Assembly: GCA_016124195.1 (NCBI GenBank)
Contig: WGOE01000007.1
Location: 1-64,000 of the forward strand
Origin: a bacterium
GTDB taxonomy: Bacteria; Pseudomonadota; Alphaproteobacteria; Rhodobacterales; Rhodobacteraceae
Reading direction: 5' to 3'
DNA length: 64,000 bases
Positions 1-64,000 of the stretch are shown here, piece by piece. The stretch's first letter is position 1; each line of letters starts with the position of its first letter. The position numbers and the translations under genes are program-made. The notes beneath the pieces are model-generated. The model was not told the origin of the DNA. It was given only the letters and a program-made list of their open reading frames with translations, and searched no databases.

Positions 1-57
1 ATGCGCCTGAAACACGTTCTTCGCCAAATCCAGGCCGATGATGCTAACCTCTCCCAT
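1..57 (-). pseudogene. IS110-family transposase, N-terminal fragment cut by the window edge
   Basis: The complement of the first 57 bases encodes a start methionine followed by EVSIIGLDLAKNVFQAH. This is the typical opening of IS110-family (DEDD, RuvC-like) transposases, in which the Asp of GLDLAK is the first catalytic acid. The gene runs out of the window to the left, so it cannot be said whether the copy is intact. It points away from the Fic gene. A second, inverted and decayed IS110 relic lies on the other side of that gene at 1513-2209. Confidence 0.7.
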
Positions 58-168
58 GGACGCTCCCCTCCGTAGCGGTGCTTCAACACCCACTACCTTG
101 GCACATCGATGCCGCCGGGGGGCGTCCACCCCATCGCTTACCCTGTAACCCAGGGGGCTCTTTGCGTT

Positions 169-1302
169 TCAGACCTTCAGCAGATCAAGCAGAGGATCGA
201 AGGCGTACATCGCGGCGCGACGGCCCGAGGCTCCTTCGATCGTGCGCAGAAGCCCAGCCTCGACCAAGCGTCGCGAAAGTGCACGAGCGGACGATGGCGG
301 AATTCCTGATCGTTCGACGAACCGGTCGTTACGGAACACTGGACTAGCAAAGACGAAGTCCAATGCCTGATCGTGGAACTGCGAGTTCAGCACCTCGCGG
401 AACCGTTCCCGCATCTCGCCGTGCAGGCGGAAAATCGCGTCGGCAGTCTGGATGTTAACCGTCGCCTGGGCGTGCATCGCCTGGAGGAAGAACACCGCCC
501 AGCCGGTCCAATCGCCTGTGGTGGAAACGGCCCGCATCCGCTCGATGTACTCGTCCTTGTGCGCCTCGAAGTAACCCGACACGAAAAAGTTCGGCTGATG
601 CAGGACGCCAAGCTTCCACAGCATCAGGGTGATCAGGATGCGGCCGATCCTGCCATTGCCGTCTTCGAAAGGGTGCAGGGCCTCGAACTCGACATGCGCA
701 ATGGCGGTGCGGATGAGGGGCCGCATCGAACTTTCGTTGATGTAGCGGACCAGCTCGGCCATCGCCGGTCCCAGTTGCTCGGGGGCGATTGGAACGTAGT
801 AGATCTTTCCTCGGCGTTCGTCCCCGATGTAGTTCTGTTCAACTTTGTAGCTTCCCGGGCGCTTGCGGGCTCCTCGGCCAAAGGACAGCAGCTGCTGGTG
901 CGCGGTGCGGATCAGATGCTCGCCAAGCGGTGCGCCTTCGGCCAGCGCCTGCTGGGCATTGCGCAGTGCACGGGAGTAAAGGTAGGTCTCGACGTCGTCG
1001 TTGCGCGCCTCCCGGTATGGGTCAGCGCTGCCTGCATCCTCTTCGGCTTCAAGTCGGTACAACTCCTCGATGGTCGAGCTCGTCCCTTCCATCCGGGACG
1101 AGGTGACCGCGTCCTGACGGCGCAGAGGGGCGAGGAAAAGTTCACTGTTCACCATGCCCGACATCTTCGTATCGCACCGCGCAAGGGAGGCCGCAGCCTC
1201 TTCTAGCGGCCCAAGCAGCACTTCATAGTCGAGGGCAGATGGGGGAAAGGTGCCGATGTGATAGGTAACGGCATCTGTAAGATCGTAAGGTTTGGTGACC
1301 AT
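169..1302 (-). CDS. Class II Fic-domain protein (putative AMPylase/deAMPylase)
   Basis: Predicted 377 residues. Fic enzymes transfer AMP (or another phosphate-containing moiety) from a nucleotide onto a target-protein hydroxyl. The active-site loop HPFEDGNGRIGR is at about residues 210-221, with the catalytic His at 210. The inhibitory helix motif SSRMEG at about 68-73 matches (S/T)xxxE(G/N) and precedes the Fic core, which defines class II. The C-terminal part (about 300-377) looks like a winged-helix domain, as in many DNA-binding-type Fic proteins. I chose the ATG at 1302 because the protein then begins like other family members; an ATG at 1344 is also in frame and neither has a strong ribosome site. 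No antitoxin gene is adjacent, as expected for class II. IS110 debris on both sides suggests mobility. Confidence 0.85.
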   Translation of the reverse strand: MVTKPYDLTDAVTYHIGTFPPSALDYEVLLGPLEEAAASLARCDTKMSGMVNSELFLAPLRRQDAVTSSRMEGTSSTIEELYRLEAEEDAGSADPYREARNDDVETYLYSRALRNAQQALAEGAPLGEHLIRTAHQQLLSFGRGARKRPGSYKVEQNYIGDERRGKIYYVPIAPEQLGPAMAELVRYINESSMRPLIRTAIAHVEFEALHPFEDGNGRIGRILITLMLWKLGVLHQPNFFVSGYFEAHKDEYIERMRAVSTTGDWTGWAVFFLQAMHAQATVNIQTADAIFRLHGEMRERFREVLNSQFHDQALDFVFASPVFRNDRFVERSGIPPSSARALSRRLVEAGLLRTIEGASGRRAAMYAFDPLLDLLKV

Positions 1303-1512
1303 ATATATGCCTATTCTATCATCAACGCGATTTGAGGTTAACATAGTCACACCAAACCCGCTTGGCAACAGAATTGGAGTCGATTCTGACACCAACGTGC
1401 GTTGCTGCCAGTGGACTGCCAACAAGCACGATTGATGACAGAGACGCCAAGAAAACTGCCATCAAAGCCTGATCTGTTGTTACCTGCCGCGCCCTCTGCG
1501 GAGAATTGTTGA

Positions 1513-2209
1513 TCTGACCTCCGCACGAACGATGTCGCGATCTGTGTCCTGAACGACCGGGTGGAGAAGCGTAAGGCGGTTCTGAGCCGCGAGGCGGGAC
1601 GCAGCCTGCCCGCGGAAAAGATACGCCCTCTCAGAGCTTTGATGTCGAAACGCGCCCAACTGGTCGAGATGCGCAAACGGCTGCTGGCCCAAATCCGCGC
1701 GCAGCAGAAACTGGGAACCGCTGTGATGTTCCAGGACGTCGACACCGAACTGAAGCAACGGATCGACAGCCTGATCAAGGACTTGGAAGACAGGATCACC
1801 CGGGCTATCGGGAGCGACGATCACCTTTGTCGATGGCCACCGTTCTCCGCTCCATCCAGGGGATCGGCCCGGCTGCCAATACAATGCTGATCGCCGAGAT
1901 GCCCGAGAACGGCACCATCGCCGGCGAAGACGCTGCCGTACTCTCAGGATTGGCCCCGGTTGCACAGGACAGCGAAACGCTTCGCGGGAAGCTGGCGATC
2001 GCCGGACGGCGCCGCGTCCTGCCGCACCTGATGTTCCAGGCGGCCTAGGTCGCGGCGCATCAAACCCAAGCCTGAAGTCCTTCGCAGATCGCCTCCGCAA
2101 AGCTGGCGAGCCCCACAAAGTCGTCATCACCGCCGGTGCCAGTAAGCTGATCACCATCGCGAACGCGTTATGCAAAAATCGTCAGAAATGGGCCGCCCTG
2201 GCCACCTGA
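1513..2209 (+). pseudogene. IS110-family transposase relic (C-terminal part, frameshifted)
   Basis: Three consecutive frames together give the C-terminal half of an IS110/IS116/IS902 transposase. The first segment (to about 1830) holds the coiled middle region (KRAQLVEMRKRLLAQIRAQQ). The second (about 1827-2048) holds the Transposase_20 helix-hairpin-helix region (SIQGIGPAANTMLIAEMPE and SGEDAAV/LSGLAPVAQDS-like). After a stop and another shift, LKSFADRLRKAGEPHKVV runs to a stop at 2207-2209. At least two frameshifts and a missing N-terminus make it non-functional. Confidence 0.8.
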
Positions 2210-2221
2210 CAGATACAGTTG

Positions 2222-2749
2222 CTAGGGAAGGGTCCTTGATACCGCCGCCGCTAGAGCGTTGATCAGAGTGTTCGGATCGTAGGGTGGGCTAATAACCGTG
2301 TCCCACATCAGTGAGCATGACCAACTGGTATCGAATTTTGCGCGCAGCGAGCTAATAACCACGGGAAGGCGCGGAAGATGTCTTTTTATCGATAGCGTGA
2401 AGTTAAACAACTCAACTACATCCAGGCCGCAATCTGCGTCCAACACAAGAACGTCGCAGTGCAACTTATAATTCACCACATCTTCGCAGAGTGCCTCAAG
2501 AGCTGATGGCTTGCGAGCGCGGCCGATATTCCCGTCGCATGCCTCACCCGCAGGCGCGAGCATTGCTGGGCAAATCAATTTGAGTGCCATACCAATCGAA
2601 TCACAGAACAATGTCAGATCCGACTGGATTTGCTCATTGGCAGTGAGAACGCAAATACAGCTGCCCTTAGGAACAGCGCATTCAATTTCCTTAGCGGAAC
2701 CATCGGTGCAGAGTTGTTTGTTGCTTTTAACTATTGAGAGAGATTGCAA
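2222..2749 (-). CDS. Degenerate receiver-like protein (last gene of a five-gene operon)
   Basis: Predicted 175 residues starting at TTG; GAGG sits five bases upstream, and the start lies two bases after the stop of the preceding gene. The C-terminal two thirds looks like a response-regulator receiver fold: a hydrophobic strand ending in DVLVLDAD (candidate phospho-acceptor strand), a second strand RLPVVISS, and a third region DTVISPPYDP where the conserved Lys of true receivers is absent. No DNA-binding domain is attached. Function is unknown; the fold assignment is my reading of the pattern and not a profile match. It is clearly AT-richer than the genes after 15 kb. Confidence 0.5.
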   Translation of the reverse strand: MQSLSIVKSNKQLCTDGSAKEIECAVPKGSCICVLTANEQIQSDLTLFCDSIGMALKLICPAMLAPAGEACDGNIGRARKPSALEALCEDVVNYKLHCDVLVLDADCGLDVVELFNFTLSIKRHLPRLPVVISSLRAKFDTSWSCSLMWDTVISPPYDPNTLINALAAAVSRTLP

Positions 2750-2751
2750 GA

Positions 2752-3015
2752 TTACCTCACCACCATGATCTTCTCGGCCGCAATCGAGAAAATAGAATGA
2801 TTAATCACGTCGGGCCCACTAGAACTGACAGAAAAATCCGCTTCATGATCTTCCACCCCGCCGTGGGGAAAGCCCAAATACCAGACTGCTCCAGCCGTCC
2901 GCATCGTGGAAGTGAACCGAATTCGTGATGCCAGGTTCGATCCAAACATTAGCCAGCGCAATGGCGCTGTCTGAGTCCCCGGTGTGCGATCGAGGCAGTT
3001 AACTGGAGAATGCAA
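2752..3015 (-). CDS. Small hypothetical protein in the receiver-like operon
   Basis: Predicted 87 residues from a TTG start with GGAG about ten bases upstream. It lies 22 bases after gene 3038-3604, and its stop TAA is two bases before the next gene. The C-terminal half is moderately acidic (GFPHGGVEDHEADF) and ends in SIAAEKIMVVR. No family recognised. Its position between two receiver-like genes, with tight spacing and plausible ribosome sites, is the main reason for calling it a gene. A later in-frame ATG (residue 23) is a possible alternative start. Confidence 0.4.
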   Translation of the reverse strand: MHSPVNCLDRTPGTQTAPLRWLMFGSNLASRIRFTSTMRTAGAVWYLGFPHGGVEDHEADFSVSSSGPDVINHSIFSIAAEKIMVVR

Positions 3016-3037
3016 GTCACGATCTCCGAGCGATGTT

Positions 3038-3604
3038 TTAGGAGTTTAGAGCCTTGTTATTTACCCAAGCTGCGGACAAACCGTCGCACAGCCGGTTTGG
3101 CGACACAGGCGCACGCAGGGTTGCGTCGCAAATCCACTTTCGGTCAGGCAACAAGTCGTCCTTCTTAACCGCGTCTGATATAAGAATAACAACTGTGTCC
3201 TGCCGGCGCCTCCTAAAGAGCAAAAGGCGCGAGACTGCCTCATCCATGTCATCGAACGCATCTAAATTAACAATAACATGAGTAAATGCCCCGCGCATTG
3301 CGGATACATCTTCGAGTTGTGAAATGTTCTTGCAGGTTGCGCAGGACCTTAAGCCCGCATCACGCAGCATATTTATGAGCGCACCCAAATAGTTGTTTTC
3401 GAATCCCATGACCAGAACACGCGCATTAGCAACATGTGCATCGCCCCGGCCCATTGTCATTCCCATATCAATCCTGCCGGCAAGGCGATCGGCGTCTGAA
3501 AAGGCGGGCTGCAAAAGTTCTGCATCGCCCGAATGAACGCGTTCTCGCAAGCCCTGAATTCGGTCGGGAATGTCAGAGTTAACATGATCATGCTGATAGT
3601 TCAC
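3038..3604 (-). CDS. Degenerate receiver-like protein (GTG start, overlaps upstream gene)
   Basis: Predicted 188 residues from a GTG codon that overlaps the end of the upstream gene by 17 bases and is preceded by GGGGGA. From about residue 60 it resembles a receiver domain: ARVLVMGFENNYLGALINML (strand 1 and helix 1), THVIVNLDAFDDMDEA with an Asp at the end of strand 3, DTVVILISDA for strand 4, and DATLRAPVSP where the conserved Lys of strand 5 should be but is not. It ends with no output domain. It may be a phosphorylation-independent regulator or partner-binding receiver; function unknown. Confidence 0.5.
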   Translation of the reverse strand: MNYQHDHVNSDIPDRIQGLRERVHSGDAELLQPAFSDADRLAGRIDMGMTMGRGDAHVANARVLVMGFENNYLGALINMLRDAGLRSCATCKNISQLEDVSAMRGAFTHVIVNLDAFDDMDEAVSRLLLFRRRRQDTVVILISDAVKKDDLLPDRKWICDATLRAPVSPNRLCDGLSAAWVNNKALNS

Positions 3605-4061
3605 AGGTTTCCCCCACAATAGCAATAAATCCAATCCCGGCCGCTTGCAGCAATGCACGAGCATCGTCATATGCAGGCTGGCGAAGGGAGAAGGTCGAGG
3701 CTGGCAAAGGGACGAAGCCCGTAACTACACAAATTATTGCTCGCGGGAAAACCTCGCGAATTAAATTGGAAATCTCGCGCGCCGACATCGTGCGCCAGTC
3801 GCTCATATGAAATATTGCTAACTTAGGAGCCTGTCTCTCCAAATCGTCTGACTCATCGCAAATATCGTGCGTTCCATTAAAGACGTTCAAGCAAATACTC
3901 TGTAATACGCTCCTCAATTCAAGGGCCTCTGAGCTGCGGACGATCGGCATGAATACATCGAGATTGTCGACCTGCCAAAATATCTCAGCGGCGCGAAGGC
4001 AGCGATCAAACAGCCCTTCTCTGTCGGTGAGCCCTTCGTCCCCCCCTAGCATTTGAACCAT
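3588..4061 (-). CDS. Hypothetical protein, possible receiver-like fold, translationally coupled
   Basis: Predicted 157 residues from an ATG that shares bases with the upstream stop codon (TGATG), which suggests translational coupling. An in-frame ATG at 4139 would overlap the upstream gene by 78 bases and is less likely. The N-terminal third is helical and acidic (MVQMLGGDEGLTDREGLFDR). The C-terminal part has strand-like stretches KLAIFHMSDW and RAIICVVTGF reminiscent of a receiver or Rossmann-like fold, without an obvious acidic pocket. No family recognised. Its 3' end overlaps the next gene. Confidence 0.45.
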   Translation of the reverse strand: MVQMLGGDEGLTDREGLFDRCLRAAEIFWQVDNLDVFMPIVRSSEALELRSVLQSICLNVFNGTHDICDESDDLERQAPKLAIFHMSDWRTMSAREISNLIREVFPRAIICVVTGFVPLPASTFSLRQPAYDDARALLQAAGIGFIAIVGETCELSA

Positions 4062-4261
4062 CAAAGCCACGAGATCACCAAGCGGATCATGAAGAACCAG
4101 ATGACCGCTCCGCCCACTGTAAAGGGAAGTATCCACCAACCAGGAGGAAGAACTCGGTCGTACCTGTTTTTGCCGAAGCTAACTTTTTCATTGTTACTTC
4201 TCTGACGACCGATGACACCCAGGCCAGAGTTTAGTCCGTCAAGGCTGTGATTTTTTGACAA
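4061..4261 (-). CDS. Small single-pass membrane protein, first gene of receiver-like operon
   Basis: Predicted 66 residues from a TTG start preceded by GGAGG at six bases spacing, a very good ribosome site. The first 38 residues are polar and basic (KVSFGKNRYDRVLPPG). A single hydrophobic stretch then follows to the C-terminus (WWILPFTVGGAVIWFFMI). The arrangement suggests a cytoplasmic N-tail and one membrane helix. No family recognised. Its stop overlaps the ATG of the next gene. The upstream promoter region (about 4262-4410) is short and abuts an IS3 relic. Confidence 0.5.
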   Translation of the reverse strand: MSKNHSLDGLNSGLGVIGRQRSNNEKVSFGKNRYDRVLPPGWWILPFTVGGAVIWFFMIRLVISWL

Positions 4262-4520
4262 TTTGCACCTCCATCCTGAACAGACCTTGATTCCATAGAT
4301 AGCAAAGACTCAAAACTCTGGCCCTTGTTCATTGGAAGCCGAGCGGTCACGGAAGAGGAAAGGGGCAATCATAGATGGGTTAGGCCTATCGCAAGATAGT
4401 CCGTCCCTCTCCTACGACTTCGCGGCGAGCATGCTGAGACCGACGATGCTCATCCAGCTGAGACCAGAGTTGGTGATTGAGCGAACTGTGCCGGGTTTGC
4501 CGCAGGCTTGTTGACGGTGG

Positions 4521-5070
4521 CTACGCGGCCATGGCTCCAGTTTCCAGAGCTGCGTACAAGTTTCCTTCGGCTTCTGCCGGCGGGATGTTCTCGATGCGCA
4601 TGCGTTCGAGCCGGCGGCGGATGTTGAACCAGTCGACCCATTCGAAGGTTGCGTATTTGACGGCTTCGAAGCTGCGCCCTGGGTCGCGACGCTGAATTCC
4701 GAAACCCAAAGCATGTTCGCCGCAGGCACGCGGAACTGGCGATTCACCTTGTCCATCGGGCAGGGCAGCTTCTTGTCGGGGATTGTCGTCTTGTGCGGCC
4801 TACCGCGGATAATGCCCTGAATATCCATGGCTTTCATCAGCCCGGCCACGGTGAAACGTGCAACGTCGAAGCCTTCCCGTCGCAACTGCCTCCAGACCTT
4901 GCGCGCGCCGTAGACCTGCCAGTTGGCGTCGCGAATGCGCTGGATCTGGGGCCGAAGTGTCTCATCGCGCTTGGCAAGATTTGGCAGCCGGGTCGGATCG
5001 GCACGCTTGGCCAGATGGTCATAATAGGTGGCAGGAGCGATCGGCAGCATCTCGCAGATCGGATCAGGGA
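4521..5070 (-). pseudogene. IS3-family orfB transposase relic with internal deletion
   Basis: The minus-strand reading PDPICEMLPIAPATYYDH, followed by RIRDANWQVYGARKVWRQL and ANMLWVSEF, is the N-terminal part of an IS3-group integrase-type transposase (HTH_21 region up to the first DDE Asp region). The frame then shifts to FEWVDWFNIRRRLERMRIEN and IPPAEAE up to a stop near 4521. This skips roughly 110 residues that would contain the rest of the DDE core. The deletion and frameshift make it inactive. Confidence 0.8.
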
Positions 5071-5165
5071 GCCTTGGTCAAATGGCCAGACGGAAGGCCA
5101 GATCAACCGCCTTAAGCTCATTGAGCGTCAGAAGTATGGCCGTGCTCACCTTGATCTCCTCAGAG
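5066..5165 (+). pseudogene. ISL3-family transposase, C-terminal scrap
   Basis: On the plus strand the frame reads REPWSNGQTEGQINRLKL and then IERQKYGRAHLDLLRARV. This is the conserved C-terminal block of ISL3-family DDE transposases (WSNGQxEGxxxxxKxxKRxxYGRxxxxLLRxR). Only about 35 codons remain. It abuts the IS3 relic on the opposite strand at about 5066-5070, so two elements have been joined here by deletion or nested insertion. Confidence 0.75.
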
Positions 5166-5279
5166 CGCGTGTCCATTGCCACGGCCTTGATGACAAGGGA
5201 CGAATTGCACAGAATGTCAGTCAGAGCCAAAACTGTGTGCCGAAGCACATTCATGACACTTTCCTGCAACCAGACCAGC

Positions 5280-6050
5280 TCAGTGCCGAGGGCTGAGGCC
5301 CTGGCGGCCCGAACTTGAGCCTGACGACGGACCAAAGCTGCCCTGTCCTGCCGCCGCAGTGCCATTATCCGACGCACTTGCGGACCCAGACCCGTCCGTG
5401 CTCGATACACCGGCCGATGTGCCAAGGTCAGACCCAGTTGCGACCCCAGTATTTTCTCCGGATGCGCTTGCTGTCGGACCACTCGAACCAACGCTCGTCG
5501 AGGTTGAACCGCTGATCGAACCAACCCCGTTGGTCCCAGAGTTAGATGTGGACCCGTTGGAGCCATGATTGTCATAGCCAGCCCCAGGGAACTCACCCTC
5601 ATAGGGCGCCTCAAAGCCACTCAACTCTGCCGGCAGCGGCGCAAAAAATGTCACCGGCGTGCAGTTCTTATAATAGATCTCAACGCGACGATTCAGCTGC
5701 TCAGCACTAGGTGTATTGACAACCAGTTCCATCTTGCCACGCCAATCCGCCGCCAGACTGACCGCAGATGAGCCGTGCTCTTCAATGAATTGCAAAACAG
5801 AGACCGCCCGGCGTTTCGACAGATCCATATTATAGCGCTGCGACCCCAGCGCATCCGTGTGACCGACAATATAGCCATAAGCCCGCGGATTGTGAAGCAT
5901 GAAAGACATCAGAACCAACTGCATCTGCGGCGTCAAGTCTGACCGATCCAAGTCGAAATAAATCGTAAGCCGGCAATTCTTTGCAGTTGCCGTATTTGCT
6001 GACACAACGAGAACTACAGCAGTCATAATCTTCAAGAACCGAATGAGCAT
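5280..6050 (-). CDS. OmpA-domain protein with Ser/Gly-rich C-terminal tail
   Basis: Predicted 256 residues. I chose the ATG at 6050 because CAGGAG lies six bases upstream and the protein then opens with a signal peptide (MLIRFLKIMTAVVLVVSA, cleavage near ATA-KN). An OmpA-like peptidoglycan-binding domain follows directly (about 25-140): IYFDLDRSDLTPQ, GHTDALGSQRYNMDLSKRRA and LNRRVEIYY, the Asp and Arg of which contact diaminopimelate in the family. The last 100 residues are low-complexity Ser/Gly/Thr. This order (anchor domain first, tail after) is reversed from classic OmpA. It is divergent from the fibre genes at 6527 onward, so I infer a role in tethering them to the wall. The C-terminal end comes close to the IS debris and could have been altered by it. 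Confidence 0.75.
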   Translation of the reverse strand: MLIRFLKIMTAVVLVVSANTATAKNCRLTIYFDLDRSDLTPQMQLVLMSFMLHNPRAYGYIVGHTDALGSQRYNMDLSKRRAVSVLQFIEEHGSSAVSLAADWRGKMELVVNTPSAEQLNRRVEIYYKNCTPVTFFAPLPAELSGFEAPYEGEFPGAGYDNHGSNGSTSNSGTNGVGSISGSTSTSVGSSGPTASASGENTGVATGSDLGTSAGVSSTDGSGSASASDNGTAAAGQGSFGPSSGSSSGRQGLSPRH

Positions 6051-6526
6051 CTGAACTCCTGTAGTTTCCATACCATTGTAAACGGACGACAACAGCGTCC
6101 GTCCGTACCACTATGCCCTAAGTCAGAACGGGTCAATTCACTCCGACGAACAAACGCTTGGATCTTTCGGGGGGTCACATACCTCGGAACCAGCGCCGGC
6201 GTCCTTTTCGTCGCATGTGACGAAAGTGCGACACGCGGATATCTTTCGAGAGGCTTCGCAATTAGCTGGACCCGTGCGACAACGAAGGCGCCGGCGGAGT
6301 GCCGACGAGGCGCCTCCTCCCAAAACTGGATGCATATCGGGCGCCGCGAAGTGCGGACAAGGTGGCGGCCAGCGTTAGAAGACTGGAGGGTGAGTTTTGT
6401 TGCGCAGGTGAGGACTTTAGAAGCTAGGTCCGATGGCGGCGGATAGCTCAATAAGGGCGGGTCGCATCAAGTGAGGCGAATCCGCCACTAAATCTGGCGG
6501 TTTATATAGTCGTGGGAAAAGCCGAG
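6051..6526. promoter_or_regulatory. Divergent control region between the OmpA-type gene and the fibre genes
   Basis: This 476-base stretch has no convincing gene and must contain the promoters for both directions. An inverted repeat CCGCCA-N7-TGGCGG occupies 6482-6500 and is immediately followed by the AT-rich TTTATATAGT (6501-6510), a possible operator plus -10-like element. A GTG at 6512 could extend the first fibre gene by five codons, but the ATG at 6527 fits a signal peptide better. No experimental support. Confidence 0.4.
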
Positions 6527-6967
6527 ATGAACAAAAAAGCAAGCCAGGTGTTTGTGTCCGCTGCGTTGGCAATTTTTTGGGCGGCAGCTGGCAATGCTCA
6601 GTCATACACGCCGACTGGATCGGCTTGGTCATCCTCGTGGGGCTATTCTTCAGCGACAGATTTGAGCGTAGGACTCGCTACAGCTCAGGCAATAGCGGCG
6701 AAACGAACTAAGGCGGTGGCTCCAGTATACAACACATATAATACGACTAACTCGACGAGCTCTGTGGGCTCCATGAACACAGGAGCGAGCACAATTCAAA
6801 TCACAGGGAATGGCAATACGGTGTCGTCGACGAGCGGAGCTACAAATTCTGGCTGCGTAGATGGCTCATTGTCGCATTCGACAGTTGAGGGCGTGAACTC
6901 GTTCCCATTAGGGCCGGTCGACCTGAGTGCGCTTGGCTTGAGCACAACAGCAAATTGCCCTGGTTGA
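6527..6967 (+). CDS. hfaA: HfaA/curlin-like secreted fibre subunit
   Basis: Predicted 146 residues. A Sec signal peptide (residues 1-24, cleavage near GNA-QS) is followed by a small Asn/Ser/Thr/Gly-rich mature protein with alternating polar residues such as TIQITGNGNTVSSTSGATNS, the composition of curlin and of the Caulobacter holdfast anchor HfaA. Two Cys (110 and 144) could form a disulfide. VDGSL at 111-115 resembles the VDGS blocks of the two repeat proteins downstream. The gene lies 24 bases before a CsgG/HfaB-family gene, the same order as hfaA-hfaB. Inference: an amyloid-like surface subunit exported by that channel. The HfaA name rests mainly on context and composition. Confidence 0.6.
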   Translation: MNKKASQVFVSAALAIFWAAAGNAQSYTPTGSAWSSSWGYSSATDLSVGLATAQAIAAKRTKAVAPVYNTYNTTNSTSSVGSMNTGASTIQITGNGNTVSSTSGATNSGCVDGSLSHSTVEGVNSFPLGPVDLSALGLSTTANCPG

Positions 6968-6991
6968 TCACAGAAAGTGAAGTGTAGGCTT

Positions 6992-8434
6992 ATGCGTTGG
7001 AGTGCAATCACCGCGGTGCTGGTCGTCAGCGGCTGCTCGGCCATACCGGCGATGTTTTCTAATCGCAGTGAAAACGCCGCATTGGTTCAGGGTCCACCGG
7101 TCCAAGATGTCGTAACCGCTTACGACAGCGCGCTTTCTTGCCTTAGGGGCAAAGTTCCGCACAATGTCTTCTTCGGCGTCGGCACGGTAGTGGATGCGAC
7201 CGGCAAGGAAAGCTTCAACGACGGAAACGCGGGCAAGTTCGTCACCCAGGGCGCAGGAGAGATGGTGCAATCCGCGCTGTTCAAGGCCGGCGTCTCTGTA
7301 GTCAACCGCCGCGACGACGCTATTACTATCGCTGAAACGAATTGGGGGATTCGAGATATCAAGCGGCAGGTGCCGGTCAACTTCTATTTGTCTGGCAGCA
7401 TAAACAGCCTGGATTTCATTCCGGGTGGAGGTTTTGCCGTGCAGGTTGCCGGAGTTGGCCCACGCTATCGGCAGAGTCGAATTTTGGTCGCCTTGGACAT
7501 GACCATGACAGATGCCTATACAGGCCGGATTGTTGCAAGCATTCCGTTGCAGAAACAGATATTTACCAGCGAGGTTGGGGGCAGTAACAACAGCTTCTTC
7601 GGTGCAACTCTGGTGCAATTGGATGCCGGCGGCATGAAGCGCGAGGCAATCAATTTTGCGTTGCGCCAGATGCTGAGTCTGGCAACATTTGAAGTACTTG
7701 GTCAGGTCCTTGACCAGGGGTCCTACGCGCCTTGCAAGGCGTTGATCGATGCGGCTGATGGTGGTGTCACGACGTCTGGAACGTCCGATCCGGTGGCGCT
7801 CAGGGAAGCAATTCGCGCGATGAAAGAGGCAGCCAACGACAACTCAATAAAGCCGCTGACAGTTCCAATTGAACAGGCCTCGGCGCCCGCATCGGGGCAG
7901 GCTGGTGCCGCGCCCGGCGGAAGAGGCAATGGCGTAAGTCCACAGCCGGCCGCGGAAACAACTCCCGGCTCTTTCAAAGGTCAAAAGTCGACGCAAGCGG
8001 CAACCATGGCAATTCGCGCTGCCAAGGATTCGATGAGTGCGCCTGATACCAAAACGGCCGTCGAGAAAGCTGCTGAGGCGTTGAAGCTGTCCAATCTGGC
8101 CTTGCTGCTCTTGAAAGAAGCTGCATCGGAAGGTTTCACGGGCGATGCTGGTGAAGTGGCGGCGGTCGTTGTTCAGCAAGCCTTACAGGCGGCAAAGGAA
8201 GCCGGAGTTGCTGCAGCCAAGCGGGCGAATGACAACAAGCCAGCATCAGGCACTACAGCGCCAACTGCGCAACCGAATGCTACAGGATCAGATGCACTCG
8301 GCGCACAGGGCCCTCGCGTTGGCGTGACTAATGTTGCACCGAATTCAGGCACCGCTACTGATTCCAATGCAAGCCCGCCAGCTCCGATTCCGGGTGGTTT
8401 GCCGAATCCTCAGCAACCCGATTTGGTAAAATGA
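6992..8434 (+). CDS. hfaB: HfaB/CsgG-family outer-membrane secretion lipoprotein with long C-terminal extension
   Basis: Predicted 480 residues. CsgG-family proteins form outer-membrane channels that export curli-type subunits; HfaB does this for the Caulobacter holdfast anchor. A lipobox ending at Cys15 (VVSGC) shows lipidation. The CsgG core spans about 35-245: GVGTVVDATGKES, PVNFYLSGSINSLDF, then GVGPRYRQSRILVALDMTMT and TGRIVASIPLQKQIFTSEV, which align with the membrane-hairpin region of CsgG. After about residue 260 there is an Ala/Pro/Gly-rich extension with a helical stretch (EKAAEALKLSNLALLLLKEA). ATG 6992 is preferred over GTG 6977 because the lipobox then sits at the right distance. 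Hairpins follow it. Confidence 0.8.
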   Translation: MRWSAITAVLVVSGCSAIPAMFSNRSENAALVQGPPVQDVVTAYDSALSCLRGKVPHNVFFGVGTVVDATGKESFNDGNAGKFVTQGAGEMVQSALFKAGVSVVNRRDDAITIAETNWGIRDIKRQVPVNFYLSGSINSLDFIPGGGFAVQVAGVGPRYRQSRILVALDMTMTDAYTGRIVASIPLQKQIFTSEVGGSNNSFFGATLVQLDAGGMKREAINFALRQMLSLATFEVLGQVLDQGSYAPCKALIDAADGGVTTSGTSDPVALREAIRAMKEAANDNSIKPLTVPIEQASAPASGQAGAAPGGRGNGVSPQPAAETTPGSFKGQKSTQAATMAIRAAKDSMSAPDTKTAVEKAAEALKLSNLALLLLKEAASEGFTGDAGEVAAVVVQQALQAAKEAGVAAAKRANDNKPASGTTAPTAQPNATGSDALGAQGPRVGVTNVAPNSGTATDSNASPPAPIPGGLPNPQQPDLVK

Positions 8435-8473
8435 CGCTTACCCAGCTGGCCAAAGTTCAGCACAGAATTCCCA

Positions 8474-8490
8474 CTGCCCTAGATGGGCAG
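8474..8490 (+). terminator. Hairpin after hfaB-like gene
   Basis: CTGCCC-TAGAT-GGGCAG forms a six-pair stem, extended by CC/GG beyond one mismatch, 39 bases after the stop of the CsgG-family gene. There is no T-run, so it is at best a weak terminator or an RNA-processing/stabilising element between the channel gene and the first repeat-protein gene. Confidence 0.35.
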
Positions 8491-8524
8491 CGGGATAAGA
8501 AGGGCCCAATTCGATCCCTAATCA

Positions 8525-8552
8525 ATTGCAAGGTTATTGGGGGCCTTGCAAT
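8525..8552 (+). promoter_or_regulatory. Leader hairpin upstream of the first repeat-protein gene
   Basis: ATTGCAAGG and CCTTGCAAT form a perfect nine-pair stem around a ten-base loop (8534-8543), ending about ten bases before the ribosome site GAGG (8563-8566). The position suggests an effect on translation start or messenger stability of an abundant secreted protein. Seen in sequence; role inferred. Confidence 0.4.
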
Positions 8553-8571
8553 CCAACTTGTTGAGGACAAC

Positions 8572-9327
8572 ATGAAAAAGCTTCTCGTTTCCACTGCCAT
8601 GCTGGCACTCATGACTGGTGCGGGCTTCGCTCAGTCGGTTCCCGCCACAAACCACCCGGCTCCGGCCACTGCCCAGACTTCCGTGTCTTTGCTCGACGGG
8701 CTGTTGGCAAACGCTTCGGCGCTTTCCGCAAGCCTGTCTAACGTGGCGCAGAACCTGAACAGCGTTGACGGTTCGATCAACGTGACGACCAGCCGTGACT
8801 ACTCCGGCATCGCCAGCGGCATCAATGCTCTCTCGGGCGGCGGCACCACGCCGTTCGGCTCGTACAGTCAGGTTGGTACGAACGTCTATGGTCAAGACCT
8901 TCCGGCGGCGCTGCTCGGCGTGCTGGATCCGCTGACCGCGAGCCTCGGCGACCTGTCGACCACCTCGATCGGCGCGATGCAGTCCGGCTCGATCACCGCA
9001 ACGGTCGATGCCAGCAAGATTGTGTCTTCGGTTCAGGACAACGCCACTGCCAGCACGACCTCAGCGATGGCTTCGGCTGACACCTATGGCGGCATTGCCA
9101 ACACCCTTGCGTTCCAGAACATTGCTGTGAACTCGGGTGACATCAACGGTTCCGTTCAGCTGGCTCTGGCTGACGTGAATTCCACCGTCGGCAAAGTCGC
9201 GACCACGGCTATCGGCGCGATGGGTTCGGGCAGCCTGACGGCGAACATCACTGGCAACATGGGCGCCACGACCGACGCGACCTCGGCCATCGTTGCGTCG
9301 CTGGTTGGCGGCAGCACCGCTCCCTGA
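8572..9327 (+). CDS. Secreted VDGS/TTxIGAM-repeat protein 1 (candidate fibre or adhesin)
   Basis: Predicted 251 residues with a clear signal peptide (1-20, cleavage GFA-QS) and GAGG five bases before ATG. The mature protein is rich in Ala, Ser, Thr and Gly, has no Cys, and contains spaced repeats: SNVAQNLNSVDGSI (56-69), TTSIGAMQSGSITA (130-143), DINGSVQ (190-196) and TTAIGAMGSGSLTA (211-224). The composition and repeats suggest a beta-solenoid or amyloid-type surface protein. Its paralogue at 9429-10160 has the same blocks in the same order. Placement behind HfaA/HfaB-like genes suggests export through the CsgG-type channel or a role comparable to HfaD, but I cannot show homology to HfaD by eye. 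Confidence 0.7.
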   Translation: MKKLLVSTAMLALMTGAGFAQSVPATNHPAPATAQTSVSLLDGLLANASALSASLSNVAQNLNSVDGSINVTTSRDYSGIASGINALSGGGTTPFGSYSQVGTNVYGQDLPAALLGVLDPLTASLGDLSTTSIGAMQSGSITATVDASKIVSSVQDNATASTTSAMASADTYGGIANTLAFQNIAVNSGDINGSVQLALADVNSTVGKVATTAIGAMGSGSLTANITGNMGATTDATSAIVASLVGGSTAP

Positions 9328-9349
9328 TCGCGAACTTTCGCGTACTCCT

Positions 9350-9375
9350 CTTGCGGGCACTTCGGTGCCCGCAAG
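9350..9375 (+). terminator. Strong UUCG-loop hairpin between the two repeat-protein genes
   Basis: CTTGCGGGCAC-TTCG-GTGCCCGCAAG is a perfect 11-pair stem closed by a UUCG tetraloop, 23 bases after the first repeat-protein gene. It is followed by TCTTCACTTC, a pyrimidine-rich but interrupted tail. It could terminate part of the transcription, or stabilise the upstream message, so that protein 1 is made in excess of protein 2. Confidence 0.6.
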
Positions 9376-9428
9376 TCTTCACTTCACGGGTATATCGCCC
9401 GGACGAAGGGCTGGACGAGGATTAGAGA

Positions 9429-10160
9429 ATGTCGGGAAAACTGAGGTGTGCAATGATTGTTGCATGTTTGACTTCAGTTGGCAGCAGCACTTTTGCGAGC
9501 CCGTCCACTTCTGACGAGTCCCTGTTGGCGTCATTGCTCAATGAAGTTTCCGCCTTGACAGCGATGCTGGCGAATGTGGCCGAGAACCTGCATCAAGTTG
9601 ATGGTTCCGTAGTTATCGAGGGGGTCGGAAAGACTACGGATCTTGTCGCGACGCTCGATGCCGTGGCACGTGATCATTGGGTAGGGCCTGTCAGCCGGGT
9701 CAATTCGAAAGTATTCAGCTCGGGTACTTCGACGGCCCTGTTGGATGTGCTCAAGCCTACAACGTTCAGTGCGAATGACATTGCGACAACTGCCATTGGG
9801 GCCTTGCAGTCGGGTGCTTTGCTGGGATCAACGGGCACAACCGGGACCATTGATACGTCAGGGCTGGTCAACCAGATCTCACTTACCGCAAGTACAGCCA
9901 CAGTCACCACAACGCTTCTTGCGCAGGATTTCGGCAACGTTGCCAATACCACACTTCTGCAAAATGCTGCCATCAACCTCGGTGATGTGGACGGCAGCAT
10001 TCAGATGATCCTGAGTAATACCCTGGCCCATGTAGGCCCTATCGGGACAACTGCGATCGGCTCAATGGAATCGGGTATTCTGACCGGGTCGCTGACAGCA
10101 AACATGAACAGCGTGACAGACAATCTCACTGCTGTTGTCAGTGCCCTCGTCGGCCGCTGA
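9429..10160 (+). CDS. Secreted VDGS/TTxIGAM-repeat protein 2 (paralogue of 8572-9327)
   Basis: Predicted 243 residues, GAGG eight bases before ATG, signal peptide about 1-23. Block SALTAMLANVAENLHQVDGS (41-60) closely matches residues 49-68 of protein 1. Further shared blocks are TTAIGALQSGA (120-130), DVDGSIQ (186-192) and TTAIGSMESG (207-216) followed by LTGSLTANM. Spacing between blocks is conserved, so the two genes arose by duplication and then diverged considerably. It may be a minor or nucleating subunit. The stop is 21 bases from the left end of an IS5-type element, so any further genes of the locus may have been displaced. Confidence 0.7.
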   Translation: MSGKLRCAMIVACLTSVGSSTFASPSTSDESLLASLLNEVSALTAMLANVAENLHQVDGSVVIEGVGKTTDLVATLDAVARDHWVGPVSRVNSKVFSSGTSTALLDVLKPTTFSANDIATTAIGALQSGALLGSTGTTGTIDTSGLVNQISLTASTATVTTTLLAQDFGNVANTTLLQNAAINLGDVDGSIQMILSNTLAHVGPIGTTAIGSMESGILTGSLTANMNSVTDNLTAVVSALVGR

Positions 10161-10181
10161 GTGTTGTTTGGCCTAAGACGT

Positions 10182-11311
10182 GGCTTTGTCGCGTAAATCC
10201 GGTGATGGCCGGAGTTCCCCTTTCCCCGGACAGAGTTATGCTGCGCGCTGCATGGGTGGCGCTCCGAGGGTGGTGAAGCGGTTCAGGATGGCCGCCCTTA
10301 TCTGAAGTTCGGCGACCTGCTGTTGGAAGTCGCGGGATATGACGCGCTCCCCCAAGGGCTTGAAGCAGCGCATCTTTGCTTCGACCAGGCATCGTCGGTG
10401 GTAGGCGGTCCAGCGCTTCCAGATGGCCTGGCCCAGGCGGCGTCAGCTGGGCAGGGCATCGTTGCGCGCGATCGCCCCTGCCGTGTATTCCTTCCAGGGC
10501 TTGCCGTTCCTGCGGGGCGGGATGACCGCCGCTGCCTCGCGCGCAGCACTGGTGCGGAGGGGAACGTGGCCCCTGATGGGGCCGCGTAAGCCCCGAAGCG
10601 GTGGCAGGCCCGCGTGTCATAGGCGCCATCGGCGGTGACCATGCCCAAGGGCTGATCGCTTGGGATCTGGTCCAACAGGTCGGGCATAACGGGCGCATCG
10701 CCGATCCGGCTGCCTGTGATCTCGATGGCCCGGATTTCCAGCGTCTCGGCATCACTCCCGAGGTGGACTTTGGGCCAGTCGCGCGGCTTCGACGGTCCGT
10801 GTTTCTTGGCCAACCATTCGCCATCCACCTCGGCCTTCACGCCAGTGCTGTCGATCAGCAGGGGCAGAGCGCCTGAGGTGGGGCCGTAGGGGAGGTGGAC
10901 TATCAGGGTCTTCTGGCGACGGCATAGGGTGCTGAAGTCAGGCACCGGCCAATCCAGCCCAGCAAGGTCCAGCAGGCTTGCCACCATCCCTGTAGTTTGC
11001 CTCAGCGGCAGCCCAAACAACGCCTTCCGCGTCAGGCGGGCTTGGATCGCGGCGGCGCTGAAGACCGGCCGACGACCCCGCTTGCCGGTCGGCGCGCCCA
11101 GCCACTGCGTCTTGGGATCAAACCAGATCGACAGTGATCCTCGCCGCGCAAGCGCAGCCCTCGCCATTGGGCTCGAACCAATGGCGCCCATGGCTCGATA
11201 GTCACGCCAGTTCGTGGTGTGGTAGGTCGCGGGCTTCGGTCCGCTCATGCCGCATGACTAAAAGACTGGATTCATGAGGTGAATCCTCCCCCGCATTCGC
11301 GCAACAAAGCC
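10182..11311. mobile_element. IS5/IS903-type insertion sequence, both ends present, no target duplication seen
   Basis: The left end begins GGCTTTGTCGCGTAAATC (10182) and the complement of the right end begins GGCTTTGTTGCGCGAATG (ending at 11311); 17 of the first 21 bases match. This is the IS5 family IS903-group terminus. The nine bases outside the left end (CTAAGACGT) and the right end (CAGGCGAGA) do not match, so the expected target duplication is missing, pointing to old age or to recombination between copies. Total 1130 bases, with one decayed transposase inside. Confidence 0.8.
10236..11248 (-). pseudogene. IS5-family transposase, broken
   Basis: The N-terminal two thirds read well: NWRDYRAM-type opening, TGMVASLLDLAGLDWPVPDF, LPLLIDSTGVK (first DDE Asp) and MVTADGAYDTRACH (second DDE Asp). 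Near 10590 the frame is lost within an insertion-like segment. The C-terminal part continues in another frame (VIPPRRNGKPWKEYTAGAIA, KRWTAYHRRCLVEAKMRC with the DDE Glu region, IRAAILNRFTTLG) and contains an in-frame TGA after NDALPS. Frameshift plus nonsense codon indicate an inactive transposase. Confidence 0.85.
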
Positions 11312-11632
11312 CAGGCGAGATCGGAGAACTTCCTGCAACTGCGATGACAGCCTTCTTGTGGATAATCAATGCCACGATCCTGTCCGCGCTTTGCCCGACA
11401 GAGCCGAGGAAGATACTGGCCAAACCCAGCGTATCAGGTTTTCCAGGCCAAACTAATTGTCGAATTCGATAGACAAGAAAAATCAATCGACAATCCACGC
11501 CGGCTTAATGAAACGAAAGATCGCTTGATCCTCAATCGCAATCGCGCGACTTATCCGTTAAAGGGTATTACGGCAATCCGTTGAAGAGCCGAACACCGGA
11601 TCGAAATGGCAAATCTAGTGGAAGAATTAGCA
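11312..11632. promoter_or_regulatory. AT-rich gap upstream of the sulfotransferase-glycosyltransferase gene
   Basis: No gene is supported in these 321 bases. The stretch is AT-rich compared with the rest of the window and presumably carries the promoter of the large downstream gene. The segment just right of the IS5 end could be a remnant of whatever the insertion interrupted, but I recognise nothing in it. Confidence 0.3.
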
Positions 11633-14600
11633 ATGGTAAACCCTGAAAGACAGGCGATTGTTGTCCTAGGCATGCACCGGTCGGGCACCTCGGCTCTGGC
11701 GGGACTATTCGGAAAATTGGGGTTCGAATTACCCGCGACAATAATGGGCGCAACTAAGGATAACCTAGCGGGATACTTCGAGTCAAAAATCATTGCCGAT
11801 CTGAACGATGAGATCCTGCAGGCGCACGGATCCGCATGGTCTGATATTCATCCCTTCCTCGTGCATTCTGACAGAAATGAAGATAATAGCCGTCGCGCTC
11901 GTGCAGAAAGAATGATTCAGGCCGAATTCGGCAATTCACAGCGTTTCGTCCTGAAAGACCCGCGAATTTGCAGATTGCTTCCATTCTGGCAGGGCGTCCT
12001 CAACGCAGTCAACACACAGCCCAAATATATTCACATTCATCGCAATCCCCTCGAAGTCGCCCATTCTCTTTTGAAACGCGACAAATTTCCTTTGAAATAT
12101 GGCCTAGCGCTCTGGCTCCGGCATATGCTGGACGCAGAGCATTATACTCGCGGTCAACAGAGAATCTTTGTTCGGTATGAAGATCTGCTGGCAGATTGGA
12201 GAGCTTTAGCGCGTCGTGTCGAAAAGGACTTAGACACTCGTCTCAGATATACCTCCGGTGTTGAGATCGATCAGTTCTTGAATTCTGAACTGCGCAATTT
12301 CTCATGTGATGAGACGATCTCCCCGTCAAATAATTTATTGGAAAATAGCTGCTACGCAATCTTTGAGGATTGGGCGCGCACGTGCGAAAAGGAGTCCAAT
12401 TTCCATCAACTCGACGGCATGCGTGATGCAATTGATTCTATATGTGATCTGCAATATCGGGAGTATGGAGAATTTCTGTCCAGAGATAACTTAAACGAGG
12501 AAGCCGACGAAGCATTTGCCAAGGCGTGTCGCATTGCTCCGCACAAAGCACTGAATCATGTTGCACGCGGTGTAGCATTGATAGGCGCCCAAAAATTTGC
12601 ACAGGCGCACGCCTGTATGCGACTCGCCTTGAATTGTGAGCCCGAAGCACGCTCGATCCATGCTCTGCTCTCAAGTACTAGCCTCGCACTCGGAGCACTC
12701 GCGCTGGCTGATCATCATGCTTTAAATGCGCTGGATGAGCATGAAGCAAGGCCTCTAGAAACTGACGCGCTGGCCCAAAGTGTTCTCAACGCCGCTATTT
12801 TGCGTGCAGGGGCGCAGCAAACATCGCTGGAGCTCTCCATGGCAGCTACCAATGCCCTGGAGAATGACGTCCTCGACGCGATGAGGAAGCTTGAAATCGG
12901 ACAGTTTGAGCTTGGATTATTCGAACTCGCCTCTTTAATTGAAGCTAATCTCGACGATGAAAACCTTCGTGGCATATTTATCAGGGGGATCATCAGGTTT
13001 CGCAAGGAAGCCGCACCCGGACAATTCGAGGCTTTCACTGAGGCTCTGAACTTGAACCCCTTTCCGGCGATTGCGTGCACGACAGTGACGAATTCAGATG
13101 CTTTGGGTTCTATTGACATCGTCATTCCAGTCTACAATGCGCTGGAGGACCTAAAGATCTGCATTTCATCAATCCGGAAGTGGAAAAGTTCTACCATGGG
13201 GCAAATCATTTTGGTAGACGACGCATCCGAGGCTGAGACGCGGGATTGGTTGATGAAGCAAGCTCATAACTTCCCAGACATTAAGGTAATTCGAAATGTT
13301 GAAAACCTCGGCTTTACCCGTGCGGTGATGGCGGGCATCGAGGCCAGCAGCGCGCCATTCTTTGTGCTCTTGAATAGCGATACCATTGTTACTGCTGGTT
13401 GGCTTGAGGGGATGTTGAGGGTCGCGATGTCCAGTGAAAAGATCGCGTTAGTCGGGCCCTTGAGTAATAATAGCTACTTCCAGTCGATCTATCCTGTGCC
13501 TTGCGAGTCGCCAAATATTACAGATGATCCTGATCGGGTTGCGGCGATGGTGTTGTCGAGATGTAAGTATGAATCGCCAGTGGTGCCACTTCTGTCGGGC
13601 TTCTGCTTGCTTGTGCGGCGCGATGTGTTCGAGGAGGTCAATCGCCTTGACGATCGAAGCTTTCCGGAGGGCTATTGGGAAGTTCAGGATCTTTGTTTGA
13701 GGCTCAAGGACGCGGGCTTTGAATCTGCAATTGCCGATAGTGTTTATGTCCATCATTCGGGCAGCAAAAGCATTGCAAGCTCACGCAAAAAACGTCTTGT
13801 AGCGCAGGGCCTCAAGATTATTCATGAACGGCATTCCGCCCTGCGTTTTCAGACAGCCGAGGCGCTTTGTGCGTTGGAACCTGTCGTACTCAAAAATTAT
13901 CAGGCACTGTCACTTTTAGAGGCAGAGCTTGCGCAGCCGACTCAGATGCCGGAAATCATTCGCCCCTTCGACGTAAATGCGATCATCTGCAGAGTGATTA
14001 AAATGCCGCCCGATCCCTTAATTGGAGCTGAGGTCTGTCTTTTTGTGATACATGCACCGCTGGGCACGGTTTGCGATTATACTGCCGAATATGTGCGGGC
14101 GCTCAAGTCTAATAATATTGCGGTTCTCATATGCATGACAACCGATACGATGAATATGCCCGTCGATGCGGCTGTTTTGTCAATGGCGGACGGTTTGGTC
14201 GTAAGACAAAATGGCGGATTTGATTTTGCGGCATGGCGCGACATGCTGCATTTGTTTCCCGAGGCTTGGCGATCGGAAAGACTCTATTTTGTTAATGATA
14301 GCCTCATCGGTCCGTTTGCGCCACTTGATGAGATGATTGCCGATATTCGTGAGACCAATGCTGGATTTTTCGCTCTTAGTGAATGTACTGTTGGAGGTTA
14401 CCACGCCCAGAGTTTCTTCTTCGGCTGGAACAGGCTGAATTTGTCGTCGGCACCGCTGCGCGAATTTTGGGAAAGGGTGGAAGTAGAGAGAGACAAGACT
14501 CAAGTCATTATTAAGTACGAGCATACAATTGCACCGATGAGCGCGACCTTGCCGGACCCGACGGTACAAATTGTTTACGGAATGCAGCGCGTTTTGGGAG

Positions 14601-14839
14601 GCGACCCGTCCGAAATATCCAATGTTAATCCAACTCACCACGGGTGGCGGCGTCTTCTCAAAAATGGCTTTCACTTCGTTAAGACTGATCTGCTCAGGGA
14701 CCTCGTCCATCATCCCAATTACGTAGACACGCAAGGCTGGGAGGAATGGTGCACGGATCACGGCGCGGATGTAAGCAGAGTCCGCCGCCACATCGAGCAG
14801 TCCCGCATAAACCGGTTACTGAACAAGAGTCTTTGGTAA
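11633..14839 (+). CDS. Trimodular sulfotransferase / family 2 glycosyltransferase / RgpF-like protein
   Basis: Predicted 1068 residues. The N-terminal module (about 5-250) is a sulfotransferase: VVLGMHRSGTSALAG is the 5'-phosphosulfate loop for PAPS and YIHIHRNPLEVAHSLLKR the 3'-phosphate site. A helical, TPR-like linker follows (about 280-480). A GT2 module (about 495-730) has IDIVIPVYNALEDL, IILVDDAS and LLNSDTIVTAGWL (DxD-type metal site). The C-terminal module (about 800-1040) matches rhamnan-synthesis protein F: NGGFDFAAWRDM, RLYFVNDSLIGPFAPLDEM and FWERV. All are expected to act in the cytoplasm on a surface polysaccharide, so I infer a sulfated glycan for the cell surface. ATG 11633 (GGAAG eight bases before) is preferred to ATG 11606, which lacks a ribosome site. 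AT-rich like the island. Confidence 0.85.
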   Translation: MVNPERQAIVVLGMHRSGTSALAGLFGKLGFELPATIMGATKDNLAGYFESKIIADLNDEILQAHGSAWSDIHPFLVHSDRNEDNSRRARAERMIQAEFGNSQRFVLKDPRICRLLPFWQGVLNAVNTQPKYIHIHRNPLEVAHSLLKRDKFPLKYGLALWLRHMLDAEHYTRGQQRIFVRYEDLLADWRALARRVEKDLDTRLRYTSGVEIDQFLNSELRNFSCDETISPSNNLLENSCYAIFEDWARTCEKESNFHQLDGMRDAIDSICDLQYREYGEFLSRDNLNEEADEAFAKACRIAPHKALNHVARGVALIGAQKFAQAHACMRLALNCEPEARSIHALLSSTSLALGALALADHHALNALDEHEARPLETDALAQSVLNAAILRAGAQQTSLELSMAATNALENDVLDAMRKLEIGQFELGLFELASLIEANLDDENLRGIFIRGIIRFRKEAAPGQFEAFTEALNLNPFPAIACTTVTNSDALGSIDIVIPVYNALEDLKICISSIRKWKSSTMGQIILVDDASEAETRDWLMKQAHNFPDIKVIRNVENLGFTRAVMAGIEASSAPFFVLLNSDTIVTAGWLEGMLRVAMSSEKIALVGPLSNNSYFQSIYPVPCESPNITDDPDRVAAMVLSRCKYESPVVPLLSGFCLLVRRDVFEEVNRLDDRSFPEGYWEVQDLCLRLKDAGFESAIADSVYVHHSGSKSIASSRKKRLVAQGLKIIHERHSALRFQTAEALCALEPVVLKNYQALSLLEAELAQPTQMPEIIRPFDVNAIICRVIKMPPDPLIGAEVCLFVIHAPLGTVCDYTAEYVRALKSNNIAVLICMTTDTMNMPVDAAVLSMADGLVVRQNGGFDFAAWRDMLHLFPEAWRSERLYFVNDSLIGPFAPLDEMIADIRETNAGFFALSECTVGGYHAQSFFFGWNRLNLSSAPLREFWERVEVERDKTQVIIKYEHTIAPMSATLPDPTVQIVYGMQRVLGGDPSEISNVNPTHHGWRRLLKNGFHFVKTDLLRDLVHHPNYVDTQGWEEWCTDHGADVSRVRRHIEQSRINRLLNKSLW

Positions 14840-14857
14840 GGCCAGAACTTCGGTAGC

Positions 14858-15148
14858 GGGTTGGCCCCAGCCAAGCTGTTTTGTGCATGCGAGGTTTGTG
14901 TATTCCGGCATCCAGACGAAGGTGTTCTTCTCAGGACCAGCCTCATCGAACGGGTTCAGCATCCCCTTATAGAGGGGCACGCAGATCGGCATCGTCACGC
15001 TGGTTCGCTTGCCTGTATTGCCACCTGTCACTGCTATTTTCAGATGGGGCGGTTTGATTCCGACCTTGATGTCCTTGTGCCGCAGCCCGAACAGCTCGCC
15101 CTTCGTCGGCCGCAGGAAGTTGTGGACGCGGAATTTGAATATCCTCAC
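14858..15148 (-). pseudogene. Tyrosine recombinase (integrase) fragment
   Basis: The minus-strand reading contains FLRPTKGELFGLRHKDIKV, HLKIAVTGGNTGKRTSVTMP and FVWMPEYTN. This is the central catalytic segment of phage/island tyrosine integrases (first Arg in the ELFGLRHKD block and the beta-hairpin Lys in GGNTGKR). The N-terminal core-binding domain and the C-terminal HxxR...Y part are missing, so the gene is dead. It marks the right edge of the AT-rich island. Confidence 0.65.
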
Positions 15149-15169
15149 ATGAAGGCCGGCAATCCTGAT

Positions 15170-15453
15170 ATCTGGCGCTGACCCATGCCGACCATCACAC
15201 CGGCGAATGCCGCCCGTCCTTCGAGACGATCGGCGCGGCGCTCGGGCGGCATGCGAATTGGGTGAAACGCGCCCTGAACAAGCCCGAGATGGCGCGCCAC
15301 CTGACGGTGGTGCGCGGCACCAATCGCCGCAACGCCTCGCGCTACCGCCTTTCCGAAGACGCCCTGCGGCGCGCCAGGCGGCGGCGGGAGGGGGACATAT
15401 CTGTCCGTAAAAGGGGGACAGGAATGCCCCCGGAACAAAGAAAAGGAACTTAA
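15170..15453 (+). pseudogene. HTH_36-type helix-turn-helix fragment
   Basis: In frame with a GTG at 15262 the translation reads HTGECRPSFETIGAALGRHANWVKRALN and continues HLTVVRGTNRRNASRYRLS. This is the pattern of helix-turn-helix domains found in plasmid replication and phage regulatory proteins (GECxPSxxTIAxxxG...VxRAxxxL...RxxNRYxL). The start of the original protein is missing, because it begins at the integrase relic. A 63-residue product from GTG is possible but probably not functional. Confidence 0.4.
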
Positions 15454-15474
15454 ACTAAGAACGGCCGCAGCCGC

Positions 15475-15505
15475 GCCGGATTTGCCCGAGCAGGGGCAAT
15501 CCGGC
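15475..15505. terminator. GC-rich hairpin at the island border
   Basis: GCCGGATT/TGCCC pairs with GGGGCA/ATCCGGC around GAGCA, with one bulged base on one side. It lies between the HTH relic and the minus-strand DUF427 gene, where convergent transcription would need stopping. No T-run is visible. Confidence 0.35.
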
Positions 15506-15581
15506 CCAGCCCCGGCCGGCAGCGCCCCGCTGTCACCGCTGTTCTTCGTCCCGCAGGGCATCTGCACGTTGCAGGCGCGGC

Positions 15582-15653
15582 TTAAGTCACGCGCGGCAAT
15601 GTCCCGGCAATCATGATCGCTGCAGGGACCAGCGTGACCAGTCTGAGCACCAT
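15582..15653 (-). CDS. Possible 23-residue hydrophobic peptide
   Basis: ATG at 15653 opens MVLRLVTLVPAAIMIAGT and stops at 15582. The peptide is mostly hydrophobic with one basic residue near the start, like a lone membrane helix or signal peptide. There is only a weak purine-rich stretch upstream and it lies downstream of the DUF427 gene on the same strand. No similarity recognised; may be chance. Confidence 0.2.
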   Translation of the reverse strand: MVLRLVTLVPAAIMIAGTLPRVT

Positions 15654-15714
15654 TTTCTTCGACCCCCTGTCGTTGCAAAGCGCATCGGGCGACGCCCGGT
15701 TGAATATGCGCTGT

Positions 15715-16188
15715 CTACCAATGCTGCGTCCCCGGCGCGCCCTTGATCCGGCCGACCAGATTGGGGGTGACCCAGCCGCCGTAGAAATTGCCCGGTTGCG
15801 GCTCGACCCGGACGGCGCCGACCCAGGCCTCGTCCATCTGTGCGGCATAAAAGGCGATGTGGCCGGCCAGTGCGGCGAAGCCTGCCGTGGGCCGGTCATA
15901 GGCCCAGGCTGCGCGGGGGGCGATCTTGTCGCCGGACAGGACGTCGTAGTAGCGCGCCACCCCCTTCCACTCGCAGAGGCTGCTGCCCGGCGCAGGGCGC
16001 AGGGTTGCCGCGACATCCTGAGGCGGCAGGTAGTAAGTCGGCGCGTGGTGCGTCTCGAGCACGCGAAGCGCGCGGATGGTGTCGGCCACCAGAACCCCGC
16101 CCAGACGGATTGTGATGCGCTGCGGTACGGGCTCCAACGCGGGCGGCCGAGGGTAGGATTGCACATTTTCGCGGACAAGATCAGTCAT
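15715..16188 (-). CDS. DUF427 domain protein
   Basis: Predicted 157 residues starting MTDLVRENVQSYPRPP; the ATG overlaps the stop of an upstream reading frame (ATGA) and has AAGG in front. The DUF427 pattern is clear: ITIRLGGVLVADTIRALRVLETH, TYYLPPQDV, SLCEWKGVARYYDV and CEWKG-type core, then PNLVGRIKGAPGTQHW at the end. The biochemical role of DUF427 is not known; the genes are often found with photolyase-type or redox genes in this order. Here it follows a collapsed gene and a photolyase-family gene and is probably in the same transcript. Confidence 0.85.
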   Translation of the reverse strand: MTDLVRENVQSYPRPPALEPVPQRITIRLGGVLVADTIRALRVLETHHAPTYYLPPQDVAATLRPAPGSSLCEWKGVARYYDVLSGDKIAPRAAWAYDRPTAGFAALAGHIAFYAAQMDEAWVGAVRVEPQPGNFYGGWVTPNLVGRIKGAPGTQHW

Positions 16189-16515
16189 TTGGCAGCCTTT
16201 CGTTCGGAGTTGCGGGCGATGCCCGAGCCAAGGATCGCCGTCAGGTGGACCAAAATAAGGGTCGGGCCGGCGGTCAATGCCAGATGACCCAAGGCCGGCA
16301 AGGGTGCCGGGCACCGTCCGCACGCCCTGGATCGCGGTGCGCCTCCCGGCCAGTCCAATGAACATGGCCGGGTGATGCGTACCGCGCGGCACGAGGCGTA
16401 AGACATCCCCGGCGAGCGGATTGCGTTTGTCCGGCGCGATCGTCGGCTGTCCCGCAGCCGCGAGCCGCCGCGCACAGGCCAAGCCCGCGATGCTCGACCC
16501 GTTGAAGGCGATCAT
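16189..16515 (-). pseudogene. Collapsed gene: FAD-oxidoreductase start joined to another protein's end
   Basis: The frame opening at 16515 (ATGA overlap with the photolyase-family stop) encodes a degenerate Rossmann start, FNGSSIAGLACARRLAAAG followed by DKRN, where FAD enzymes have GxGxxG. It then runs without a stop into the DUF427 gene. In another frame the last codons before DUF427 read LALTAGPTLILVHLTAILGS and end RNSERKAAK with a TGA that overlaps the DUF427 ATG. This looks like two former neighbours fused by a large deletion, with frameshift. Not expected to be functional. Confidence 0.55.
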
Positions 16516-17726
16516 GCCAGCACCTGTTTCAGGATCCGTGGGATGTTCTGCCTGACTTTGAAGAACCCCGCCGTGGCATGGGGCCAGATCGCCGTGTCCC
16601 AGTCACGCCGCCATTCACACAGCGCGATGCCCGCCCTGGCCAGCGCGGGCGCGGCCTGATCCAGCCAATCGCGCAGGGGACCCTGGGTGACATAAGGTGT
16701 GGCTATCTGCGTGGCGCCCGCCGCTACCGCCCATTTGGCCAAGGCGGCAGGGTCCGCGGCCTGCATGGACACGGCGTTCGCGTCCAACCGCCGCGCCGCA
16801 TCGGCCAAAGCCTCGGCCTCGAACCGGGTTACAAGATCGGACACGGGCAGGACAGAGCGCAGGTGACTGCCCGAAAGCGTGGCGGTGGTGCGGATCTCCA
16901 GCGCGGCAAGGTCGAAATCCTCGACCCTGCAATCCTCGTCGGTGATCAACAGGGCGGTGGGACGGCCGGGATCCGGGTCGGAAATGGCGCGAAGGGGCAG
17001 CACCGGGGGCAAGCCGTCGGGTTCTGTCGTCTCAAGCCCCTGTGTCACCTCCGCCAGATCGGACGGGCGCGGCGCAAAGCGCCCGGCGGTGAAGGCGGCG
17101 ATGTTCTGCGCCTCTGCCGGATAAGGTTTGCCGCGCGTATGCAAGCCCGCCACCCAACGCCAACCCAAAGTGTTCGAGGCCGCATCGCCATCCAGCAAAT
17201 GCCGGTAAAAGAAATCCGCGCCCAGCCGCCACGGCAGACCAAGAGTAAAGATCCAGATCGAGGCGAACCACATGCGGGCGTGATTGTGCAGATAGCCGGT
17301 CTCGCGCAATTCGGCGGCCCAGGCGTCAAAGCAGGCGAGACCGGTCTGGCCATCCGTCGCACGTTCCACATCGCGGCGCAGGCGGCGGTCGCGGTCAAGG
17401 GTGGACAGATCAGCCTCAAGCCCGGCGCGGTAGCTGTGCCAGACCTGCGGGCGCCGCTCCAGCCAGCCCTTGAAATAGCCGCGCCAGATCACCTCCTGCA
17501 CGAATTTGTCGGCCTCTTCCGGCCCGTGGGTGGCGAGGGCCAGGGCCACGGTGTCCTGTTCCAGCACCAGCCTGCGCCGGATGTAGGGCGACAGCACCGA
17601 TACCGCCTTGTGCGCCCCGGGGCCGCGATCGGTGTTGCGACCATTGGCATAGCGGCGCCCCATGCGCGGCGCGAACGCCTGCAATATCGCTTCGCCATCG
17701 GCGCGGGTGGCTCTGAAGGTCGTCAT
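16512..17726 (-). CDS. Photolyase/cryptochrome FAD-binding-domain protein
   Basis: Predicted 404 residues from ATG 17726 (GAGG about eleven bases upstream). The FAD-binding helical domain of the photolyase family is near the N-terminus: GPGAHKAVSVLSPYIRRRL, VQEVIWRGYFKGWLERRP, GYLHNHARMWFASIWIFTLG and NTLGWRWVAGLHTRGKPY. These match the FAD- and DNA-contacting stretches of photolyases. The usual N-terminal antenna domain is absent; a Rossmann-like region occupies the C-terminal third. Blue-light repair or photoreception is likely from the family, but the altered order leaves substrate uncertain. First gene of the group with the relic and DUF427. Confidence 0.8.
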   Translation of the reverse strand: MTTFRATRADGEAILQAFAPRMGRRYANGRNTDRGPGAHKAVSVLSPYIRRRLVLEQDTVALALATHGPEEADKFVQEVIWRGYFKGWLERRPQVWHSYRAGLEADLSTLDRDRRLRRDVERATDGQTGLACFDAWAAELRETGYLHNHARMWFASIWIFTLGLPWRLGADFFYRHLLDGDAASNTLGWRWVAGLHTRGKPYPAEAQNIAAFTAGRFAPRPSDLAEVTQGLETTEPDGLPPVLPLRAISDPDPGRPTALLITDEDCRVEDFDLAALEIRTTATLSGSHLRSVLPVSDLVTRFEAEALADAARRLDANAVSMQAADPAALAKWAVAAGATQIATPYVTQGPLRDWLDQAAPALARAGIALCEWRRDWDTAIWPHATAGFFKVRQNIPRILKQVLA

Positions 17727-17863
17727 CGGGTCGGTCCTCTGCGTGTTGCCGCGATAGCTGATGCGCCCGGTCCATATTTCAACATGTCGCAAGGGTAGCG
17801 TGCCGATTGATCTCGACCACCGGGGACATCCGCGCAGGCATCCTCGCGCAGGCCCGGCTGAGT

Positions 17864-18547
17864 TCAGAAAACCATCCGATAGCCTGCGCCAGGCTCTGTC
17901 AGAATGATCGTCGGAAAGGACGGGTCGGGTTCGATCTTGGCCCGCAACTGGCCGATGAAGACGCGCAGGTATTGAGTGTCGTCCTGATGTGCCGGCCCCC
18001 AGACCGCCGTCAGGATCTGGCGATGGGTCACCACCTTTCCAGCGTTGCGGGCCAAGACCCGCAGCAACCCGTATTCCTTTGGAGTGAGACGGACCGTCTC
18101 TGCGCCTTTGGTCACGAGATGACGGTCCAGATCGATTACGAGATCGCCCAGTTCCACCCTGTCGATCTGTTGGGACGACCGGGCGACATGGCGTGCAGCC
18201 GTCCGCAGGCGCGCCTGCAACTCGCTCACGCCAAAGGGTTTCTCAAGATAGTCGTCGGCCCCGAGGTCCAGCGCCGCAACCTTCTCGGCCTCGCGGTCGC
18301 GTGCGGACAGGACGATGATGGGCACCTGACTGAAACTGCGGATGTCCTTGAGCACATCCTTGCCGTCCCGGTCGGGCAGGCCCAGATCCAGCAGCACGGC
18401 GTCCGGCGCGATAGAGGCCGCCAGCCGCACGGCGTCAGCCCCGGTCAGCGCGGCACGGGTCTCGTACCCCGCGCTTTCAAGCGCGATGCGCAACATGGTC
18501 TGGATCTGGGACTCATCGTCAACGATCAGGATGCGGTGGAGGATCAT
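17864..18547 (-). CDS. kdpE: Response regulator KdpE
   Basis: Predicted 227 residues; start overlaps the stop of kdpD (ATGA). Receiver domain with acidic pair near residue 10, phospho-acceptor Asp54 in AVLLDLGLPD and Lys103 in DYLEKPFG, then an OmpR/PhoB winged helix (LTPKEYGLLRVLARNAGKVV, RVFIGQLRAKIEPDP and GYRMVF at the C-terminus). Activates the kdp genes when phosphorylated by KdpD under potassium limitation. It is the last gene of the seven-gene minus-strand operon, a common arrangement. Confidence 0.95.
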   Translation of the reverse strand: MILHRILIVDDESQIQTMLRIALESAGYETRAALTGADAVRLAASIAPDAVLLDLGLPDRDGKDVLKDIRSFSQVPIIVLSARDREAEKVAALDLGADDYLEKPFGVSELQARLRTAARHVARSSQQIDRVELGDLVIDLDRHLVTKGAETVRLTPKEYGLLRVLARNAGKVVTHRQILTAVWGPAHQDDTQYLRVFIGQLRAKIEPDPSFPTIILTEPGAGYRMVF

Positions 18548-21249
18548 GGGGTTTGTCCTTCGCCGGGCAGGGGTGCGGCCGGCAGGCGGATCACCAGCCT
18601 GGTGCCGCGCCGGCGTTGGGCAGGGCTTTCGGCCGTGATCTCGCCGCCCATGGCCCGAACCAACCCGCGGCAGATCGACAGTCCAAGACCGGTACCCGGC
18701 TTGCGCCGGTCGGTACCGCCGGCGCGCCAGAATTTCTCGAAGATGCGTTCCAGATCGGCGGGGCGGATGCCGGGGCCCGCGTCGGTCACACTGATCATCA
18801 CCTGGTCCACGGCATTTCGGGCATGGACGCTGACCTCGCTGCCTTCCCCGTATTTCACGGCATTGTCGAGCAGGTTGAAGAGGACCTGGGTCAACAGGTC
18901 CTGATCGCCGCGGACAAAGGCCAGATCGCGCGCCAGACTGATCCGAGGCGTCGCGCCAGGATGGGCCCTGACGCAGCGATCGACCGCCGCCCGGACCGCA
19001 TCGCCCACATCCACCCAGTCGCGCCGGGCCTTGATCGCGCCCTGCTCGATCCGGCTCATGTCCAGAAGGTTGCCGACAAAGCGGGTCAGCCGTTCCGTTT
19101 CTTGCCGGATGGTCAGCAAAAGGTCCTGCGATTGCGCCGATGACAGGTCCGGGCCCTGATCTTGCAGGGTTGTCACGCATCCGGCCATGACGGCAAGTGG
19201 CGTGCGCAGATCGTGGCTCAGCGAGGCGAGGAGCGCGTCGCGCAAGGCCTCGTTTTCTTCCAGGGCCGCCGCCTTCACGGCTGCCTGCACAAGGCTCGCC
19301 CGATCCAGCGCGACCGCTGCCTGCTCGGCCAATGCCTGCAAGCGGGTTTCCTCGTCCGGGGCCAAGGGAATTGCGTTGTCCCTCGGCGCGAAGCCCAGCA
19401 CGGCTACGACCCGACCGGCCGCGGTGAGCGGCAGGAAAAGCAGGCCAAGGTTGGGCAGGGTGGTCGTGCGCCAACCGGCCGGCTCGGCCTTTTCCAGGGC
19501 CCAGCGGGCGGCGGTGATTTCGCTCGGATCGGAAAGCTCTTCGGGCGGCCAAGCCGCGCGGACGACCAGTTCGCCTTCTTGCGGCAGCAAAAGCACAGCA
19601 CGCCCGCCAAAGAGGCCATGCACCTGCGTGACGGTCGCCCAAAGCACGTCTTCTTCGGTCGAGGCCGCGGCAAGTTTGCTGGCAAAGGCCGCCTGCGCCT
19701 CGATCGCGCGGGTCTGGGCCAGTGCCGCACGGGCCTGAGCGCGCTCCCGGCCAGTCAAAGACCCGGTCAGCGTCGCCACAACCAGGAAGACCAGCAGCGC
19801 AAAAAGCTCATGCGGCCGCGCGACGGTCAGCGTGTAGACCGGATCGATGAAGAAGAAGTTGTAGCCCAGAAATGACAGCGTCGCCGCCATCACTGCCGCG
19901 CGGGTGCCGCGCGTCAGCGAACAGGCCAGAACTCCGCCAAGGAACACCATCGACAGGTTCGGCAGCTCCATCACCGCATCAAGGCCAAGACCGACAGCAA
20001 TGCCGGCCAGGGTTGCCAGGGCGGCCCAAGCCAGATCCAGCGCAAGGCCGGGACCCCGCACCCAGGCCGCGACCCCTTGCCCGGATCCCTCTGTCGGGGC
20101 GTCCAGCGGCACGACCAGAACCGCGATGTCCTTTGCCCCGGACCGGATCGCCCCGGACTGGATCGCCTCGGGCAACGAACGGCCAGCAAGATGGGCCAAC
20201 CGGCGCTTGCGGCCACGACCGACGATGATCTGTGTCACGCTTTCGCGTGCGGCGAGCCGCAACAGATCGGCAGCGAAATCGGCCGAGGTCAGCCGCCTGA
20301 CGTCGGCCCCCAGGCTTTCGGCCAATGTCATCAACCCCGAGATGCGCGCATCGCGCCTTGGATCGGCCGTCTGCCCGGGACGCGCAAGCGACACCGCGAT
20401 CCAACTGGCATTGAGCGAGGTGGCAAGCCGCGCCGCCTGACGCACGAGGCGCTCTCCTCCCGGGGCGGGGCCCACGCAGACCAGCAGCCGCTCGGCACTG
20501 GCCAGGGGACCGCCGCCCGCGCGCTGATGCAGCAATTGGCTGACCTGATCGTCCACGCGGTCGGCGGTGCGGCGCAGCGCCATCTCGCGCAGCGCGGTCA
20601 GATTGGCCGGAGTGAAGAAGTTCTCTATCGCCCGCCGCGCTGCCTGCGGCAGATAGACCTTGCCGGCCCTCAGCCGCGCGATCAGTTCGTCCGGTGTGAT
20701 GTCGACCAAGACCACGTCCTGCGCCTCTTGCAGGATCGTATCGGGCACGGTCTCGCGCACGGTCACGCCGGTTATGCGTGTCACGACATCGGCCAGGCTT
20801 TCCAGATGCTGGACATTCAGGGCCGTCCAGACGTCGATCCCGGCGGCGAGCAGTTCCTTGACGTCCTGCCAGCGTTTCGGATGGCGACAATCCGGGGCAT
20901 TGCTGTGGGCGAGTTCGTCCACGATGATCAGCCGAGGGCGTCGGGCCAGCGCCGCGTCGATGTCGAATTCCTCCAGCACCTGACCTCGGTAGTCGATCCG
21001 CCGGCGCGGCAGGGTTTCCAGCCCCTGCGTCAGGGCTTCGGTCTCGGCCCTTGCATGGGTCTCGACGAGGCCCAGAACCACCTCGTTTCGTTCTGCCGCC
21101 AGGCGTTGCGCGGCCTGGAGCATCGCAAAGGTCTTGCCCACGCCCGGAGCGGCGCCGAGGAAGATCTTCAGCCGACCTTCGCCCTCGCGCGCCGCCAGGG
21201 CGAGAAGGGCATCGGGATCCGGTCGCGGGTCGAGTTCGGGCGGGACCAT
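18544..21249 (-). CDS. kdpD: Sensor histidine kinase KdpD
   Basis: Predicted 901 residues. Order: KdpD N-terminal ATP-binding domain with P-loop GAAPGVGKT (32-40) and Walker-B-like IIVDELAHSNAP, a USP-like domain, four closely spaced membrane segments around residues 400-500 (DUF4118 region), a GAF-like region, HisKA with SLSHDLRTPLAVMAG (His about 679), and HATPase with NLLDNAVKYGEGSE and DAGPGIRPADLERIFEKFWR. Full length, all boxes intact. It starts 12 bases after kdpC. Senses potassium/turgor at the inner membrane and controls KdpE. Confidence 0.95.
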   Translation of the reverse strand: MVPPELDPRPDPDALLALAAREGEGRLKIFLGAAPGVGKTFAMLQAAQRLAAERNEVVLGLVETHARAETEALTQGLETLPRRRIDYRGQVLEEFDIDAALARRPRLIIVDELAHSNAPDCRHPKRWQDVKELLAAGIDVWTALNVQHLESLADVVTRITGVTVRETVPDTILQEAQDVVLVDITPDELIARLRAGKVYLPQAARRAIENFFTPANLTALREMALRRTADRVDDQVSQLLHQRAGGGPLASAERLLVCVGPAPGGERLVRQAARLATSLNASWIAVSLARPGQTADPRRDARISGLMTLAESLGADVRRLTSADFAADLLRLAARESVTQIIVGRGRKRRLAHLAGRSLPEAIQSGAIRSGAKDIAVLVVPLDAPTEGSGQGVAAWVRGPGLALDLAWAALATLAGIAVGLGLDAVMELPNLSMVFLGGVLACSLTRGTRAAVMAATLSFLGYNFFFIDPVYTLTVARPHELFALLVFLVVATLTGSLTGRERAQARAALAQTRAIEAQAAFASKLAAASTEEDVLWATVTQVHGLFGGRAVLLLPQEGELVVRAAWPPEELSDPSEITAARWALEKAEPAGWRTTTLPNLGLLFLPLTAAGRVVAVLGFAPRDNAIPLAPDEETRLQALAEQAAVALDRASLVQAAVKAAALEENEALRDALLASLSHDLRTPLAVMAGCVTTLQDQGPDLSSAQSQDLLLTIRQETERLTRFVGNLLDMSRIEQGAIKARRDWVDVGDAVRAAVDRCVRAHPGATPRISLARDLAFVRGDQDLLTQVLFNLLDNAVKYGEGSEVSVHARNAVDQVMISVTDAGPGIRPADLERIFEKFWRAGGTDRRKPGTGLGLSICRGLVRAMGGEITAESPAQRRRGTRLVIRLPAAPLPGEGQTP

Positions 21250-21261
21250 GGCGGCAGGGGA

Positions 21262-21816
21262 TCACATGGCCGCCAGCCGGTCGAGCGCGAGGTTCAGCTC
21301 AAGCACGTTGACATGCGCCTCGCCCAGAAAGCCGAAGATCCGTCCGTGGACCTGCCGTTCGACCAGCGCGCGGACCTGATCCTGCGGCAGGTTGCGCGCA
21401 ACCGATACCCGCGCCACCTGCGCCCGCGCGTTGTCCGGCGAGATGTCGGGATCCAACCCCGAGGCCGAGGCCGTCACCGCATCGGCAGGCACCGGACCCG
21501 GCCCGCCGAGGGCCGCGACATCGCCTTTCACCCGTTCGATCAGTCTGGCCGACAGCGGGCCCAGGTTCGACCCGCCCGAAGCCAGGCCGTCGTAACCCGA
21601 AGCCGAAGGTCGGGGATGAAAATACTTCGGATCGGCGAAGGCCTGGCCGACCAGGGCCGAACCGACGATGACACCCTTCTGAACGACCGGGCTGCCGATC
21701 GCTGCCTGCGGGAACAACACCCGGTCCACCCCGGTCAGGGCCAGCGGATAGGCCAGGCCGGTCAGAAGCGTGAAGAGCAACAGAAGCACGAAGGCGGGGC
21801 GAATATGTTCGGTCAT
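21262..21816 (-). CDS. kdpC: Potassium-transporting ATPase subunit KdpC
   Basis: Predicted 184 residues with one N-terminal membrane helix (AFVLLLLFTLLTGLAYPLAL) and a periplasmic part containing GSALVGQAF, YFHPRPSASGYDGLASGGSN and ASGLDPDISP, the family signatures. KdpC helps couple ATP binding in KdpB to potassium binding. A strong ribosome site (GAGGAGG) precedes ATG 21816; ten bases separate it from kdpB. Confidence 0.95.
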   Translation of the reverse strand: MTEHIRPAFVLLLLFTLLTGLAYPLALTGVDRVLFPQAAIGSPVVQKGVIVGSALVGQAFADPKYFHPRPSASGYDGLASGGSNLGPLSARLIERVKGDVAALGGPGPVPADAVTASASGLDPDISPDNARAQVARVSVARNLPQDQVRALVERQVHGRIFGFLGEAHVNVLELNLALDRLAAM

Positions 21817-21826
21817 GGCGGCCTCC

Positions 21827-23872
21827 TCAGGCCAGATGCAGGGCAGAGACGGCCAGGTCGATCACCTTGATGCCGATGAAGGGCAGGATCAGGCCGCCCA
21901 AGCCATAGACGGCCAGATTGCGGCGCAAGAGTGCTGCGGCGCCCACCGGGCGATAGGGCACCCCGCGCAGGGCCAGGGGGATCAGCGCGATGATGATCAG
22001 CGCGTTGAAGATCACCGCCGACAGGATCGCCGATTGCGGCGAGGCGAGGTGCATCACGTTCAGCACCGCCATCTGCGGATAGGTGGCGACGAACAGCGCC
22101 GGCAGGATGGCGAAATACTTGGCCACGTCATTGGCGATGGAAAAGGTGGTCAACGAGCCGCGCGTCATCAGCAGTTGCTTGCCGATCTCTATGATCTCGA
22201 TCAGCTTGGTTGGATTGCTGTCGAGGTCCACCATGTTGCCCGCCTCGCGCGCGGCCTGGGTGCCGGTCTGCATGGCGACCCCCACGTCGGCCTGAGCCAG
22301 CGCCGGGGCGTCGTTGGTGCCGTCGCCACACATGGCGATCAGCCGCCCGCCCACCTGTTCGCGCCGGATATAGGCCAGCTTGTCTTCGGGCGTCGCCTCG
22401 GCGATGAAATCGTCCACACCGGCTTCCGAGGCGATGGCGGCCGCGGTCACCGGATTGTCGCCCGTCACCATCACCGTGCGGATACCCATGGCACGCAGTG
22501 CCGCAAACCGTTCACGGATGGCGGGCTTGATGACGTCCTTCAGATGGATCACCCCCAGAAGCCGCCCGCCATCGGCGACAGCCAGAGGCGTTCCGCCCGA
22601 GCGGGCGACCCGGTCCACCGCCTGGCGGAACTCGACCGGCGCGCGGTCAGGCGCCAGCCTTGCAAAGCGCAGCACCGCATCAACCGCGCCCTTGCGGATC
22701 ACCCGGCCCGCAATGTCGATGCCCGACAGCCGGGTCTGGGCGGCAAAGGGCACCAGCACCGCGCCCAGCATCTCCTGGTCTTCAAGGCCAAAGTCGGACC
22801 GCGCCAGTGCCACGATCGACCGGCCCTCTGGTGTCTCGTCCCCCTGGCTGGCCAGAAGGGCCGCGCTGGCCAGTTCCGCCGCCGTCACTCCGGGCAGGGC
22901 CAGGAATTCGGTCGCCATCCGGTTGCCGAAGGTGATCGTGCCTGTCTTGTCCAGAAGCAGCGTGTCGACATCTCCCGCAGCCTCGACCGCGCGGCCCGAA
23001 GTGGCGATAACGTTGAAGCGCACCAGCCGGTCCATCCCGGCAATGCCGATGGCCGACAAAAGCCCGCCGATCGTCGTCGGGATCAGGGTGACAAGCAGCG
23101 CGACCAGCACCACGACCGAAACGGCCGTTCCGGAATAGCCCGCGAGCCCCCAGAGCGTGGCAACCGCGATCAGGAAGATCAGCGTCATGCCCGACAACAG
23201 GACGGAAAGCGCCAGTTCGTTCGGTGTCTTCTGGCGCTCGGCCCCTTCGACCAGTGCGATCATCCGGTCGATGAAGGTCTGGCCTGGCGCTGCCGTCACG
23301 CGCACCCGGATCGCGTCGGACAGGACCGTGGTGCCGCCTGTCACGGCCGACCTGTCGCCGCCGGCCTCGCGGATGACCGGGGCGCTTTCTCCGGTGATGG
23401 CACTTTCGTTGATCGAGGCGACGCCGGAGATGATCTCGCCATCAAGCGGGATCAGGTCGCCCGCCTCGACCAGCACGATATCGCCGGGTTGCAGCGTCTG
23501 GGCATTGACCTTCTCGTACAGCCCGTCATCGGCGTCCGGGTGCAGCAACAGCCTGGCCTGAACGTCGCTGCGCGTCTGGCGCAGGCTTGCGGCCTGAGCC
23601 TTGCCGCGCCCCTCGGCCACCGCCTCGGCGAATGTGGCGAAAAGGACGGTGAACCACAGCCACAGGGCAATCTGGACCGAAAACCCGGCGTCGTGCCCTC
23701 TGGCCAGATCCCGCAGCCACAAGACGGTGACCAGCGCCGCCACGACTTCGGTGACGAAGATCACCGGGTTGTGCATCAGACGTCTGGGGTCGAGCTTCCA
23801 GACCGCATCGCGTGCGGCGCGGGTCAGGATCGCGCGGTCGAAGAGGGCGAGGGTCTTGGCGTCATGCGACAT
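21827..23872 (-). CDS. kdpB: Potassium-transporting P-type ATPase subunit KdpB
   Basis: Predicted 681 residues, the usual size. P-type ATPase signatures: TGES in the actuator domain ([19 protein letters not shown]), [12 protein letters not shown] with the phosphorylated Asp near 306, and [19 protein letters not shown] in the hinge. KdpB hydrolyses ATP and passes the potassium ion that enters via KdpA. The ATG at 23872 has AAGGAG six bases upstream; the frame is open further upstream inside kdpA but that is a shadow. Confidence 0.95.
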
Positions 23873-23883
23873 GACATTCTCCT

Positions 23884-25593
23884 TCAGAAGGTCGTGCCTG
23901 CGGCCAGCAGCACCTGTTCCACGACCGGGCCAAGGGCGAGGGCGGGAAAGAATTGCAGCCCCCCCAGGATGAGGATGACCCCCACCAGAAGGCCCACGAA
24001 CAGGGCCGAGGTGGTGGGGAAGGTGCCGGACGACGCCGCCACGCGCGATTTGGCAGCCAGTGAGCCCGCCATGGCCAGCACGGGAAGCACATAGGCAAAG
24101 CGGCCAAGGACCATGGCGATGCCGAGCGTGACGTTGAACCACGGCGTATCGGCGTTCAGCCCGGCAAAGGCCGAGCCGTTGTTTCCCGCAGCAGAGGAAT
24201 AGGCGTAAAGAAGCTCGCTCAAGCCATGCGGGCCGGCGTTGTTCAGGCTCGAAAGGGCAGCGGGCAGCATGGCGGCCAGCGCGGTGAAGCCCAGGATCGC
24301 CAGCGGCAGGATAACGACGGCCAGCACGGCCAGCCGGATTTCGCGCGCCTCGATCTTCTTGCCGAGGAATTCGGGCGTGCGCCCGACCATCAGCCCCGCG
24401 ACGAAGACCGACAGCACGCAGAAGACCACCATTCCGTAAAGGCCGGAGCCCACGCCGCCCGGCAACACCTCGCCCAGCTGGATCATGACCATGGGCACCA
24501 GCCCGCCCAGGGGCATCAGGCTGTCATGCATGGTATTGACCGCACCGCAGCTGAGCCCGGTGGTGGCCACGGCGAACAGGGCCGACATGGCCTGGCCGAA
24601 GCGGACTTCCTTGCCTTCCATGTTCCCCATGTCGGGGGCCACCCCCAACGCGGTCACAAGCGGGTTGCCCTGCGCCTCGGCCCACCAGGTCAGGGCCACA
24701 CCGCCCACCAGCAGGACAGCCATGGCCGACAGGATCGCCCAGCCTTGCTTTTCAGATCCGACCATGCGGCCGAAGGTGATGGGAAGCGCGGCCGAGATCG
24801 CCAGCATCGCCCAGATCTGCAGGATGTTCGTCAGGGCCGATGGGTTTTCGAACGGATGCGAGGAATTGGCGTTGAAGAAGCCCCCGCCGTTGGTGCCCAG
24901 CTGCTTGATCGCCTCCTGGCTGGCCACCGGGCCCAATGCGATGGTCTGGTGCAGGCCCTCGAGCGTTGTCGCATCCATCGACCCAAGCAGCGTCTGCGGC
25001 ACGCCAAGGGCCATGAAGGCCAGTGCCACAAGGATCGACAGCGGCAGAAGCAGATACAGCGTCGCCCGCGTCAGATCGACCCAGAAGTTGCCCAGGGTCG
25101 CGGACCCCTTCCGCGCGAAGGCCCGCGTGACCGCGATGGCCAGCGCGATCCCGGTTGCGGCCGACAGGAAGTTGTGGACGGCCAATCCCGCCATCTGGCT
25201 GAAGTGGCTCATGGTCGCTTCGCCCGAATAGGCTTGCCAGTTGGTGTTGGTCAGGAAACTGATCGCGGTATTGAAGGCGAGGTCGGGGGGAACTCCCGCA
25301 AAGCCCTGCGGGTTGAAGGGCAGAAACGCCTGCAGCCGCAGGATCGCGTAAAGTGCGGCAAAGCCTGCGGCGCTGAACACCAGCATTGCCATCCCATAGC
25401 CCGCCCAGGACTGCTCTGCCGCGGGGTCGATGCCGGCGGCGCGGTAGAACCCGCGTTCGACGGGGGACAACAGGGGATGCAGCAAGGTTCGATCGCCCGC
25501 GAAAAGCCGGGCCATGAAGCGGCCAAGCGGCAGGACCACCGCAAGGACAAGGCCGAGTGTGACTGCAAGCTGCAGCCAGCCGATGAGTGTCAT
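23884..25593 (-). CDS. kdpA: Potassium-transporting ATPase potassium-binding subunit KdpA
   Basis: Predicted 569 residues with about ten membrane helices and four selectivity-filter-like loops: [54 protein letters not shown] and [17 protein letters not shown]. KdpA is homologous to ion channels and selects potassium. GGAG precedes the ATG by eight bases. It follows kdpF by 36 bases. Confidence 0.95.
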
Positions 25594-25629
25594 TCGGGAA
25601 TCTCCAATGCGCGCTGCGGCGTCTTTGGG

Positions 25630-25716
25630 TCAGAATTTCTCGGGCGCGATCAGGGTGACGACCAGGTAGGCGCCAAGCGCTATGGCCACGATCAGGCCAA
25701 GGATCGGATCGGACAT
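25630..25716 (-). CDS. kdpF: KdpF, small stabilising subunit
   Basis: 28 codons, MSDPILGLIVAIALGAYL then VVTLIAPEKF, a single membrane helix ending in the EKF typical of KdpF. GAGG six bases before the ATG. Located directly upstream of kdpA as in other kdp operons; it stabilises the KdpABC complex in the inner membrane. Too short for routine gene finders. Confidence 0.9.
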   Translation of the reverse strand: MSDPILGLIVAIALGAYLVVTLIAPEKF

Positions 25717-25723
25717 GGCGGCC

Positions 25724-25807
25724 TCATAACCGGCGCAGCAAGACGAGATAACCCGCCATCACGGCAATCAGCGCGAGCCCGAGCCCGCCATAGAAAAGAT
25801 CGTGCAT
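25724..25807 (-). CDS. 27-residue membrane peptide leading the kdp operon
   Basis: MHDLFYGGLGLALIAVMAG followed by YLVLLRRL, a single hydrophobic helix with a basic C-terminus. An excellent ribosome site (AGGAGGTGCACC-ATG) precedes it, and kdpF starts seven bases after its stop. Its strong initiation site and place argue that it is translated. No family name is known to me; it may be a further small subunit or a coupling leader for kdpF. Confidence 0.65.
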   Translation of the reverse strand: MHDLFYGGLGLALIAVMAGYLVLLRRL

Positions 25808-26222
25808 GGTGCACCTCCTGCGTTTGGTGGCAGGGTGCATCGGAACCGAATTTGAATTCGATATGGATTTGCCGCAGTCTGCATAAGGATCCCGCAAGGA
25901 TTTCGGCGCAATCGCCGGGTTCGGGCATGGGCCATGCCGTCTGTCGCAGGCACCGCGGCTATCTTGGAACGCGGCCGCAGGATTGGCATCCTTCCGGTGT
26001 CAGGTGGCGATCAGGCTGGGCGGGATCGACGCGGCGCGGGCTGCGCAGCCGCCCGGTGGCAGACCGGCTTCGATCTCGTTCCGCGCCGCGCGCCTTGACG
26101 GATTGCAGGGCAAGGCCGGAATGGGTGCGACGGTCATCGCGATCCAAAGGCCATGCGCTGCAGGCCCACGATCTGCCGCCGCCGGGCTTGCGGCATCCGC
26201 CCGCCGTGGCGGGCCTGCGGGC
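25808..26222. promoter_or_regulatory. kdp promoter region
   Basis: 415 bases without a supported gene, between the end of the LacI-type gene and the kdp operon, both read on the minus strand. The part near 25850-25890 is AT-rich (GAATTTGAATTCGATATGG on the plus strand) and is the likely KdpE-controlled promoter. The rest (about 25960-26220) is GC-rich with nothing recognisable. Confidence 0.4.
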
Positions 26223-27245
26223 CTAATCGTCAGGCAGATTTTCCTTGAGGATCAGTTGCAACCGCAAGGGGATGAAGGTGTAGGGCTTGCCCCGTCCCGC
26301 GGCAGTCAAAAGGTTCAAGGCCTCGCGCGCCTCGACCCGCGGGTTCTGGTCGATCACGGCATCGACCGTGCCATCCAGAAGCAGGCGCTTGTTGCTGTCG
26401 GTCGCCTCGTGCCCGATCAGGACGACCTTCTGCGCCATGCCCCGCGCCTTCAGCGCCGTGGCAATGCCCGAGGTGCCGCCGCCAACATTGTAGATCGCGG
26501 CCAGATCGGGGTGCTGGTCCAAAAGCGCATGGGTCTCCACCATGGCCTTCTGCCGGTCATCCATGATCTCGCGCAGTTCGAGGATCTGGATATGCGGGAA
26601 CTCTTCGCGCAGGATGTGACGGAAGCCCATCTCGCGCTCTTCGTGGCCGCGGTATGACAGCGAGCCGGCGAAAAGCGCCACTTTGGCCGGTCTGCCCGCA
26701 GGCAAAAGCCGGCCCGTCAACTGCCCAGCCAGACGCCCCGCCTGCCGGTTGTCGATGCCCACATAGGCCAGCCGCGGAACGTTCTGGATGTCCGAGGCCA
26801 GGGTCAGCACATGGATGCCGGCCTGCGACAGGGTGCGGATCGCCTCGCGCACCAGGGGATGATCCTGCGCGATCAGGCCAACCCCGCGCGCCTGACCCTG
26901 CAGGTCCAGCAAGCGGGCGGCGAGCGTTTGCGGGTTGAAGCCTTCGATCCGCTCGACCCGGACACTGACGCCCGGCCGGTGGCTGGCGTTCAGGTCGATC
27001 TGGCGATGCAGGGCGTCGATGAAGGCGTTGGTGCCGGCTGGCAGCAGAAAGACCAGCGGGATCGTGTCATGCGCGGTCTCTGCGCTCTCGCCGCCGATAT
27101 AGCCCATCTGACGTGCGATGGTCAGCACGACCTCCTTGGTGCGGCCGCGCACACCGTCGCGCCCGTTGAGCACCCGGTCCACCGTGGCAGACGACACGCC
27201 CGCCGCCTTGGCCACATCCTGCAAAGTCACGCGCGAAGGAGTCAT
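26223..27245 (-). CDS. LacI/GalR-family transcriptional regulator
   Basis: Predicted 340 residues. N-terminal LacI helix-turn-helix VTLQDVAKAAGVSSATVDRV followed by LNGRDGVRG, then a periplasmic-binding-protein-like sensor domain (IPLVFLLPAGTNAFIDAL, LAYVGIDNRQAGRLAGQL, AAIYNVGGGTSGIATAL) typical of sugar-responsive members. It is divergent from the ABC transporter/catabolic operon starting at 27610 and is the likely local repressor, released by the transported compound or a product. Confidence 0.9.
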   Translation of the reverse strand: MTPSRVTLQDVAKAAGVSSATVDRVLNGRDGVRGRTKEVVLTIARQMGYIGGESAETAHDTIPLVFLLPAGTNAFIDALHRQIDLNASHRPGVSVRVERIEGFNPQTLAARLLDLQGQARGVGLIAQDHPLVREAIRTLSQAGIHVLTLASDIQNVPRLAYVGIDNRQAGRLAGQLTGRLLPAGRPAKVALFAGSLSYRGHEEREMGFRHILREEFPHIQILELREIMDDRQKAMVETHALLDQHPDLAAIYNVGGGTSGIATALKARGMAQKVVLIGHEATDSNKRLLLDGTVDAVIDQNPRVEAREALNLLTAAGRGKPYTFIPLRLQLILKENLPDD

Positions 27246-27609
27246 CCGGTTTTCGCCACCCCTGGTCTTTGCCGCGCATCGGCGCCGCTGTGATCCAGAT
27301 GCTTAGTGCCATCGAATCGGCAAGCTGTAAATGATGGATATTGATTGATTCTGATGTCACCACCTGATGTCAGCGAAACGACCCCTGCGGTGCTGCGCTG
27401 CGGAAATCATCGAATCTTCCCGGAATTCAAACAATTAGCGACACGCAACTGCGATAAATTGAGGGTTCTGCCGCTGTGGCTGCGACATTCTGCGGGGTTG
27501 ATTGTTTTTGCGATGCTGTTTTCTGATGTTGACTTGATGTGTTATTTCCTCATAAGTCATCACCCTGAGAGCATCAACGCATGCGCTCTGCTGTCTTGGG
27601 AGGGAAGCA
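27246..27609. promoter_or_regulatory. Divergent promoter region with TGATGT direct repeats
   Basis: 364 bases without a gene between the regulator and the catabolic operon, AT-richer than the flanks. TGATGTCA occurs twice 13 bases apart (27352-27359 and 27365-27372), and TGATGTT/TGATGTG occur 11 bases apart at 27524 and 27535, close to the operon start. These direct repeats could bind a regulator on one face of the helix. No classic LacI-type palindrome was seen. GGGAGGGAAGC precedes the ATG at 27610. Confidence 0.4.
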
Positions 27610-29220
27610 ATGGACCAACAGAACCGCATCTCGCGGCGCCAATTGTTGACGACCGGGGGCAAACTTGCCGTCTATGGCGCTGCCCTTGGGATTGCACCGA
27701 AATTCATTCGCCCGGCGCGGGCAGGGGCCCCGGATGCCCTTGCGGCCGGCATGATCGGCGGGCCGACCGGCTTTGACGGGGCAGAGCGCTATCAGTATGG
27801 CGCCGACACGCCGGAAGGCCGCGCGATCGAGGCCGCAAAGGCGCTGAAGGGGGCGGGCAAGGCCCCGGCCAAGATCGTGATCGGGCTGTCGGATGGCTCC
27901 ATCGGGCAGTTGACCAAGCCGTTCCCGGCCGGCGCTCCCTCGATCAAGGATCTGTGGGAGAAGGAAACCGGCATTCCGCTGGAAATCGTGGGCCTGCCGA
28001 ACGGGCAGGAATTCACCAAGACCATGCAGGATATCTCGACCAAGGGCGGGGCTTTCGACATCTATTCCGTCGAATGGAACCGTCTGGGCGACCTCGCGGA
28101 ATCGGGCGGGATCGCCAAGCTCGACGATTACGTCGCGGCCCACAAGCCCGAGTGGGATGACCCCAAGCGCGGCTATGTGGATGGCGCCAAGGGGGTGGCC
28201 CTGCTCAACCAATATCGCGGCAGCACCTACGGCGTGTCGCTGGACGGCGATTTCCAGACCTGGGTCTACCGCACCGACCTGTTCGGGGACGCAGCCGAAC
28301 AATCGGCCTTCAAAAGCAAATACGGCTATGATCTGGCGCCGCCCAAGACCTGGAAGCAGCACGCCGATGTCGCGGCCTTCTTCCAGCGCCCGGACAAGGG
28401 CCTCTTCGGCTGCACGGATCTGCGCAATCAGGGCTGGGGCTATACCAACTGGTATCAGCGCTACACGTCCATGGCCTCGCCCAACCAGTTCCTGTTCGGC
28501 GATGACGGCACCCCGCTGATCAATTCGGATCAAGGGGTGGCGGCCACGCAGGAATATGTCGACTCGCTGGCCACCCATTCGCCCGACGCGATCAGCTGGG
28601 GCTGGTCCGAGCAATACGGCAACTTCGCCGGCGGAGGTGCTGCGATGACCTGCGCCTTTTCCAACCTGCCCAAGTTTCTGGACAATGCCGGCAACACCGG
28701 CTCGAAGGTCACCGGCAAGATCGGTTCGATGCTGCCGCCCGGACGCGAGATCGACGGCAAGCTGGTCAGCCGGTCGGTTCTGTGGTTCTCGTTGACCGGG
28801 ATGGTGTCGGCGCAGTCGCAATACCCCGAGGTCGCCTATCTCTTGCTGCAATGGCTTGGTTCCAGCCGGATCTACAGCTGGATGACGGCCAATCCCGGCG
28901 GCTATTTCGATCCCTTCTCGCTCAACGACTTTGCCGATCCATTGGTGCGCGAGACCTATCACGGCTACCACATGGACATCGTGCGCGAGACGGTCGCCCG
29001 CACGGTGCCGACCATCAACTATCCGGGGGCCACGGCGTTCCACAACGCGCTGGACGAAAACCTGATGGCCGCGCTGACCGGGGCCAAGACCGCCGCGCAA
29101 GCGATGGCCGACACCGCCGCCGAGTGGAAAAAGATCACCCGGCGCACCGGCGAGGACAAGATCATCGACGCCATCAAGGCCAACAAGGCCGCCTGGCCCA
29201 CGGTGCTTGATCCGGTCTGA
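27610..29220 (+). CDS. Tat-exported solute-binding protein of a carbohydrate ABC importer
   Basis: Predicted 536 residues. A twin-arginine signal (ISRRQLLTTGGKLAVYGAAL, then PARA cleavage) shows export of a folded protein. The rest resembles family 1 extracellular solute-binding proteins: SIKDLWEKETGIPLEIVGLP, then AFDIYSVEWNRLGDLAESGG, and GYDLAPPKTWKQHADVAAFF. It is longer than common sugar-binding proteins (about 420), like the binding proteins of two-ATPase importers for polyols. First gene of the operon; two hairpins follow it, a usual way to make more binding protein than membrane parts. Confidence 0.9.
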   Translation: MDQQNRISRRQLLTTGGKLAVYGAALGIAPKFIRPARAGAPDALAAGMIGGPTGFDGAERYQYGADTPEGRAIEAAKALKGAGKAPAKIVIGLSDGSIGQLTKPFPAGAPSIKDLWEKETGIPLEIVGLPNGQEFTKTMQDISTKGGAFDIYSVEWNRLGDLAESGGIAKLDDYVAAHKPEWDDPKRGYVDGAKGVALLNQYRGSTYGVSLDGDFQTWVYRTDLFGDAAEQSAFKSKYGYDLAPPKTWKQHADVAAFFQRPDKGLFGCTDLRNQGWGYTNWYQRYTSMASPNQFLFGDDGTPLINSDQGVAATQEYVDSLATHSPDAISWGWSEQYGNFAGGGAAMTCAFSNLPKFLDNAGNTGSKVTGKIGSMLPPGREIDGKLVSRSVLWFSLTGMVSAQSQYPEVAYLLLQWLGSSRIYSWMTANPGGYFDPFSLNDFADPLVRETYHGYHMDIVRETVARTVPTINYPGATAFHNALDENLMAALTGAKTAAQAMADTAAEWKKITRRTGEDKIIDAIKANKAAWPTVLDPV

Positions 29221-29226
29221 CAGAGG

Positions 29227-29304
29227 CCGGTCCGTTGCCGTTCCCAGGGCGACGGACCGGTTCAGACCGTACACCCGGCCGGCGCGAGGACCACGCGCCG
29301 GCCG
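29227..29304 (+). terminator. Two consecutive stem-loops after the binding-protein gene
   Basis: CCGGTCCGT (29227-29235) pairs with ACGGACCGG (29252-29260), and CGGCCGGCGCG (29276-29286) pairs perfectly with CGCGCCGGCCG (29294-29304). They sit between the solute-binding gene and the first permease. Likely 3'-end protection and partial termination, giving an excess of binding protein. Confidence 0.6.
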
Positions 29305-29334
29305 CCCTTTCCCGCATGACACCCCGGATCCGAC

Positions 29335-30195
29335 ATGACCCGCTCGCTGGCCTTCATGAGCTTTCGTTACGCTGCCATCCTGCTGGCCATCGCCATCGTG
29401 CTGGTTCCGGTGCTGTGGATGGCCTCCATGGCCTTCAAGCCCATCGAAGAGTGGCAGGCCACCGGCGCCGACCTGACCTGGATACCCCGCGCGCCGACCC
29501 TGGACAATTTCCGCTACATCTTTGGCAGAAGCACAAGCGATCTGATCGTCACCCTGGACAAGACCGCGCTGAAGCCGATCCTCGCCTCGTTCCTGTCAGC
29601 GGGCATCGGCACGATCCTCGCGATGACGGCGGGCACCTCGGCGGCCTATGGGCTGTCCCGGTTCGGCTCGGGGGCGAACCTGCCGCTGGCCCTCGTGCAG
29701 TTGCGGCTCTTTCCGCCAATGGCCGTGATGACGCCCGTGATGATCATGTGGGCCTTTCTGAGCTTTACCGACAGCTGGTGGGGGCTGGCGCTGGTTTACG
29801 GCATCGTGACCTTGCCCTTCGCCTTCTGGCTGATGAAGACCTTCTTCGACGACATGCCCAAAGAGATCGAGGAGGCCGCCCTCGTCGAAGGCTGCTCGCG
29901 CGGCCGGGTGTTCCTCAAGATCACCCTGCCGATGATGCGGGCCCCCCTCGCCTCGGCCGCGCTGTTCGTCTTCATCCTGAACTGGTCGGATTACCTGATC
30001 GCGCTGTTGCTGACGACCAAGCAATGGGTGACGATCCCGGTCTACATGGCGTCGCTGTCCTCTTCGATGACGGGGCAGCTTTATGGTGCAAAGGCCGCCC
30101 TGGGCCTGATCGCCGCCGTACCGCCCGTCGTGCTGGGGGTGCTGATCCAGAGACACCTGGTGAGGGGCCTGACCTTCGGGGCGTTGAAGCAATGA
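29335..30195 (+). CDS. ABC importer permease (MalG-type)
   Basis: Predicted 286 residues, six membrane segments beginning [20 protein letters not shown]. The coupling-helix EAA motif is [20 protein letters not shown] (about 177-196), and the large N-terminal periplasmic loop contains [14 protein letters not shown], usual in MalG/UgpE-like proteins. Its stop overlaps the start of the second permease (ATGA). Confidence 0.9.
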
Positions 30196-31070
30196 AAGAC
30201 GAATCCGCCAAGCTGGGCTTCCGCCTGACCCTGCCAGCCCAGGTGCTGGTCCTGTTCATCAGCGTCTTCCCCCTGCTGATGCAGCTTTACATCTCTTTGA
30301 CCGACTGGTCGCCGCTGTCGGGCCAAAGCTGGACGCAGGCCTGGACGATGTGGAATACCTTCGCCAACTACAGCGATGTCATCCACGACAGCCGGCTCTG
30401 GGCCGCCCTGGGTCGGACCGCCCTGATCATGGCGGTCTGCGTGCCGGTGGAGTTTCTGCTTGGCCTCGGGCTCGCCACCCTGTTCATGGACGATTTCCCG
30501 GGCAAGCGCGTGGCCTATTCCATCCTCATCATGCCGATGATGGTGGTGCCCGCCGTGGCCGGCTACATGTTCTACATGCTGTTCCAGTCCGGCGGCCCGG
30601 TGAACGACATCCTGTCGCGACTGCTGGGCCATCCGGTCACCCTGGCCTGGCTGTCGGACCCGCGGCTTGCGCTGGTCGCCGTGATGACGGCCGACATCTG
30701 GCAATGGACGCCGCTGATGTTCCTGATCCTGCTGGCGGGCCTTGTCGGCGTGCCCGACGATCAGATCAAGGCCGCAACCCTTCTGGGCGCGGGCCCGGTG
30801 CACCGCTTTATCACCATCGTGCTGCCGCGGATGAAGGCCATCATCGGCATCGCGCTGGCCATCCGCGTCATCGAGTGTTTCAAGATCTTCGACACGTTGT
30901 TCATCATGACCGGAGGCGGCCCGGGCGTCGCCACCGAAACGATCAGCGTCTACATCTACAAGATTGCCACCCAGGACCTGATCTGGGGCTATGTCGCGGC
31001 CATCGCGCTGGTCATCCTGATCGTCCTGTCCATCGCCTGTGTCTGGGCTCTGAAACGGATGGCGAAATGA
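30192..31070 (+). CDS. ABC importer permease (MalF-type)
   Basis: Predicted 292 residues with six membrane segments. Coupling motif [20 protein letters not shown], and [19 protein letters not shown] typical of MalF/UgpA-type subunits. The ATG at 30192 overlaps the previous stop; the next ATPase gene overlaps in turn. Forms the membrane channel with the preceding protein. Confidence 0.9.
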
Positions 31071-32149
31071 GCACGATCCACCTTGAAAACCTGGTCAAGC
31101 GCTTCGGCCCCTTCACCGCGCTGAAGACCATGGACCTGACGATTGCCGACGGCGAATTCGTGGCGCTGCTTGGCCCCTCGGGCTGTGGCAAATCGACGAC
31201 GATGAACATGATCGCCGGGATCGAGCGGCCCTCGGAAGGCCGCATCCTCTTCGGCGGGCGAGATATGGCGGGCGTCCCGATGGGGCGGCGCGGCGTCGGC
31301 TTCGTGTTCCAGAACTACGCGATCTTCACCCATATGACGGTGCGCCAGAACCTCGCCTACGGGCTGCGCGCCACGCGCCGTCCGGCGGACGAGGTGGCGC
31401 GCCGGGTGGGCACCATGGCCGAACTTCTGCAATTGACCGACCTCATGGACCGCCCGGCCGCCGGTCTGTCGGTCAACATCCTGCAACGGGTGGCGATCGG
31501 GCGAAGTGCGGTGATGGAGCCCGCCATCTTCCTGCTCGACGAACCGCTATCCAACGTGGACGCCGCCTTCCGCGCCGTGATGCGGACCGAGTTGAAGCAA
31601 CTGCAACGCACCTTCCGGCAGACCATGGTCTATGTCACGCATGACCAGCTCGAGGCCATGACGATGGCCGACCGCATCGCCGTCATGGACCACGGCGTCC
31701 TGCAGCAGGTCGGCACCCCGCTGGAGATCTACAACAACCCCGCCAACCTGTTTGTCGCCCGTTTCATCGGGGCGCCCGGCATGAACCTGCTGCGCGGCCG
31801 CCCGGTCGAGACGGCGGGTGCCATGTCCATCGACCTTGGGGAGCTTGGCCTGACCCCGACCCTGACGCCGGAACAATCCGCCGCCGTCCGCGCTGCGAAG
31901 GGCGAGGTGATCTACGGTTTTCGCCCCGAACAGGTCAGCCGCGGGCTGGGGATGGCGATGCCCGTCAACTTTGTCGAAAGGATCGGCGCGCGGACCATCC
32001 TGCATCTTGGGCAGGGCAAGGATGTCGCCAAGGTGGTCCTGGAAAACGACGCGGGCTTTGAAACCGGCAAGGATCTGCACTTCCTGCCCTTGCCGTCGGC
32101 GGTGCGCCTCTTCGATGCCGCCTCCGGCATCGCACTCAGGGGGCATTGA
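31067..32149 (+). CDS. ABC importer ATPase 1, degenerate signature motif
   Basis: Predicted 360 residues, MalK-like with C-terminal TOBE region. Walker A GPSGCGKST (36-44), Q-loop Gln82, Walker B FLLDEP with catalytic Glu159 and switch His192 are intact. The ABC signature, usually LSGGQ, is LSVNI (134-138) followed by LQRVAIGRS. It therefore brings a normal ATP-binding half and a defective signature to the dimer. The partner at 32151 shows the opposite pattern. ATGA overlap with the permease. Confidence 0.9.
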   Translation: MSTIHLENLVKRFGPFTALKTMDLTIADGEFVALLGPSGCGKSTTMNMIAGIERPSEGRILFGGRDMAGVPMGRRGVGFVFQNYAIFTHMTVRQNLAYGLRATRRPADEVARRVGTMAELLQLTDLMDRPAAGLSVNILQRVAIGRSAVMEPAIFLLDEPLSNVDAAFRAVMRTELKQLQRTFRQTMVYVTHDQLEAMTMADRIAVMDHGVLQQVGTPLEIYNNPANLFVARFIGAPGMNLLRGRPVETAGAMSIDLGELGLTPTLTPEQSAAVRAAKGEVIYGFRPEQVSRGLGMAMPVNFVERIGARTILHLGQGKDVAKVVLENDAGFETGKDLHFLPLPSAVRLFDAASGIALRGH

Positions 32150-32150
32150 G

Positions 32151-33224
32151 ATGGCCGAGATTGCCTTTCGCAACGTGACCAAGCGCTACAAGGACACGCT
32201 CGCCGTCGATGATGCCAGCTTCACCGTGGCGGAAAACGAATTCTTCTGCTTCTTCGGCCCGCCGCTTTCGGGCAAAAGCACGATCCTGCGGCTGATCCTT
32301 GGCCTGGAAAAGCCCGACGCGGGCGAGATTCTGATTGACGGCAGGGTGGTGAACGACACCTCGCCCGCCGCGCGCAACATCGCCATGGTGTTTCAGAACC
32401 TGGCCCTGTTCCCGCATATGAGTGCGGCCGACAACGTGCGCTTTCCCCTGAAGGAACGGCATGAACCGCCGGCAAGGATCGAGGCCCGGCTGAAGGACGC
32501 CGCCGAAAAGCTGCATATCGGCCATATCCTGCACAAGCTGCCCGGTCAGCTTTCGGGTGGCGAACGCCAGCGCGTTGCCATCGCCCGCGCGCTGGTGCGG
32601 GACCCTGCGGCCTATCTGATGGACGACCCGATCTCGGCGCTCGATGCGCGGCTGCGCGAAGAAACCCGGGTGGAATTGAAGCGCATCCAGCGCGAGGCGG
32701 GCCGGACGCTGATCTATGTGACGCATGACCAGGAAGAGGCGATGTCGGTCGCCGACCGCATGGCCATTCTGGAACGGGGCGCCATCCGTCAGGTCGGCCG
32801 CCCGGTCGATATCTATGACAACCCCGCCACGACCTATGTGGCGCGCTTCCTCGGCTCTCCGGTGATGAACATCCTGGCCACGCGGCGGATGGGTTCGGAC
32901 TATGAGGCGGCCGGGCGGGCGCTGCGTGTCGCGGCCGAGGATGCGGTGGCGGGCGCGGTGGAACTGGGCCTGCGCCCCGAGGATCTGCACGTCGCACCTT
33001 GGGAGGGTGGCGGGGAACCTGCCACCGTGACCGAGGTCGAACCCCTCGGCGGCTATACCGTCGTCACGCTGAAGGCGGGCGACCAGCCGCTGCGCGCCAT
33101 GCTGCGCGGCCAGCCGGAAATGCGGGTCGGGGCGCAGGTGGCGCTGTCCTGCGATCCGGCCAAGGTGATCTATTTCGGGGCCGGCGGCGCCGCGCTGCCC
33201 CGCGTGAGAGGAGCAAGGCAATGA
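32151..33224 (+). CDS. ABC importer ATPase 2, Walker B Glu-to-Asp
   Basis: Predicted 357 residues, MalK-like with TOBE region. Walker A GPPLSGKST (36-44), signature LSGGE (134-138) and His192 are intact, but the Walker B motif reads AYLMDDP with Asp159 where the catalytic Glu is expected. Paired with ATPase 1, one composite site would be fully consensus and the other would combine both defects. It begins one base after the previous stop codon and ends overlapping the oxidoreductase gene (ATGA). Confidence 0.9.
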   Translation: MAEIAFRNVTKRYKDTLAVDDASFTVAENEFFCFFGPPLSGKSTILRLILGLEKPDAGEILIDGRVVNDTSPAARNIAMVFQNLALFPHMSAADNVRFPLKERHEPPARIEARLKDAAEKLHIGHILHKLPGQLSGGERQRVAIARALVRDPAAYLMDDPISALDARLREETRVELKRIQREAGRTLIYVTHDQEEAMSVADRMAILERGAIRQVGRPVDIYDNPATTYVARFLGSPVMNILATRRMGSDYEAAGRALRVAAEDAVAGAVELGLRPEDLHVAPWEGGGEPATVTEVEPLGGYTVVTLKAGDQPLRAMLRGQPEMRVGAQVALSCDPAKVIYFGAGGAALPRVRGARQ

Positions 33225-34312
33225 GCGACCCCATGGGCTTTCAACCCGATCCCCCGGTGCGCGTGAACACTCTGGCCATCGGCTGCATCGGTGCCGGCAT
33301 GATCATGGCCGAATGTCATTTGGCGGCCTATAAAGAGGCCGGGTTCAAGGTGGCCGCCATCGCCAGCCGCACCCGCGCCAAGGCCGAGGCCGTGGCGACC
33401 CGGTGGGGCATCCCCAAGGTGCATGACACGCCCGAGGCCCTGATCGCCGACCCCGCGATCGAGGTGCTGGACATCGCCTATCCGCCGGACCAGCAGCCCG
33501 CCCTGATCCATGCCGCGCTGAAACAGCCCCATATCAAGGCGATCCTGGCGCAGAAGCCGCTGGCCCTCACGCTGGCCGATGCGATTGCGCTCAGGGATGC
33601 GGCGGCCACGGCGGGCAAGGTCCTCAGCGTCAACCAGAACATGCGCTATGACCAGTCGATGCGGGTGCTGAAGCAGATCCTGGACCGGGGCGAGTTGGGC
33701 GAGGTGGTCTTTGCCCAGATCGACATGCACGCCATCCCGCATTGGCAGGGCTTTCTGGCCGGATATGACCGGCTGACGCTGGCCAACATGTCGGTTCACC
33801 ATCTGGATGTCCTGCGCTTCCTGTTCGGCGAACCGGAGGAGATCACCACCCGGACCCGAAAGGACCCGCGCACCGGCTTTGACCATTCCGACGGCATCAC
33901 GGTCTCGACCCTGCGCTTTGCCTCGGGGGTGCTGGCGGTCAGCCTCGAGGATGTCTGGTCCGGTCCGCGCGCCGAAGGCTACGAGAACGATCAGCACATC
34001 ACCTTCCGCGTCGAGGGCACCCAAGGTGTCGCCAAGGGCACCATCGGCTGGCCCACCGGGGCTGCCAGCACGCTGACCTATGCCAGCCAGAAGACAACCG
34101 GCGGCAAATGGGTGACGCCGACCTGGGACACGATGTGGTTCCCGCAGGCCTTCATCGGCGTGATGGAGCAGTTGCAGCATGCCGTGGCCACCCATACGCC
34201 CCCCGCGCTTTCTGTGGCCGACAACGTGAAGACCGTGGCCCTGATCGAGGCGGGATACAAATCCATCGCCGAAGGCCGCACCGTGAAACTGTCTGAAATT
34301 TCAACGAACTGA
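33221..34312 (+). CDS. Gfo/Idh/MocA-family oxidoreductase
   Basis: Predicted 363 residues. Rossmann NAD(P)-binding start IGCIGAGMIMAECHLAAYKE, then ILAQKPLAL (the EKP-type motif with Gln in place of Glu before Lys-Pro), and C-terminal domain with MSVHHLDVLRFLFGEP, supplying the His of the usual catalytic region. Members oxidise sugars, cyclitols or their derivatives at a hydroxyl. GAGAGGAG precedes the ATG. Its place after the importer suggests the first or second catabolic step for the imported compound. Confidence 0.9.
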   Translation: MSDPMGFQPDPPVRVNTLAIGCIGAGMIMAECHLAAYKEAGFKVAAIASRTRAKAEAVATRWGIPKVHDTPEALIADPAIEVLDIAYPPDQQPALIHAALKQPHIKAILAQKPLALTLADAIALRDAAATAGKVLSVNQNMRYDQSMRVLKQILDRGELGEVVFAQIDMHAIPHWQGFLAGYDRLTLANMSVHHLDVLRFLFGEPEEITTRTRKDPRTGFDHSDGITVSTLRFASGVLAVSLEDVWSGPRAEGYENDQHITFRVEGTQGVAKGTIGWPTGAASTLTYASQKTTGGKWVTPTWDTMWFPQAFIGVMEQLQHAVATHTPPALSVADNVKTVALIEAGYKSIAEGRTVKLSEISTN

Positions 34313-34327
34313 GGGAGGAATACCATC

Positions 34328-35239
34328 ATGATGCAATCCGGGATCTTTACAGGCTATTTCCCCTATGGGTTGGAGGAAACCGCCAAACGCATCCGCAGCC
34401 ACGGCTTCAACACCGTGCAGCTGGACCTGCATTTCAAGGACATCGACCTGAGCGCGGGCCAGATCACCGCGGCCAAGGCCAAGACCGTGCGCGACACCTT
34501 CCGCGCCCATGACCTGCCGATCTGCTGCATTTCGGGCTATACCAACATCATCCATCCCGACCTCGCCCATCGCAAGGCCAATGTCGACCGCCTGAAAGAG
34601 CTGCTGCGCAATGCCCGCAGCTTCGGCACGCCCTATGTCATCTCGGAAACCGGGACCTACAACACCGAATCCGAATGGATGTCGGACCCCAAGAACAAGT
34701 CCGAAGAAGGGTTTGAAACCTGCCGCAAGGTGATCTCGGAACTGGCGCAGGTGGCCTATGACCACGGCGCGCAATTCCTGCTGGAGACCTATGTCAACAA
34801 TGTCGTGGGCTCGGTCGAGGAAACCGTCAGGATGTTCGCGCAGGTCGATCACCCCGGGCTTGGCCTTCTGATGGACCCGACCAACTATTTCGAGGATCAC
34901 AACATCGACAGCATGGACAAGGTGCTGAACCAAGTGTTCGACACGTTGGCCGACAAGGTCAAGATCGCCCATGCCAAGGATGTGGCGCGCGCCAAGGACA
35001 CATCAGAAAAGCATGCCGATATCGGCGACGATGACGCGCTGGCTAGCCACACCTTCCGCGGCGTTGGGGCGATTGCGCTCGATGCGCCGGGGATGGGCGT
35101 GCTGAATTACGACCTCTACCTGCAACGGCTGGCCGAAAAGCATCCCAATATTCCGGTGATCATCGAACATCTGGACGAGGCCGATGTGCCGCGGTCCAAG
35201 GCCTTCCTCGATGGCAAGTTCGTAGCCAACGGAGTGTGA
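34328..35239 (+). CDS. Sugar phosphate isomerase/epimerase (IolE/MocC-like TIM barrel)
   Basis: Predicted 303 residues of the AP_endonuc_2/xylose-isomerase-like TIM barrel family. Metal ligand candidates appear in order: ISETGTYN (Glu), FLLETYVNN (Glu), GLLMDPTNYF (Asp), VKIAHAKD (His), and VIIEHLDE (Glu). Members epimerise, isomerise or dehydrate keto-sugars and keto-inositols. GGGAGGAATACC precedes the ATG. It likely acts on the keto product of the preceding oxidoreductase. Confidence 0.85.
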   Translation: MMQSGIFTGYFPYGLEETAKRIRSHGFNTVQLDLHFKDIDLSAGQITAAKAKTVRDTFRAHDLPICCISGYTNIIHPDLAHRKANVDRLKELLRNARSFGTPYVISETGTYNTESEWMSDPKNKSEEGFETCRKVISELAQVAYDHGAQFLLETYVNNVVGSVEETVRMFAQVDHPGLGLLMDPTNYFEDHNIDSMDKVLNQVFDTLADKVKIAHAKDVARAKDTSEKHADIGDDDALASHTFRGVGAIALDAPGMGVLNYDLYLQRLAEKHPNIPVIIEHLDEADVPRSKAFLDGKFVANGV

Positions 35240-35246
35240 CAGCTTC

Positions 35247-35269
35247 GGGCGGCGCTTCACGCGCCGCCC
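35247..35269 (+). terminator. Stem-loop between isomerase and DUF4432 genes
   Basis: GGGCGGCGC-TTCAC-GCGCCGCCC is a perfect nine-pair stem eight bases after the isomerase stop. No T-run follows, so it probably tunes or protects the message and may not end the operon. Confidence 0.5.
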
Positions 35270-35285
35270 CCTGCCAGGGTGCGCC

Positions 35286-36470
35286 ATGCCAAGACTGTTC
35301 GAAGAAGACCTCAGCCCGCTTGACATCGCCCGCCGCGCGGGCAGCCCGTCCGCCTTTGGCGGCGTGCGGCTGATGCAGCTTGGCGACGGGCTGGAACGCG
35401 GCATCCGCCTGCTGGAGTTTCGCACCGGTACCGGCTTGCGCTTCACCGTGCTGGTCGACCGCGCGATGGACATCTGCGAGGTCGACTACAAGGGTTGCTC
35501 GATCGGCTGGCATGGGCCCTCGGGGGTGCGCCATCCCGGCCTGCACGACCATGACAGCGAGGGCGGCTTCAGCTGGGGCCGCAGTTTCAGCGGCTTTCTG
35601 GTGACCTGCGGGCTGGACCACATCCTTGGCCCGGAGGAAGTCCCGGCCGACAACTACAACTATCCCGGCATCCGGACCAACCGGCACGGGTTGCATGGCC
35701 GCATCTCGACCATCCCGGCCAGGCTTTGCGGTTATGGCGAGCGGTGGGAGGGCCAGCGCTGCATCCTGTGGGCAGAGGCGCAGGTCCGCCAGGCCACCAC
35801 CTTTGGCGAGCAACTGACCCTGCACCGCCGGATCGAGGTGGATCTGGGCGGCAACGAGATCCGCCTGACCGACCGGGTGGTCAACACGGGCTTCCTGCCC
35901 ACGCCGCACATGTTCTTTTACCACGTCAACATAGGCGCGCCGCTTTTGGCAGAGGGCGCGCGCTATCTGGCGCCGATCACCGATGTGGTCTGGTCGGCGC
36001 ATGAGGCGCGCTACAGGGCGCAGAATGTGGGCTACCAGACCGCCCCCGGCCCGATGGACGGCTTTGCCGAACAGGTCTGGCAGCATGAAACCGCGGCCGA
36101 CACGGCGGGCGAAGTGCCGGTGGCGCTGGTCAACGACCGCCTTGCCCTTGGCCTCGAGGTGACGACCCGGAAAGACCAGTTGCCCTGCCTTTACGAATGG
36201 CAGCACTTTCAGGCCGGCGCCTATGCCTTTGGCATCGAACCTTCCACCCATCACGTCCTGGGCGATCTGGCCGCCCGCGAACGGGGCGAGATGATCTGGC
36301 TGCAGGGTCAGGAAGACCGCCGCTACGACACCACCTTCGCCATTCTGGACGGCGCCGCTGCGATTGCCGCCAGCGAGGCGCGCATCAGGGCCATCGCCCG
36401 CCAGCCGCAGGATGATTACCCCGCACCCTCGGGCCGGTTCCGGCCTTTGACGGGACGCGGGCCCAAGTAA
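35286..36470 (+). CDS. DUF4432 aldose-1-epimerase-like protein
   Basis: Predicted 394 residues. The sequence fits the DUF4432 branch of the galactose-mutarotase superfamily: LRFTVLVDRAMDICEVDYKG near the start, NRHGLHGRIS (central His-containing motif), TPHMFFYHVNIGAP, and YAFGIEPSTHHV near the end. It likely binds a sugar in a beta-sandwich pocket and acts as a mutarotase or epimerase. The exact reaction is not established. It sits in the catabolic operon between the isomerase and the oxygenase. Confidence 0.8.
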   Translation: MPRLFEEDLSPLDIARRAGSPSAFGGVRLMQLGDGLERGIRLLEFRTGTGLRFTVLVDRAMDICEVDYKGCSIGWHGPSGVRHPGLHDHDSEGGFSWGRSFSGFLVTCGLDHILGPEEVPADNYNYPGIRTNRHGLHGRISTIPARLCGYGERWEGQRCILWAEAQVRQATTFGEQLTLHRRIEVDLGGNEIRLTDRVVNTGFLPTPHMFFYHVNIGAPLLAEGARYLAPITDVVWSAHEARYRAQNVGYQTAPGPMDGFAEQVWQHETAADTAGEVPVALVNDRLALGLEVTTRKDQLPCLYEWQHFQAGAYAFGIEPSTHHVLGDLAARERGEMIWLQGQEDRRYDTTFAILDGAAAIAASEARIRAIARQPQDDYPAPSGRFRPLTGRGPK

Positions 36471-36480
36471 AGGAAAGACC

Positions 36481-37587
36481 ATGCCCTATGACCAAACCCT
36501 GGTGGAGAAACGCGACTACTCGCTGACCGGGCCCAGTTCCCGCCGGGCCATCGAACTGGGACTCGCCTCGGCCGAATGGTACCATTCGGAAATCCCGCGC
36601 AAGGTGATGAGGGAGCTGATGGCGCGCAGCGACCAGCCGGCCCTGCGCGATACGGTGATCTGGCTGGGCCTACTGGTGCTGACCGGCTGGGGCGGCGTGC
36701 ATTTCTGGGGCAGCTGGGCCTGCGTGCCCTTCTTCTTCGTCTACGGCGTGCTGTACGGATCGTGCTGCGACAGCCGCTGGCACGAGGCGAGCCACGGCAC
36801 CGCCTTCAGGACCGGATGGATGAACGATGTCGTCTATCACATCGCCAGCTTCATGGTGATGCGCAACCCGGTCAACTGGCGCTGGAGCCATGCCCGCCAC
36901 CACACCGACACGATCATCGTCGGCCGCGATGCCGAGATTGCCTTCATGCACCCGACCAACATCTGGATGAAGCTTCAGGCCTTCATCAGCCCGATCGACG
37001 CCTGGCAATCGCTCAAGGTGCTGGCCCGCAACGCCCTGGGCAACATGAGCGCGGACGAGCGCACCTATATCCCGGCCTCGGAACTGCCCAAGGCGGTATT
37101 CTGGGCGCGGGTGCATATGGCGATCTATCTGGCGACGCTGCTGGCGGCGCCGTGGATGCGGTCGATCCTGCCCTTCATGCTGATCGGCCTGCCGCGCCTG
37201 TACGGCTGCTGGCACATGTACATGACTGGCCTGATCCAGCACGGCGGTCTGGCCGAGGATGTGGTGGATCACCGCCTGAACTCGCGCACCTGCTACATGA
37301 ACCCGATCAGCCGATGGATTTACTGGAACATGAATTACCACGTCGAACACCATATGTTTCCCATGGTGCCCTACCATGCCCTGCCGCGCCTGCATGCGCT
37401 GATCAAGGACGACCTGCCGCCGCCCTGCCGCTCGATCTGGGCCGCCTATGCCGAGATGGTCCCGGCTGTCCTGCGTCAGCGGCACGAAAAGGGCTATTTC
37501 CTGCGCAAGGACTTGCCGCCCACCGCGCGGCCCTACCGTGAAGACCTGCATCAGGATGTGCCTGACCGCAGCGGAATGAGGGCGTGA
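36481..37587 (+). CDS. MocD-like membrane di-iron oxygenase (fatty-acid-desaturase fold)
   Basis: Predicted 368 residues with three histidine clusters that bind the di-iron centre: HEASH (101-105), HARHH (137-141) and HVEHH (about 288-292), plus membrane segments around 58-95 and 180-210. The family includes desaturases, hydroxylases and MocD, the rhizopine oxygenase. The gene directly before a MocE-like Rieske ferredoxin, inside a sugar operon, favours a hydroxylase or O-demethylase acting on the imported compound over a lipid desaturase. AAAGGAAA precedes the ATG. Confidence 0.8.
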   Translation: MPYDQTLVEKRDYSLTGPSSRRAIELGLASAEWYHSEIPRKVMRELMARSDQPALRDTVIWLGLLVLTGWGGVHFWGSWACVPFFFVYGVLYGSCCDSRWHEASHGTAFRTGWMNDVVYHIASFMVMRNPVNWRWSHARHHTDTIIVGRDAEIAFMHPTNIWMKLQAFISPIDAWQSLKVLARNALGNMSADERTYIPASELPKAVFWARVHMAIYLATLLAAPWMRSILPFMLIGLPRLYGCWHMYMTGLIQHGGLAEDVVDHRLNSRTCYMNPISRWIYWNMNYHVEHHMFPMVPYHALPRLHALIKDDLPPPCRSIWAAYAEMVPAVLRQRHEKGYFLRKDLPPTARPYREDLHQDVPDRSGMRA

Positions 37588-37588
37588 G

Positions 37589-37900
37589 ATGACCTGGATC
37601 ACTGCATGTTCGGTCGATGACATCGACCCCGAAGACGTCCTGCGCTTTGACCATGGCGGCAGGACCTATGCGATCTACCGCGATCTCAAGGGCGAATTCT
37701 TCGCCACCGATGGCCTGTGCAGCCACGAGCAGGTACATCTGTGCGATGGCCTTGTGATGGGCGACCAGATCGAATGCCCCAAGCACAACGGCCGCTTCAA
37801 CTACAAGACCGGAGCGGCGATGCGCGCCCCGGTCTGCATCAACCTGAAGACCTGGCCCACCCGCGTAAGCGACGATGTGGTCGAAATCGAGGTGATTTGA
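37589..37900 (+). CDS. MocE-like Rieske [2Fe-2S] ferredoxin
   Basis: Predicted 103 residues. The Rieske cluster ligands are present: C44-S-H46 and C63-P-K-H66 within LCSHEQVHLC and IECPKHNGRF. It begins one base after the oxygenase stop, so the two are made together; it should pass electrons to the di-iron enzyme. No ferredoxin reductase (MocF-type) gene lies in the operon, so an unlinked reductase must supply electrons. Confidence 0.9.
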   Translation: MTWITACSVDDIDPEDVLRFDHGGRTYAIYRDLKGEFFATDGLCSHEQVHLCDGLVMGDQIECPKHNGRFNYKTGAAMRAPVCINLKTWPTRVSDDVVEIEVI

Positions 37901-37901
37901 G

Positions 37902-38702
37902 ATGACCCGCAAGAAGCCGACCGTTCTGGACCTGCGCGCGAAGAAGGGCAAGGGCCAGTTGACCATGCTGCGCCTCTTCACGCTGGAAGAGGCCGCTGCC
38001 GCCGAAGAGGCCGGGATCGACGTGGTCTCGGTGCCGCCCGAACTGGTCAGCCATCCCGATTACCGCAAGGTGGCGCCCACGCTCTTTTCGATGACCGGGG
38101 TCGATCACCGCTCGGCCGGAACGCGTGACGACTACCTGCGCCTTGCGGGCAAGATGCTGAATGCCGGGGCCGATGCGATCTATTGTTCGGGCAGTCTTGC
38201 CACGGTGAAATATCTTGCCGACGAACATATCCCCGTGGTGGGCCATGTCGGGCTTGTGCCCTCGCGCAACACCTTCACCGGCGGCTTCAGGGCGGTGGGC
38301 AAGACCGCCGATGCCGCCCTTGCGATGCTGGAAGAGGTCCGCGCCTATGAGGCGGCTGGCGCCTTCGCCGTCGAGATCGAGGTGGTGCCGGTCGAGGTCG
38401 CCACCGAGATCAGCAAGCGTGTCAACATCCTGCTCTGGTCGATGGGTTCGGGCCCGGGCTGCGACGTGCAGTATCTGTTCTCGGAAGACATCCTGGGCGA
38501 AAACCGGGGCCACATGCCGCGCCACGCCAAGGTCTACCGAAATTTTGCCGCTGAATATGACCGTTTGCAACGCGAAAGGGTGGCGGCCTATGGCGAGTTC
38601 ATCGCCGATGTGGCCTCGGGCGCCTATCCCGAGGACCGCCACATCGTGCGGATGGACCCGGCCGAACTGGCGGCCTTCCGGATGGGCCTCATCACCAAAT
38701 GA
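37902..38702 (+). CDS. PanB-fold (ketopantoate hydroxymethyltransferase-like) protein without usual metal ligands
   Basis: Predicted 266 residues. The second half follows PanB: IPVVGHVGLVPSRNTFTGGF, AFAVEIEVVPVEVATEIS and the C-terminal EDILGENRGHMPRHAKVYRNF. The first half differs. Where PanB has GDS, the second Asp and the Lys-x-Glu segment that hold magnesium and substrate, this protein has VPPEL, a divergent FSMTGVDHRSAGTRDDYL and IYCSGS. It is therefore unlikely to make ketopantoate. Last gene of the operon, one base after the ferredoxin gene. A catabolic lyase or C1-transfer role is inference. Confidence 0.75.
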   Translation: MTRKKPTVLDLRAKKGKGQLTMLRLFTLEEAAAAEEAGIDVVSVPPELVSHPDYRKVAPTLFSMTGVDHRSAGTRDDYLRLAGKMLNAGADAIYCSGSLATVKYLADEHIPVVGHVGLVPSRNTFTGGFRAVGKTADAALAMLEEVRAYEAAGAFAVEIEVVPVEVATEISKRVNILLWSMGSGPGCDVQYLFSEDILGENRGHMPRHAKVYRNFAAEYDRLQRERVAAYGEFIADVASGAYPEDRHIVRMDPAELAAFRMGLITK

Positions 38703-38778
38703 CACCGGTCCTGTGCTTAATCGCGGCCAAAGTGCCCGGGGCTCCCGCAACCCACTCTGCAAGGCGCCCGTCCCGCCA

Positions 38779-39930
38779 TCAGGGCGGCGGGATCAGCACG
38801 ATCTTGCCGGTATGGTTTTTTTCCTGAAAGACGCGCTGCGCTTCGGCGATCTGCTCCAGCGGATAGCTGGCTGCCAAAAGGGGGCGGATCTCGCCCCTTT
38901 CGATGTAAGAGATCAGGTTGGCAAAGACCGGCTCCTCCCAGGCGGTGCAACCGATCAGGCTGAGGTCCTTGAGATACATGTCGCGCAGGTCCAGTTCGAC
39001 CACCGGCCCGGCGATCGCGCCCGACGACACATAGCGCCCGCCACGGCGCAACAGCTTCAGCAGCGTGGCGAAACCCGGCCCGCCGACATTGTCGATCACC
39101 ACATCCACGCTTTGCGCGCCAAGGCTGGCCAGAGGGTCCTCGTCCCGGGTCAGCACGCGGTCAGCCCCGATCTCGCGGACCGAGGCGCGCTTGGCGGCGC
39201 TTGTCACCGCGATGACCTCCGCACCGCGGCGCTTGACAAGCTGGATCACCGCCGAACCCACGCCGCCCGATGCGCCGGGCACCAGCACCCGGTCTCCCGG
39301 GCCGACTTTCGCGCGGTGGACCATGTTTTCGGCGGTGCCATAAGCACAGGGGATCGTCGCCAATTCGCCATCGCTCCAATCGACGGCGACCGTAAAGGTC
39401 TCGCGTTCGGGGACCTTGACGAATTGAGCGAAAGACCCGTCGAAGTCCGACCCGAGCCAGCGCGTCTGCATCGCGGTGAAATCGCTTTGGCGCATGCAGG
39501 GCCGCACCAGCACGCGGGCGCCGATCCGGCCGGCGTCGGCGCCGGGCCCTACGGCGACGATCCGGCCGCAGCAATCGGTGCCCTGGATCAGCGGAAACGG
39601 GGTCGCCCCGCTCCAGCCCCCCGCAGTCTGTCCCCCCGCGATCTGTACCCCCGCAGTCTGGCCCCCCGCAGTCTGGCCTTCCTCGGACTGGCCGGTTTCG
39701 GCCGCCGCCGCGCCGGTGCCTGCCCGGACCGAGGGTGCATACCAGCCCAACCTTGTGTTGATATCGGTGTTGTTGATCCCCGCCGCACGCACGGCCACCA
39801 GAACTTCGTTCGGCCCCGGCACGGGTATCGGCACGCGCCTGTAGTCCAGCCTGTCGTAGCCTCCGGTCCCGGTCGTGACGACAGCCATCATGGTGCGCGC
39901 CGAACCGGCCTCTGCGGGAGTGTCGCCCAT
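38779..39930 (-). CDS. Zinc-type MDR alcohol dehydrogenase/quinone-reductase-like protein with repeat insert
   Basis: Predicted 383 residues from ATG 39930 (AGGAGA upstream). MDR features: VLVAVRAAGINNTDINTRLG, FPLIQGTDCCGRIVAVGPGA, and NAD(P)-binding VLVPGASGGVGSAVIQLVKR. Between GWYAPSV and the catalytic-domain strand there is an unusual low-complexity insert (about residues 80-105, GQTAGGQTAG-type), encoded by a 15-base tandem repeat. Convergent with the catabolic operon. Substrate unknown. Confidence 0.85.
   Translation of the reverse strand: MGDTPAEAGSARTMMAVVTTGTGGYDRLDYRRVPIPVPGPNEVLVAVRAAGINNTDINTRLGWYAPSVRAGTGAAAAETGQSEEGQTAGGQTAGVQIAGGQTAGGWSGATPFPLIQGTDCCGRIVAVGPGADAGRIGARVLVRPCMRQSDFTAMQTRWLGSDFDGSFAQFVKVPERETFTVAVDWSDGELATIPCAYGTAENMVHRAKVGPGDRVLVPGASGGVGSAVIQLVKRRGAEVIAVTSAAKRASVREIGADRVLTRDEDPLASLGAQSVDVVIDNVGGPGFATLLKLLRRGGRYVSSGAIAGPVVELDLRDMYLKDLSLIGCTAWEEPVFANLISYIERGEIRPLLAASYPLEQIAEAQRVFQEKNHTGKIVLIPPP
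39617..39691. repeat. 15-base tandem repeat inside the MDR gene, five units
   Basis: Five units of 15 bases related to CCCCCCGCAGTCTGG run from 39617 to 39691, the last one more diverged. Because 15 is a multiple of three, changes in copy number would lengthen or shorten the protein insert by five residues without a frameshift. Confidence 0.8.
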
Positions 39931-40013
39931 GCCCGGTCTCCTTTCGTGCCGAATTCCTGTTGCGGGCGCAGGATAGTCGGAAATTGCGATCTGTCCGAGG
40001 GTCAACCGGTCAA

Positions 40014-40101
40014 GGCCCGGAAAATATGAGGCCGGGAAAATATGAGGCCGGGAAAATATCAGGCCCGGAAAATATGAGGCCCGGAAAATATCAGGCCCGG
40101 G
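40014..40101. repeat. 16-base tandem repeat upstream of the MDR gene, 5.5 units
   Basis: Units such as GGCCCGGAAAATATGA repeat at 40014, 40030, 40046, 40062 and 40078, with a half unit to 40101. They differ only at two positions (C/G in the GC part, G/C in TATGA/TATCA). The array lies 84-170 bases upstream of the MDR start and between it and the SRPBCC gene, both on the minus strand. Each unit has an AT core (AAAATAT), so the array could affect promoter activity or transcript ends. Confidence 0.85.
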
Positions 40102-40150
40102 CCGCAGCGGGTGTTGATTGCGGCCCCGGCTTTCGCAGTTGGCCCGGACC

Positions 40151-40630
40151 TCAGCGGTCAAGCCAGGCCGCAAGCCCGTCCAGCGTCTGCAGCCCGTATT
40201 CCACCGCGCCAAAGCCTACGACCACCTGACGCCGCGCGCGGCTGGGGTGAAGCTGGCGCAGGGTCAGCACGGTCTTGCCGTCGCTTTGTTCATCGAAGGT
40301 GACGGTGACGCGGAACCGGTCCGGATCGTCAGGGTCGGGCGTGCCGTAATCCATCACGATCCTTTCGTCCGGCACGATCTCGATAAAGCGCATCAGGTTC
40401 GCAAAGCGCTGCTCCTTGCCTTCGAACAGGCCGACCATGTCGAACCGCCAGACGCCGCCGACCCTTATGTCGGCCTCGTGCGATTCGATGCTCAGGCCGG
40501 CGGGGCCGTACCATTCGGCCAGCGCCGCCGGGTCCATCCAGGCCGCAAAGACCTTGGCGCGCGGATGGTTCAACAGTCGCACCAGCACGATCTCGCGGTC
40601 GAGCGACCAGGTTTCAATCGGGTTTGTCAT
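40151..40630 (-). CDS. SRPBCC (AHSA1-like) protein
   Basis: Predicted 159 residues: IVLVRLLNHPRAKVFAAWMD, LAEWYGPAGL, VGGVWRFDM and TVTFDEQSDGKTVLTLRQL are the strands of the START/Bet v1-like activator-of-Hsp90-homologue family. The gene overlaps the upstream ArsR gene by 17 bases, the common ArsR-SRPBCC pair in which the SRPBCC protein is the regulated, ligand-binding partner of unknown ligand. Confidence 0.9.
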   Translation of the reverse strand: MTNPIETWSLDREIVLVRLLNHPRAKVFAAWMDPAALAEWYGPAGLSIESHEADIRVGGVWRFDMVGLFEGKEQRFANLMRFIEIVPDERIVMDYGTPDPDDPDRFRVTVTFDEQSDGKTVLTLRQLHPSRARRQVVVGFGAVEYGLQTLDGLAAWLDR

Positions 40631-40970
40631 GGGGCTCCGCCTCCTTTTCGGCCCGGTCCAGATAGGCTTCCAGCCGATCCAGCCGGGCATTGGCCCGCCG
40701 CCGCTCTGCCTCCATCCAATCCGCCGCCGCGTTGAAGCGCGCCGGTTCCAGCCGGCACCAGCGGCTGCGCCCACGCTTTTCGCTGACGATCAGGCCGCAG
40801 TCTTCCAGCACCCGCAGATGTTGGGCGAAAGAGGGCAACGCCATGTCGAAGGGTTCGGCCAGGGCGCTGACCGGCATTTCGCCCTCCACCAGGCGCGACA
40901 GAACCGCGCGGCGGGTCGGGTCGCTGAGCGCATGAAAGGCAAGGTCAAGCGGCGTGGAATGGTAGGGCAT
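40614..40970 (-). CDS. ArsR-family winged-helix regulator
   Basis: Predicted 118 residues. LAFHALSDPTRRAVLSRLVE and MALPSFAQHLRVLEDCGLIV form the ArsR DNA-binding fold; SEKRGRSRWCRLEPARF is the wing. No metal-binding Cys cluster is present, as in the SRPBCC-linked subgroup. Divergent from the DHFR-like gene at 41118, with a possible operator between. Confidence 0.9.
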   Translation of the reverse strand: MPYHSTPLDLAFHALSDPTRRAVLSRLVEGEMPVSALAEPFDMALPSFAQHLRVLEDCGLIVSEKRGRSRWCRLEPARFNAAADWMEAERRRANARLDRLEAYLDRAEKEAEPHDKPD

Positions 40971-41015
40971 GCGCTTTCCTAGAATGGCGGAGCACGCCGG
41001 TCAAGAATAAAAAGG

Positions 41016-41029
41016 CACTTGCCTAAGTG
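41016..41029. promoter_or_regulatory. Possible ArsR operator
   Basis: CACTTGCCTAAGTG has inverted arms CACTT/AAGTG around four bases and lies in the divergent gap between the ArsR gene and the DHFR-like gene. A related half, CTGCCTTAGT, lies about 30 bases to the right. Such paired sites are usual for ArsR autoregulation. Confidence 0.4.
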
Positions 41030-41117
41030 TTCGACCGCAAATATACAGGTATCTGCCTTAGTATAAGGTCCGCATCCGTCCGGGGCGGACAGGCATTCAC
41101 GCAACAGGAGAATTCCC

Positions 41118-41759
41118 ATGGCTGTCCGTGTCGATCTGATGATCTCGCTCGACGGTTTTGCCACGACGACCGACCAGACTCCCGAGGTGCCGTTCGGCGA
41201 GGATTGGCCGCGTCTGGTTGGCGCCTATGTCGCGACGCGCACCTTCCGCGAACGCGTCTTTCATGACACCACCGGCGCCGGCACGACGGGGGTCGATGAC
41301 GATTACGCCAAGGCCTATTTCGAGGATGTCGGGGCAGAGGTCATGGGCGCCGGCATGTTCGGGCTGCACAACTTTCCCGACGATCCGAACTGGCGCGGCT
41401 GGTGGGGCGAGGAACCGCCGTTCCGCTGCCCGGTCTTCGTGCTGACCCATGCCGCGCGTCCTTCCATCGCGATGGCGGGTGGCACGACGTTCCATTTCCT
41501 GAACGCCAGCGTCGAAGAGGCCCTGCGGCAGGCCCATGCCGTGGCGCAGGGCCGCGATGTGCGGATCGGCGGCGGGCCGACGGTGGTGCGCTCCTATCTC
41601 AAGGCTGGGCTGGTCGATTGCCTGCACGTGGCGATCGCGCCCATTCTGCTGGGGCGCGGCATCCGGCTGTGGGACGATCTGCGCGGGCTTGAATCGGGTT
41701 ATACGGTCAAGGCCGAAACGGCGCAGAGCGGCACGATCCACCTGACGTTTCGCCGCTAG
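41118..41759 (+). CDS. Dihydrofolate-reductase-family (RibD C-terminal-like) protein
   Basis: Predicted 213 residues with ACAGGAG before the ATG. VRVDLMISLDGFATT at the start, VMGAGMFGLHNF, and RIGGGPTVVRSYLKAGLVDC followed by PILLGRGIRL are the NADPH- and substrate-pocket motifs of the RibD/YyaP-like family. The natural substrate of such stand-alone proteins is usually unknown. It is divergent from the ArsR/SRPBCC pair and probably under the same regulator. Confidence 0.85.
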   Translation: MAVRVDLMISLDGFATTTDQTPEVPFGEDWPRLVGAYVATRTFRERVFHDTTGAGTTGVDDDYAKAYFEDVGAEVMGAGMFGLHNFPDDPNWRGWWGEEPPFRCPVFVLTHAARPSIAMAGGTTFHFLNASVEEALRQAHAVAQGRDVRIGGGPTVVRSYLKAGLVDCLHVAIAPILLGRGIRLWDDLRGLESGYTVKAETAQSGTIHLTFRR

Positions 41760-41991
41760 CGATGCAAAAGGGGGCGGTCTGTGGCGTGGAAGGGCGCGGC
41801 CCCTTGCCCCGGTCCGGCGTGGAGCAGCCGAGAGGCTGGCAAAAGTGCCGACCTTTCCGGCCCATGCCGCCTTGCAGCGGCATGGTCAGCGAGGTCGCGT
41901 GCGGGGCGGCCCGGCGGACGGGTGGCGCTGGCGCAAATCGGCGGGGCGGCGCGTCAGCCTGACATCGCCCCGCGTATCGCCGGCCCCACGG

Positions 41992-43083
41992 TCAGCCCGG
42001 CAACAGATGGCAATCCTGCGCGCGCCAAAAGACGGCCATCCGCTTGCCGGGGCTCGGCTCCAGCCGGGCGATGTCGGCCTGGCTTTTCTGGACGCGCAGC
42101 TCCTGACCGGTGTCGGCCTCCAGATAGATCGTGGCAAAGGCGCCTTCGAATTCCTCCCCCACGATGCGGGCGTCAATCTGGTTGGGGCGCGGATCGCCGC
42201 CGGGCGGCCCCAGATCGCACAGGGCGCCCAGGACGGAGAAGTCGATCTCCTGGCCGGACTGCGGTGGCGTGGCGTCGCAGTGCGGGACCTGAAAGTGGCC
42301 CAGAGGGCCATCGACATTCAGGTGCGGGCCGGTCGATCCGGTGACGCGCCCGCTGAGGATGTTGGACGAGCCCAGGAATTCCGCGACAAAACGGGTTCCG
42401 GGGCGATTGTAGATGTCCTGCGGGGTGCCGATCTGTTCGACCTTGCCGCGGCTCATGATCACCACGCGGTCGGCCATGGCAAAAGCCTCGGACTGGCTGT
42501 GGGTGACATAGACGAAGGTGATGCCGGTTTCGCGCTGCAGGGATTTCAGCACGGACTGCATACGCACCTTCAGCGCGGCATCCAGCGCCGAGAGGGGTTC
42601 GTCCAGCAACAGAATCTGCGGCTCGATCACAAGCGAGCGCGCCAGCGCCACCCGCTGGCGCTGCCCGCCCGACAGGTGCGAAATCGCGCGCCCGGCAAAT
42701 TCCGCGATCTGCATGCGGTCAAGCCAGGCCTCGGCCCGCCTGCGCCGCTCGGCCCGGCCGACGCCCCGCATCTTCAGCGCAAACTCGACATTCTCGATCA
42801 CGTTGAGAAAGGGGAACAGCGCCAGATTCTGCCAGACCAGCGGCGTGTCGCGCTGCCAGGCCGGCAGATGGTTGATGGGCTGGCCCGACAGCCGGATCGT
42901 CCCGGCGCTGGGACTTTCAAGGCCCGCCAGCATTCGCAGCGTCGTGGTCTTGCCGCATCCGCTCGACCCCATGAGCGCCAGAAACTCGCCGGCATGGATC
43001 GCAAGGTCCAGCGGCTGCACGGCGACATAATCGCCGAAGCTCTTGCGGATCCCCTCCAGCGTGACAAGCGGTTGACGCGACAT
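41992..43083 (-). CDS. Polyamine-type ABC importer ATPase (PotA-like)
   Basis: Predicted 363 residues. Walker A GSSGCGKTT, signature HLSGGQRQRVALARSL, Walker B ILLLDEPLSALD and the switch His in VYVTHSQSEA are intact; a TOBE_2-type C-terminal domain follows. Last gene of a four-gene minus-strand operon (binding protein, two permeases, ATPase). Confidence 0.9.
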   Translation of the reverse strand: MSRQPLVTLEGIRKSFGDYVAVQPLDLAIHAGEFLALMGSSGCGKTTTLRMLAGLESPSAGTIRLSGQPINHLPAWQRDTPLVWQNLALFPFLNVIENVEFALKMRGVGRAERRRRAEAWLDRMQIAEFAGRAISHLSGGQRQRVALARSLVIEPQILLLDEPLSALDAALKVRMQSVLKSLQRETGITFVYVTHSQSEAFAMADRVVIMSRGKVEQIGTPQDIYNRPGTRFVAEFLGSSNILSGRVTGSTGPHLNVDGPLGHFQVPHCDATPPQSGQEIDFSVLGALCDLGPPGGDPRPNQIDARIVGEEFEGAFATIYLEADTGQELRVQKSQADIARLEPSPGKRMAVFWRAQDCHLLPG

Positions 43084-43091
43084 CCTGTCTC

Positions 43092-43910
43092 CTATTCCTC
43101 GTACGGCCGGGCGCCCCGGCCCGCCATCAAAAGCTGAGCGGCAATCACCAGCCCGATCGAGACGACAAAGACAAAGCTGCCGATGACGTTGATGCGCGGG
43201 CTGACCTGACCCTGCAGAAAGCCCAGGACCTTGACCGGAAGCGTCTCGTTCAGGCCCGAGACGAACCAGGCCACCGCGAATTCGTCGGACGAGACGGCCA
43301 TCGTGATGAACAGGGCCGCCAGGATCGCGGGGGCGCAGAAGGGCAGGATGACATGGCGCATCGCCCCCCATTCGGTGGCGCCAAGGTTCCAGGCCGCGGG
43401 CTCCAGCGCCGCGTCCATCTGCGACAGCCGCAGACGGATCAGCGCCATGGCAAAGGGCGCGCAGATCACCACATGGGCGATGATCACCGAAACGGCGCTG
43501 CCCGACAGCGTGAGCCGCGACAGGTAAGCCAGCATGGCCAGGCCGAGGATGACGGCCGGTATCGTCGGCGGCAACAGGGCCAGCGCCAGATAGGCTTGCT
43601 TGCCGAAAAAGTCGTGTCGGTGGTCGGTATAGGCCGCGCCAAAGCCCAGAACCGTGGCCAGGACGCCCACCGCTCCCGCCACTTTCAGCGTGTTCCAAAG
43701 CCCGGACCAGACCAAGGGATCGGCCACCACCAGACGATACCAATCGGTGGTGAAATGGCCCAGGGGGATGGTCGGAAAGCGGTCCGAGTTGAAGGAAAAG
43801 ACAAAACTCGCCGCGATCGGGGCAAAGACGAACACAAAGCACAGGATGATCCAGACCCGCAGGGCGGTGTCGATCAGGGCGCTGCGGTTGGGGTCACGGT
43901 TCGGGCTCAT
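43092..43910 (-). CDS. Polyamine-type ABC importer permease (PotC-like)
   Basis: Predicted 272 residues with six membrane segments; coupling motif EPAAWNLGATEWGAMRHVIL. The ATG at 43910 overlaps the stop of the preceding permease (ATGA). Eight bases separate its stop from the ATPase gene. Confidence 0.9.
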   Translation of the reverse strand: MSPNRDPNRSALIDTALRVWIILCFVFVFAPIAASFVFSFNSDRFPTIPLGHFTTDWYRLVVADPLVWSGLWNTLKVAGAVGVLATVLGFGAAYTDHRHDFFGKQAYLALALLPPTIPAVILGLAMLAYLSRLTLSGSAVSVIIAHVVICAPFAMALIRLRLSQMDAALEPAAWNLGATEWGAMRHVILPFCAPAILAALFITMAVSSDEFAVAWFVSGLNETLPVKVLGFLQGQVSPRINVIGSFVFVVSIGLVIAAQLLMAGRGARPYEE

Positions 43911-44752
43911 CGGCGCGCTCCGCGATAGGCAAAGTGCACCGCCGCGAAGGCGGTGGCCAGAAGCGTGCCGATCATCATCAGCGCGATCACGGCGGCGCGC
44001 GGCCATTGCTGGCCGGATTTCGTGGTGTCGGTGATCAGGATCGACAAAGTGGTCGGATGGCCGCCGCCAAGGTAGACGGGGCTCACGAAATCGCCAAAGC
44101 ACAGGATGAAGGCGAAGAGGGCCGCGATGACCAGCCCGACCCGGGCCGAGGGGATGATCACCTCAAAGACCGTGCGCAACCGCCCGGCCCGCAGGTTGTG
44201 CGCGGCCTCGATCAGGCTGCGGTCGACATAGGTCAGGCTGAAGACCTGCAGCAGGATGACCAGCGGCAGGCTCAACGTCAGATAGCCGACGAGGATGGCG
44301 CCCGGCGTGTTCAGCAGCGCATAGGGACCCAGCCCTGTCCATGCCAGAAGGCCGTTGATGATGCCGGTGTCGGACAGAAAGACCTGCCAGGCATAGGCCC
44401 GGACCAGATAGCTCGTGAAGAAGGGGATCACCATCAGGAAGACCGCCCATCGCCGGCTGTTCGCGGAAAGCTTGAGCGCTATGCCGAAGGCGCAGGGAAA
44501 GGCCAGGACCGAGGCGATCAGGCTGCCCGTCGCCGACAGGAGCCAGGTCACGCCGTAAGCCTGCCAGAAGACCTGACGCCACAGGATCACGCCCCAGTTG
44601 CCCGGGTTGAGATCGGGCAAAACGCGGAAATTGCGCACGGTGAAGAAGCTCAGCGCCACCAGAAAGGCCAGGGGCAGCACGAAGAACACCACTTGCCAGA
44701 CCAGAAGCGGCAGCGCGAAGGTCAGTCCATAGGCGGTGGGGCGGTTGCGCAT
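43907..44752 (-). CDS. Polyamine-type ABC importer permease (PotB-like)
   Basis: Predicted 281 residues, six membrane segments beginning AYGLTFALPLLVWQVVFFVL; coupling motif SLIEAAHNLRAGRLRTVFEV. FFTSYLVRAYAWQVFL is typical of PotB-type subunits. Sits 55 bases after the binding-protein gene. Confidence 0.9.
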   Translation of the reverse strand: MRNRPTAYGLTFALPLLVWQVVFFVLPLAFLVALSFFTVRNFRVLPDLNPGNWGVILWRQVFWQAYGVTWLLSATGSLIASVLAFPCAFGIALKLSANSRRWAVFLMVIPFFTSYLVRAYAWQVFLSDTGIINGLLAWTGLGPYALLNTPGAILVGYLTLSLPLVILLQVFSLTYVDRSLIEAAHNLRAGRLRTVFEVIIPSARVGLVIAALFAFILCFGDFVSPVYLGGGHPTTLSILITDTTKSGQQWPRAAVIALMMIGTLLATAFAAVHFAYRGARR

Positions 44753-44807
44753 GAGGCTCGCAGTCCTTCGGGGAAGGGCAGGCCGGATCAGCGCCGGCCC
44801 GCCTGGG

Positions 44808-45926
44808 TCACGCGCCCTTGTAGTCCGACCAGAAGTCGTTCCAGGTGCCCAGATCCTGTTGCACCGGCCATTGCCTAAACTTGATGCGGCCCGACCGGAT
44901 CAGGTCCATCGCGTTGCCCGCGTCCTTGGTCATGCCCTGACGCTTTGCCTCGGCCGGATCGACCTGACCCAGCAGATCCCAGCCCTTCCGGTTGGGGATC
45001 AGGGCGGGATAGGCCGCCATCTCGGCCGATTTCACCTGACCCTTGGCCGAGGTGATGTACTGGATCCATTTCTTCGCCAGATCCGCCTTGGGAGAGCCCT
45101 TGCCGATGCAGAAACATTCCGACCATTGCAGCCCGCCCTCTTGCGGGATGTGGCTGGCCACCTTGGCGCCGTTCTTCTGCAGGACTCCGGTGATCCAGTC
45201 GCCTATGCCGGCCATGGCCAGCATCTGGCCATCCTTCAGGGACGAGAAAGTGCCGCCGTAATCGAAGAACCCGCCGATCTGCGGCCTGAGGCTTCTGGCC
45301 TTGTCCATCACCGAAGTCCACGCGGCCGCGTCGATGTCATAGGGGCTGGCATTGCCGTTCAACAGGCTGATCTGGCCCAGATTGGGCAGATGCCAGTCAT
45401 AATGGCCGACCTTGCCCTTGATCTTGTCGGACCAGTAGACGGCGTAGGTATCGACCTCTTTCTCGGTCAGGGCCTCGGTGTTGTAGGCGACCCCCAGAAA
45501 GCCGAAGCGGGTGACGACGGAAAACAGCTTGCCGTCCTTCCAGTTGCCGGGAAATTTCTGGAACTCTGGGAAGTAGTCGGCGAAGTTGTAATCCTCTGGC
45601 GTCAGTTCCTCGATATAGCCGGCCTCGTTCAGACCTTGCACATATTCGGCATCCGACAGGATCAGATCGTAGGTGCCGGGCGGCGACTGCGAGATCAGAC
45701 CCACCATGTTGTCACCGCCGCTGTAGTATTTCGGCACGAACTTGACATTGTTGGCCGCCTCGAACTCGGCGACGACATCGGGCTCGGCATGGCCGTACCA
45801 GGCCAGCATGTTGAGCGTCGTGGCCTCCTGCGCCCAGGCACGGTTCAGCATCGGCGCTGCCAGAACAAGGCTCGCCGCCCCTTGAAGCAGGCGGCGCCGC
45901 GCAAGATGAAAGCGGGTATCGGTCAT
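44808..45926 (-). CDS. Periplasmic solute-binding protein, spermidine/putrescine type (PotD-like)
   Basis: Predicted 372 residues. A Tat-like signal (ARRRLLQGAASLVLAAPML, cleavage AWA-QE) is followed by LNMLAWYGHAEPDVVAEFEA, YDLILSDAEYVQGLNEAG and AYNTEALTEKEV, as in family 1 binding proteins for polyamines and related amines. The ligand cannot be fixed by eye. The operon runs away from a LysR gene and a nucleotide-salvage-like operon, so the ligand may relate to those enzymes. Confidence 0.85.
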   Translation of the reverse strand: MTDTRFHLARRRLLQGAASLVLAAPMLNRAWAQEATTLNMLAWYGHAEPDVVAEFEAANNVKFVPKYYSGGDNMVGLISQSPPGTYDLILSDAEYVQGLNEAGYIEELTPEDYNFADYFPEFQKFPGNWKDGKLFSVVTRFGFLGVAYNTEALTEKEVDTYAVYWSDKIKGKVGHYDWHLPNLGQISLLNGNASPYDIDAAAWTSVMDKARSLRPQIGGFFDYGGTFSSLKDGQMLAMAGIGDWITGVLQKNGAKVASHIPQEGGLQWSECFCIGKGSPKADLAKKWIQYITSAKGQVKSAEMAAYPALIPNRKGWDLLGQVDPAEAKRQGMTKDAGNAMDLIRSGRIKFRQWPVQQDLGTWNDFWSDYKGA

Positions 45927-46043
45927 GTCGTCAGTCCCCTGTTGCCCTGGCCATTGATCGATTCGTCCAGTCCCTGGGGCGAGATTAGGGGCGACACGGG
46001 CTCAAGCGGAAATATGGTATCCGTATGTCACCATAAGCCCGGT

Positions 46044-46922
46044 TTATGGTACCGGATTCTGCCCCGCGAGGTTGATCTGTTCCATCAGCCATTGCGCCAG
46101 ACCATGCCCCGCCTTCGACAGACGGGCGTGCTTGTAGAACAGGCCGATGCGCAAGGGCTCGAGCAAGGGGAAGCCTTCGTCCTCGCGCCCGATCCGCATG
46201 CCTGCGGCCAGTGTGGCCGGTGTCAAAGCGCTGGCGCCCAGCCCGGCCAGGACGGCGGACTGAATGCCCGCCACGTCGCTGGTGACCAGCACCGTCTTCC
46301 AGCTGCGCCGCGCCCCGCGCATCGCCGCCCGCATCCGTTCGGCATATTCGCAAGGGTCGGGATGCCGGACGATCCGCAGCGGCAGATGCTTTTCCCACCG
46401 GAATGTTTCGGACACCGCCCAAAGCGGGCGGATCACGGCAGAGTTCACAAGATAGATATCCTCGCCCGCCGGAGCAATTCCCACCGCGATGTTCAGATGA
46501 TCGGCCGCCAGTTCGTGCCTGAGCCGGTGCGAGAGCTGGCTTTCCACCTCGATGCGCACATCGGGGTGATTGGCGGCAAACCGGGTGATGGCGTTCAAGA
46601 GGAAGGTGTTGGAAAAGTCGGTCGGCAGGCCGACCCGGATCCAGCCCGACAGGGTCTCATTGGCAAAATGCGCGACGATGTCGTCGTTGAGCCGCAGCAT
46701 CTGGCGGGCATAGGGGCCAAGTTCGACCCCCGCGGCGGTCAAGCGCACCTGCTTGGCCTCGGTGTTCAGCAGCCGCGTGCGCAGCAGATCCTCGAGCCTG
46801 CGGATCTGCAGGCTGACGGCGGGCTGGGTGCGGCCCAGAACCTCGGCCGCCTTGGTGTAGCTGCCCAGATCGACCACGGTGACGAAGGCGCGCAGCAGGT
46901 CAGTCGGAACATTCGTCAGCAT
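46044..46922 (-). CDS. LysR-family transcriptional regulator
   Basis: Predicted 292 residues. Helix-turn-helix LLRAFVTVVDLGSYTKAAEV followed by LGRTQPAVSLQIRRLEDLL, then an effector domain starting IRVGLPTDFSN. I chose ATG 46922 because the HTH then starts at the usual position. Divergent from the BtpA-like/PRTase/prs operon, with 104 bases between (AT-rich, ATAGTAACAATCAATT), the usual LysR arrangement. It may also control the ABC importer downstream on its own strand. Confidence 0.9.
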   Translation of the reverse strand: MLTNVPTDLLRAFVTVVDLGSYTKAAEVLGRTQPAVSLQIRRLEDLLRTRLLNTEAKQVRLTAAGVELGPYARQMLRLNDDIVAHFANETLSGWIRVGLPTDFSNTFLLNAITRFAANHPDVRIEVESQLSHRLRHELAADHLNIAVGIAPAGEDIYLVNSAVIRPLWAVSETFRWEKHLPLRIVRHPDPCEYAERMRAAMRGARRSWKTVLVTSDVAGIQSAVLAGLGASALTPATLAAGMRIGREDEGFPLLEPLRIGLFYKHARLSKAGHGLAQWLMEQINLAGQNPVP

Positions 46923-47026
46923 CGGGCCGCCCTGGGTGCATTTGGGAAAGTTATGAAGGCATAGTAACAATCAATTTCCAATATCGTTAAACCCGTCCCT
47001 ACACTGACCTCGACAAGGAGACCGCC

Positions 47027-47776
47027 ATGGACCGCAGTTCGTTTCACCGCCTGTTCAAGACGCCCGGGCCTGTGGTCACCCCGGTGATCCATGTGCAGGA
47101 CCGCGCGCAGGCCCTGGCCAATTTGGCCCATGTGGCGAGGCTCGGTGCGGCGGGTGTCTTCCTGATCAACCACGATTTTCCGGTCGAGGACTTTTTGCCG
47201 ATCCTGCGCGATGTGCGGCGCAGTTGCCCCGACATCTGGATGGGAGTGAACTTTCTGGCGCAGCCGGGGCGGGTGGCCTTTCCGATCCTGGGCCGCCTGG
47301 CCGAACAGAATTGCCAGATCGACGCCTATTGGGCCGATGATGCCTGCCTGGACGAACGCCAGACCGGCCAGATCGAGGCCGAGGCCATCGCCGCGATCCG
47401 GGCGGCGAGCGGCTGGCATGGGCTTTATTTCGGCGGCGTCTGTTTCAAGAAACAGCGTCCGGTCGATCCGGCGCTGAATGAACGCTCTGCCCGGCTGGCG
47501 CTGCCCTTCATGGATGTGGTCACGACCTCCGGCATGGCCACGGGGCAGGCGGCCGACCGCGCCAAGATCGCCGACTTCCGCCGTGGCCTGGGCCAGGCGC
47601 CGCTGGCGCTGGCCTCGGGGATCACGCCGGACAATGCCGCGCTATATGCGGCCGAGGTGGACTGCTTCCTTGTCGCCACCGGCATCAACCGGACGGGCGA
47701 CTTCTACACCATCGACCCGGCGCGGCTGTCCGCGCTGCTAGACCTTTGCCGCGATTATGGAGCACCCCGATCATGA
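47027..47776 (+). CDS. BtpA/SgcQ-like TIM-barrel protein
   Basis: Predicted 249 residues with AAGGAG before the ATG. Features: PVVTPVIHVQDRAQALANLA, GAAGVFLINHDF, MGVNFLAQP, and LALASGITPDNAALYAAEVD followed by FLVATGINRTG. This is the pattern of TIM barrels that bind a phosphate group, most like the BtpA/SgcQ family. Reaction unknown. Its stop overlaps the start of the PRTase-like gene (ATGA), so the two probably work together on a phosphoribosyl compound (inference). Confidence 0.6.
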   Translation: MDRSSFHRLFKTPGPVVTPVIHVQDRAQALANLAHVARLGAAGVFLINHDFPVEDFLPILRDVRRSCPDIWMGVNFLAQPGRVAFPILGRLAEQNCQIDAYWADDACLDERQTGQIEAEAIAAIRAASGWHGLYFGGVCFKKQRPVDPALNERSARLALPFMDVVTTSGMATGQAADRAKIADFRRGLGQAPLALASGITPDNAALYAAEVDCFLVATGINRTGDFYTIDPARLSALLDLCRDYGAPRS

Positions 47777-48411
47777 CCGATCCCAAAGGCCCGCGTGACA
47801 ACCGCTGGTATCTTTCGCTGATGTCGCCCAACACCAAGGGTCCGAAATTCGCCTGGCTGGATCCGACATCGATCTACATCAACGCGGCGGCCTTTCAGGA
47901 CCTGCTGGATGACCTGATCGCCGACCTCGACGGGGTCGAGTTCGACGTGGTGGGCGGCTGCGATGCCATGGGCTTTGTGCTGGGCTCGGGTCTGGCTGCC
48001 CGGACCCGGCGCGGTTTCCTGCCGGTGCGCAAGGCCGGCAAGCTCTGTGTGGACACCGACCGCGTCAGCTTTACCAACTACTCCGGCAAGACCCAGGACA
48101 TGGAGATGCGCCAGCCCGCCTTTGCCCGCGGCACCCGGGTGCTGCTGGCCGATCAATGGATCCAGACCGGCGGCACGATGGAGGCCGCGATCGAACTGGT
48201 CGAACGGCAGGGCGGCAGCGTCGCGGGCCTGGCCACGATCGCCATGGAAACCTGCCCGGCCACCGATGCCTTTGCCCGCCGCTTCCCCATTGCCACCGCC
48301 GTGGTCGCGGGCAGCCGCTGGCAGGAGGAATGCAACGCGCAGGAGCTGTCCAGCTTCCGGACCTACCGGCCCGAACGCACCTTTCCGACCGCCGGGCGCA
48401 GCCTGGCCTGA
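47773..48411 (+). CDS. Phosphoribosyltransferase, adenine-PRTase-like
   Basis: Predicted 212 residues of the type I PRTase fold. The PRPP loop is [20 protein letters not shown]; the first acidic residue is kept and the second is Gln, unlike standard adenine PRTases. [20 protein letters not shown] is the pyrophosphate-loop region, and [14 protein letters not shown] the flexible-loop region as in Apt. Probably joins a base or base-like compound to PRPP. ATGA-coupled to the BtpA-like gene and 64 bases before prs. Confidence 0.8.
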
Positions 48412-48475
48412 ACTGCCCTCACCGGCCCTCTTGCCCGGAAAGGGCCCTGTCGTGAACTCTCTGATCGAGGTCCCC

Positions 48476-49495
48476 ATGCCCACCCTGCCCGAGCCGAAGC
48501 TGATCTGCGGCAATGCCAACCTCGGCCTGGCCCGCGCCATAGCGCGGCGCATGTCCCTGCATCGCGGCGGCACCGTCAACCTCGTCGATGCCCGGGTCGA
48601 AAGGTTCAACGACCAGGAGATCTTCGTCGAGGTCTTTGAAAACGTGCGGGGCGAGGACATGTATGTGATCCAGCCCACCTCGAACCCGGCCAATGACAAC
48701 CTGATGGAGTTGCTGATCATGGCCGATGCGCTGCGCCGGTCCTCCGCCAGCCGCATCACCGCCGTGATCCCCTATTTCGGCTATGCCCGCCAGGACCGCC
48801 GCGCCAAGGCCCGCACCCCGATCAGCGCCAAGCTGGTGGCGAACCTGATCGCGCAATCCGGCGTCGACCGGGTGCTGACGCTGGATCTGCATGCCGCGCA
48901 GATCCAGGGCTTCTTCGATTGCCCGGTCGACAATCTTTATGCCAGCCCGGTCTTTGCGCTGGACATCGCGCATCACTTCAAGGGCCGGATGGGCGACCTG
49001 ATGGTCATCTCGCCCGATGTCGGCGGGGTGGCGCGCGCCAGAGAGCTGGCCAAGCGGATCAACGCGCCCCTGGCCATCGTCGACAAGCGGCGCGAAAAGG
49101 CGGGCGAGGTGGCCGAGATGACAGTGATCGGCACGGTTGCGGGCAAGACCTGCATCATCGTCGATGACATCTGCGACACCGCGGGCACGCTCTGCAAGGC
49201 GGCCGAGGTGCTGGTCGAAAACGGCGCGGTCGAGGTTCATGCCTACATCACCCACGGCGTCCTGTCCGGTCCCGCCATCGACCGCGTGCAGAATTCCGTG
49301 ATGAAATCGCTCGTCATCACCGATTCCATCGAGGCTGGCGCCGCGGTCAGGGCGGCGGCCAATATCCGCATCGTGCCGACCGCCCCGATGTTCGCGCAAG
49401 CCATCCTGAACATCTGGAGCGGCACCAGTGTCTCGTCCCTGTTCGAGACCCAGACCCTGGCCCCGATCTATGAAGGCATGTACCAGCCGGTCTGA
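48476..49495 (+). CDS. prs: Ribose-phosphate pyrophosphokinase (PRPP synthetase)
   Basis: Predicted 339 residues. Makes PRPP from ribose 5-phosphate and ATP. Signatures: [40 protein letters not shown] (ATP site), [20 protein letters not shown] (metal/PRPP site) and [20 protein letters not shown] (ribose-5-phosphate loop). ATG 48476 has GAGG nearby; GTG 48452 is a possible earlier start. Following a PRTase gene, it may provide PRPP for that reaction; it could also be the main housekeeping copy. Confidence 0.95.
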
Positions 49496-49542
49496 CCGCA
49501 GATCCCCGGAGGGCGGGAACCAGCGGCGCATCGGGCGCGGCC

Positions 49543-50463
49543 TTATTGCTTGTGCTTGTCCAGAAAGGCCCGGATCACGGCGACGGTGGCGGCGGGCTGT
49601 TCGTCCATCAGCCAGTGTCCCGAATTGGCGATCACCGCCGATTGCACATTCACCGCGGCGGCCTTCATGACTTCGGCCATCTGCGATCCGAAGGAATGGC
49701 TGCCACCCACGGCCAGCATCGGCATTTCAAGCTTGCCCTCTTTCAGAAAGTTCCGGTTGTCGATCGCATCCTGGTCAAAGGCCGCGAACTGGGCAAAACC
49801 TGCGCGCATGGCGCCCGGCAGCGCATAGAGGGCCGCGTAATGCTGCCGCGAGGCTTCGTCGAAACGGGCCGGGTCGGCCGAGAAATCGTTCCAGAAACGG
49901 TCAAGGTAGATGCGTTCACGCCCGGCCACCAGACGCTCCATGTCCGGGCCGCCAAAGCGGAAATGCCACAGCAGCGGGTTCTTCAGGATCTCGTCCCAGG
50001 GGCCGACACCGGGCACGGGCGCATCCATGATGACAAAGCTGGTCACCCGCGCCCGGTTTTCGGCGGCGAATGCAAAGCCCACCATGTTGCCGATGTCATG
50101 GGTGACAAGGGCCACCTTGTCGATCTTGAGCGCATCGAGCACGCTGGCCACATCGCCGCCTTGCGTCTTCTTGTCATAGCCGCCTGCCGGGCGCGAGGAC
50201 AGGCCAAGCCCTCTCAGATCGGGGACCACGACCGTGTGGTCGCGGGCCAAGTCGATGGCCAGCGGGGCCCACATGTCGCCCGTCTCGGCATAGCCGTGCA
50301 GCAGGACGACGGCCGGACCCGAGCCGCCGACCCGCACATGAATCGTGGCGCCGGGTGTGGCGATGTCCTCCAGCCGGAAGTCAGAGGGAAAGGGGATGAC
50401 CTCGGCCAGCGCCGGCGTTGTCAGCAAGAACAGGGGCAGAACGACAAGATCAAGCCGGGACAT
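49543..50463 (-). CDS. Exported alpha/beta hydrolase, epoxide-hydrolase-like
   Basis: Predicted 306 residues from ATG 50463 (AAGGAAC upstream), giving a signal peptide (LDLVVLPLFLLTTPALA). Alpha/beta fold: oxyanion HGYAE, nucleophile elbow VTHDIGNMVGFAFA with Asp as nucleophile, and a late His in NSGHWLMDE. An Asp nucleophile points to epoxide hydrolase or haloalkane dehalogenase type and argues against an esterase. Adjacent to an FMN reductase gene on the same strand. Confidence 0.85.
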   Translation of the reverse strand: MSRLDLVVLPLFLLTTPALAEVIPFPSDFRLEDIATPGATIHVRVGGSGPAVVLLHGYAETGDMWAPLAIDLARDHTVVVPDLRGLGLSSRPAGGYDKKTQGGDVASVLDALKIDKVALVTHDIGNMVGFAFAAENRARVTSFVIMDAPVPGVGPWDEILKNPLLWHFRFGGPDMERLVAGRERIYLDRFWNDFSADPARFDEASRQHYAALYALPGAMRAGFAQFAAFDQDAIDNRNFLKEGKLEMPMLAVGGSHSFGSQMAEVMKAAAVNVQSAVIANSGHWLMDEQPAATVAVIRAFLDKHKQ

Positions 50464-50555
50464 GAAAGTTCCTTTCGAGATGGGGGTCAAGACGTGGTCG
50501 GCGGTTCGGTCGCCGGACCGGTGGACGCGACAGGGCGCGGGGCGGGCCCGCGCGG

Positions 50556-51137
50556 TCATTCCGCAACCGGGCTTTGCTGGGGGGCGCTGTTCAGGTCGAT
50601 CCAGCGGGCAAAGGCCGTCATGAAAGTGCCAAGGAAGGCGCGGGTCGGGGCGCTGGTCATGGTCCCGGCCGGATCGAACAGGCTGGCCACATGCGAGATA
50701 TAGGCCTCGGGTTGTTGCAGGGTCAGCATGTTCAGCGTCACCATGGACTGGCGCAGGGCGTGATTGGCGCCAAAGCCGCCAAGCGGGCCGGGCGAGTGGC
50801 TGACGACCGCCGACGGCATGGCGTCGAAAACGTTCATGCCCCAGGGCCGCGAGCCGACGTCGATGGCGTTCTTCAACCCGCCCGGCATCGAGCGGTTGTA
50901 TTCCGGCGTGACGACCAGCAGGCCCTGCGCCGCCCGGATCGCCTGCCGAAAGGCCGTCCAGGCCGGCGGCGGGTCGGAACTGAGATCGTCATTGTAAAGC
51001 GGCAGGTCCGCGATGGGCACGATGCGGCATTTCAGGGCCTCTGGCGCAACCGTCATGAGCGCGCCGGCGAGACGCTGGCTGTAGCTGTCTCTGCGCAGGC
51101 TACCGACCAGGACGGCGACAGAATGGGGCATGATCAT
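50556..51137 (-). CDS. NADPH-dependent FMN reductase family protein
   Basis: Predicted 193 residues. Flavodoxin-like start VAVLVGSLRRDSYSQRLAGA (FMN phosphate loop GSLRxxS), then LLVVTPEYNRSMPGGLKNAI, the family signature TPEYN. GAGG precedes ATG 51137; a second ATG is six bases later. Reduces FMN, quinones or azo compounds in the cytoplasm. Confidence 0.9.
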   Translation of the reverse strand: MIMPHSVAVLVGSLRRDSYSQRLAGALMTVAPEALKCRIVPIADLPLYNDDLSSDPPPAWTAFRQAIRAAQGLLVVTPEYNRSMPGGLKNAIDVGSRPWGMNVFDAMPSAVVSHSPGPLGGFGANHALRQSMVTLNMLTLQQPEAYISHVASLFDPAGTMTSAPTRAFLGTFMTAFARWIDLNSAPQQSPVAE

Positions 51138-51479
51138 GGGGGAACCTCGCGCTGAAGGATATGGAACGAAAAGTCTTGGTGCCGCGGGACAGGCCCCGGC
51201 CGGCACTGTTCTTGCAGGTCACCACGCCCGCCGTCCGCCGTATGTCACGATCACTGCAGATTTGATGGATTTCGCCGCAAAAGCTGTGGTCCCGTGTCGT
51301 GGCCGGCCTGCCCGTGCCTGAGGTCGCAACGTGGCATGGCCTGCACCGGGCCTGCACCGGGCCGGCGGCTGCAAATCACGCAAATCATCAAGCCGCCGGG
51401 CCATGGGGCCGCCGATCGACCTTGAAATGGCCGCTTATGTCAAGCTTGCGCCTCTAGGGTCGGCCGCGGCCTGCGGGCG
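51138..51479. promoter_or_regulatory. Gap between the FMN reductase gene and the efflux genes
   Basis: 342 bases without a supported gene. It follows the efflux pair on the minus strand and must contain the promoter for the FMN reductase gene. I see no clear hairpin, repeat or conserved reading frame. Confidence 0.3.
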
Positions 51480-52583
51480 TCACGGCCGGTTTGCGCTTTC
51501 CACGCGGGCCTCGACCGACATGCCGGGGCGCAGGGCGCTCATCAGAGGTTGGTCGGCGTCGATCGTGATCCTTACCCCGATCCGCTGCGGGATCTTGATG
51601 AAATTGCCCGTGCCGTTGTCAGGCTTGAGAACCGAGAACTCGGCGCCGGTCGCCGGGGCCAGACGTTCGATGTGACCCGCAAGATGCGCACCGTCCAGTG
51701 CATCCAGTGTCAGGTCAACCCGGTCTCCGGGCGCCATGCGGGCCGTCTGGGCCTCCTTGAAGTTCGCGATCACCCAGCGCCCCGCGGGCACCAGCGACAG
51801 AAGCTGCGCGCCGCTGGTGACATATTCGCCCGCCTGCGCGCGTACCTCGCCCAGCTGGCCGGATTCGGGGGCGCGGATCACCGTGTGGTCGAGGTCGATC
51901 TGTGCGAGGTTCAGCTGGGCGCGGGCCGCCTCGACCTGAGCGGCCAGCCCGGCGCGTGCCACTTCGGCGGTGCGGATCGTCTGCCGCGCGATGTTCTGCC
52001 CGGCCTCGGCCTGTGCTACCGCCGCCCTGGCCTGCGCCAGACCGGCAATCGCCGCGTCATGGCTGTGCCGCGAGATGGTTCCCTCCTGGGCCAGCTGTTC
52101 GGCCCGGTCGGTATCGGACTGCGTCAGGATCAGGGCGGCGCGCGCGGCCGCCACGGCCGCGGTGCGTTCATCCAGCGCGGCCTCGCCGGTCGCCCTGGCC
52201 TGCGCGTTGTTGGCAAGCTGGGCGAGGCTCGCGTCAAGATTGGCCTTGGCCGCCGCCACGCGCTGGGCATAGATCGCATCGTCGATCCGGATCAGCGGCG
52301 TGCCGGCCGTGACGCTCTGGTAATCGGCTACCTCGACCTTGGCGATATATCCGGCGACCTGCGGCGAAATTGTCGTGGTGCGGCCATGGACAAAGGCATT
52401 GCTGGTGCTTTGCGCGCCGTCATCGAAGGGCGGCAGGTCCCAGGCGTACAGGACCAGCGCCACGCCCGCCGCCGCGGCCAGGATGGCGCCGCAGGTCACG
52501 GCCCAGGATTGGGCGCCCGGCGACCAGGTCTGTGCCGGTGCTGGCGGGGCTGCGGTCTGTGCAGGAGCGGTGTTGACGGTCAC
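51480..52583 (-). CDS. HlyD/EmrA-type membrane fusion protein
   Basis: Predicted 367 residues: one N-terminal membrane helix (AVTCGAILAAAAGVALVLYA), biotinyl-lipoyl halves (TISPQVAGYIAKVEVADYQS and TVIRAPESGQLGEVRAQAGE) around a long Ala-rich coiled coil (about 120-240), and a beta-barrel near GRWVIANFKEAQTARMAPGD. It connects an inner-membrane pump to an outer-membrane channel. Start overlaps the stop of the MFS gene (ATGA). Confidence 0.9.
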   Translation of the reverse strand: MTVNTAPAQTAAPPAPAQTWSPGAQSWAVTCGAILAAAAGVALVLYAWDLPPFDDGAQSTSNAFVHGRTTTISPQVAGYIAKVEVADYQSVTAGTPLIRIDDAIYAQRVAAAKANLDASLAQLANNAQARATGEAALDERTAAVAAARAALILTQSDTDRAEQLAQEGTISRHSHDAAIAGLAQARAAVAQAEAGQNIARQTIRTAEVARAGLAAQVEAARAQLNLAQIDLDHTVIRAPESGQLGEVRAQAGEYVTSGAQLLSLVPAGRWVIANFKEAQTARMAPGDRVDLTLDALDGAHLAGHIERLAPATGAEFSVLKPDNGTGNFIKIPQRIGVRITIDADQPLMSALRPGMSVEARVESANRP

Positions 52584-54166
52584 GATCTTTCCTTTGATGC
52601 GGCGGCGGATCTTGCCCTTGCAAGGTGATGCAGGGCGCGAAAGGCCATGTAGACGGCGGTGGCGGTCGCGATCACGCCGATCAGCCGGAACATGTCGTTG
52701 AAGCCCATGATATTGGCCTCGCGCCCCAGCGTCGAAGCCAGGGCCGATGCGCCGGATTTCAGGCGGGCCGCAACCTGGGGATCGCCCGGCACCAGATTGG
52801 CGGCCAGCGCCTGCAGATGGGTGCGTGCGCGGATCGTCTGATAGCTGCCCAGTGCAGCCGGTCCAGCCAGCGCGCCGAGGTTCTGCGTCAGGCCGAACAG
52901 AACGACATAGCTGATAAAGGCCTCGGGCCCGTATTGGAGCATCCGGCTGAACCCGAAGACCAGCGCCGGACCCACAAACAGGCTGGCACCAAAGGCAATC
53001 AGCGATTGGCTCAGATAGAACTGCTCGGGCCGGGTCAGGTTGCTGGCCTGGCTGTCCATAAAGGCGCCCATCGCGATCAGAAGCGCCGCCCCCGCGATGG
53101 CCAGCGGAATGCGCAGGGGCGCCAGCAGGCCGGTGCTGACGACCGTGCCTGCGACCATCACCACCAGCACCAGCGCGAAAAGCCGGTGCAGCTGGTCGTC
53201 ATCCAGCCCGGCCGCGGCCAGGAGGCCGATTGATCCGTAATTCTGCTCGGCCAGCGCCATGCGGACCATCACCGCGACCAGGGCAAAGCGGATGACATCG
53301 CCGCCGGCGATCCAGGGGATCACAAGCAGGGGATGCGGCCGGTTCCTCTCGATCAGAAGCGCCGGGATGAACAGGACCACCGCGCCGGCCAGGGCGAGGC
53401 CAAGCCAGGGGGTGTCGGTCCACCACACGACCCGGCCCAGACTGACGACCCCGGCGGCCAGAACCATGGCCGAGGCGAACAGTGCAAGCGTCAGGCCGTC
53501 CAGCCGCTCGAAGGCGGGGCGCGGCTGGTTCGGAGGCAACCGCACGAGGTGCATGGCCCCCAGGGACAAGAGCGCGAGGCCGAGTTCGATCAGGGTCAGG
53601 CCGCGCCAATCGTGAAGGGCCAAGAGATCGACCGGGATCAACCGCGCCAGGGGATTGGCCAGTTGCGGGATGCCGAAGGCCAGGACGAGGCCGACGGGTC
53701 TGCGATTTGCCGGAAAGATCTGCAGCATGTTGTAGATGGTCAGGGCGATCAGGCCCGCCGCACAAAGCCCGCCGGTCAGCTGGACCACAGCCTCGGCGGC
53801 AAAACCCGGGCGTGCGAGCTGGCCAAGCGTTGCGAGGATCTGGCCCAGCAGGACGGCCGAGGTGACCGCAGGGATGCCGAAGGTGCTGCGCGCCTTGACC
53901 AGCAGCAGATTGGCGCAGACCGCTGCCGCCACGAACAGCGCGGGAAGCCAGCTCATCTGGGCCGGGTCAAGGTCCAGTGCGCCGCCCAGCGTCGTGACAT
54001 TGACCGAAAGCATCGCATTGCCAAGGCTCGCGGCGGTCCCGGTGATCAGCGCCACCGCCAGATAGCCCGCGCGCCGAGCCATGCTGTGGCGCGGAAGATG
54101 CGGCCCGCCTGGCAGGAAGGGCCTTTCGTGCGGCGCATAGACATAGGCGCCTGCGGCCTCGTTCAT
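52580..54166 (-). CDS. EmrB-like MFS efflux transporter (14 TM type)
   Basis: Predicted 528 residues with about fourteen hydrophobic segments (GYLAVALITGTAASLGNAML, MSWLPALFVAAAVCANLLL, GLALAGAVVLFIPALLI). MLSVNVTTLGGALDLDPAQM resembles the DHA2-family start (xNVALPxIxxxLxxSxxxxxW). Pumps drugs or toxic compounds together with the fusion protein encoded next. Confidence 0.85.
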   Translation of the reverse strand: MNEAAGAYVYAPHERPFLPGGPHLPRHSMARRAGYLAVALITGTAASLGNAMLSVNVTTLGGALDLDPAQMSWLPALFVAAAVCANLLLVKARSTFGIPAVTSAVLLGQILATLGQLARPGFAAEAVVQLTGGLCAAGLIALTIYNMLQIFPANRRPVGLVLAFGIPQLANPLARLIPVDLLALHDWRGLTLIELGLALLSLGAMHLVRLPPNQPRPAFERLDGLTLALFASAMVLAAGVVSLGRVVWWTDTPWLGLALAGAVVLFIPALLIERNRPHPLLVIPWIAGGDVIRFALVAVMVRMALAEQNYGSIGLLAAAGLDDDQLHRLFALVLVVMVAGTVVSTGLLAPLRIPLAIAGAALLIAMGAFMDSQASNLTRPEQFYLSQSLIAFGASLFVGPALVFGFSRMLQYGPEAFISYVVLFGLTQNLGALAGPAALGSYQTIRARTHLQALAANLVPGDPQVAARLKSGASALASTLGREANIMGFNDMFRLIGVIATATAVYMAFRALHHLARARSAAASKERS

Positions 54167-54223
54167 GGCTTTAACCCCTGTTCAGGCAGGAGGGCCGAGA
54201 TGGCTGCCCGGCCCCCCGATCTG

Positions 54224-55201
54224 TCATTGCCGGTCGGATGCCGACACTGCATAGGCCTCGTCGCGCACGGTCAGCATCGGGTCGACCGGCTCCAGCCCCG
54301 GGGGCAGGGCGCCGGGCTGGAACATCAGGTCGTGATCGAGGCTGGCCTCGTCGGGTGCGATGCGAAGCAGTTCGAAAGTGCCAAGCCGCACCAGCTTGCG
54401 CCCTTCGGGCCAGGGGCTCGAAGGATCGTCGGTCGGATCGCCCGCCTGCGCGATCTCTGCCATCCAGTCGAAGGAGACCGGCCCCTTGGCGAAGCGGTCG
54501 GCCAGTTCGGCGCGCAGATAGACCGGCGCTGTCTTGGCCAGGGCGGCAGCGTCAAGGAACCTGACCCCCGCCGCAGGCACAATGCGCGTGCGGAAGATGG
54601 TGCGCGTCCCGTCGGCGGCAACCAAGGCCTCGGCATTGACCCCGAAATAGGCGAGCGTGCCATAGCTTTCCGGCGGGCCGGCCTGGCCGGTCAGGAACAG
54701 CGCGGCCTTCGGATGATCCTTCAGGAATGCGTCCAGCGGGGTCGGTTTGGCCGCGCCGGGGCCGCTGGCCGCGATGGCGCGGAACAGGGCGCCGAAGTCG
54801 TCGGCGGTTTTCACGGGAAAGCCGTTGTAACTGTGGGTGACCAGATCGACCGTCGCACCTTCTGCCGGCGAAAGGCGCAGGGCAAGGCCGCGCGGGCTGG
54901 CCGAAGGATCGGTGTCCGGCACACCTTCGACCGGCGCAAAGTTCGAAAAGCGCGCCACAAGCGGCACTTTCGGCCCGGCAAAGATGGCGGCAGAGCTGAG
55001 CCGCCCAGCCTCGGCCGAAGGCGTGAAGCTGCCTTCGGTGACGATGCCATAGGCATGGACGGCGCGGACATGATGCGCGCCAAAGACGCTGTTGAGGTCG
55101 GCGACCAGTGCTCCGCCATCCTCCGCGCGCAGCGGGGCCGGGGCCGAGGCGGCGATGACAGCGGCAAGACCCGCGAGGGCTGCGAAAGTGAGGCGTTTCA
55201 T
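54224..55201 (-). CDS. Periplasmic catalase-fold peroxidase
   Basis: Predicted 325 residues, signal peptide 1-26 (cleavage LRA-ED). It fits the short catalase-related peroxidase family: HHVRAVHAYGIVTEGSFTPS (distal His region), VPLVARFSNFAPVEGVPDTD, SPRGLALRL and THSYNGFPVKTADDF. Members are about 300-350 residues, shorter than true catalases, bind heme and reduce peroxides. Same strand as the efflux pair, 57 bases upstream of it; divergent from the MFS gene at 55659. Confidence 0.9.
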   Translation of the reverse strand: MKRLTFAALAGLAAVIAASAPAPLRAEDGGALVADLNSVFGAHHVRAVHAYGIVTEGSFTPSAEAGRLSSAAIFAGPKVPLVARFSNFAPVEGVPDTDPSASPRGLALRLSPAEGATVDLVTHSYNGFPVKTADDFGALFRAIAASGPGAAKPTPLDAFLKDHPKAALFLTGQAGPPESYGTLAYFGVNAEALVAADGTRTIFRTRIVPAAGVRFLDAAALAKTAPVYLRAELADRFAKGPVSFDWMAEIAQAGDPTDDPSSPWPEGRKLVRLGTFELLRIAPDEASLDHDLMFQPGALPPGLEPVDPMLTVRDEAYAVSASDRQ

Positions 55202-55658
55202 GGATGACTCCTGCGTGTTGCTGCGGGGTCAAGGATGGCATGGGGTCTGACTAAGCGTCTGGCACCGGGCTCGCGCGTTCTGCCGATATCGCGCGCCACC
55301 CAAGAGAGTGGGGGGCGGAGGCCATTCGTTCCGGCGCCCGTCAGGACGCGCGTTTTGTCCAACAGGAAACCGCAGCGGGCAATCATCAGGTGCCCGGATA
55401 GGGCACAGTTGCGCTCAAGGCATTCCCGCGGCGGCCCAGGCGGCGCGCAGCCCCCCTCTGCTCCCGGCCTGGAGAGGCTGTCCCATTCCTCCAGGCTACT
55501 GCCACGGGCGTCCGAAGCCGGCGTCCGTGGCTTTTTTCTGCCGACCGTCGCCGCGACACCCCTGCATTCGCGATTCTTCCCAACCTTTAACGGCAGCGGT
55601 GTCGCATCGGCTGGTAACGTCAGGCCAAAGGCGGCAATTCCAGGGTGGACCGGGCGAT
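55202..55658. promoter_or_regulatory. Divergent gap between peroxidase and MFS genes
   Basis: 457 bases without a supported gene, holding promoters in both directions. A hairpin, GCCTGGAG (55467-55474) with CTCCAGGC (55489-55496), lies in the leader of the MFS gene. Nothing else stands out. Confidence 0.35.
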
Positions 55659-57011
55659 ATGGACGGAACCAGACGCGACACTGCGACGGACCTCATCGAC
55701 AGGCTGGATGCGCTGCCGGTGACCGGGCTTCACCTGCTGATCGTGGCGGCCTGCGCGCTGGGCTTCAGTTTCGATCTGGCCGAAATCGTGTTCGGCTCGA
55801 TCCTGGGCACGATCTTTTCGGCGCCACCCCTGGTCGTGCCGCAGGAGATGCTGTCCCTGCTTTTGGCCGCCGTCTATGTCGGCGCCATCCTCGGCGCCCC
55901 TTTGGGCGGCTGGCTGGCCGACCGTCACGGCCGGCGTCTGACGATGATCGTGACGCTTCTGGTCCTGGCGCTGACCTCGATGGCGGCGGCGTTCAGTCCG
56001 GGAATTTGGGCGCTGATCGTGGCGCGCGGACTGTCGGGCCTGGCGCTTGGGGCCTATCCGCCGCTGATGACGGCCTACCTGGCCGACATCCTGCCGCCGT
56101 CGCGGCGCGGACCCCTGACGATGGCCGCGATCGCGGTTGGCTATGTCGGGCCGCCGGCGCTGATCTTTGCCGTGCGCGGGCTGACGCCCGTGATGCCTTT
56201 GGGGCTGGAGGGGTGGCGCTGGGCCTTCGTGATCGGCGGCCTTGGCGCGCTGATCTGCGCCGGATTGTTCATGCTGGTGCCGGAATCGCCGCGCTGGCTG
56301 GCACGGCGCGGCCGGGCGGGTGCGGCCGCGGGCGCGCTTGGTACCCTGCTGGCGTCGCGCGCGGTCATGGCCGCCCGGCCCACCCCCGCCAAGTTGCGGC
56401 GGCCCGGACCCGCCGGGGAAATGGCGCGACAGACCTACTTGAGGCGGCTGGCCTTCCTTCTGGTCATTTTCTTTCTCAGCCCCTGGGCCACATCGGGCTT
56501 CAGCCTGCTGTCGGGGGCGGTTCTGGTGCAGAAAGGGATCAATGTGCGCGATTCACTGCTGTATGTCGGCATTTCGAACTTCGGTCCGATCCTCGGGACG
56601 ATCCTGGGCGCCTTCTTCATCGACCGGCTGGACCGCCGCGCCGCGCTGAGCGTCGCGGCCCTTGCCATGGCGGTCTTCGGCATCGCCTTCGGCGCCACCG
56701 CGCGACCCGAGGTGCTGATGGCCAGCGGGCTTGCCTTCAACCTTGTCACCTCGATGTTCCTGCCGGTTCTGGTGATCTACGCGGCCGAACTGTTCACCAC
56801 GCCCCGGCGTGCCGTCACGACATCGGTGGCCTGGGGGGCAAACCGGATCGGGTCGGCACTGGTTCCGCTGGCGCTTTTGCCGCTGCTGCGGGAGGCGGGG
56901 TCGATGCCGGTCTTTGTCGTGATCGGCGGGACGCTGGTGCTTTTTGCCGCGGTGGTCCTGGGTTTCGGCCCCGGGGGCATGGCAGGACGCGCCCTGCCGG
57001 AGGAGGATTAG
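55659..57011 (+). CDS. MFS transporter, aromatic-acid/sugar-porter type
   Basis: Predicted 450 residues, twelve membrane segments. GAPLGGWLADRHGRRLTMIV is the loop 2-3 MFS motif, LVPESPRWLARRGR the loop after helix 6 seen in AAHS and sugar porters, and FFIDRLDRRAALSVAALAM the repeat of the first motif. Starts MDGTRRDTATDLIDRLDALP as AAHS-type proteins do. A weak ribosome site. Ends overlapping the convergent regulator gene by four bases. Substrate unknown. Confidence 0.85.
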   Translation: MDGTRRDTATDLIDRLDALPVTGLHLLIVAACALGFSFDLAEIVFGSILGTIFSAPPLVVPQEMLSLLLAAVYVGAILGAPLGGWLADRHGRRLTMIVTLLVLALTSMAAAFSPGIWALIVARGLSGLALGAYPPLMTAYLADILPPSRRGPLTMAAIAVGYVGPPALIFAVRGLTPVMPLGLEGWRWAFVIGGLGALICAGLFMLVPESPRWLARRGRAGAAAGALGTLLASRAVMAARPTPAKLRRPGPAGEMARQTYLRRLAFLLVIFFLSPWATSGFSLLSGAVLVQKGINVRDSLLYVGISNFGPILGTILGAFFIDRLDRRAALSVAALAMAVFGIAFGATARPEVLMASGLAFNLVTSMFLPVLVIYAAELFTTPRRAVTTSVAWGANRIGSALVPLALLPLLREAGSMPVFVVIGGTLVLFAAVVLGFGPGGMAGRALPEED

Positions 57012-59755
57012 AGCATGGCCAGCACCTCTGCGGCGCGCAACAGATCGCGCGTGGCAAAGCCCTCGCCGAAGGCTGCGAAGACCGGTTCCAGCACGGCGCG
57101 GGCTTCGGCGCGGCGGTCGCGGGCGATCAGATCTTCGGCGATCGTCGTGGCGATGCGCAACTGCCAGCCGAGCGCCCCGGTCCTGGCCGAGCGCTCCAGC
57201 GCTGCGCGGAGGGCGGACAGCCTCTGGTCCGGCTTCATAAGGCGGATCGCGGCACGGGCGATTTCAGGCTCGCACCAGCCGTCTTGGTGGCCGGCGCGTT
57301 CGGCGATCTCTTCATCGACCAGAGAGGCGTCGAAGGTCACCACGGTATCCTGTTGCAGCGACCCGCGCGGTGCCAATGCGGTCTCGGTTCCGGCGCGGCG
57401 ATCCAGCACAGCCAGAAACAAATCGCCCCATGACCGCCAGTGCGACAGGGTGTATCGTTCGGCCTCCTCGCGCATCTCGACCGTCAGCTGGCGCGCTGCC
57501 GCGTCCTCGCCCGACCAGAGCGCGACCGGGACCGCGGCCAGCGCCAGCGCCTGGCAATAGCCAAGCGGGCTGTCGCGCCGGCCAAGCGCCACCGCTTCGG
57601 CGGCGATTTCGGCCGCGCCGACCGGGCGGCCCATCAGCCAATGGGCCCGGGCCGAGACGATCCGCATCGACACCGCCCGATCGACCGCGATCACGCCGTA
57701 GGCCAGTGGAATGCGGCGCGAGGGATGCTGGATGACGGCGGTCGCCAGCTGATGGGCCCGCGCGTTCTGGCCGGAAAACAGCGTGGCCTGGGCCAGAACC
57801 CGGTTGACGCCCAACCGGGCCAGATCGTCGCCATGCGCGGCCACGATGGCTTCGGCGTCCTCGGCATGACGCAGGGCGGACCGGTAGCTGCCGAGGCCCA
57901 GTTCGAAGGCGGAATATCCGATCAGCGCGCCGACCCGCAGCATCTTGTTGCCGGCAAGATCGGCCAGTCGCAGCGCCGCCTCATAGCCGCGCGCCTGCGA
58001 GCCGAACACGCTTTGCTGGTTCTGCGCCAGGGTGCCGAAGGTGGTCTGGATGCGGACCTCGGCCGCCAGCTCGCGCGGGGAAAGCTTGGGCGCCCTTTCG
58101 GTGGCCCGATCCATCCAGTAGCGCAACTCGTCGATCAGGCCGCGCTGCAGGGCGATGGGCAGGGCGCCGCTGGTCAGGCGCACCCCAAGGGCTGGATCGC
58201 CCTCGGCTGAAAACGCCCAATCGAGTGCCGCGCGAAGATCGTCGACCAGGGCGCCATAGTCCCTGACCCAGTCCTCGCGGTCCATGACGAGCCAGTCGTC
58301 CTGCGCAGCACCCAGCCTGTGTTCCAGATGGCGGGCGTGCAGCAGGCAAAGGTCGCGGGTCTCTTGCGCCTCGGCGGCACGTTCGGCCGCATAGGCGCGC
58401 GTGGTGTCAAGAAGCCGGTAGGTGCTGCGCGCCCCGCCGGTGCGCGCCACGACGAGCGATTTGTTGACAAGACTCATGAGGTCGGCCAGCACGCTCTGCG
58501 CCTGGTCTGACACCGCCATGACCCCGTCCATGCCGAATTGCCCGCGAAACACCGACAGACGGCGCAACAGCGCCTGTTCGGTCGCGGTCAGGTGACCATA
58601 GCTCCAGTCCAGCATGTTGCGCAGGGTGCGATGTCTTGGCGTGGTGGTGCGCCGCCCCGTCGTCAGCAATTCGAACCGGTCGTCGATCTGCCGGGCCAGT
58701 TCGGCCAGCCCGAAAGCATCGACCCGCGCCGCTGCGAGTTCGATGGCCAGCGGGTTGCCGTCCAGCCGCCGGCAGACCTCGGCCACGGGCGCCACGTCGC
58801 GATCGTGAAACGCGAAATGATCCGACGTCGCGCTGGCGCGCTCCACGAAAAAGGCGATGGCCGGATTGACAAGGGCCTGCGTGGCCGAGGCGTGGTTGAG
58901 GTCGGGCGGAACTTCGAACTCCTGCAGGCGGTAGACCCATTCGCCCTCGGTCCGCATCGGTTCGGTGCTGGTTGCCAGGATGTGCAGGCCGGGCGCCCGG
59001 CGGAAGGCGGCCTCGATCAGGGCGGCCAGTTCGTCAATGACATGTTCGCAGCTGTCCAGCAGCAACAACATCTGCCGTTCGGCCAGAAAAGACGTGAGGC
59101 CACCCAGCGGTTCGCTGACCGAAACGGAAATCTTGAGCGCATCGCCGAGCGCGAGGGCCGCGCTTTTGGCCGCCGAAAAATCGACGCTGACCACGCCATC
59201 GCGAAACCGTCCGCCGGTGCGCGCGGCCACGTTGCGCGCCACCGAGGTCTTGCCGACGCCGCCCGCCCCGGTCACGGTGACAAAGCGCCGTTCCAGAACA
59301 AGGGCCAGGACCGCCTCGATCTCGGAGGCGCGACCAAGGATGGGCAGGCTGGCCGGCACCGCGGCCGGCATCTGCCGCGCGCGGGGTTCGGGTGGGGCCG
59401 CCGGCGATCCGGTGTCGATCTCTGCAATGAAGCGATAGCCCCGGCCGGGCACGGTCGCGATATAAAGCGGCGTCTGCGTATCGCCCAGGGCCCGCCGCAG
59501 CGCCGCGACATGGACCCGCAGGTTGGATTCCTCCACAAAAAGGCCGGGCCAGACCTGTGCCAGGATCTCTTCCTTGGAGACAAGCGCGCCCTCGGCCTCG
59601 ATCAGGGTCTGCAGGATGGCCAGGGCCCGGCTGCCGACCCGCACCGGATCGCCATCGCATTCCAGCAGTTGCCGCCGCGGATCGAAGCGGAAGGGACCAA
59701 AGCGGAAGGCCTCGCCCTTGAGCCGTGCGGTGTCCTGATCGGCGCGGGTCGGCAA
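57008..59755 (-). CDS. Winged-helix/STAND-ATPase transcriptional regulator 1
   Basis: Predicted 915 residues from TTG (GGAG upstream; no early ATG). N-terminal OmpR/PhoB-type winged helix (about 15-110: FRFGPFRFDPRRQLLECDGD, VSKEEILAQVWPGLFVEESN, VPGRGYRFIAEID), then a STAND/NB-ARC-like ATPase with P-loop VTGAGGVGKTS and Walker B LLLLDSCEHVID, and a long helical TPR-like C-terminal half (about 480-915). It has no receiver domain, so the signal is probably sensed by the C-terminal part. Related in full length to the regulator at 60957. Confidence 0.85.
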   Translation of the reverse strand: MPTRADQDTARLKGEAFRFGPFRFDPRRQLLECDGDPVRVGSRALAILQTLIEAEGALVSKEEILAQVWPGLFVEESNLRVHVAALRRALGDTQTPLYIATVPGRGYRFIAEIDTGSPAAPPEPRARQMPAAVPASLPILGRASEIEAVLALVLERRFVTVTGAGGVGKTSVARNVAARTGGRFRDGVVSVDFSAAKSAALALGDALKISVSVSEPLGGLTSFLAERQMLLLLDSCEHVIDELAALIEAAFRRAPGLHILATSTEPMRTEGEWVYRLQEFEVPPDLNHASATQALVNPAIAFFVERASATSDHFAFHDRDVAPVAEVCRRLDGNPLAIELAAARVDAFGLAELARQIDDRFELLTTGRRTTTPRHRTLRNMLDWSYGHLTATEQALLRRLSVFRGQFGMDGVMAVSDQAQSVLADLMSLVNKSLVVARTGGARSTYRLLDTTRAYAAERAAEAQETRDLCLLHARHLEHRLGAAQDDWLVMDREDWVRDYGALVDDLRAALDWAFSAEGDPALGVRLTSGALPIALQRGLIDELRYWMDRATERAPKLSPRELAAEVRIQTTFGTLAQNQQSVFGSQARGYEAALRLADLAGNKMLRVGALIGYSAFELGLGSYRSALRHAEDAEAIVAAHGDDLARLGVNRVLAQATLFSGQNARAHQLATAVIQHPSRRIPLAYGVIAVDRAVSMRIVSARAHWLMGRPVGAAEIAAEAVALGRRDSPLGYCQALALAAVPVALWSGEDAAARQLTVEMREEAERYTLSHWRSWGDLFLAVLDRRAGTETALAPRGSLQQDTVVTFDASLVDEEIAERAGHQDGWCEPEIARAAIRLMKPDQRLSALRAALERSARTGALGWQLRIATTIAEDLIARDRRAEARAVLEPVFAAFGEGFATRDLLRAAEVLAML

Positions 59756-59974
59756 GGCGGGCTCCGTGTTGGAAGGTGGGCAGGACCGTCCTTTGGCCCG
59801 TCAGAAATACCATAGTCCGGACAATCCTGTCGACCAACCTTCCCGAAGGATGTTTCGCGGTGAAGGCGGCCTTGCGATCCTTTGCAACCGCTCACCGCGG
59901 TTTTCGCAAATGAACTCGATTTGCAGGCCCGCTTGACGGAGCCTTGTTCCATCGCAAATCGAGGAGGCTGTCTC

Positions 59975-60814
59975 ATGAACATGCAAACAAGTCCGCGCAA
60001 ATCGCAACGGCCAAGGGTTGTCAGGACCTCTGGTCTGGCGCCTGCGATCCTGCCCGCGCATCGGGACGAGGCGCCCATGGCAGAGCCTGCGCCGCGGTCC
60101 GGCGCTGGCGAGGCCGTCCGCGGCGCCGGCGCCTATTGGCTGACGACCAGCGGTGCCTCGGGTCAGGTCCAGCTGAAACGCCTGCCGAACTGGACCGACA
60201 CGCAAAGGCCGCGTGCCGAGCTGCGCCTGCAGATCTCGCGCGCGGCGCTGTCGCAGGCGGCAAGCCGCGCCGCGATGCGGGACCGGGCGCCGAGCACCGG
60301 CCTGGGCGGCGCCCTGCACGCCGTCCTGGCCGCCCTGCAGGCCCAAGGCGCGCCGGATGCTCAGGACCAGGGCCTTGCCGCCGAGGTTCTGGCGGCGCTT
60401 TGCGAAAGCCTGATCGGGTCCGCCGATACGGGTGCGGTCGCGCTGATCCAGAAGGGCGGCCTTGCGCCCTGGCAAAGAAAGCGGGTCGAGCAGGTCACCG
60501 GCGACCAGATCGACGGGCCGGTGCTGATCGAGGACCTCGCCCGCGCCTGTCGGCTTTCGGCCAGCCATTTCCGCCGCGCCTTCCGGCTTTCGATGGGCAC
60601 CAGTCCGAACCGCTGGCTGATGGATCGCCGGATCGCAAGGGCCAAGGACCTGCTGCGCGATCCGGGCCAGACCATCGTGGCGATAGCCCTTGAATGCGGG
60701 TTTGGCGACCAGAGCCATTTCACCCGGGTCTTCGGCCGGGTCGAGGGGATTTCCCCGGGCCGCTGGCGGCGGCTCAACCACGCGGTCCCGGCAGAGGTCG
60801 CCCGCCTGCAATAG
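59975..60814 (+). CDS. AraC-family transcriptional regulator
   Basis: Predicted 279 residues from ATG 59975 with GGAGG eight bases upstream. The C-terminal AraC double helix-turn-helix is clear: LIEDLARACRLSASHFRRAF, GTSPNRWLMDRRIARAKDLL, and IVAIALECGFGDQSHFTRVF. The N-terminal part is Ala/Arg-rich with no recognised sensor. Divergent from regulator 1 and followed by regulator 2. Confidence 0.9.
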   Translation: MNMQTSPRKSQRPRVVRTSGLAPAILPAHRDEAPMAEPAPRSGAGEAVRGAGAYWLTTSGASGQVQLKRLPNWTDTQRPRAELRLQISRAALSQAASRAAMRDRAPSTGLGGALHAVLAALQAQGAPDAQDQGLAAEVLAALCESLIGSADTGAVALIQKGGLAPWQRKRVEQVTGDQIDGPVLIEDLARACRLSASHFRRAFRLSMGTSPNRWLMDRRIARAKDLLRDPGQTIVAIALECGFGDQSHFTRVFGRVEGISPGRWRRLNHAVPAEVARLQ

Positions 60815-60956
60815 CACGGCGGATCTGGCGCTTTCGGTCCGGGCCCCTGGCCGGCTCGGATCGCAAGCGGGGCCGACATTTCAACGATTCACAACAATTC
60901 GCGGCCGAAATCGCCGAAATGGCGTAACTTGGTCGGACAGGTTGGGGATCGGTCGG

Positions 60957-63638
60957 ATGGCAGAGGCGGCGCAGTCGGACCCTTCGGGGGCCTTCACCTT
61001 CGATACGGAGCGGCGGACCGTCTGGGTTCGCGGCGTCCAGTTGCCTCTGGGCAAGCGGCCCTTCGCGCTGTTGAGCGTCCTTGCGTCCCAAAGCGGCCAG
61101 ATCGTCACGCAGCGCGAGTTGATCGAGAAGGTCTGGCCCGGCGAAGGCGTAAATCTGGGCAGCCTGCGCGTGCATATGAGCGCTTTGGCCCGCAGCCTTG
61201 AACAGGCCACCGGCGCGCAACTGATCAACAACGATCACGGCCGCGGCTACTGGCTCTTGCCCGAGATCCCCCCGGATGGCGGCGCGCGGGCCGATCCCGC
61301 GCCCGATTTGCCACCTTTTTCCGCCTTTCCGGCCCGGCCGCAAAAACTCATCGGCCTGGACGAGGCGGTGGAGGCGGTCGCGGTGGCCCTCGCCTCGCAT
61401 CGGTTGGTCAGCATCGTCGGGCCGGGCGGGGTGGGCAAGACCTCGCTGGCGATTGCCGCAGCCCAGCGTCAGCGCGGCGATTTTGCCGAAGGGGCCGCCT
61501 TTGTCGACCTGTCGCTGTTGGACCGGCCCGAGGCCCTGGCGCATTTTGTCTGGCAGGCGGCGGGCCTGCACGAGGCGCAGGGTGTCACGCTGCAGGATCT
61601 GGCCGATGCGCTGGCCTCAAGGTCGGTTCTGCTGGTCCTCGACAATTGCGAACACCTGATCGACGCCACTGCGGAATTGTGCGAAGCGGTCATTCCCGCG
61701 GCCCCCGGGGTTCGCCTTCTGGCCACCAGCCGCGAAGCATTGCGGGCGGTGACGGAAAAGGTCATCCGTCTGCCCGGCATGGCCTTTCCGCGCGCAGAAG
61801 TGACCGACCCGGCCGCGGCGCTGGACTATCCGGCGGTTCAGCTTTTCGCCGAGCAAGCCTCGGCCAGCGGCAGCGATCTTGTGCTGGGCGCGCCCGAGGT
61901 CAACACGATCGCGCGGATCTGTGCCGGCCTCGACGGTCTGCCGCTTGCCATCAAATATGCGGCGGGTCTGCTGGGCATCCTCAGCCTTGACGAGATCGCG
62001 GCCGGGATCGACCGCTATCTGTTCGATCTGGGCAGCGGTCCGCGCGCCGCGGCGCCAAGGCATCAGACGCTGATGGCCACGCTCGATTGGAGCTTTCGCC
62101 TTCTGTCCAGCGACGAGAGGCTGCTGCTGATCTGGCTCGCCACCTTTCAGGGCGAATTCCTTCTGGATGCCGCGGTCACGCTGGCGCAGGGCGCTGGGCT
62201 TGCGCGCGAACGTGTGCCCTCGCTTCTGGCCGATCTGGTGGCAAAGTCGCTGGTCAGCGTGCGCCACACCGGCTCTGCGTCGGTCTACCGCCTCCTGGAG
62301 ACGATGCGCCATTACGCCTGGCACCGCCTGACCGAGGCAGGCGGCGAGGCCGAGGCGCGGCGTCACCATGCCCGACTGATGATCGACCTTCTGCGCGAAG
62401 CCAACCAGATCCGCAGCACCACACGCCGGCCCGACTGGATCGCCCGCTACGGCGCGCTTGTGGCCGACATCCGCTTTGCCGTGGCCTGGGCATTGACCGG
62501 CGGGGCCGATCACCAGCTGGGCGCGCGCCTGCTGATCGGCGCCATACCGTTGCGCCTGCCATACTGGACCACCTCGGAATATCTGTCCCGCCTGCGCAGC
62601 GCCCTGGCGATCGTCGATACGGCCCCCTGGGCCAAGGTGACGGACCGTGTGGTTCTGAGCTATGAAATCGGCCATATCCTGAACCTGACCCGGGGCGAGA
62701 CGGACGAACTGGAACGCATGGCCGCGACGGCCGAACCCGGCGAGGGGCGGGACGATCCGCAGATTCCCGAACGCTTCATGTCGCGCTGGGTGGCGGGTTT
62801 CACCCATGGCCTTTACGACGCCACGCTGGAACCGGCGCATGGTCTTGCCGCGCTGGCCGATGAAACCGGCGACCGCGAGCTTGCCGTCGTGGCCGAACGC
62901 ATCATGGCGCAGAGCCTGCATTTCATGGGCGACCAGGAGGCGGCCGAGGCGCTGGCGGAAAAGGTGCTGGCGACCAGGTTCGAACAGCTTCCCTATTCGC
63001 AGATCCCGCACGCCGTCTCGATGCGCATTGTGCTGAGCCGGATCGCCTTTTTGCGCGGCCGGGCCGATGAGGCGACCCGGATCGCCGCGCAGGCTCTTGA
63101 CCTGTCCGAGCGGACCAATGCCATGTCGCTTTGTCAGGCGCTGGGCCTTGCCGCCGTTCCCGTGGCCATCTGGCGCGACGACCTGCAAGGCGCGGGCGGC
63201 TTGGCCGAGACCCTGCGCCGCGTCGCCTCTGAAGGCCGGATGGATTACTGGATGCGCTGGGCGGAAGACCAATCCCGCGCCATCGACTGGCTGGCGGCCG
63301 GCAAGCCCGCCCGACGGCTCTGGCTGGAGGAGAAGGGGATCAGTCCCAAGGTCATCGACTTTCTTGCGACGGTGGCGCCGGACCTGTGCACCGAAAAGGC
63401 CATCGCGCGGGTCGATATGGGAAGTGTCGGCTGGAACGCCCCCGAGGTGCTGCGCGCCGCGGCGCTGCGGCTCTGGGTCGCGGATCCGCCACGGGCGGAC
63501 GATCTTTTGCGGCGTGGCCTGCAACTGGCGGAAAAGCAGGGCGCCCAGGCTTGGGCGGCGCGCATCGCAGCCAGCCTTCAGGATATGGGCAGGGCCGGCC
63601 CCGCGTCCCGGGATGGCCACCCCCCCTCCCGGCCGTGA
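60957..63638 (+). CDS. Winged-helix/STAND-ATPase transcriptional regulator 2
   Basis: Predicted 893 residues. Same architecture as regulator 1: winged helix (FTFDTERRTVWVRGVQLPLG, ELIEKVWPGEGVNLGSLRVH, GRGYWLLPEIP), P-loop VGPGGVGKTSLAIAAA, Walker B LLVLDNCEHLIDAT, and a helical C-terminal half. The two share block order but differ widely in residues, so duplication is old. ATG 60957 gives a compact N-terminus; the longer open frame upstream lies within the AraC gene. Followed by an AhpD-like gene that it may control. Confidence 0.85.
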   Translation: MAEAAQSDPSGAFTFDTERRTVWVRGVQLPLGKRPFALLSVLASQSGQIVTQRELIEKVWPGEGVNLGSLRVHMSALARSLEQATGAQLINNDHGRGYWLLPEIPPDGGARADPAPDLPPFSAFPARPQKLIGLDEAVEAVAVALASHRLVSIVGPGGVGKTSLAIAAAQRQRGDFAEGAAFVDLSLLDRPEALAHFVWQAAGLHEAQGVTLQDLADALASRSVLLVLDNCEHLIDATAELCEAVIPAAPGVRLLATSREALRAVTEKVIRLPGMAFPRAEVTDPAAALDYPAVQLFAEQASASGSDLVLGAPEVNTIARICAGLDGLPLAIKYAAGLLGILSLDEIAAGIDRYLFDLGSGPRAAAPRHQTLMATLDWSFRLLSSDERLLLIWLATFQGEFLLDAAVTLAQGAGLARERVPSLLADLVAKSLVSVRHTGSASVYRLLETMRHYAWHRLTEAGGEAEARRHHARLMIDLLREANQIRSTTRRPDWIARYGALVADIRFAVAWALTGGADHQLGARLLIGAIPLRLPYWTTSEYLSRLRSALAIVDTAPWAKVTDRVVLSYEIGHILNLTRGETDELERMAATAEPGEGRDDPQIPERFMSRWVAGFTHGLYDATLEPAHGLAALADETGDRELAVVAERIMAQSLHFMGDQEAAEALAEKVLATRFEQLPYSQIPHAVSMRIVLSRIAFLRGRADEATRIAAQALDLSERTNAMSLCQALGLAAVPVAIWRDDLQGAGGLAETLRRVASEGRMDYWMRWAEDQSRAIDWLAAGKPARRLWLEEKGISPKVIDFLATVAPDLCTEKAIARVDMGSVGWNAPEVLRAAALRLWVADPPRADDLLRRGLQLAEKQGAQAWAARIAASLQDMGRAGPASRDGHPPSRP

Positions 63639-63760
63639 CGCTTTCGCGCCCAACGGCGAAACCGCGCGCGTTCCGGGCAAGCCCGCGCAGGGACCGACTG
63701 CCACTGTGATCCTCACAGGCTCAGTCCTGGAGTTGTCAGTTGCGGGCCATGGAGGGCACT

Positions 63761-64000
63761 ATGAAGAACCGTCTCAATCCCTATCACAGCGCGGCCAAGC
63801 TCATGGCCGAGGTTACGCGGCTCGAGGCCGAGATCGCCGGCGCGGGTCTTGAACGCGGGCTGATCCATCTGGTCAAGACGCGGGCCTCGCAGATCAACGG
63901 TTGCGCCTATTGCATCAACCTGCACACCGCTGAGGCGCTGGCCGAGGGCGAGACGCCACAACGCCTGTTTCTGCTGGATGCATGGCGCGAGGCGCCGCTT
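63761..64000 (+). CDS. AhpD/carboxymuconolactone-decarboxylase-like protein, cut by window end
   Basis: The first 80 codons are visible. MKNRLNPYHSAAKLMAEVTR is followed by LIHLVKTRASQINGCAYCIN, whose CxxC with following His (CAYCINLH) is the AhpD/CMD redox motif. These proteins reduce peroxides or peroxidase partners. GGAGG precedes ATG 63761; ATG 63749 is a possible earlier start. The 3' end is outside the window. Confidence 0.85.
   Translation, partial: MKNRLNPYHSAAKLMAEVTRLEAEIAGAGLERGLIHLVKTRASQINGCAYCINLHTAEALAEGETPQRLFLLDAWREAPL

Follow-up and report, generated by a model that had tools for sequence, protein, structure and literature searches.

The main finding of this work is a compact locus in a bacterium of the family Rhodobacteraceae that probably encodes an export module of the CsgG type (type VIII-like). 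We name this module AGR; in it, the secreted proteins A and R would be exported through the channel protein G and assemble into a surface fibre. The DNA analysed, referred to as the window, is a stretch of 64,000 nucleotides from a contig of 83,339 bases; the genome, 4.26 Mb in size, carries a single CsgG-family gene. At positions 5280-10160, the five genes described by a first-pass annotation of the window were all found in the compact divergent arrangement given there, the OmpA-domain gene being read leftward and A, G, R1 and R2 rightward. According to their coordinates, the latter are separated by 24 bases (A-G), 137 bases (G-R1) and 101 bases (R1-R2). Start codons and signal peptides were assigned by visual inspection together with a simple script. 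The features of the locus are as follows.

3038-3670, minus strand: receiver-like regulator, assigned by eye, with no Pfam match at E 0.01
3588-4139, minus strand: second regulator-like open reading frame, overlapping the preceding one, with a single relative, in locus L071
4412-5050, minus strand: transposase piece (PF13276, HTH_21), on the left flank of the five genes
5280-6050, minus strand: OmpA-domain protein (PF00691) of 256 aa whose tail is rich in Ser, Gly, Ala and Thr; accessory, perhaps anchoring to the wall
6527-6967, plus strand: A, small secreted protein of 146 aa with a single copy of the A/R repeat, in the hfaA position
6992-8434, plus strand: G, CsgG/HfaB-family outer-membrane lipoprotein channel of 480 aa with a long C-terminal extension
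8572-9327, plus strand: R1, secreted repeat protein of 251 aa with two repeat copies
9429-10160, plus strand: R2, secreted repeat protein of 243 aa, paralogue of R1
10298-11248, minus strand: transposase (DDE_Tnp_1_5 and DDE_Tnp_1), on the right flank of the five genes

Both transposase genes lie within a stretch of low G+C (54.7% at 2200-14900 versus 66.0% at 15000-64000), which suggests that the AGR module may have reached this genome by horizontal transfer. The same stretch contains, adjoining the module, a gene at 11606-14839 (plus strand) for a 1077-aa protein that combines a sulfotransferase, a family 2 glycosyltransferase and an RgpF-like domain; in another locus (L047), a TPR-sulfotransferase adjoins the AGR module.

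The channel G and its place in the CsgG family

The product of the G gene scores 33.9 bits against the CsgG profile PF03783 (cut-off 20.8), in agreement with the channel proposed by the first-pass annotation. Its N-terminal lipobox cysteine, Cys15, is invariant across an alignment of four proteins. A profile combining G with two relatives aligns with solved CsgG (profile positions 63-229 on CsgG residues 34-217, E 1.8e-6), a span which we take to include the membrane hairpins. Among the NCBIfam models, the best match of G is HfaB (NF037935), a partial match of 82.7 bits for a cut-off of 300, while the best-scoring piece of the genome reached 53.4 bits against that model. Beyond the profile, G proteins carry a C-terminal extension of variable sequence with a median of 127 residues (range 25-252; 80 sequences, omitting L052, L054 and L068, which are cut by contig ends). 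The closest relatives of G in the genome scan were those of a Rhodobacteraceae MAG (84%) and of Rhodobacter sp. KR11 (81%).

A tree of 71 channel rows (58 AGR, eight curli-type, three HfaB-type and two plasmid rows) was built after thinning the rows of L074-L104 to one in five, except L097 and L101, and leaving out L068 and L026. All 58 AGR proteins fell on one side of a branch with support 100/98, the eight curli-type CsgG proteins grouped elsewhere (100/100), and the three HfaB-type rows lay apart from the AGR channels without forming a single group. The AGR channels are a branch separate from curli CsgG and HfaB, and since the tree contains long branches, the claim is limited to this separation. 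One channel from a contig labelled as a Gammaproteobacteria MAG (L055) grouped with those of Rhodobacterales, which probably reflects a binning error.

A repeat common to A and R

R1 and R2 share 40% identity over query residues 22-247, in keeping with the two paralogous repeat proteins of the first-pass annotation. The internal repeat itself is clear in R2, where alignment of one half against the other scored 66 for a best of 63 in 300 shuffles, and borderline by the shuffle test alone in R1 (score 73, equal to the highest of 300 shuffles). Profile-profile comparison matched A with R over the repeat stretch (probability 92.6, E 4.5e-7); direct cross-matches between the A profile and R proteins were weak in both directions, the best being about 1e-4, so that the homology of A and R rests on profile comparison and motif counts. 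The R motif, N-x-A-x-N-x3-I-D-G-S-V and T-T-A-I-G-A-x-N-T-G-x-I-T, mostly occurs twice per protein, while the A motif, T-x-S-V-G-x-x-N-T, occurs once and is followed by C-x-D-G-S-I in many members. With a pattern written after inspection of the very proteins counted, one copy was found in 62 of the 83 A proteins and none in 21, and among 92 R proteins, two copies in 66, three in 3, one in 9 and none in 14, for shuffled means of 0.009 (A) and 0.030 (R) per protein. Judged from their sequences, A and R are built from a common repeat.

The mature A, R1 and R2 consist to 62-71% of A, G, S, T, V and N, with 2-6% aromatic residues. For the window's A protein, neither Pfam nor NCBIfam gave a match at E 1 or better, and the curlin repeat PF07012 was not matched anywhere in the genome, with a positive E. 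coli control; the description of the small protein as curlin-like was thus not borne out. Among 34 A and 44 R members, no convincing Pfam or NCBIfam family was found, the stray matches being to unrelated families at E 0.015 or worse. Predicted structures were weak (pLDDT 65.2 for R and 59.3 for A); the low-confidence R model suggests two beta units with helices in between, and its comparison with solved folds gave no match (best E 4.9; FapC E 6.4). Given these weak models and the empty fold search, we claim no fold, and an amyloid character of A and R would be a guess. Directly after the signal peptide, an S-[VLI]-L-x-x-[VIL]-L-like segment, a candidate channel-targeting signal, was seen in 31 of 63 R rows, a count that leaves out 29 rows of L074-L104, nearly all from Acinetobacter.

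Linkage and distribution of A, G and R

A search with the G profile across genomes of bacteria and archaea returned 89 relatives, the best 80 of which form the locus set. Where the contig leaves room in these best 80 of 89, A adjoins G in 77 of 78 loci, R adjoins G in 71 of 73, and both lie beside it in 68 of 71; in view of near-duplicates (L049/L052, L107/L108, L106/L109 and many from Acinetobacter), these figures, such as the 77/78, count loci and not independent events, and the A and R profiles used were built partly from proteins of the same loci. Two places each carry two handles (L040 is L026, and L024 is L126). The sole A miss (L069) has A just downstream of G. Of the two R misses, L048 again gave no match in a repeated search, and L065 lies at a contig end and was matched by an earlier profile. 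R is present in one to three copies per locus, with more than one in 12 loci, and it lies upstream in three Polynucleobacter loci (L066, L072 and L073). Searches with single proteins of the window recovered A at 67, R1 at 23 and R2 at 7 of the 80 loci. The counts of A, both for loci and for motifs, use a profile of 34 A proteins, the iterated A profile drifting into R in later rounds; the 34-protein profile also matched one small open reading frame away from the module (L061, 1517-1720).

At 19 control loci of curli, HfaABD and other CsgG-family type, two pairs of which overlap, the A profile found no match at E 0.01 or better, and the R profile found one (L022, E 0.00056, 15.4 bits), which is chance-like, its open reading frame reading like the binding protein of a transporter. 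Co-occurrence was then seen at the level of genomes. The genus of L099, a locus labelled Acinetobacter lwoffii, was covered with 149 genomes; G was detected in 33 of them and R in exactly those 33, neither occurring alone (thresholds 1e-10 and 1e-8; three starting genomes are known positives among the 149); in one carrier (G424), the channel is a mere piece at a contig end. In the window's own family, a CsgG-family gene occurs in 17 of 198 genomes, and strong R matches (E below 1e-9) occur in three, precisely those with an AGR-branch channel. A further 31 of the 34 genomes passing E 0.001 gave weak R matches (3.3e-5 or worse) confined to profile positions 1-105, at the signal-peptide end, and were not counted. 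On the tree, the 17 CsgG-positive genomes comprise three of the AGR branch, seven of the curli branch and two HfaB-type rows, with G005, G008, G041, G063 and G086 left off. Hence the repeat proteins are linked to CsgG-family genes elsewhere, in 71 of 73 loci and 33 of 33 genomes, and the proposed export module, with a CsgG-family channel and repeat-protein partners of its own, is supported.

By label, the carriers among the best 80 of 89 include, in Alphaproteobacteria, Rhodobacterales, Aureimonas, Nitratireductor and Pararhizobium; in Betaproteobacteria, Polynucleobacter, Polaromonas and others, with Methylophilales-labelled records too; and 29 records labelled Acinetobacter, a few other gammaproteobacteria and one Desulforhopalus. 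The module does occur in Alphaproteobacteria, as had been suggested, but a purely alphaproteobacterial module is too narrow a description given the Acinetobacter, Polynucleobacter, Polaromonas, Methylophilales and Desulforhopalus records. A plasmid search returned one close relative, on a 55,280-base plasmid of Pacificitalea manganoxidans; on this plasmid, pDY25-D (L024/L126), the genes beside the module include a response regulator and one labelled 'ATP-binding protein'. Matches on a Photobacterium plasmid and on Vibrio alginolyticus plasmids (L127 and L128) hold another CsgG/HfaB-family gene beside small 'hypothetical' genes; they show 30-32% identity and have other neighbours, and the two examined gave no A or R match at E 0.1.

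Neighbour clustering, which used a simple open-reading-frame caller and yielded some clusters that are wrong-frame shadows, found no further gene as widely common to the loci as A, G and R. The OmpA-domain protein scores 42.9 bits against PF00691 (cut-off 27.2), and its relative was found at one of the 80 related loci (L035, 5962-6678). Of the five genes expected to occur together, A, G and R do so, whereas the OmpA gene is not core to the module; the OmpA domain of the proposed wall tether is present, but its rarity elsewhere makes that proposal a weak one. Just upstream of A, a lipoprotein-like open reading frame with a lipobox occurs at 26 of the 71 loci with room, one of which (L051) looks spurious, and at none of the Acinetobacter records. 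About half of these proteins have a Cys-Trp pair close to the N-terminus, and a Ser/Gly/Ala-rich tail resembling that of the window's OmpA protein is found in many; no such frame was seen at 6080-6530 of the window, and L035 carries both the lipoprotein and the OmpA protein. One anchor role may be filled by different proteins, the OmpA protein or the lipoproteins, across loci. LuxR-type response regulators occur at 12 of the 80 loci, that of L043 aligning over the receiver only, and also at L024 and L026; relatives of the 3038-3670 regulator were found at 10 of the 80 other module loci.

Relation to curli and holdfast systems, and a proposed mechanism

AGR fits the definition of neither curli nor HfaABD. 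The reading that A, G and R are a diverged holdfast anchor, with A as HfaA, G as HfaB and R as HfaD tethering a polysaccharide adhesin, is unlikely. An hfaA-hfaB-hfaD-like locus (L121) has the same gene order, HfaB is the best NCBIfam match of G, and a glycosyltransferase/sulfotransferase gene lies downstream at 11606-14839. Nevertheless, the HfaA (NF037934) and HfaD (NF037936) models were silent in the window genome and positive in the Caulobacter control, HfaB stayed far below its cut-off, and at E 0.1 the 34 A members gave no HfaA match and the 44 R members no HfaD match; in G006 and G058, the HfaA model likewise missed the proteins that resemble HfaA. An HfaA-like identity of A was tried by profile-profile comparison and rejected, a short ITGNGNTV stretch aligning with two HfaA-like proteins without significance. 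R gave probabilities of 0.2 and 2.7 in hhalign against two thin profiles, one of two HfaD and one of two HfaD-position sequences, which are weak tests. Moreover, the tree sets the AGR channels apart from the three HfaB-type rows, and Acinetobacter, in which we know of no holdfast, is the label of 29 of the 80 loci. Membership in a holdfast anchor, as first annotated, is therefore not supported by these models, and the proposed replacement of HfaD holds in outline, R lying in the hfaD position as in L121, but not as a match to the HfaD model. Within the window's family, two HfaAB-like loci (L022 and L023) have two large repeat proteins rich in Q-x-A-x-N-x-x-N, and the HfaA model found nothing in either genome.

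A curli operon whose subunits have drifted past recognition is a still less probable explanation. The channel is in the CsgG family, there are two subunit kinds with a common repeat, and CsgD is of the LuxR type, as are the response regulators at the 12 loci mentioned; yet neither the curlin repeat nor CsgF (E. coli control positive) was matched in the genome, the curli-type CsgG proteins branch on their own, and neither A nor R was found at loci of curli type from the window's bacterial family. CsgF is, according to one survey, also missing in about half of the curli-bearing alphaproteobacterial genera (PMC3521004). That R might instead be a soluble effector or bacteriocin-like protein secreted by G, and not a fibre, has a parallel in MafA, a lipoprotein likened to CsgG and proposed as a secretion route for the toxin MafB (PMC7738311). 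We hold this to be the least probable of the three readings, and a very improbable one, as the 44 R members have no recognised domain, their repeats are of low complexity in one to three copies per locus, and no other gene is as widely shared as A, G and R.

We favour export through G and fibre assembly, with AGR most likely representing, next to curli and Hfa, a third class among CsgG-dependent surface fibres. Building on the linkage and co-occurrence of the genes, the shared repeat and the family membership of G, we infer that G would be an outer-membrane lipoprotein oligomerising into a pore. A, R1 and R2 would reach the periplasm by Sec, remain unfolded and then traverse G. Since A has one repeat and R two copies of the same repeat, A would most likely be the nucleator or anchor, and R the main subunit that polymerises into a surface fibre or coat, like CsgB and CsgA. 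Such a fibre or coat may serve adhesion or biofilm formation. The long C-terminal extension of G may replace the gating and anchoring factors CsgE and CsgF, and attachment of the assembly to the envelope may be the task of the OmpA protein, or of lipoproteins at related loci. A fuller proposal seems to us evenly balanced. In it, AGR is a portable and undescribed third secretion class of alpha-, beta- and gammaproteobacteria; its nucleator, with one repeat, and its subunits, with two, would belong to a repeat family that no Pfam or NCBIfam model covers and would make a new fibre, and the channel tail would replace the separate curli chaperones.

AGR resembles the HfaA-HfaB-HfaD system of Caulobacter in its order of small protein, CsgG-family lipoprotein and larger surface protein; it differs in that no homology to HfaA or HfaD was detected, one repeat is common to A and R, carriers extend beyond Alphaproteobacteria and G has a long C-terminal extension. 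Fap amyloid of Pseudomonas is another system with a dedicated channel and repeat subunits, although R and FapC show no significant fold match (E 6.4) and FapF is, to our knowledge, outside the CsgG family. In Caulobacter, the Hfa surface proteins depend on the channel, proposed as their export pore (PMC6707917). With curli (type VIII; CsgA, CsgB and CsgG), AGR has in common a CsgG-family channel and two secreted subunits with a common repeat, as described for CsgB and CsgA (PMC10192328), whereas it lacks a detected curlin repeat or CsgF, its repeat differs and its channel branch is separate. A thin search of open-licence papers found no description of the AGR module.

CsgG paralogues without curli partners are on record and, in the portion of the survey consulted, apparently unexplained: its CsgG model gave 41% false positives, called likely paralogues (PMC3521004), and 'CsgG paralogs' were excluded before tree building in another study (PMC9599517). 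The AGR channels may be among these paralogues, and one paralogue branch now has specific partners. The gain is a repeat signature usable in searches, along with a subunit/nucleator scheme open to testing. If true, the proposal would introduce a kind of bacterial surface fibre not described before, together with a new CsgG-type channel that has its tail built in, with relevance to biofilm biology and to CsgG-based nanopores.
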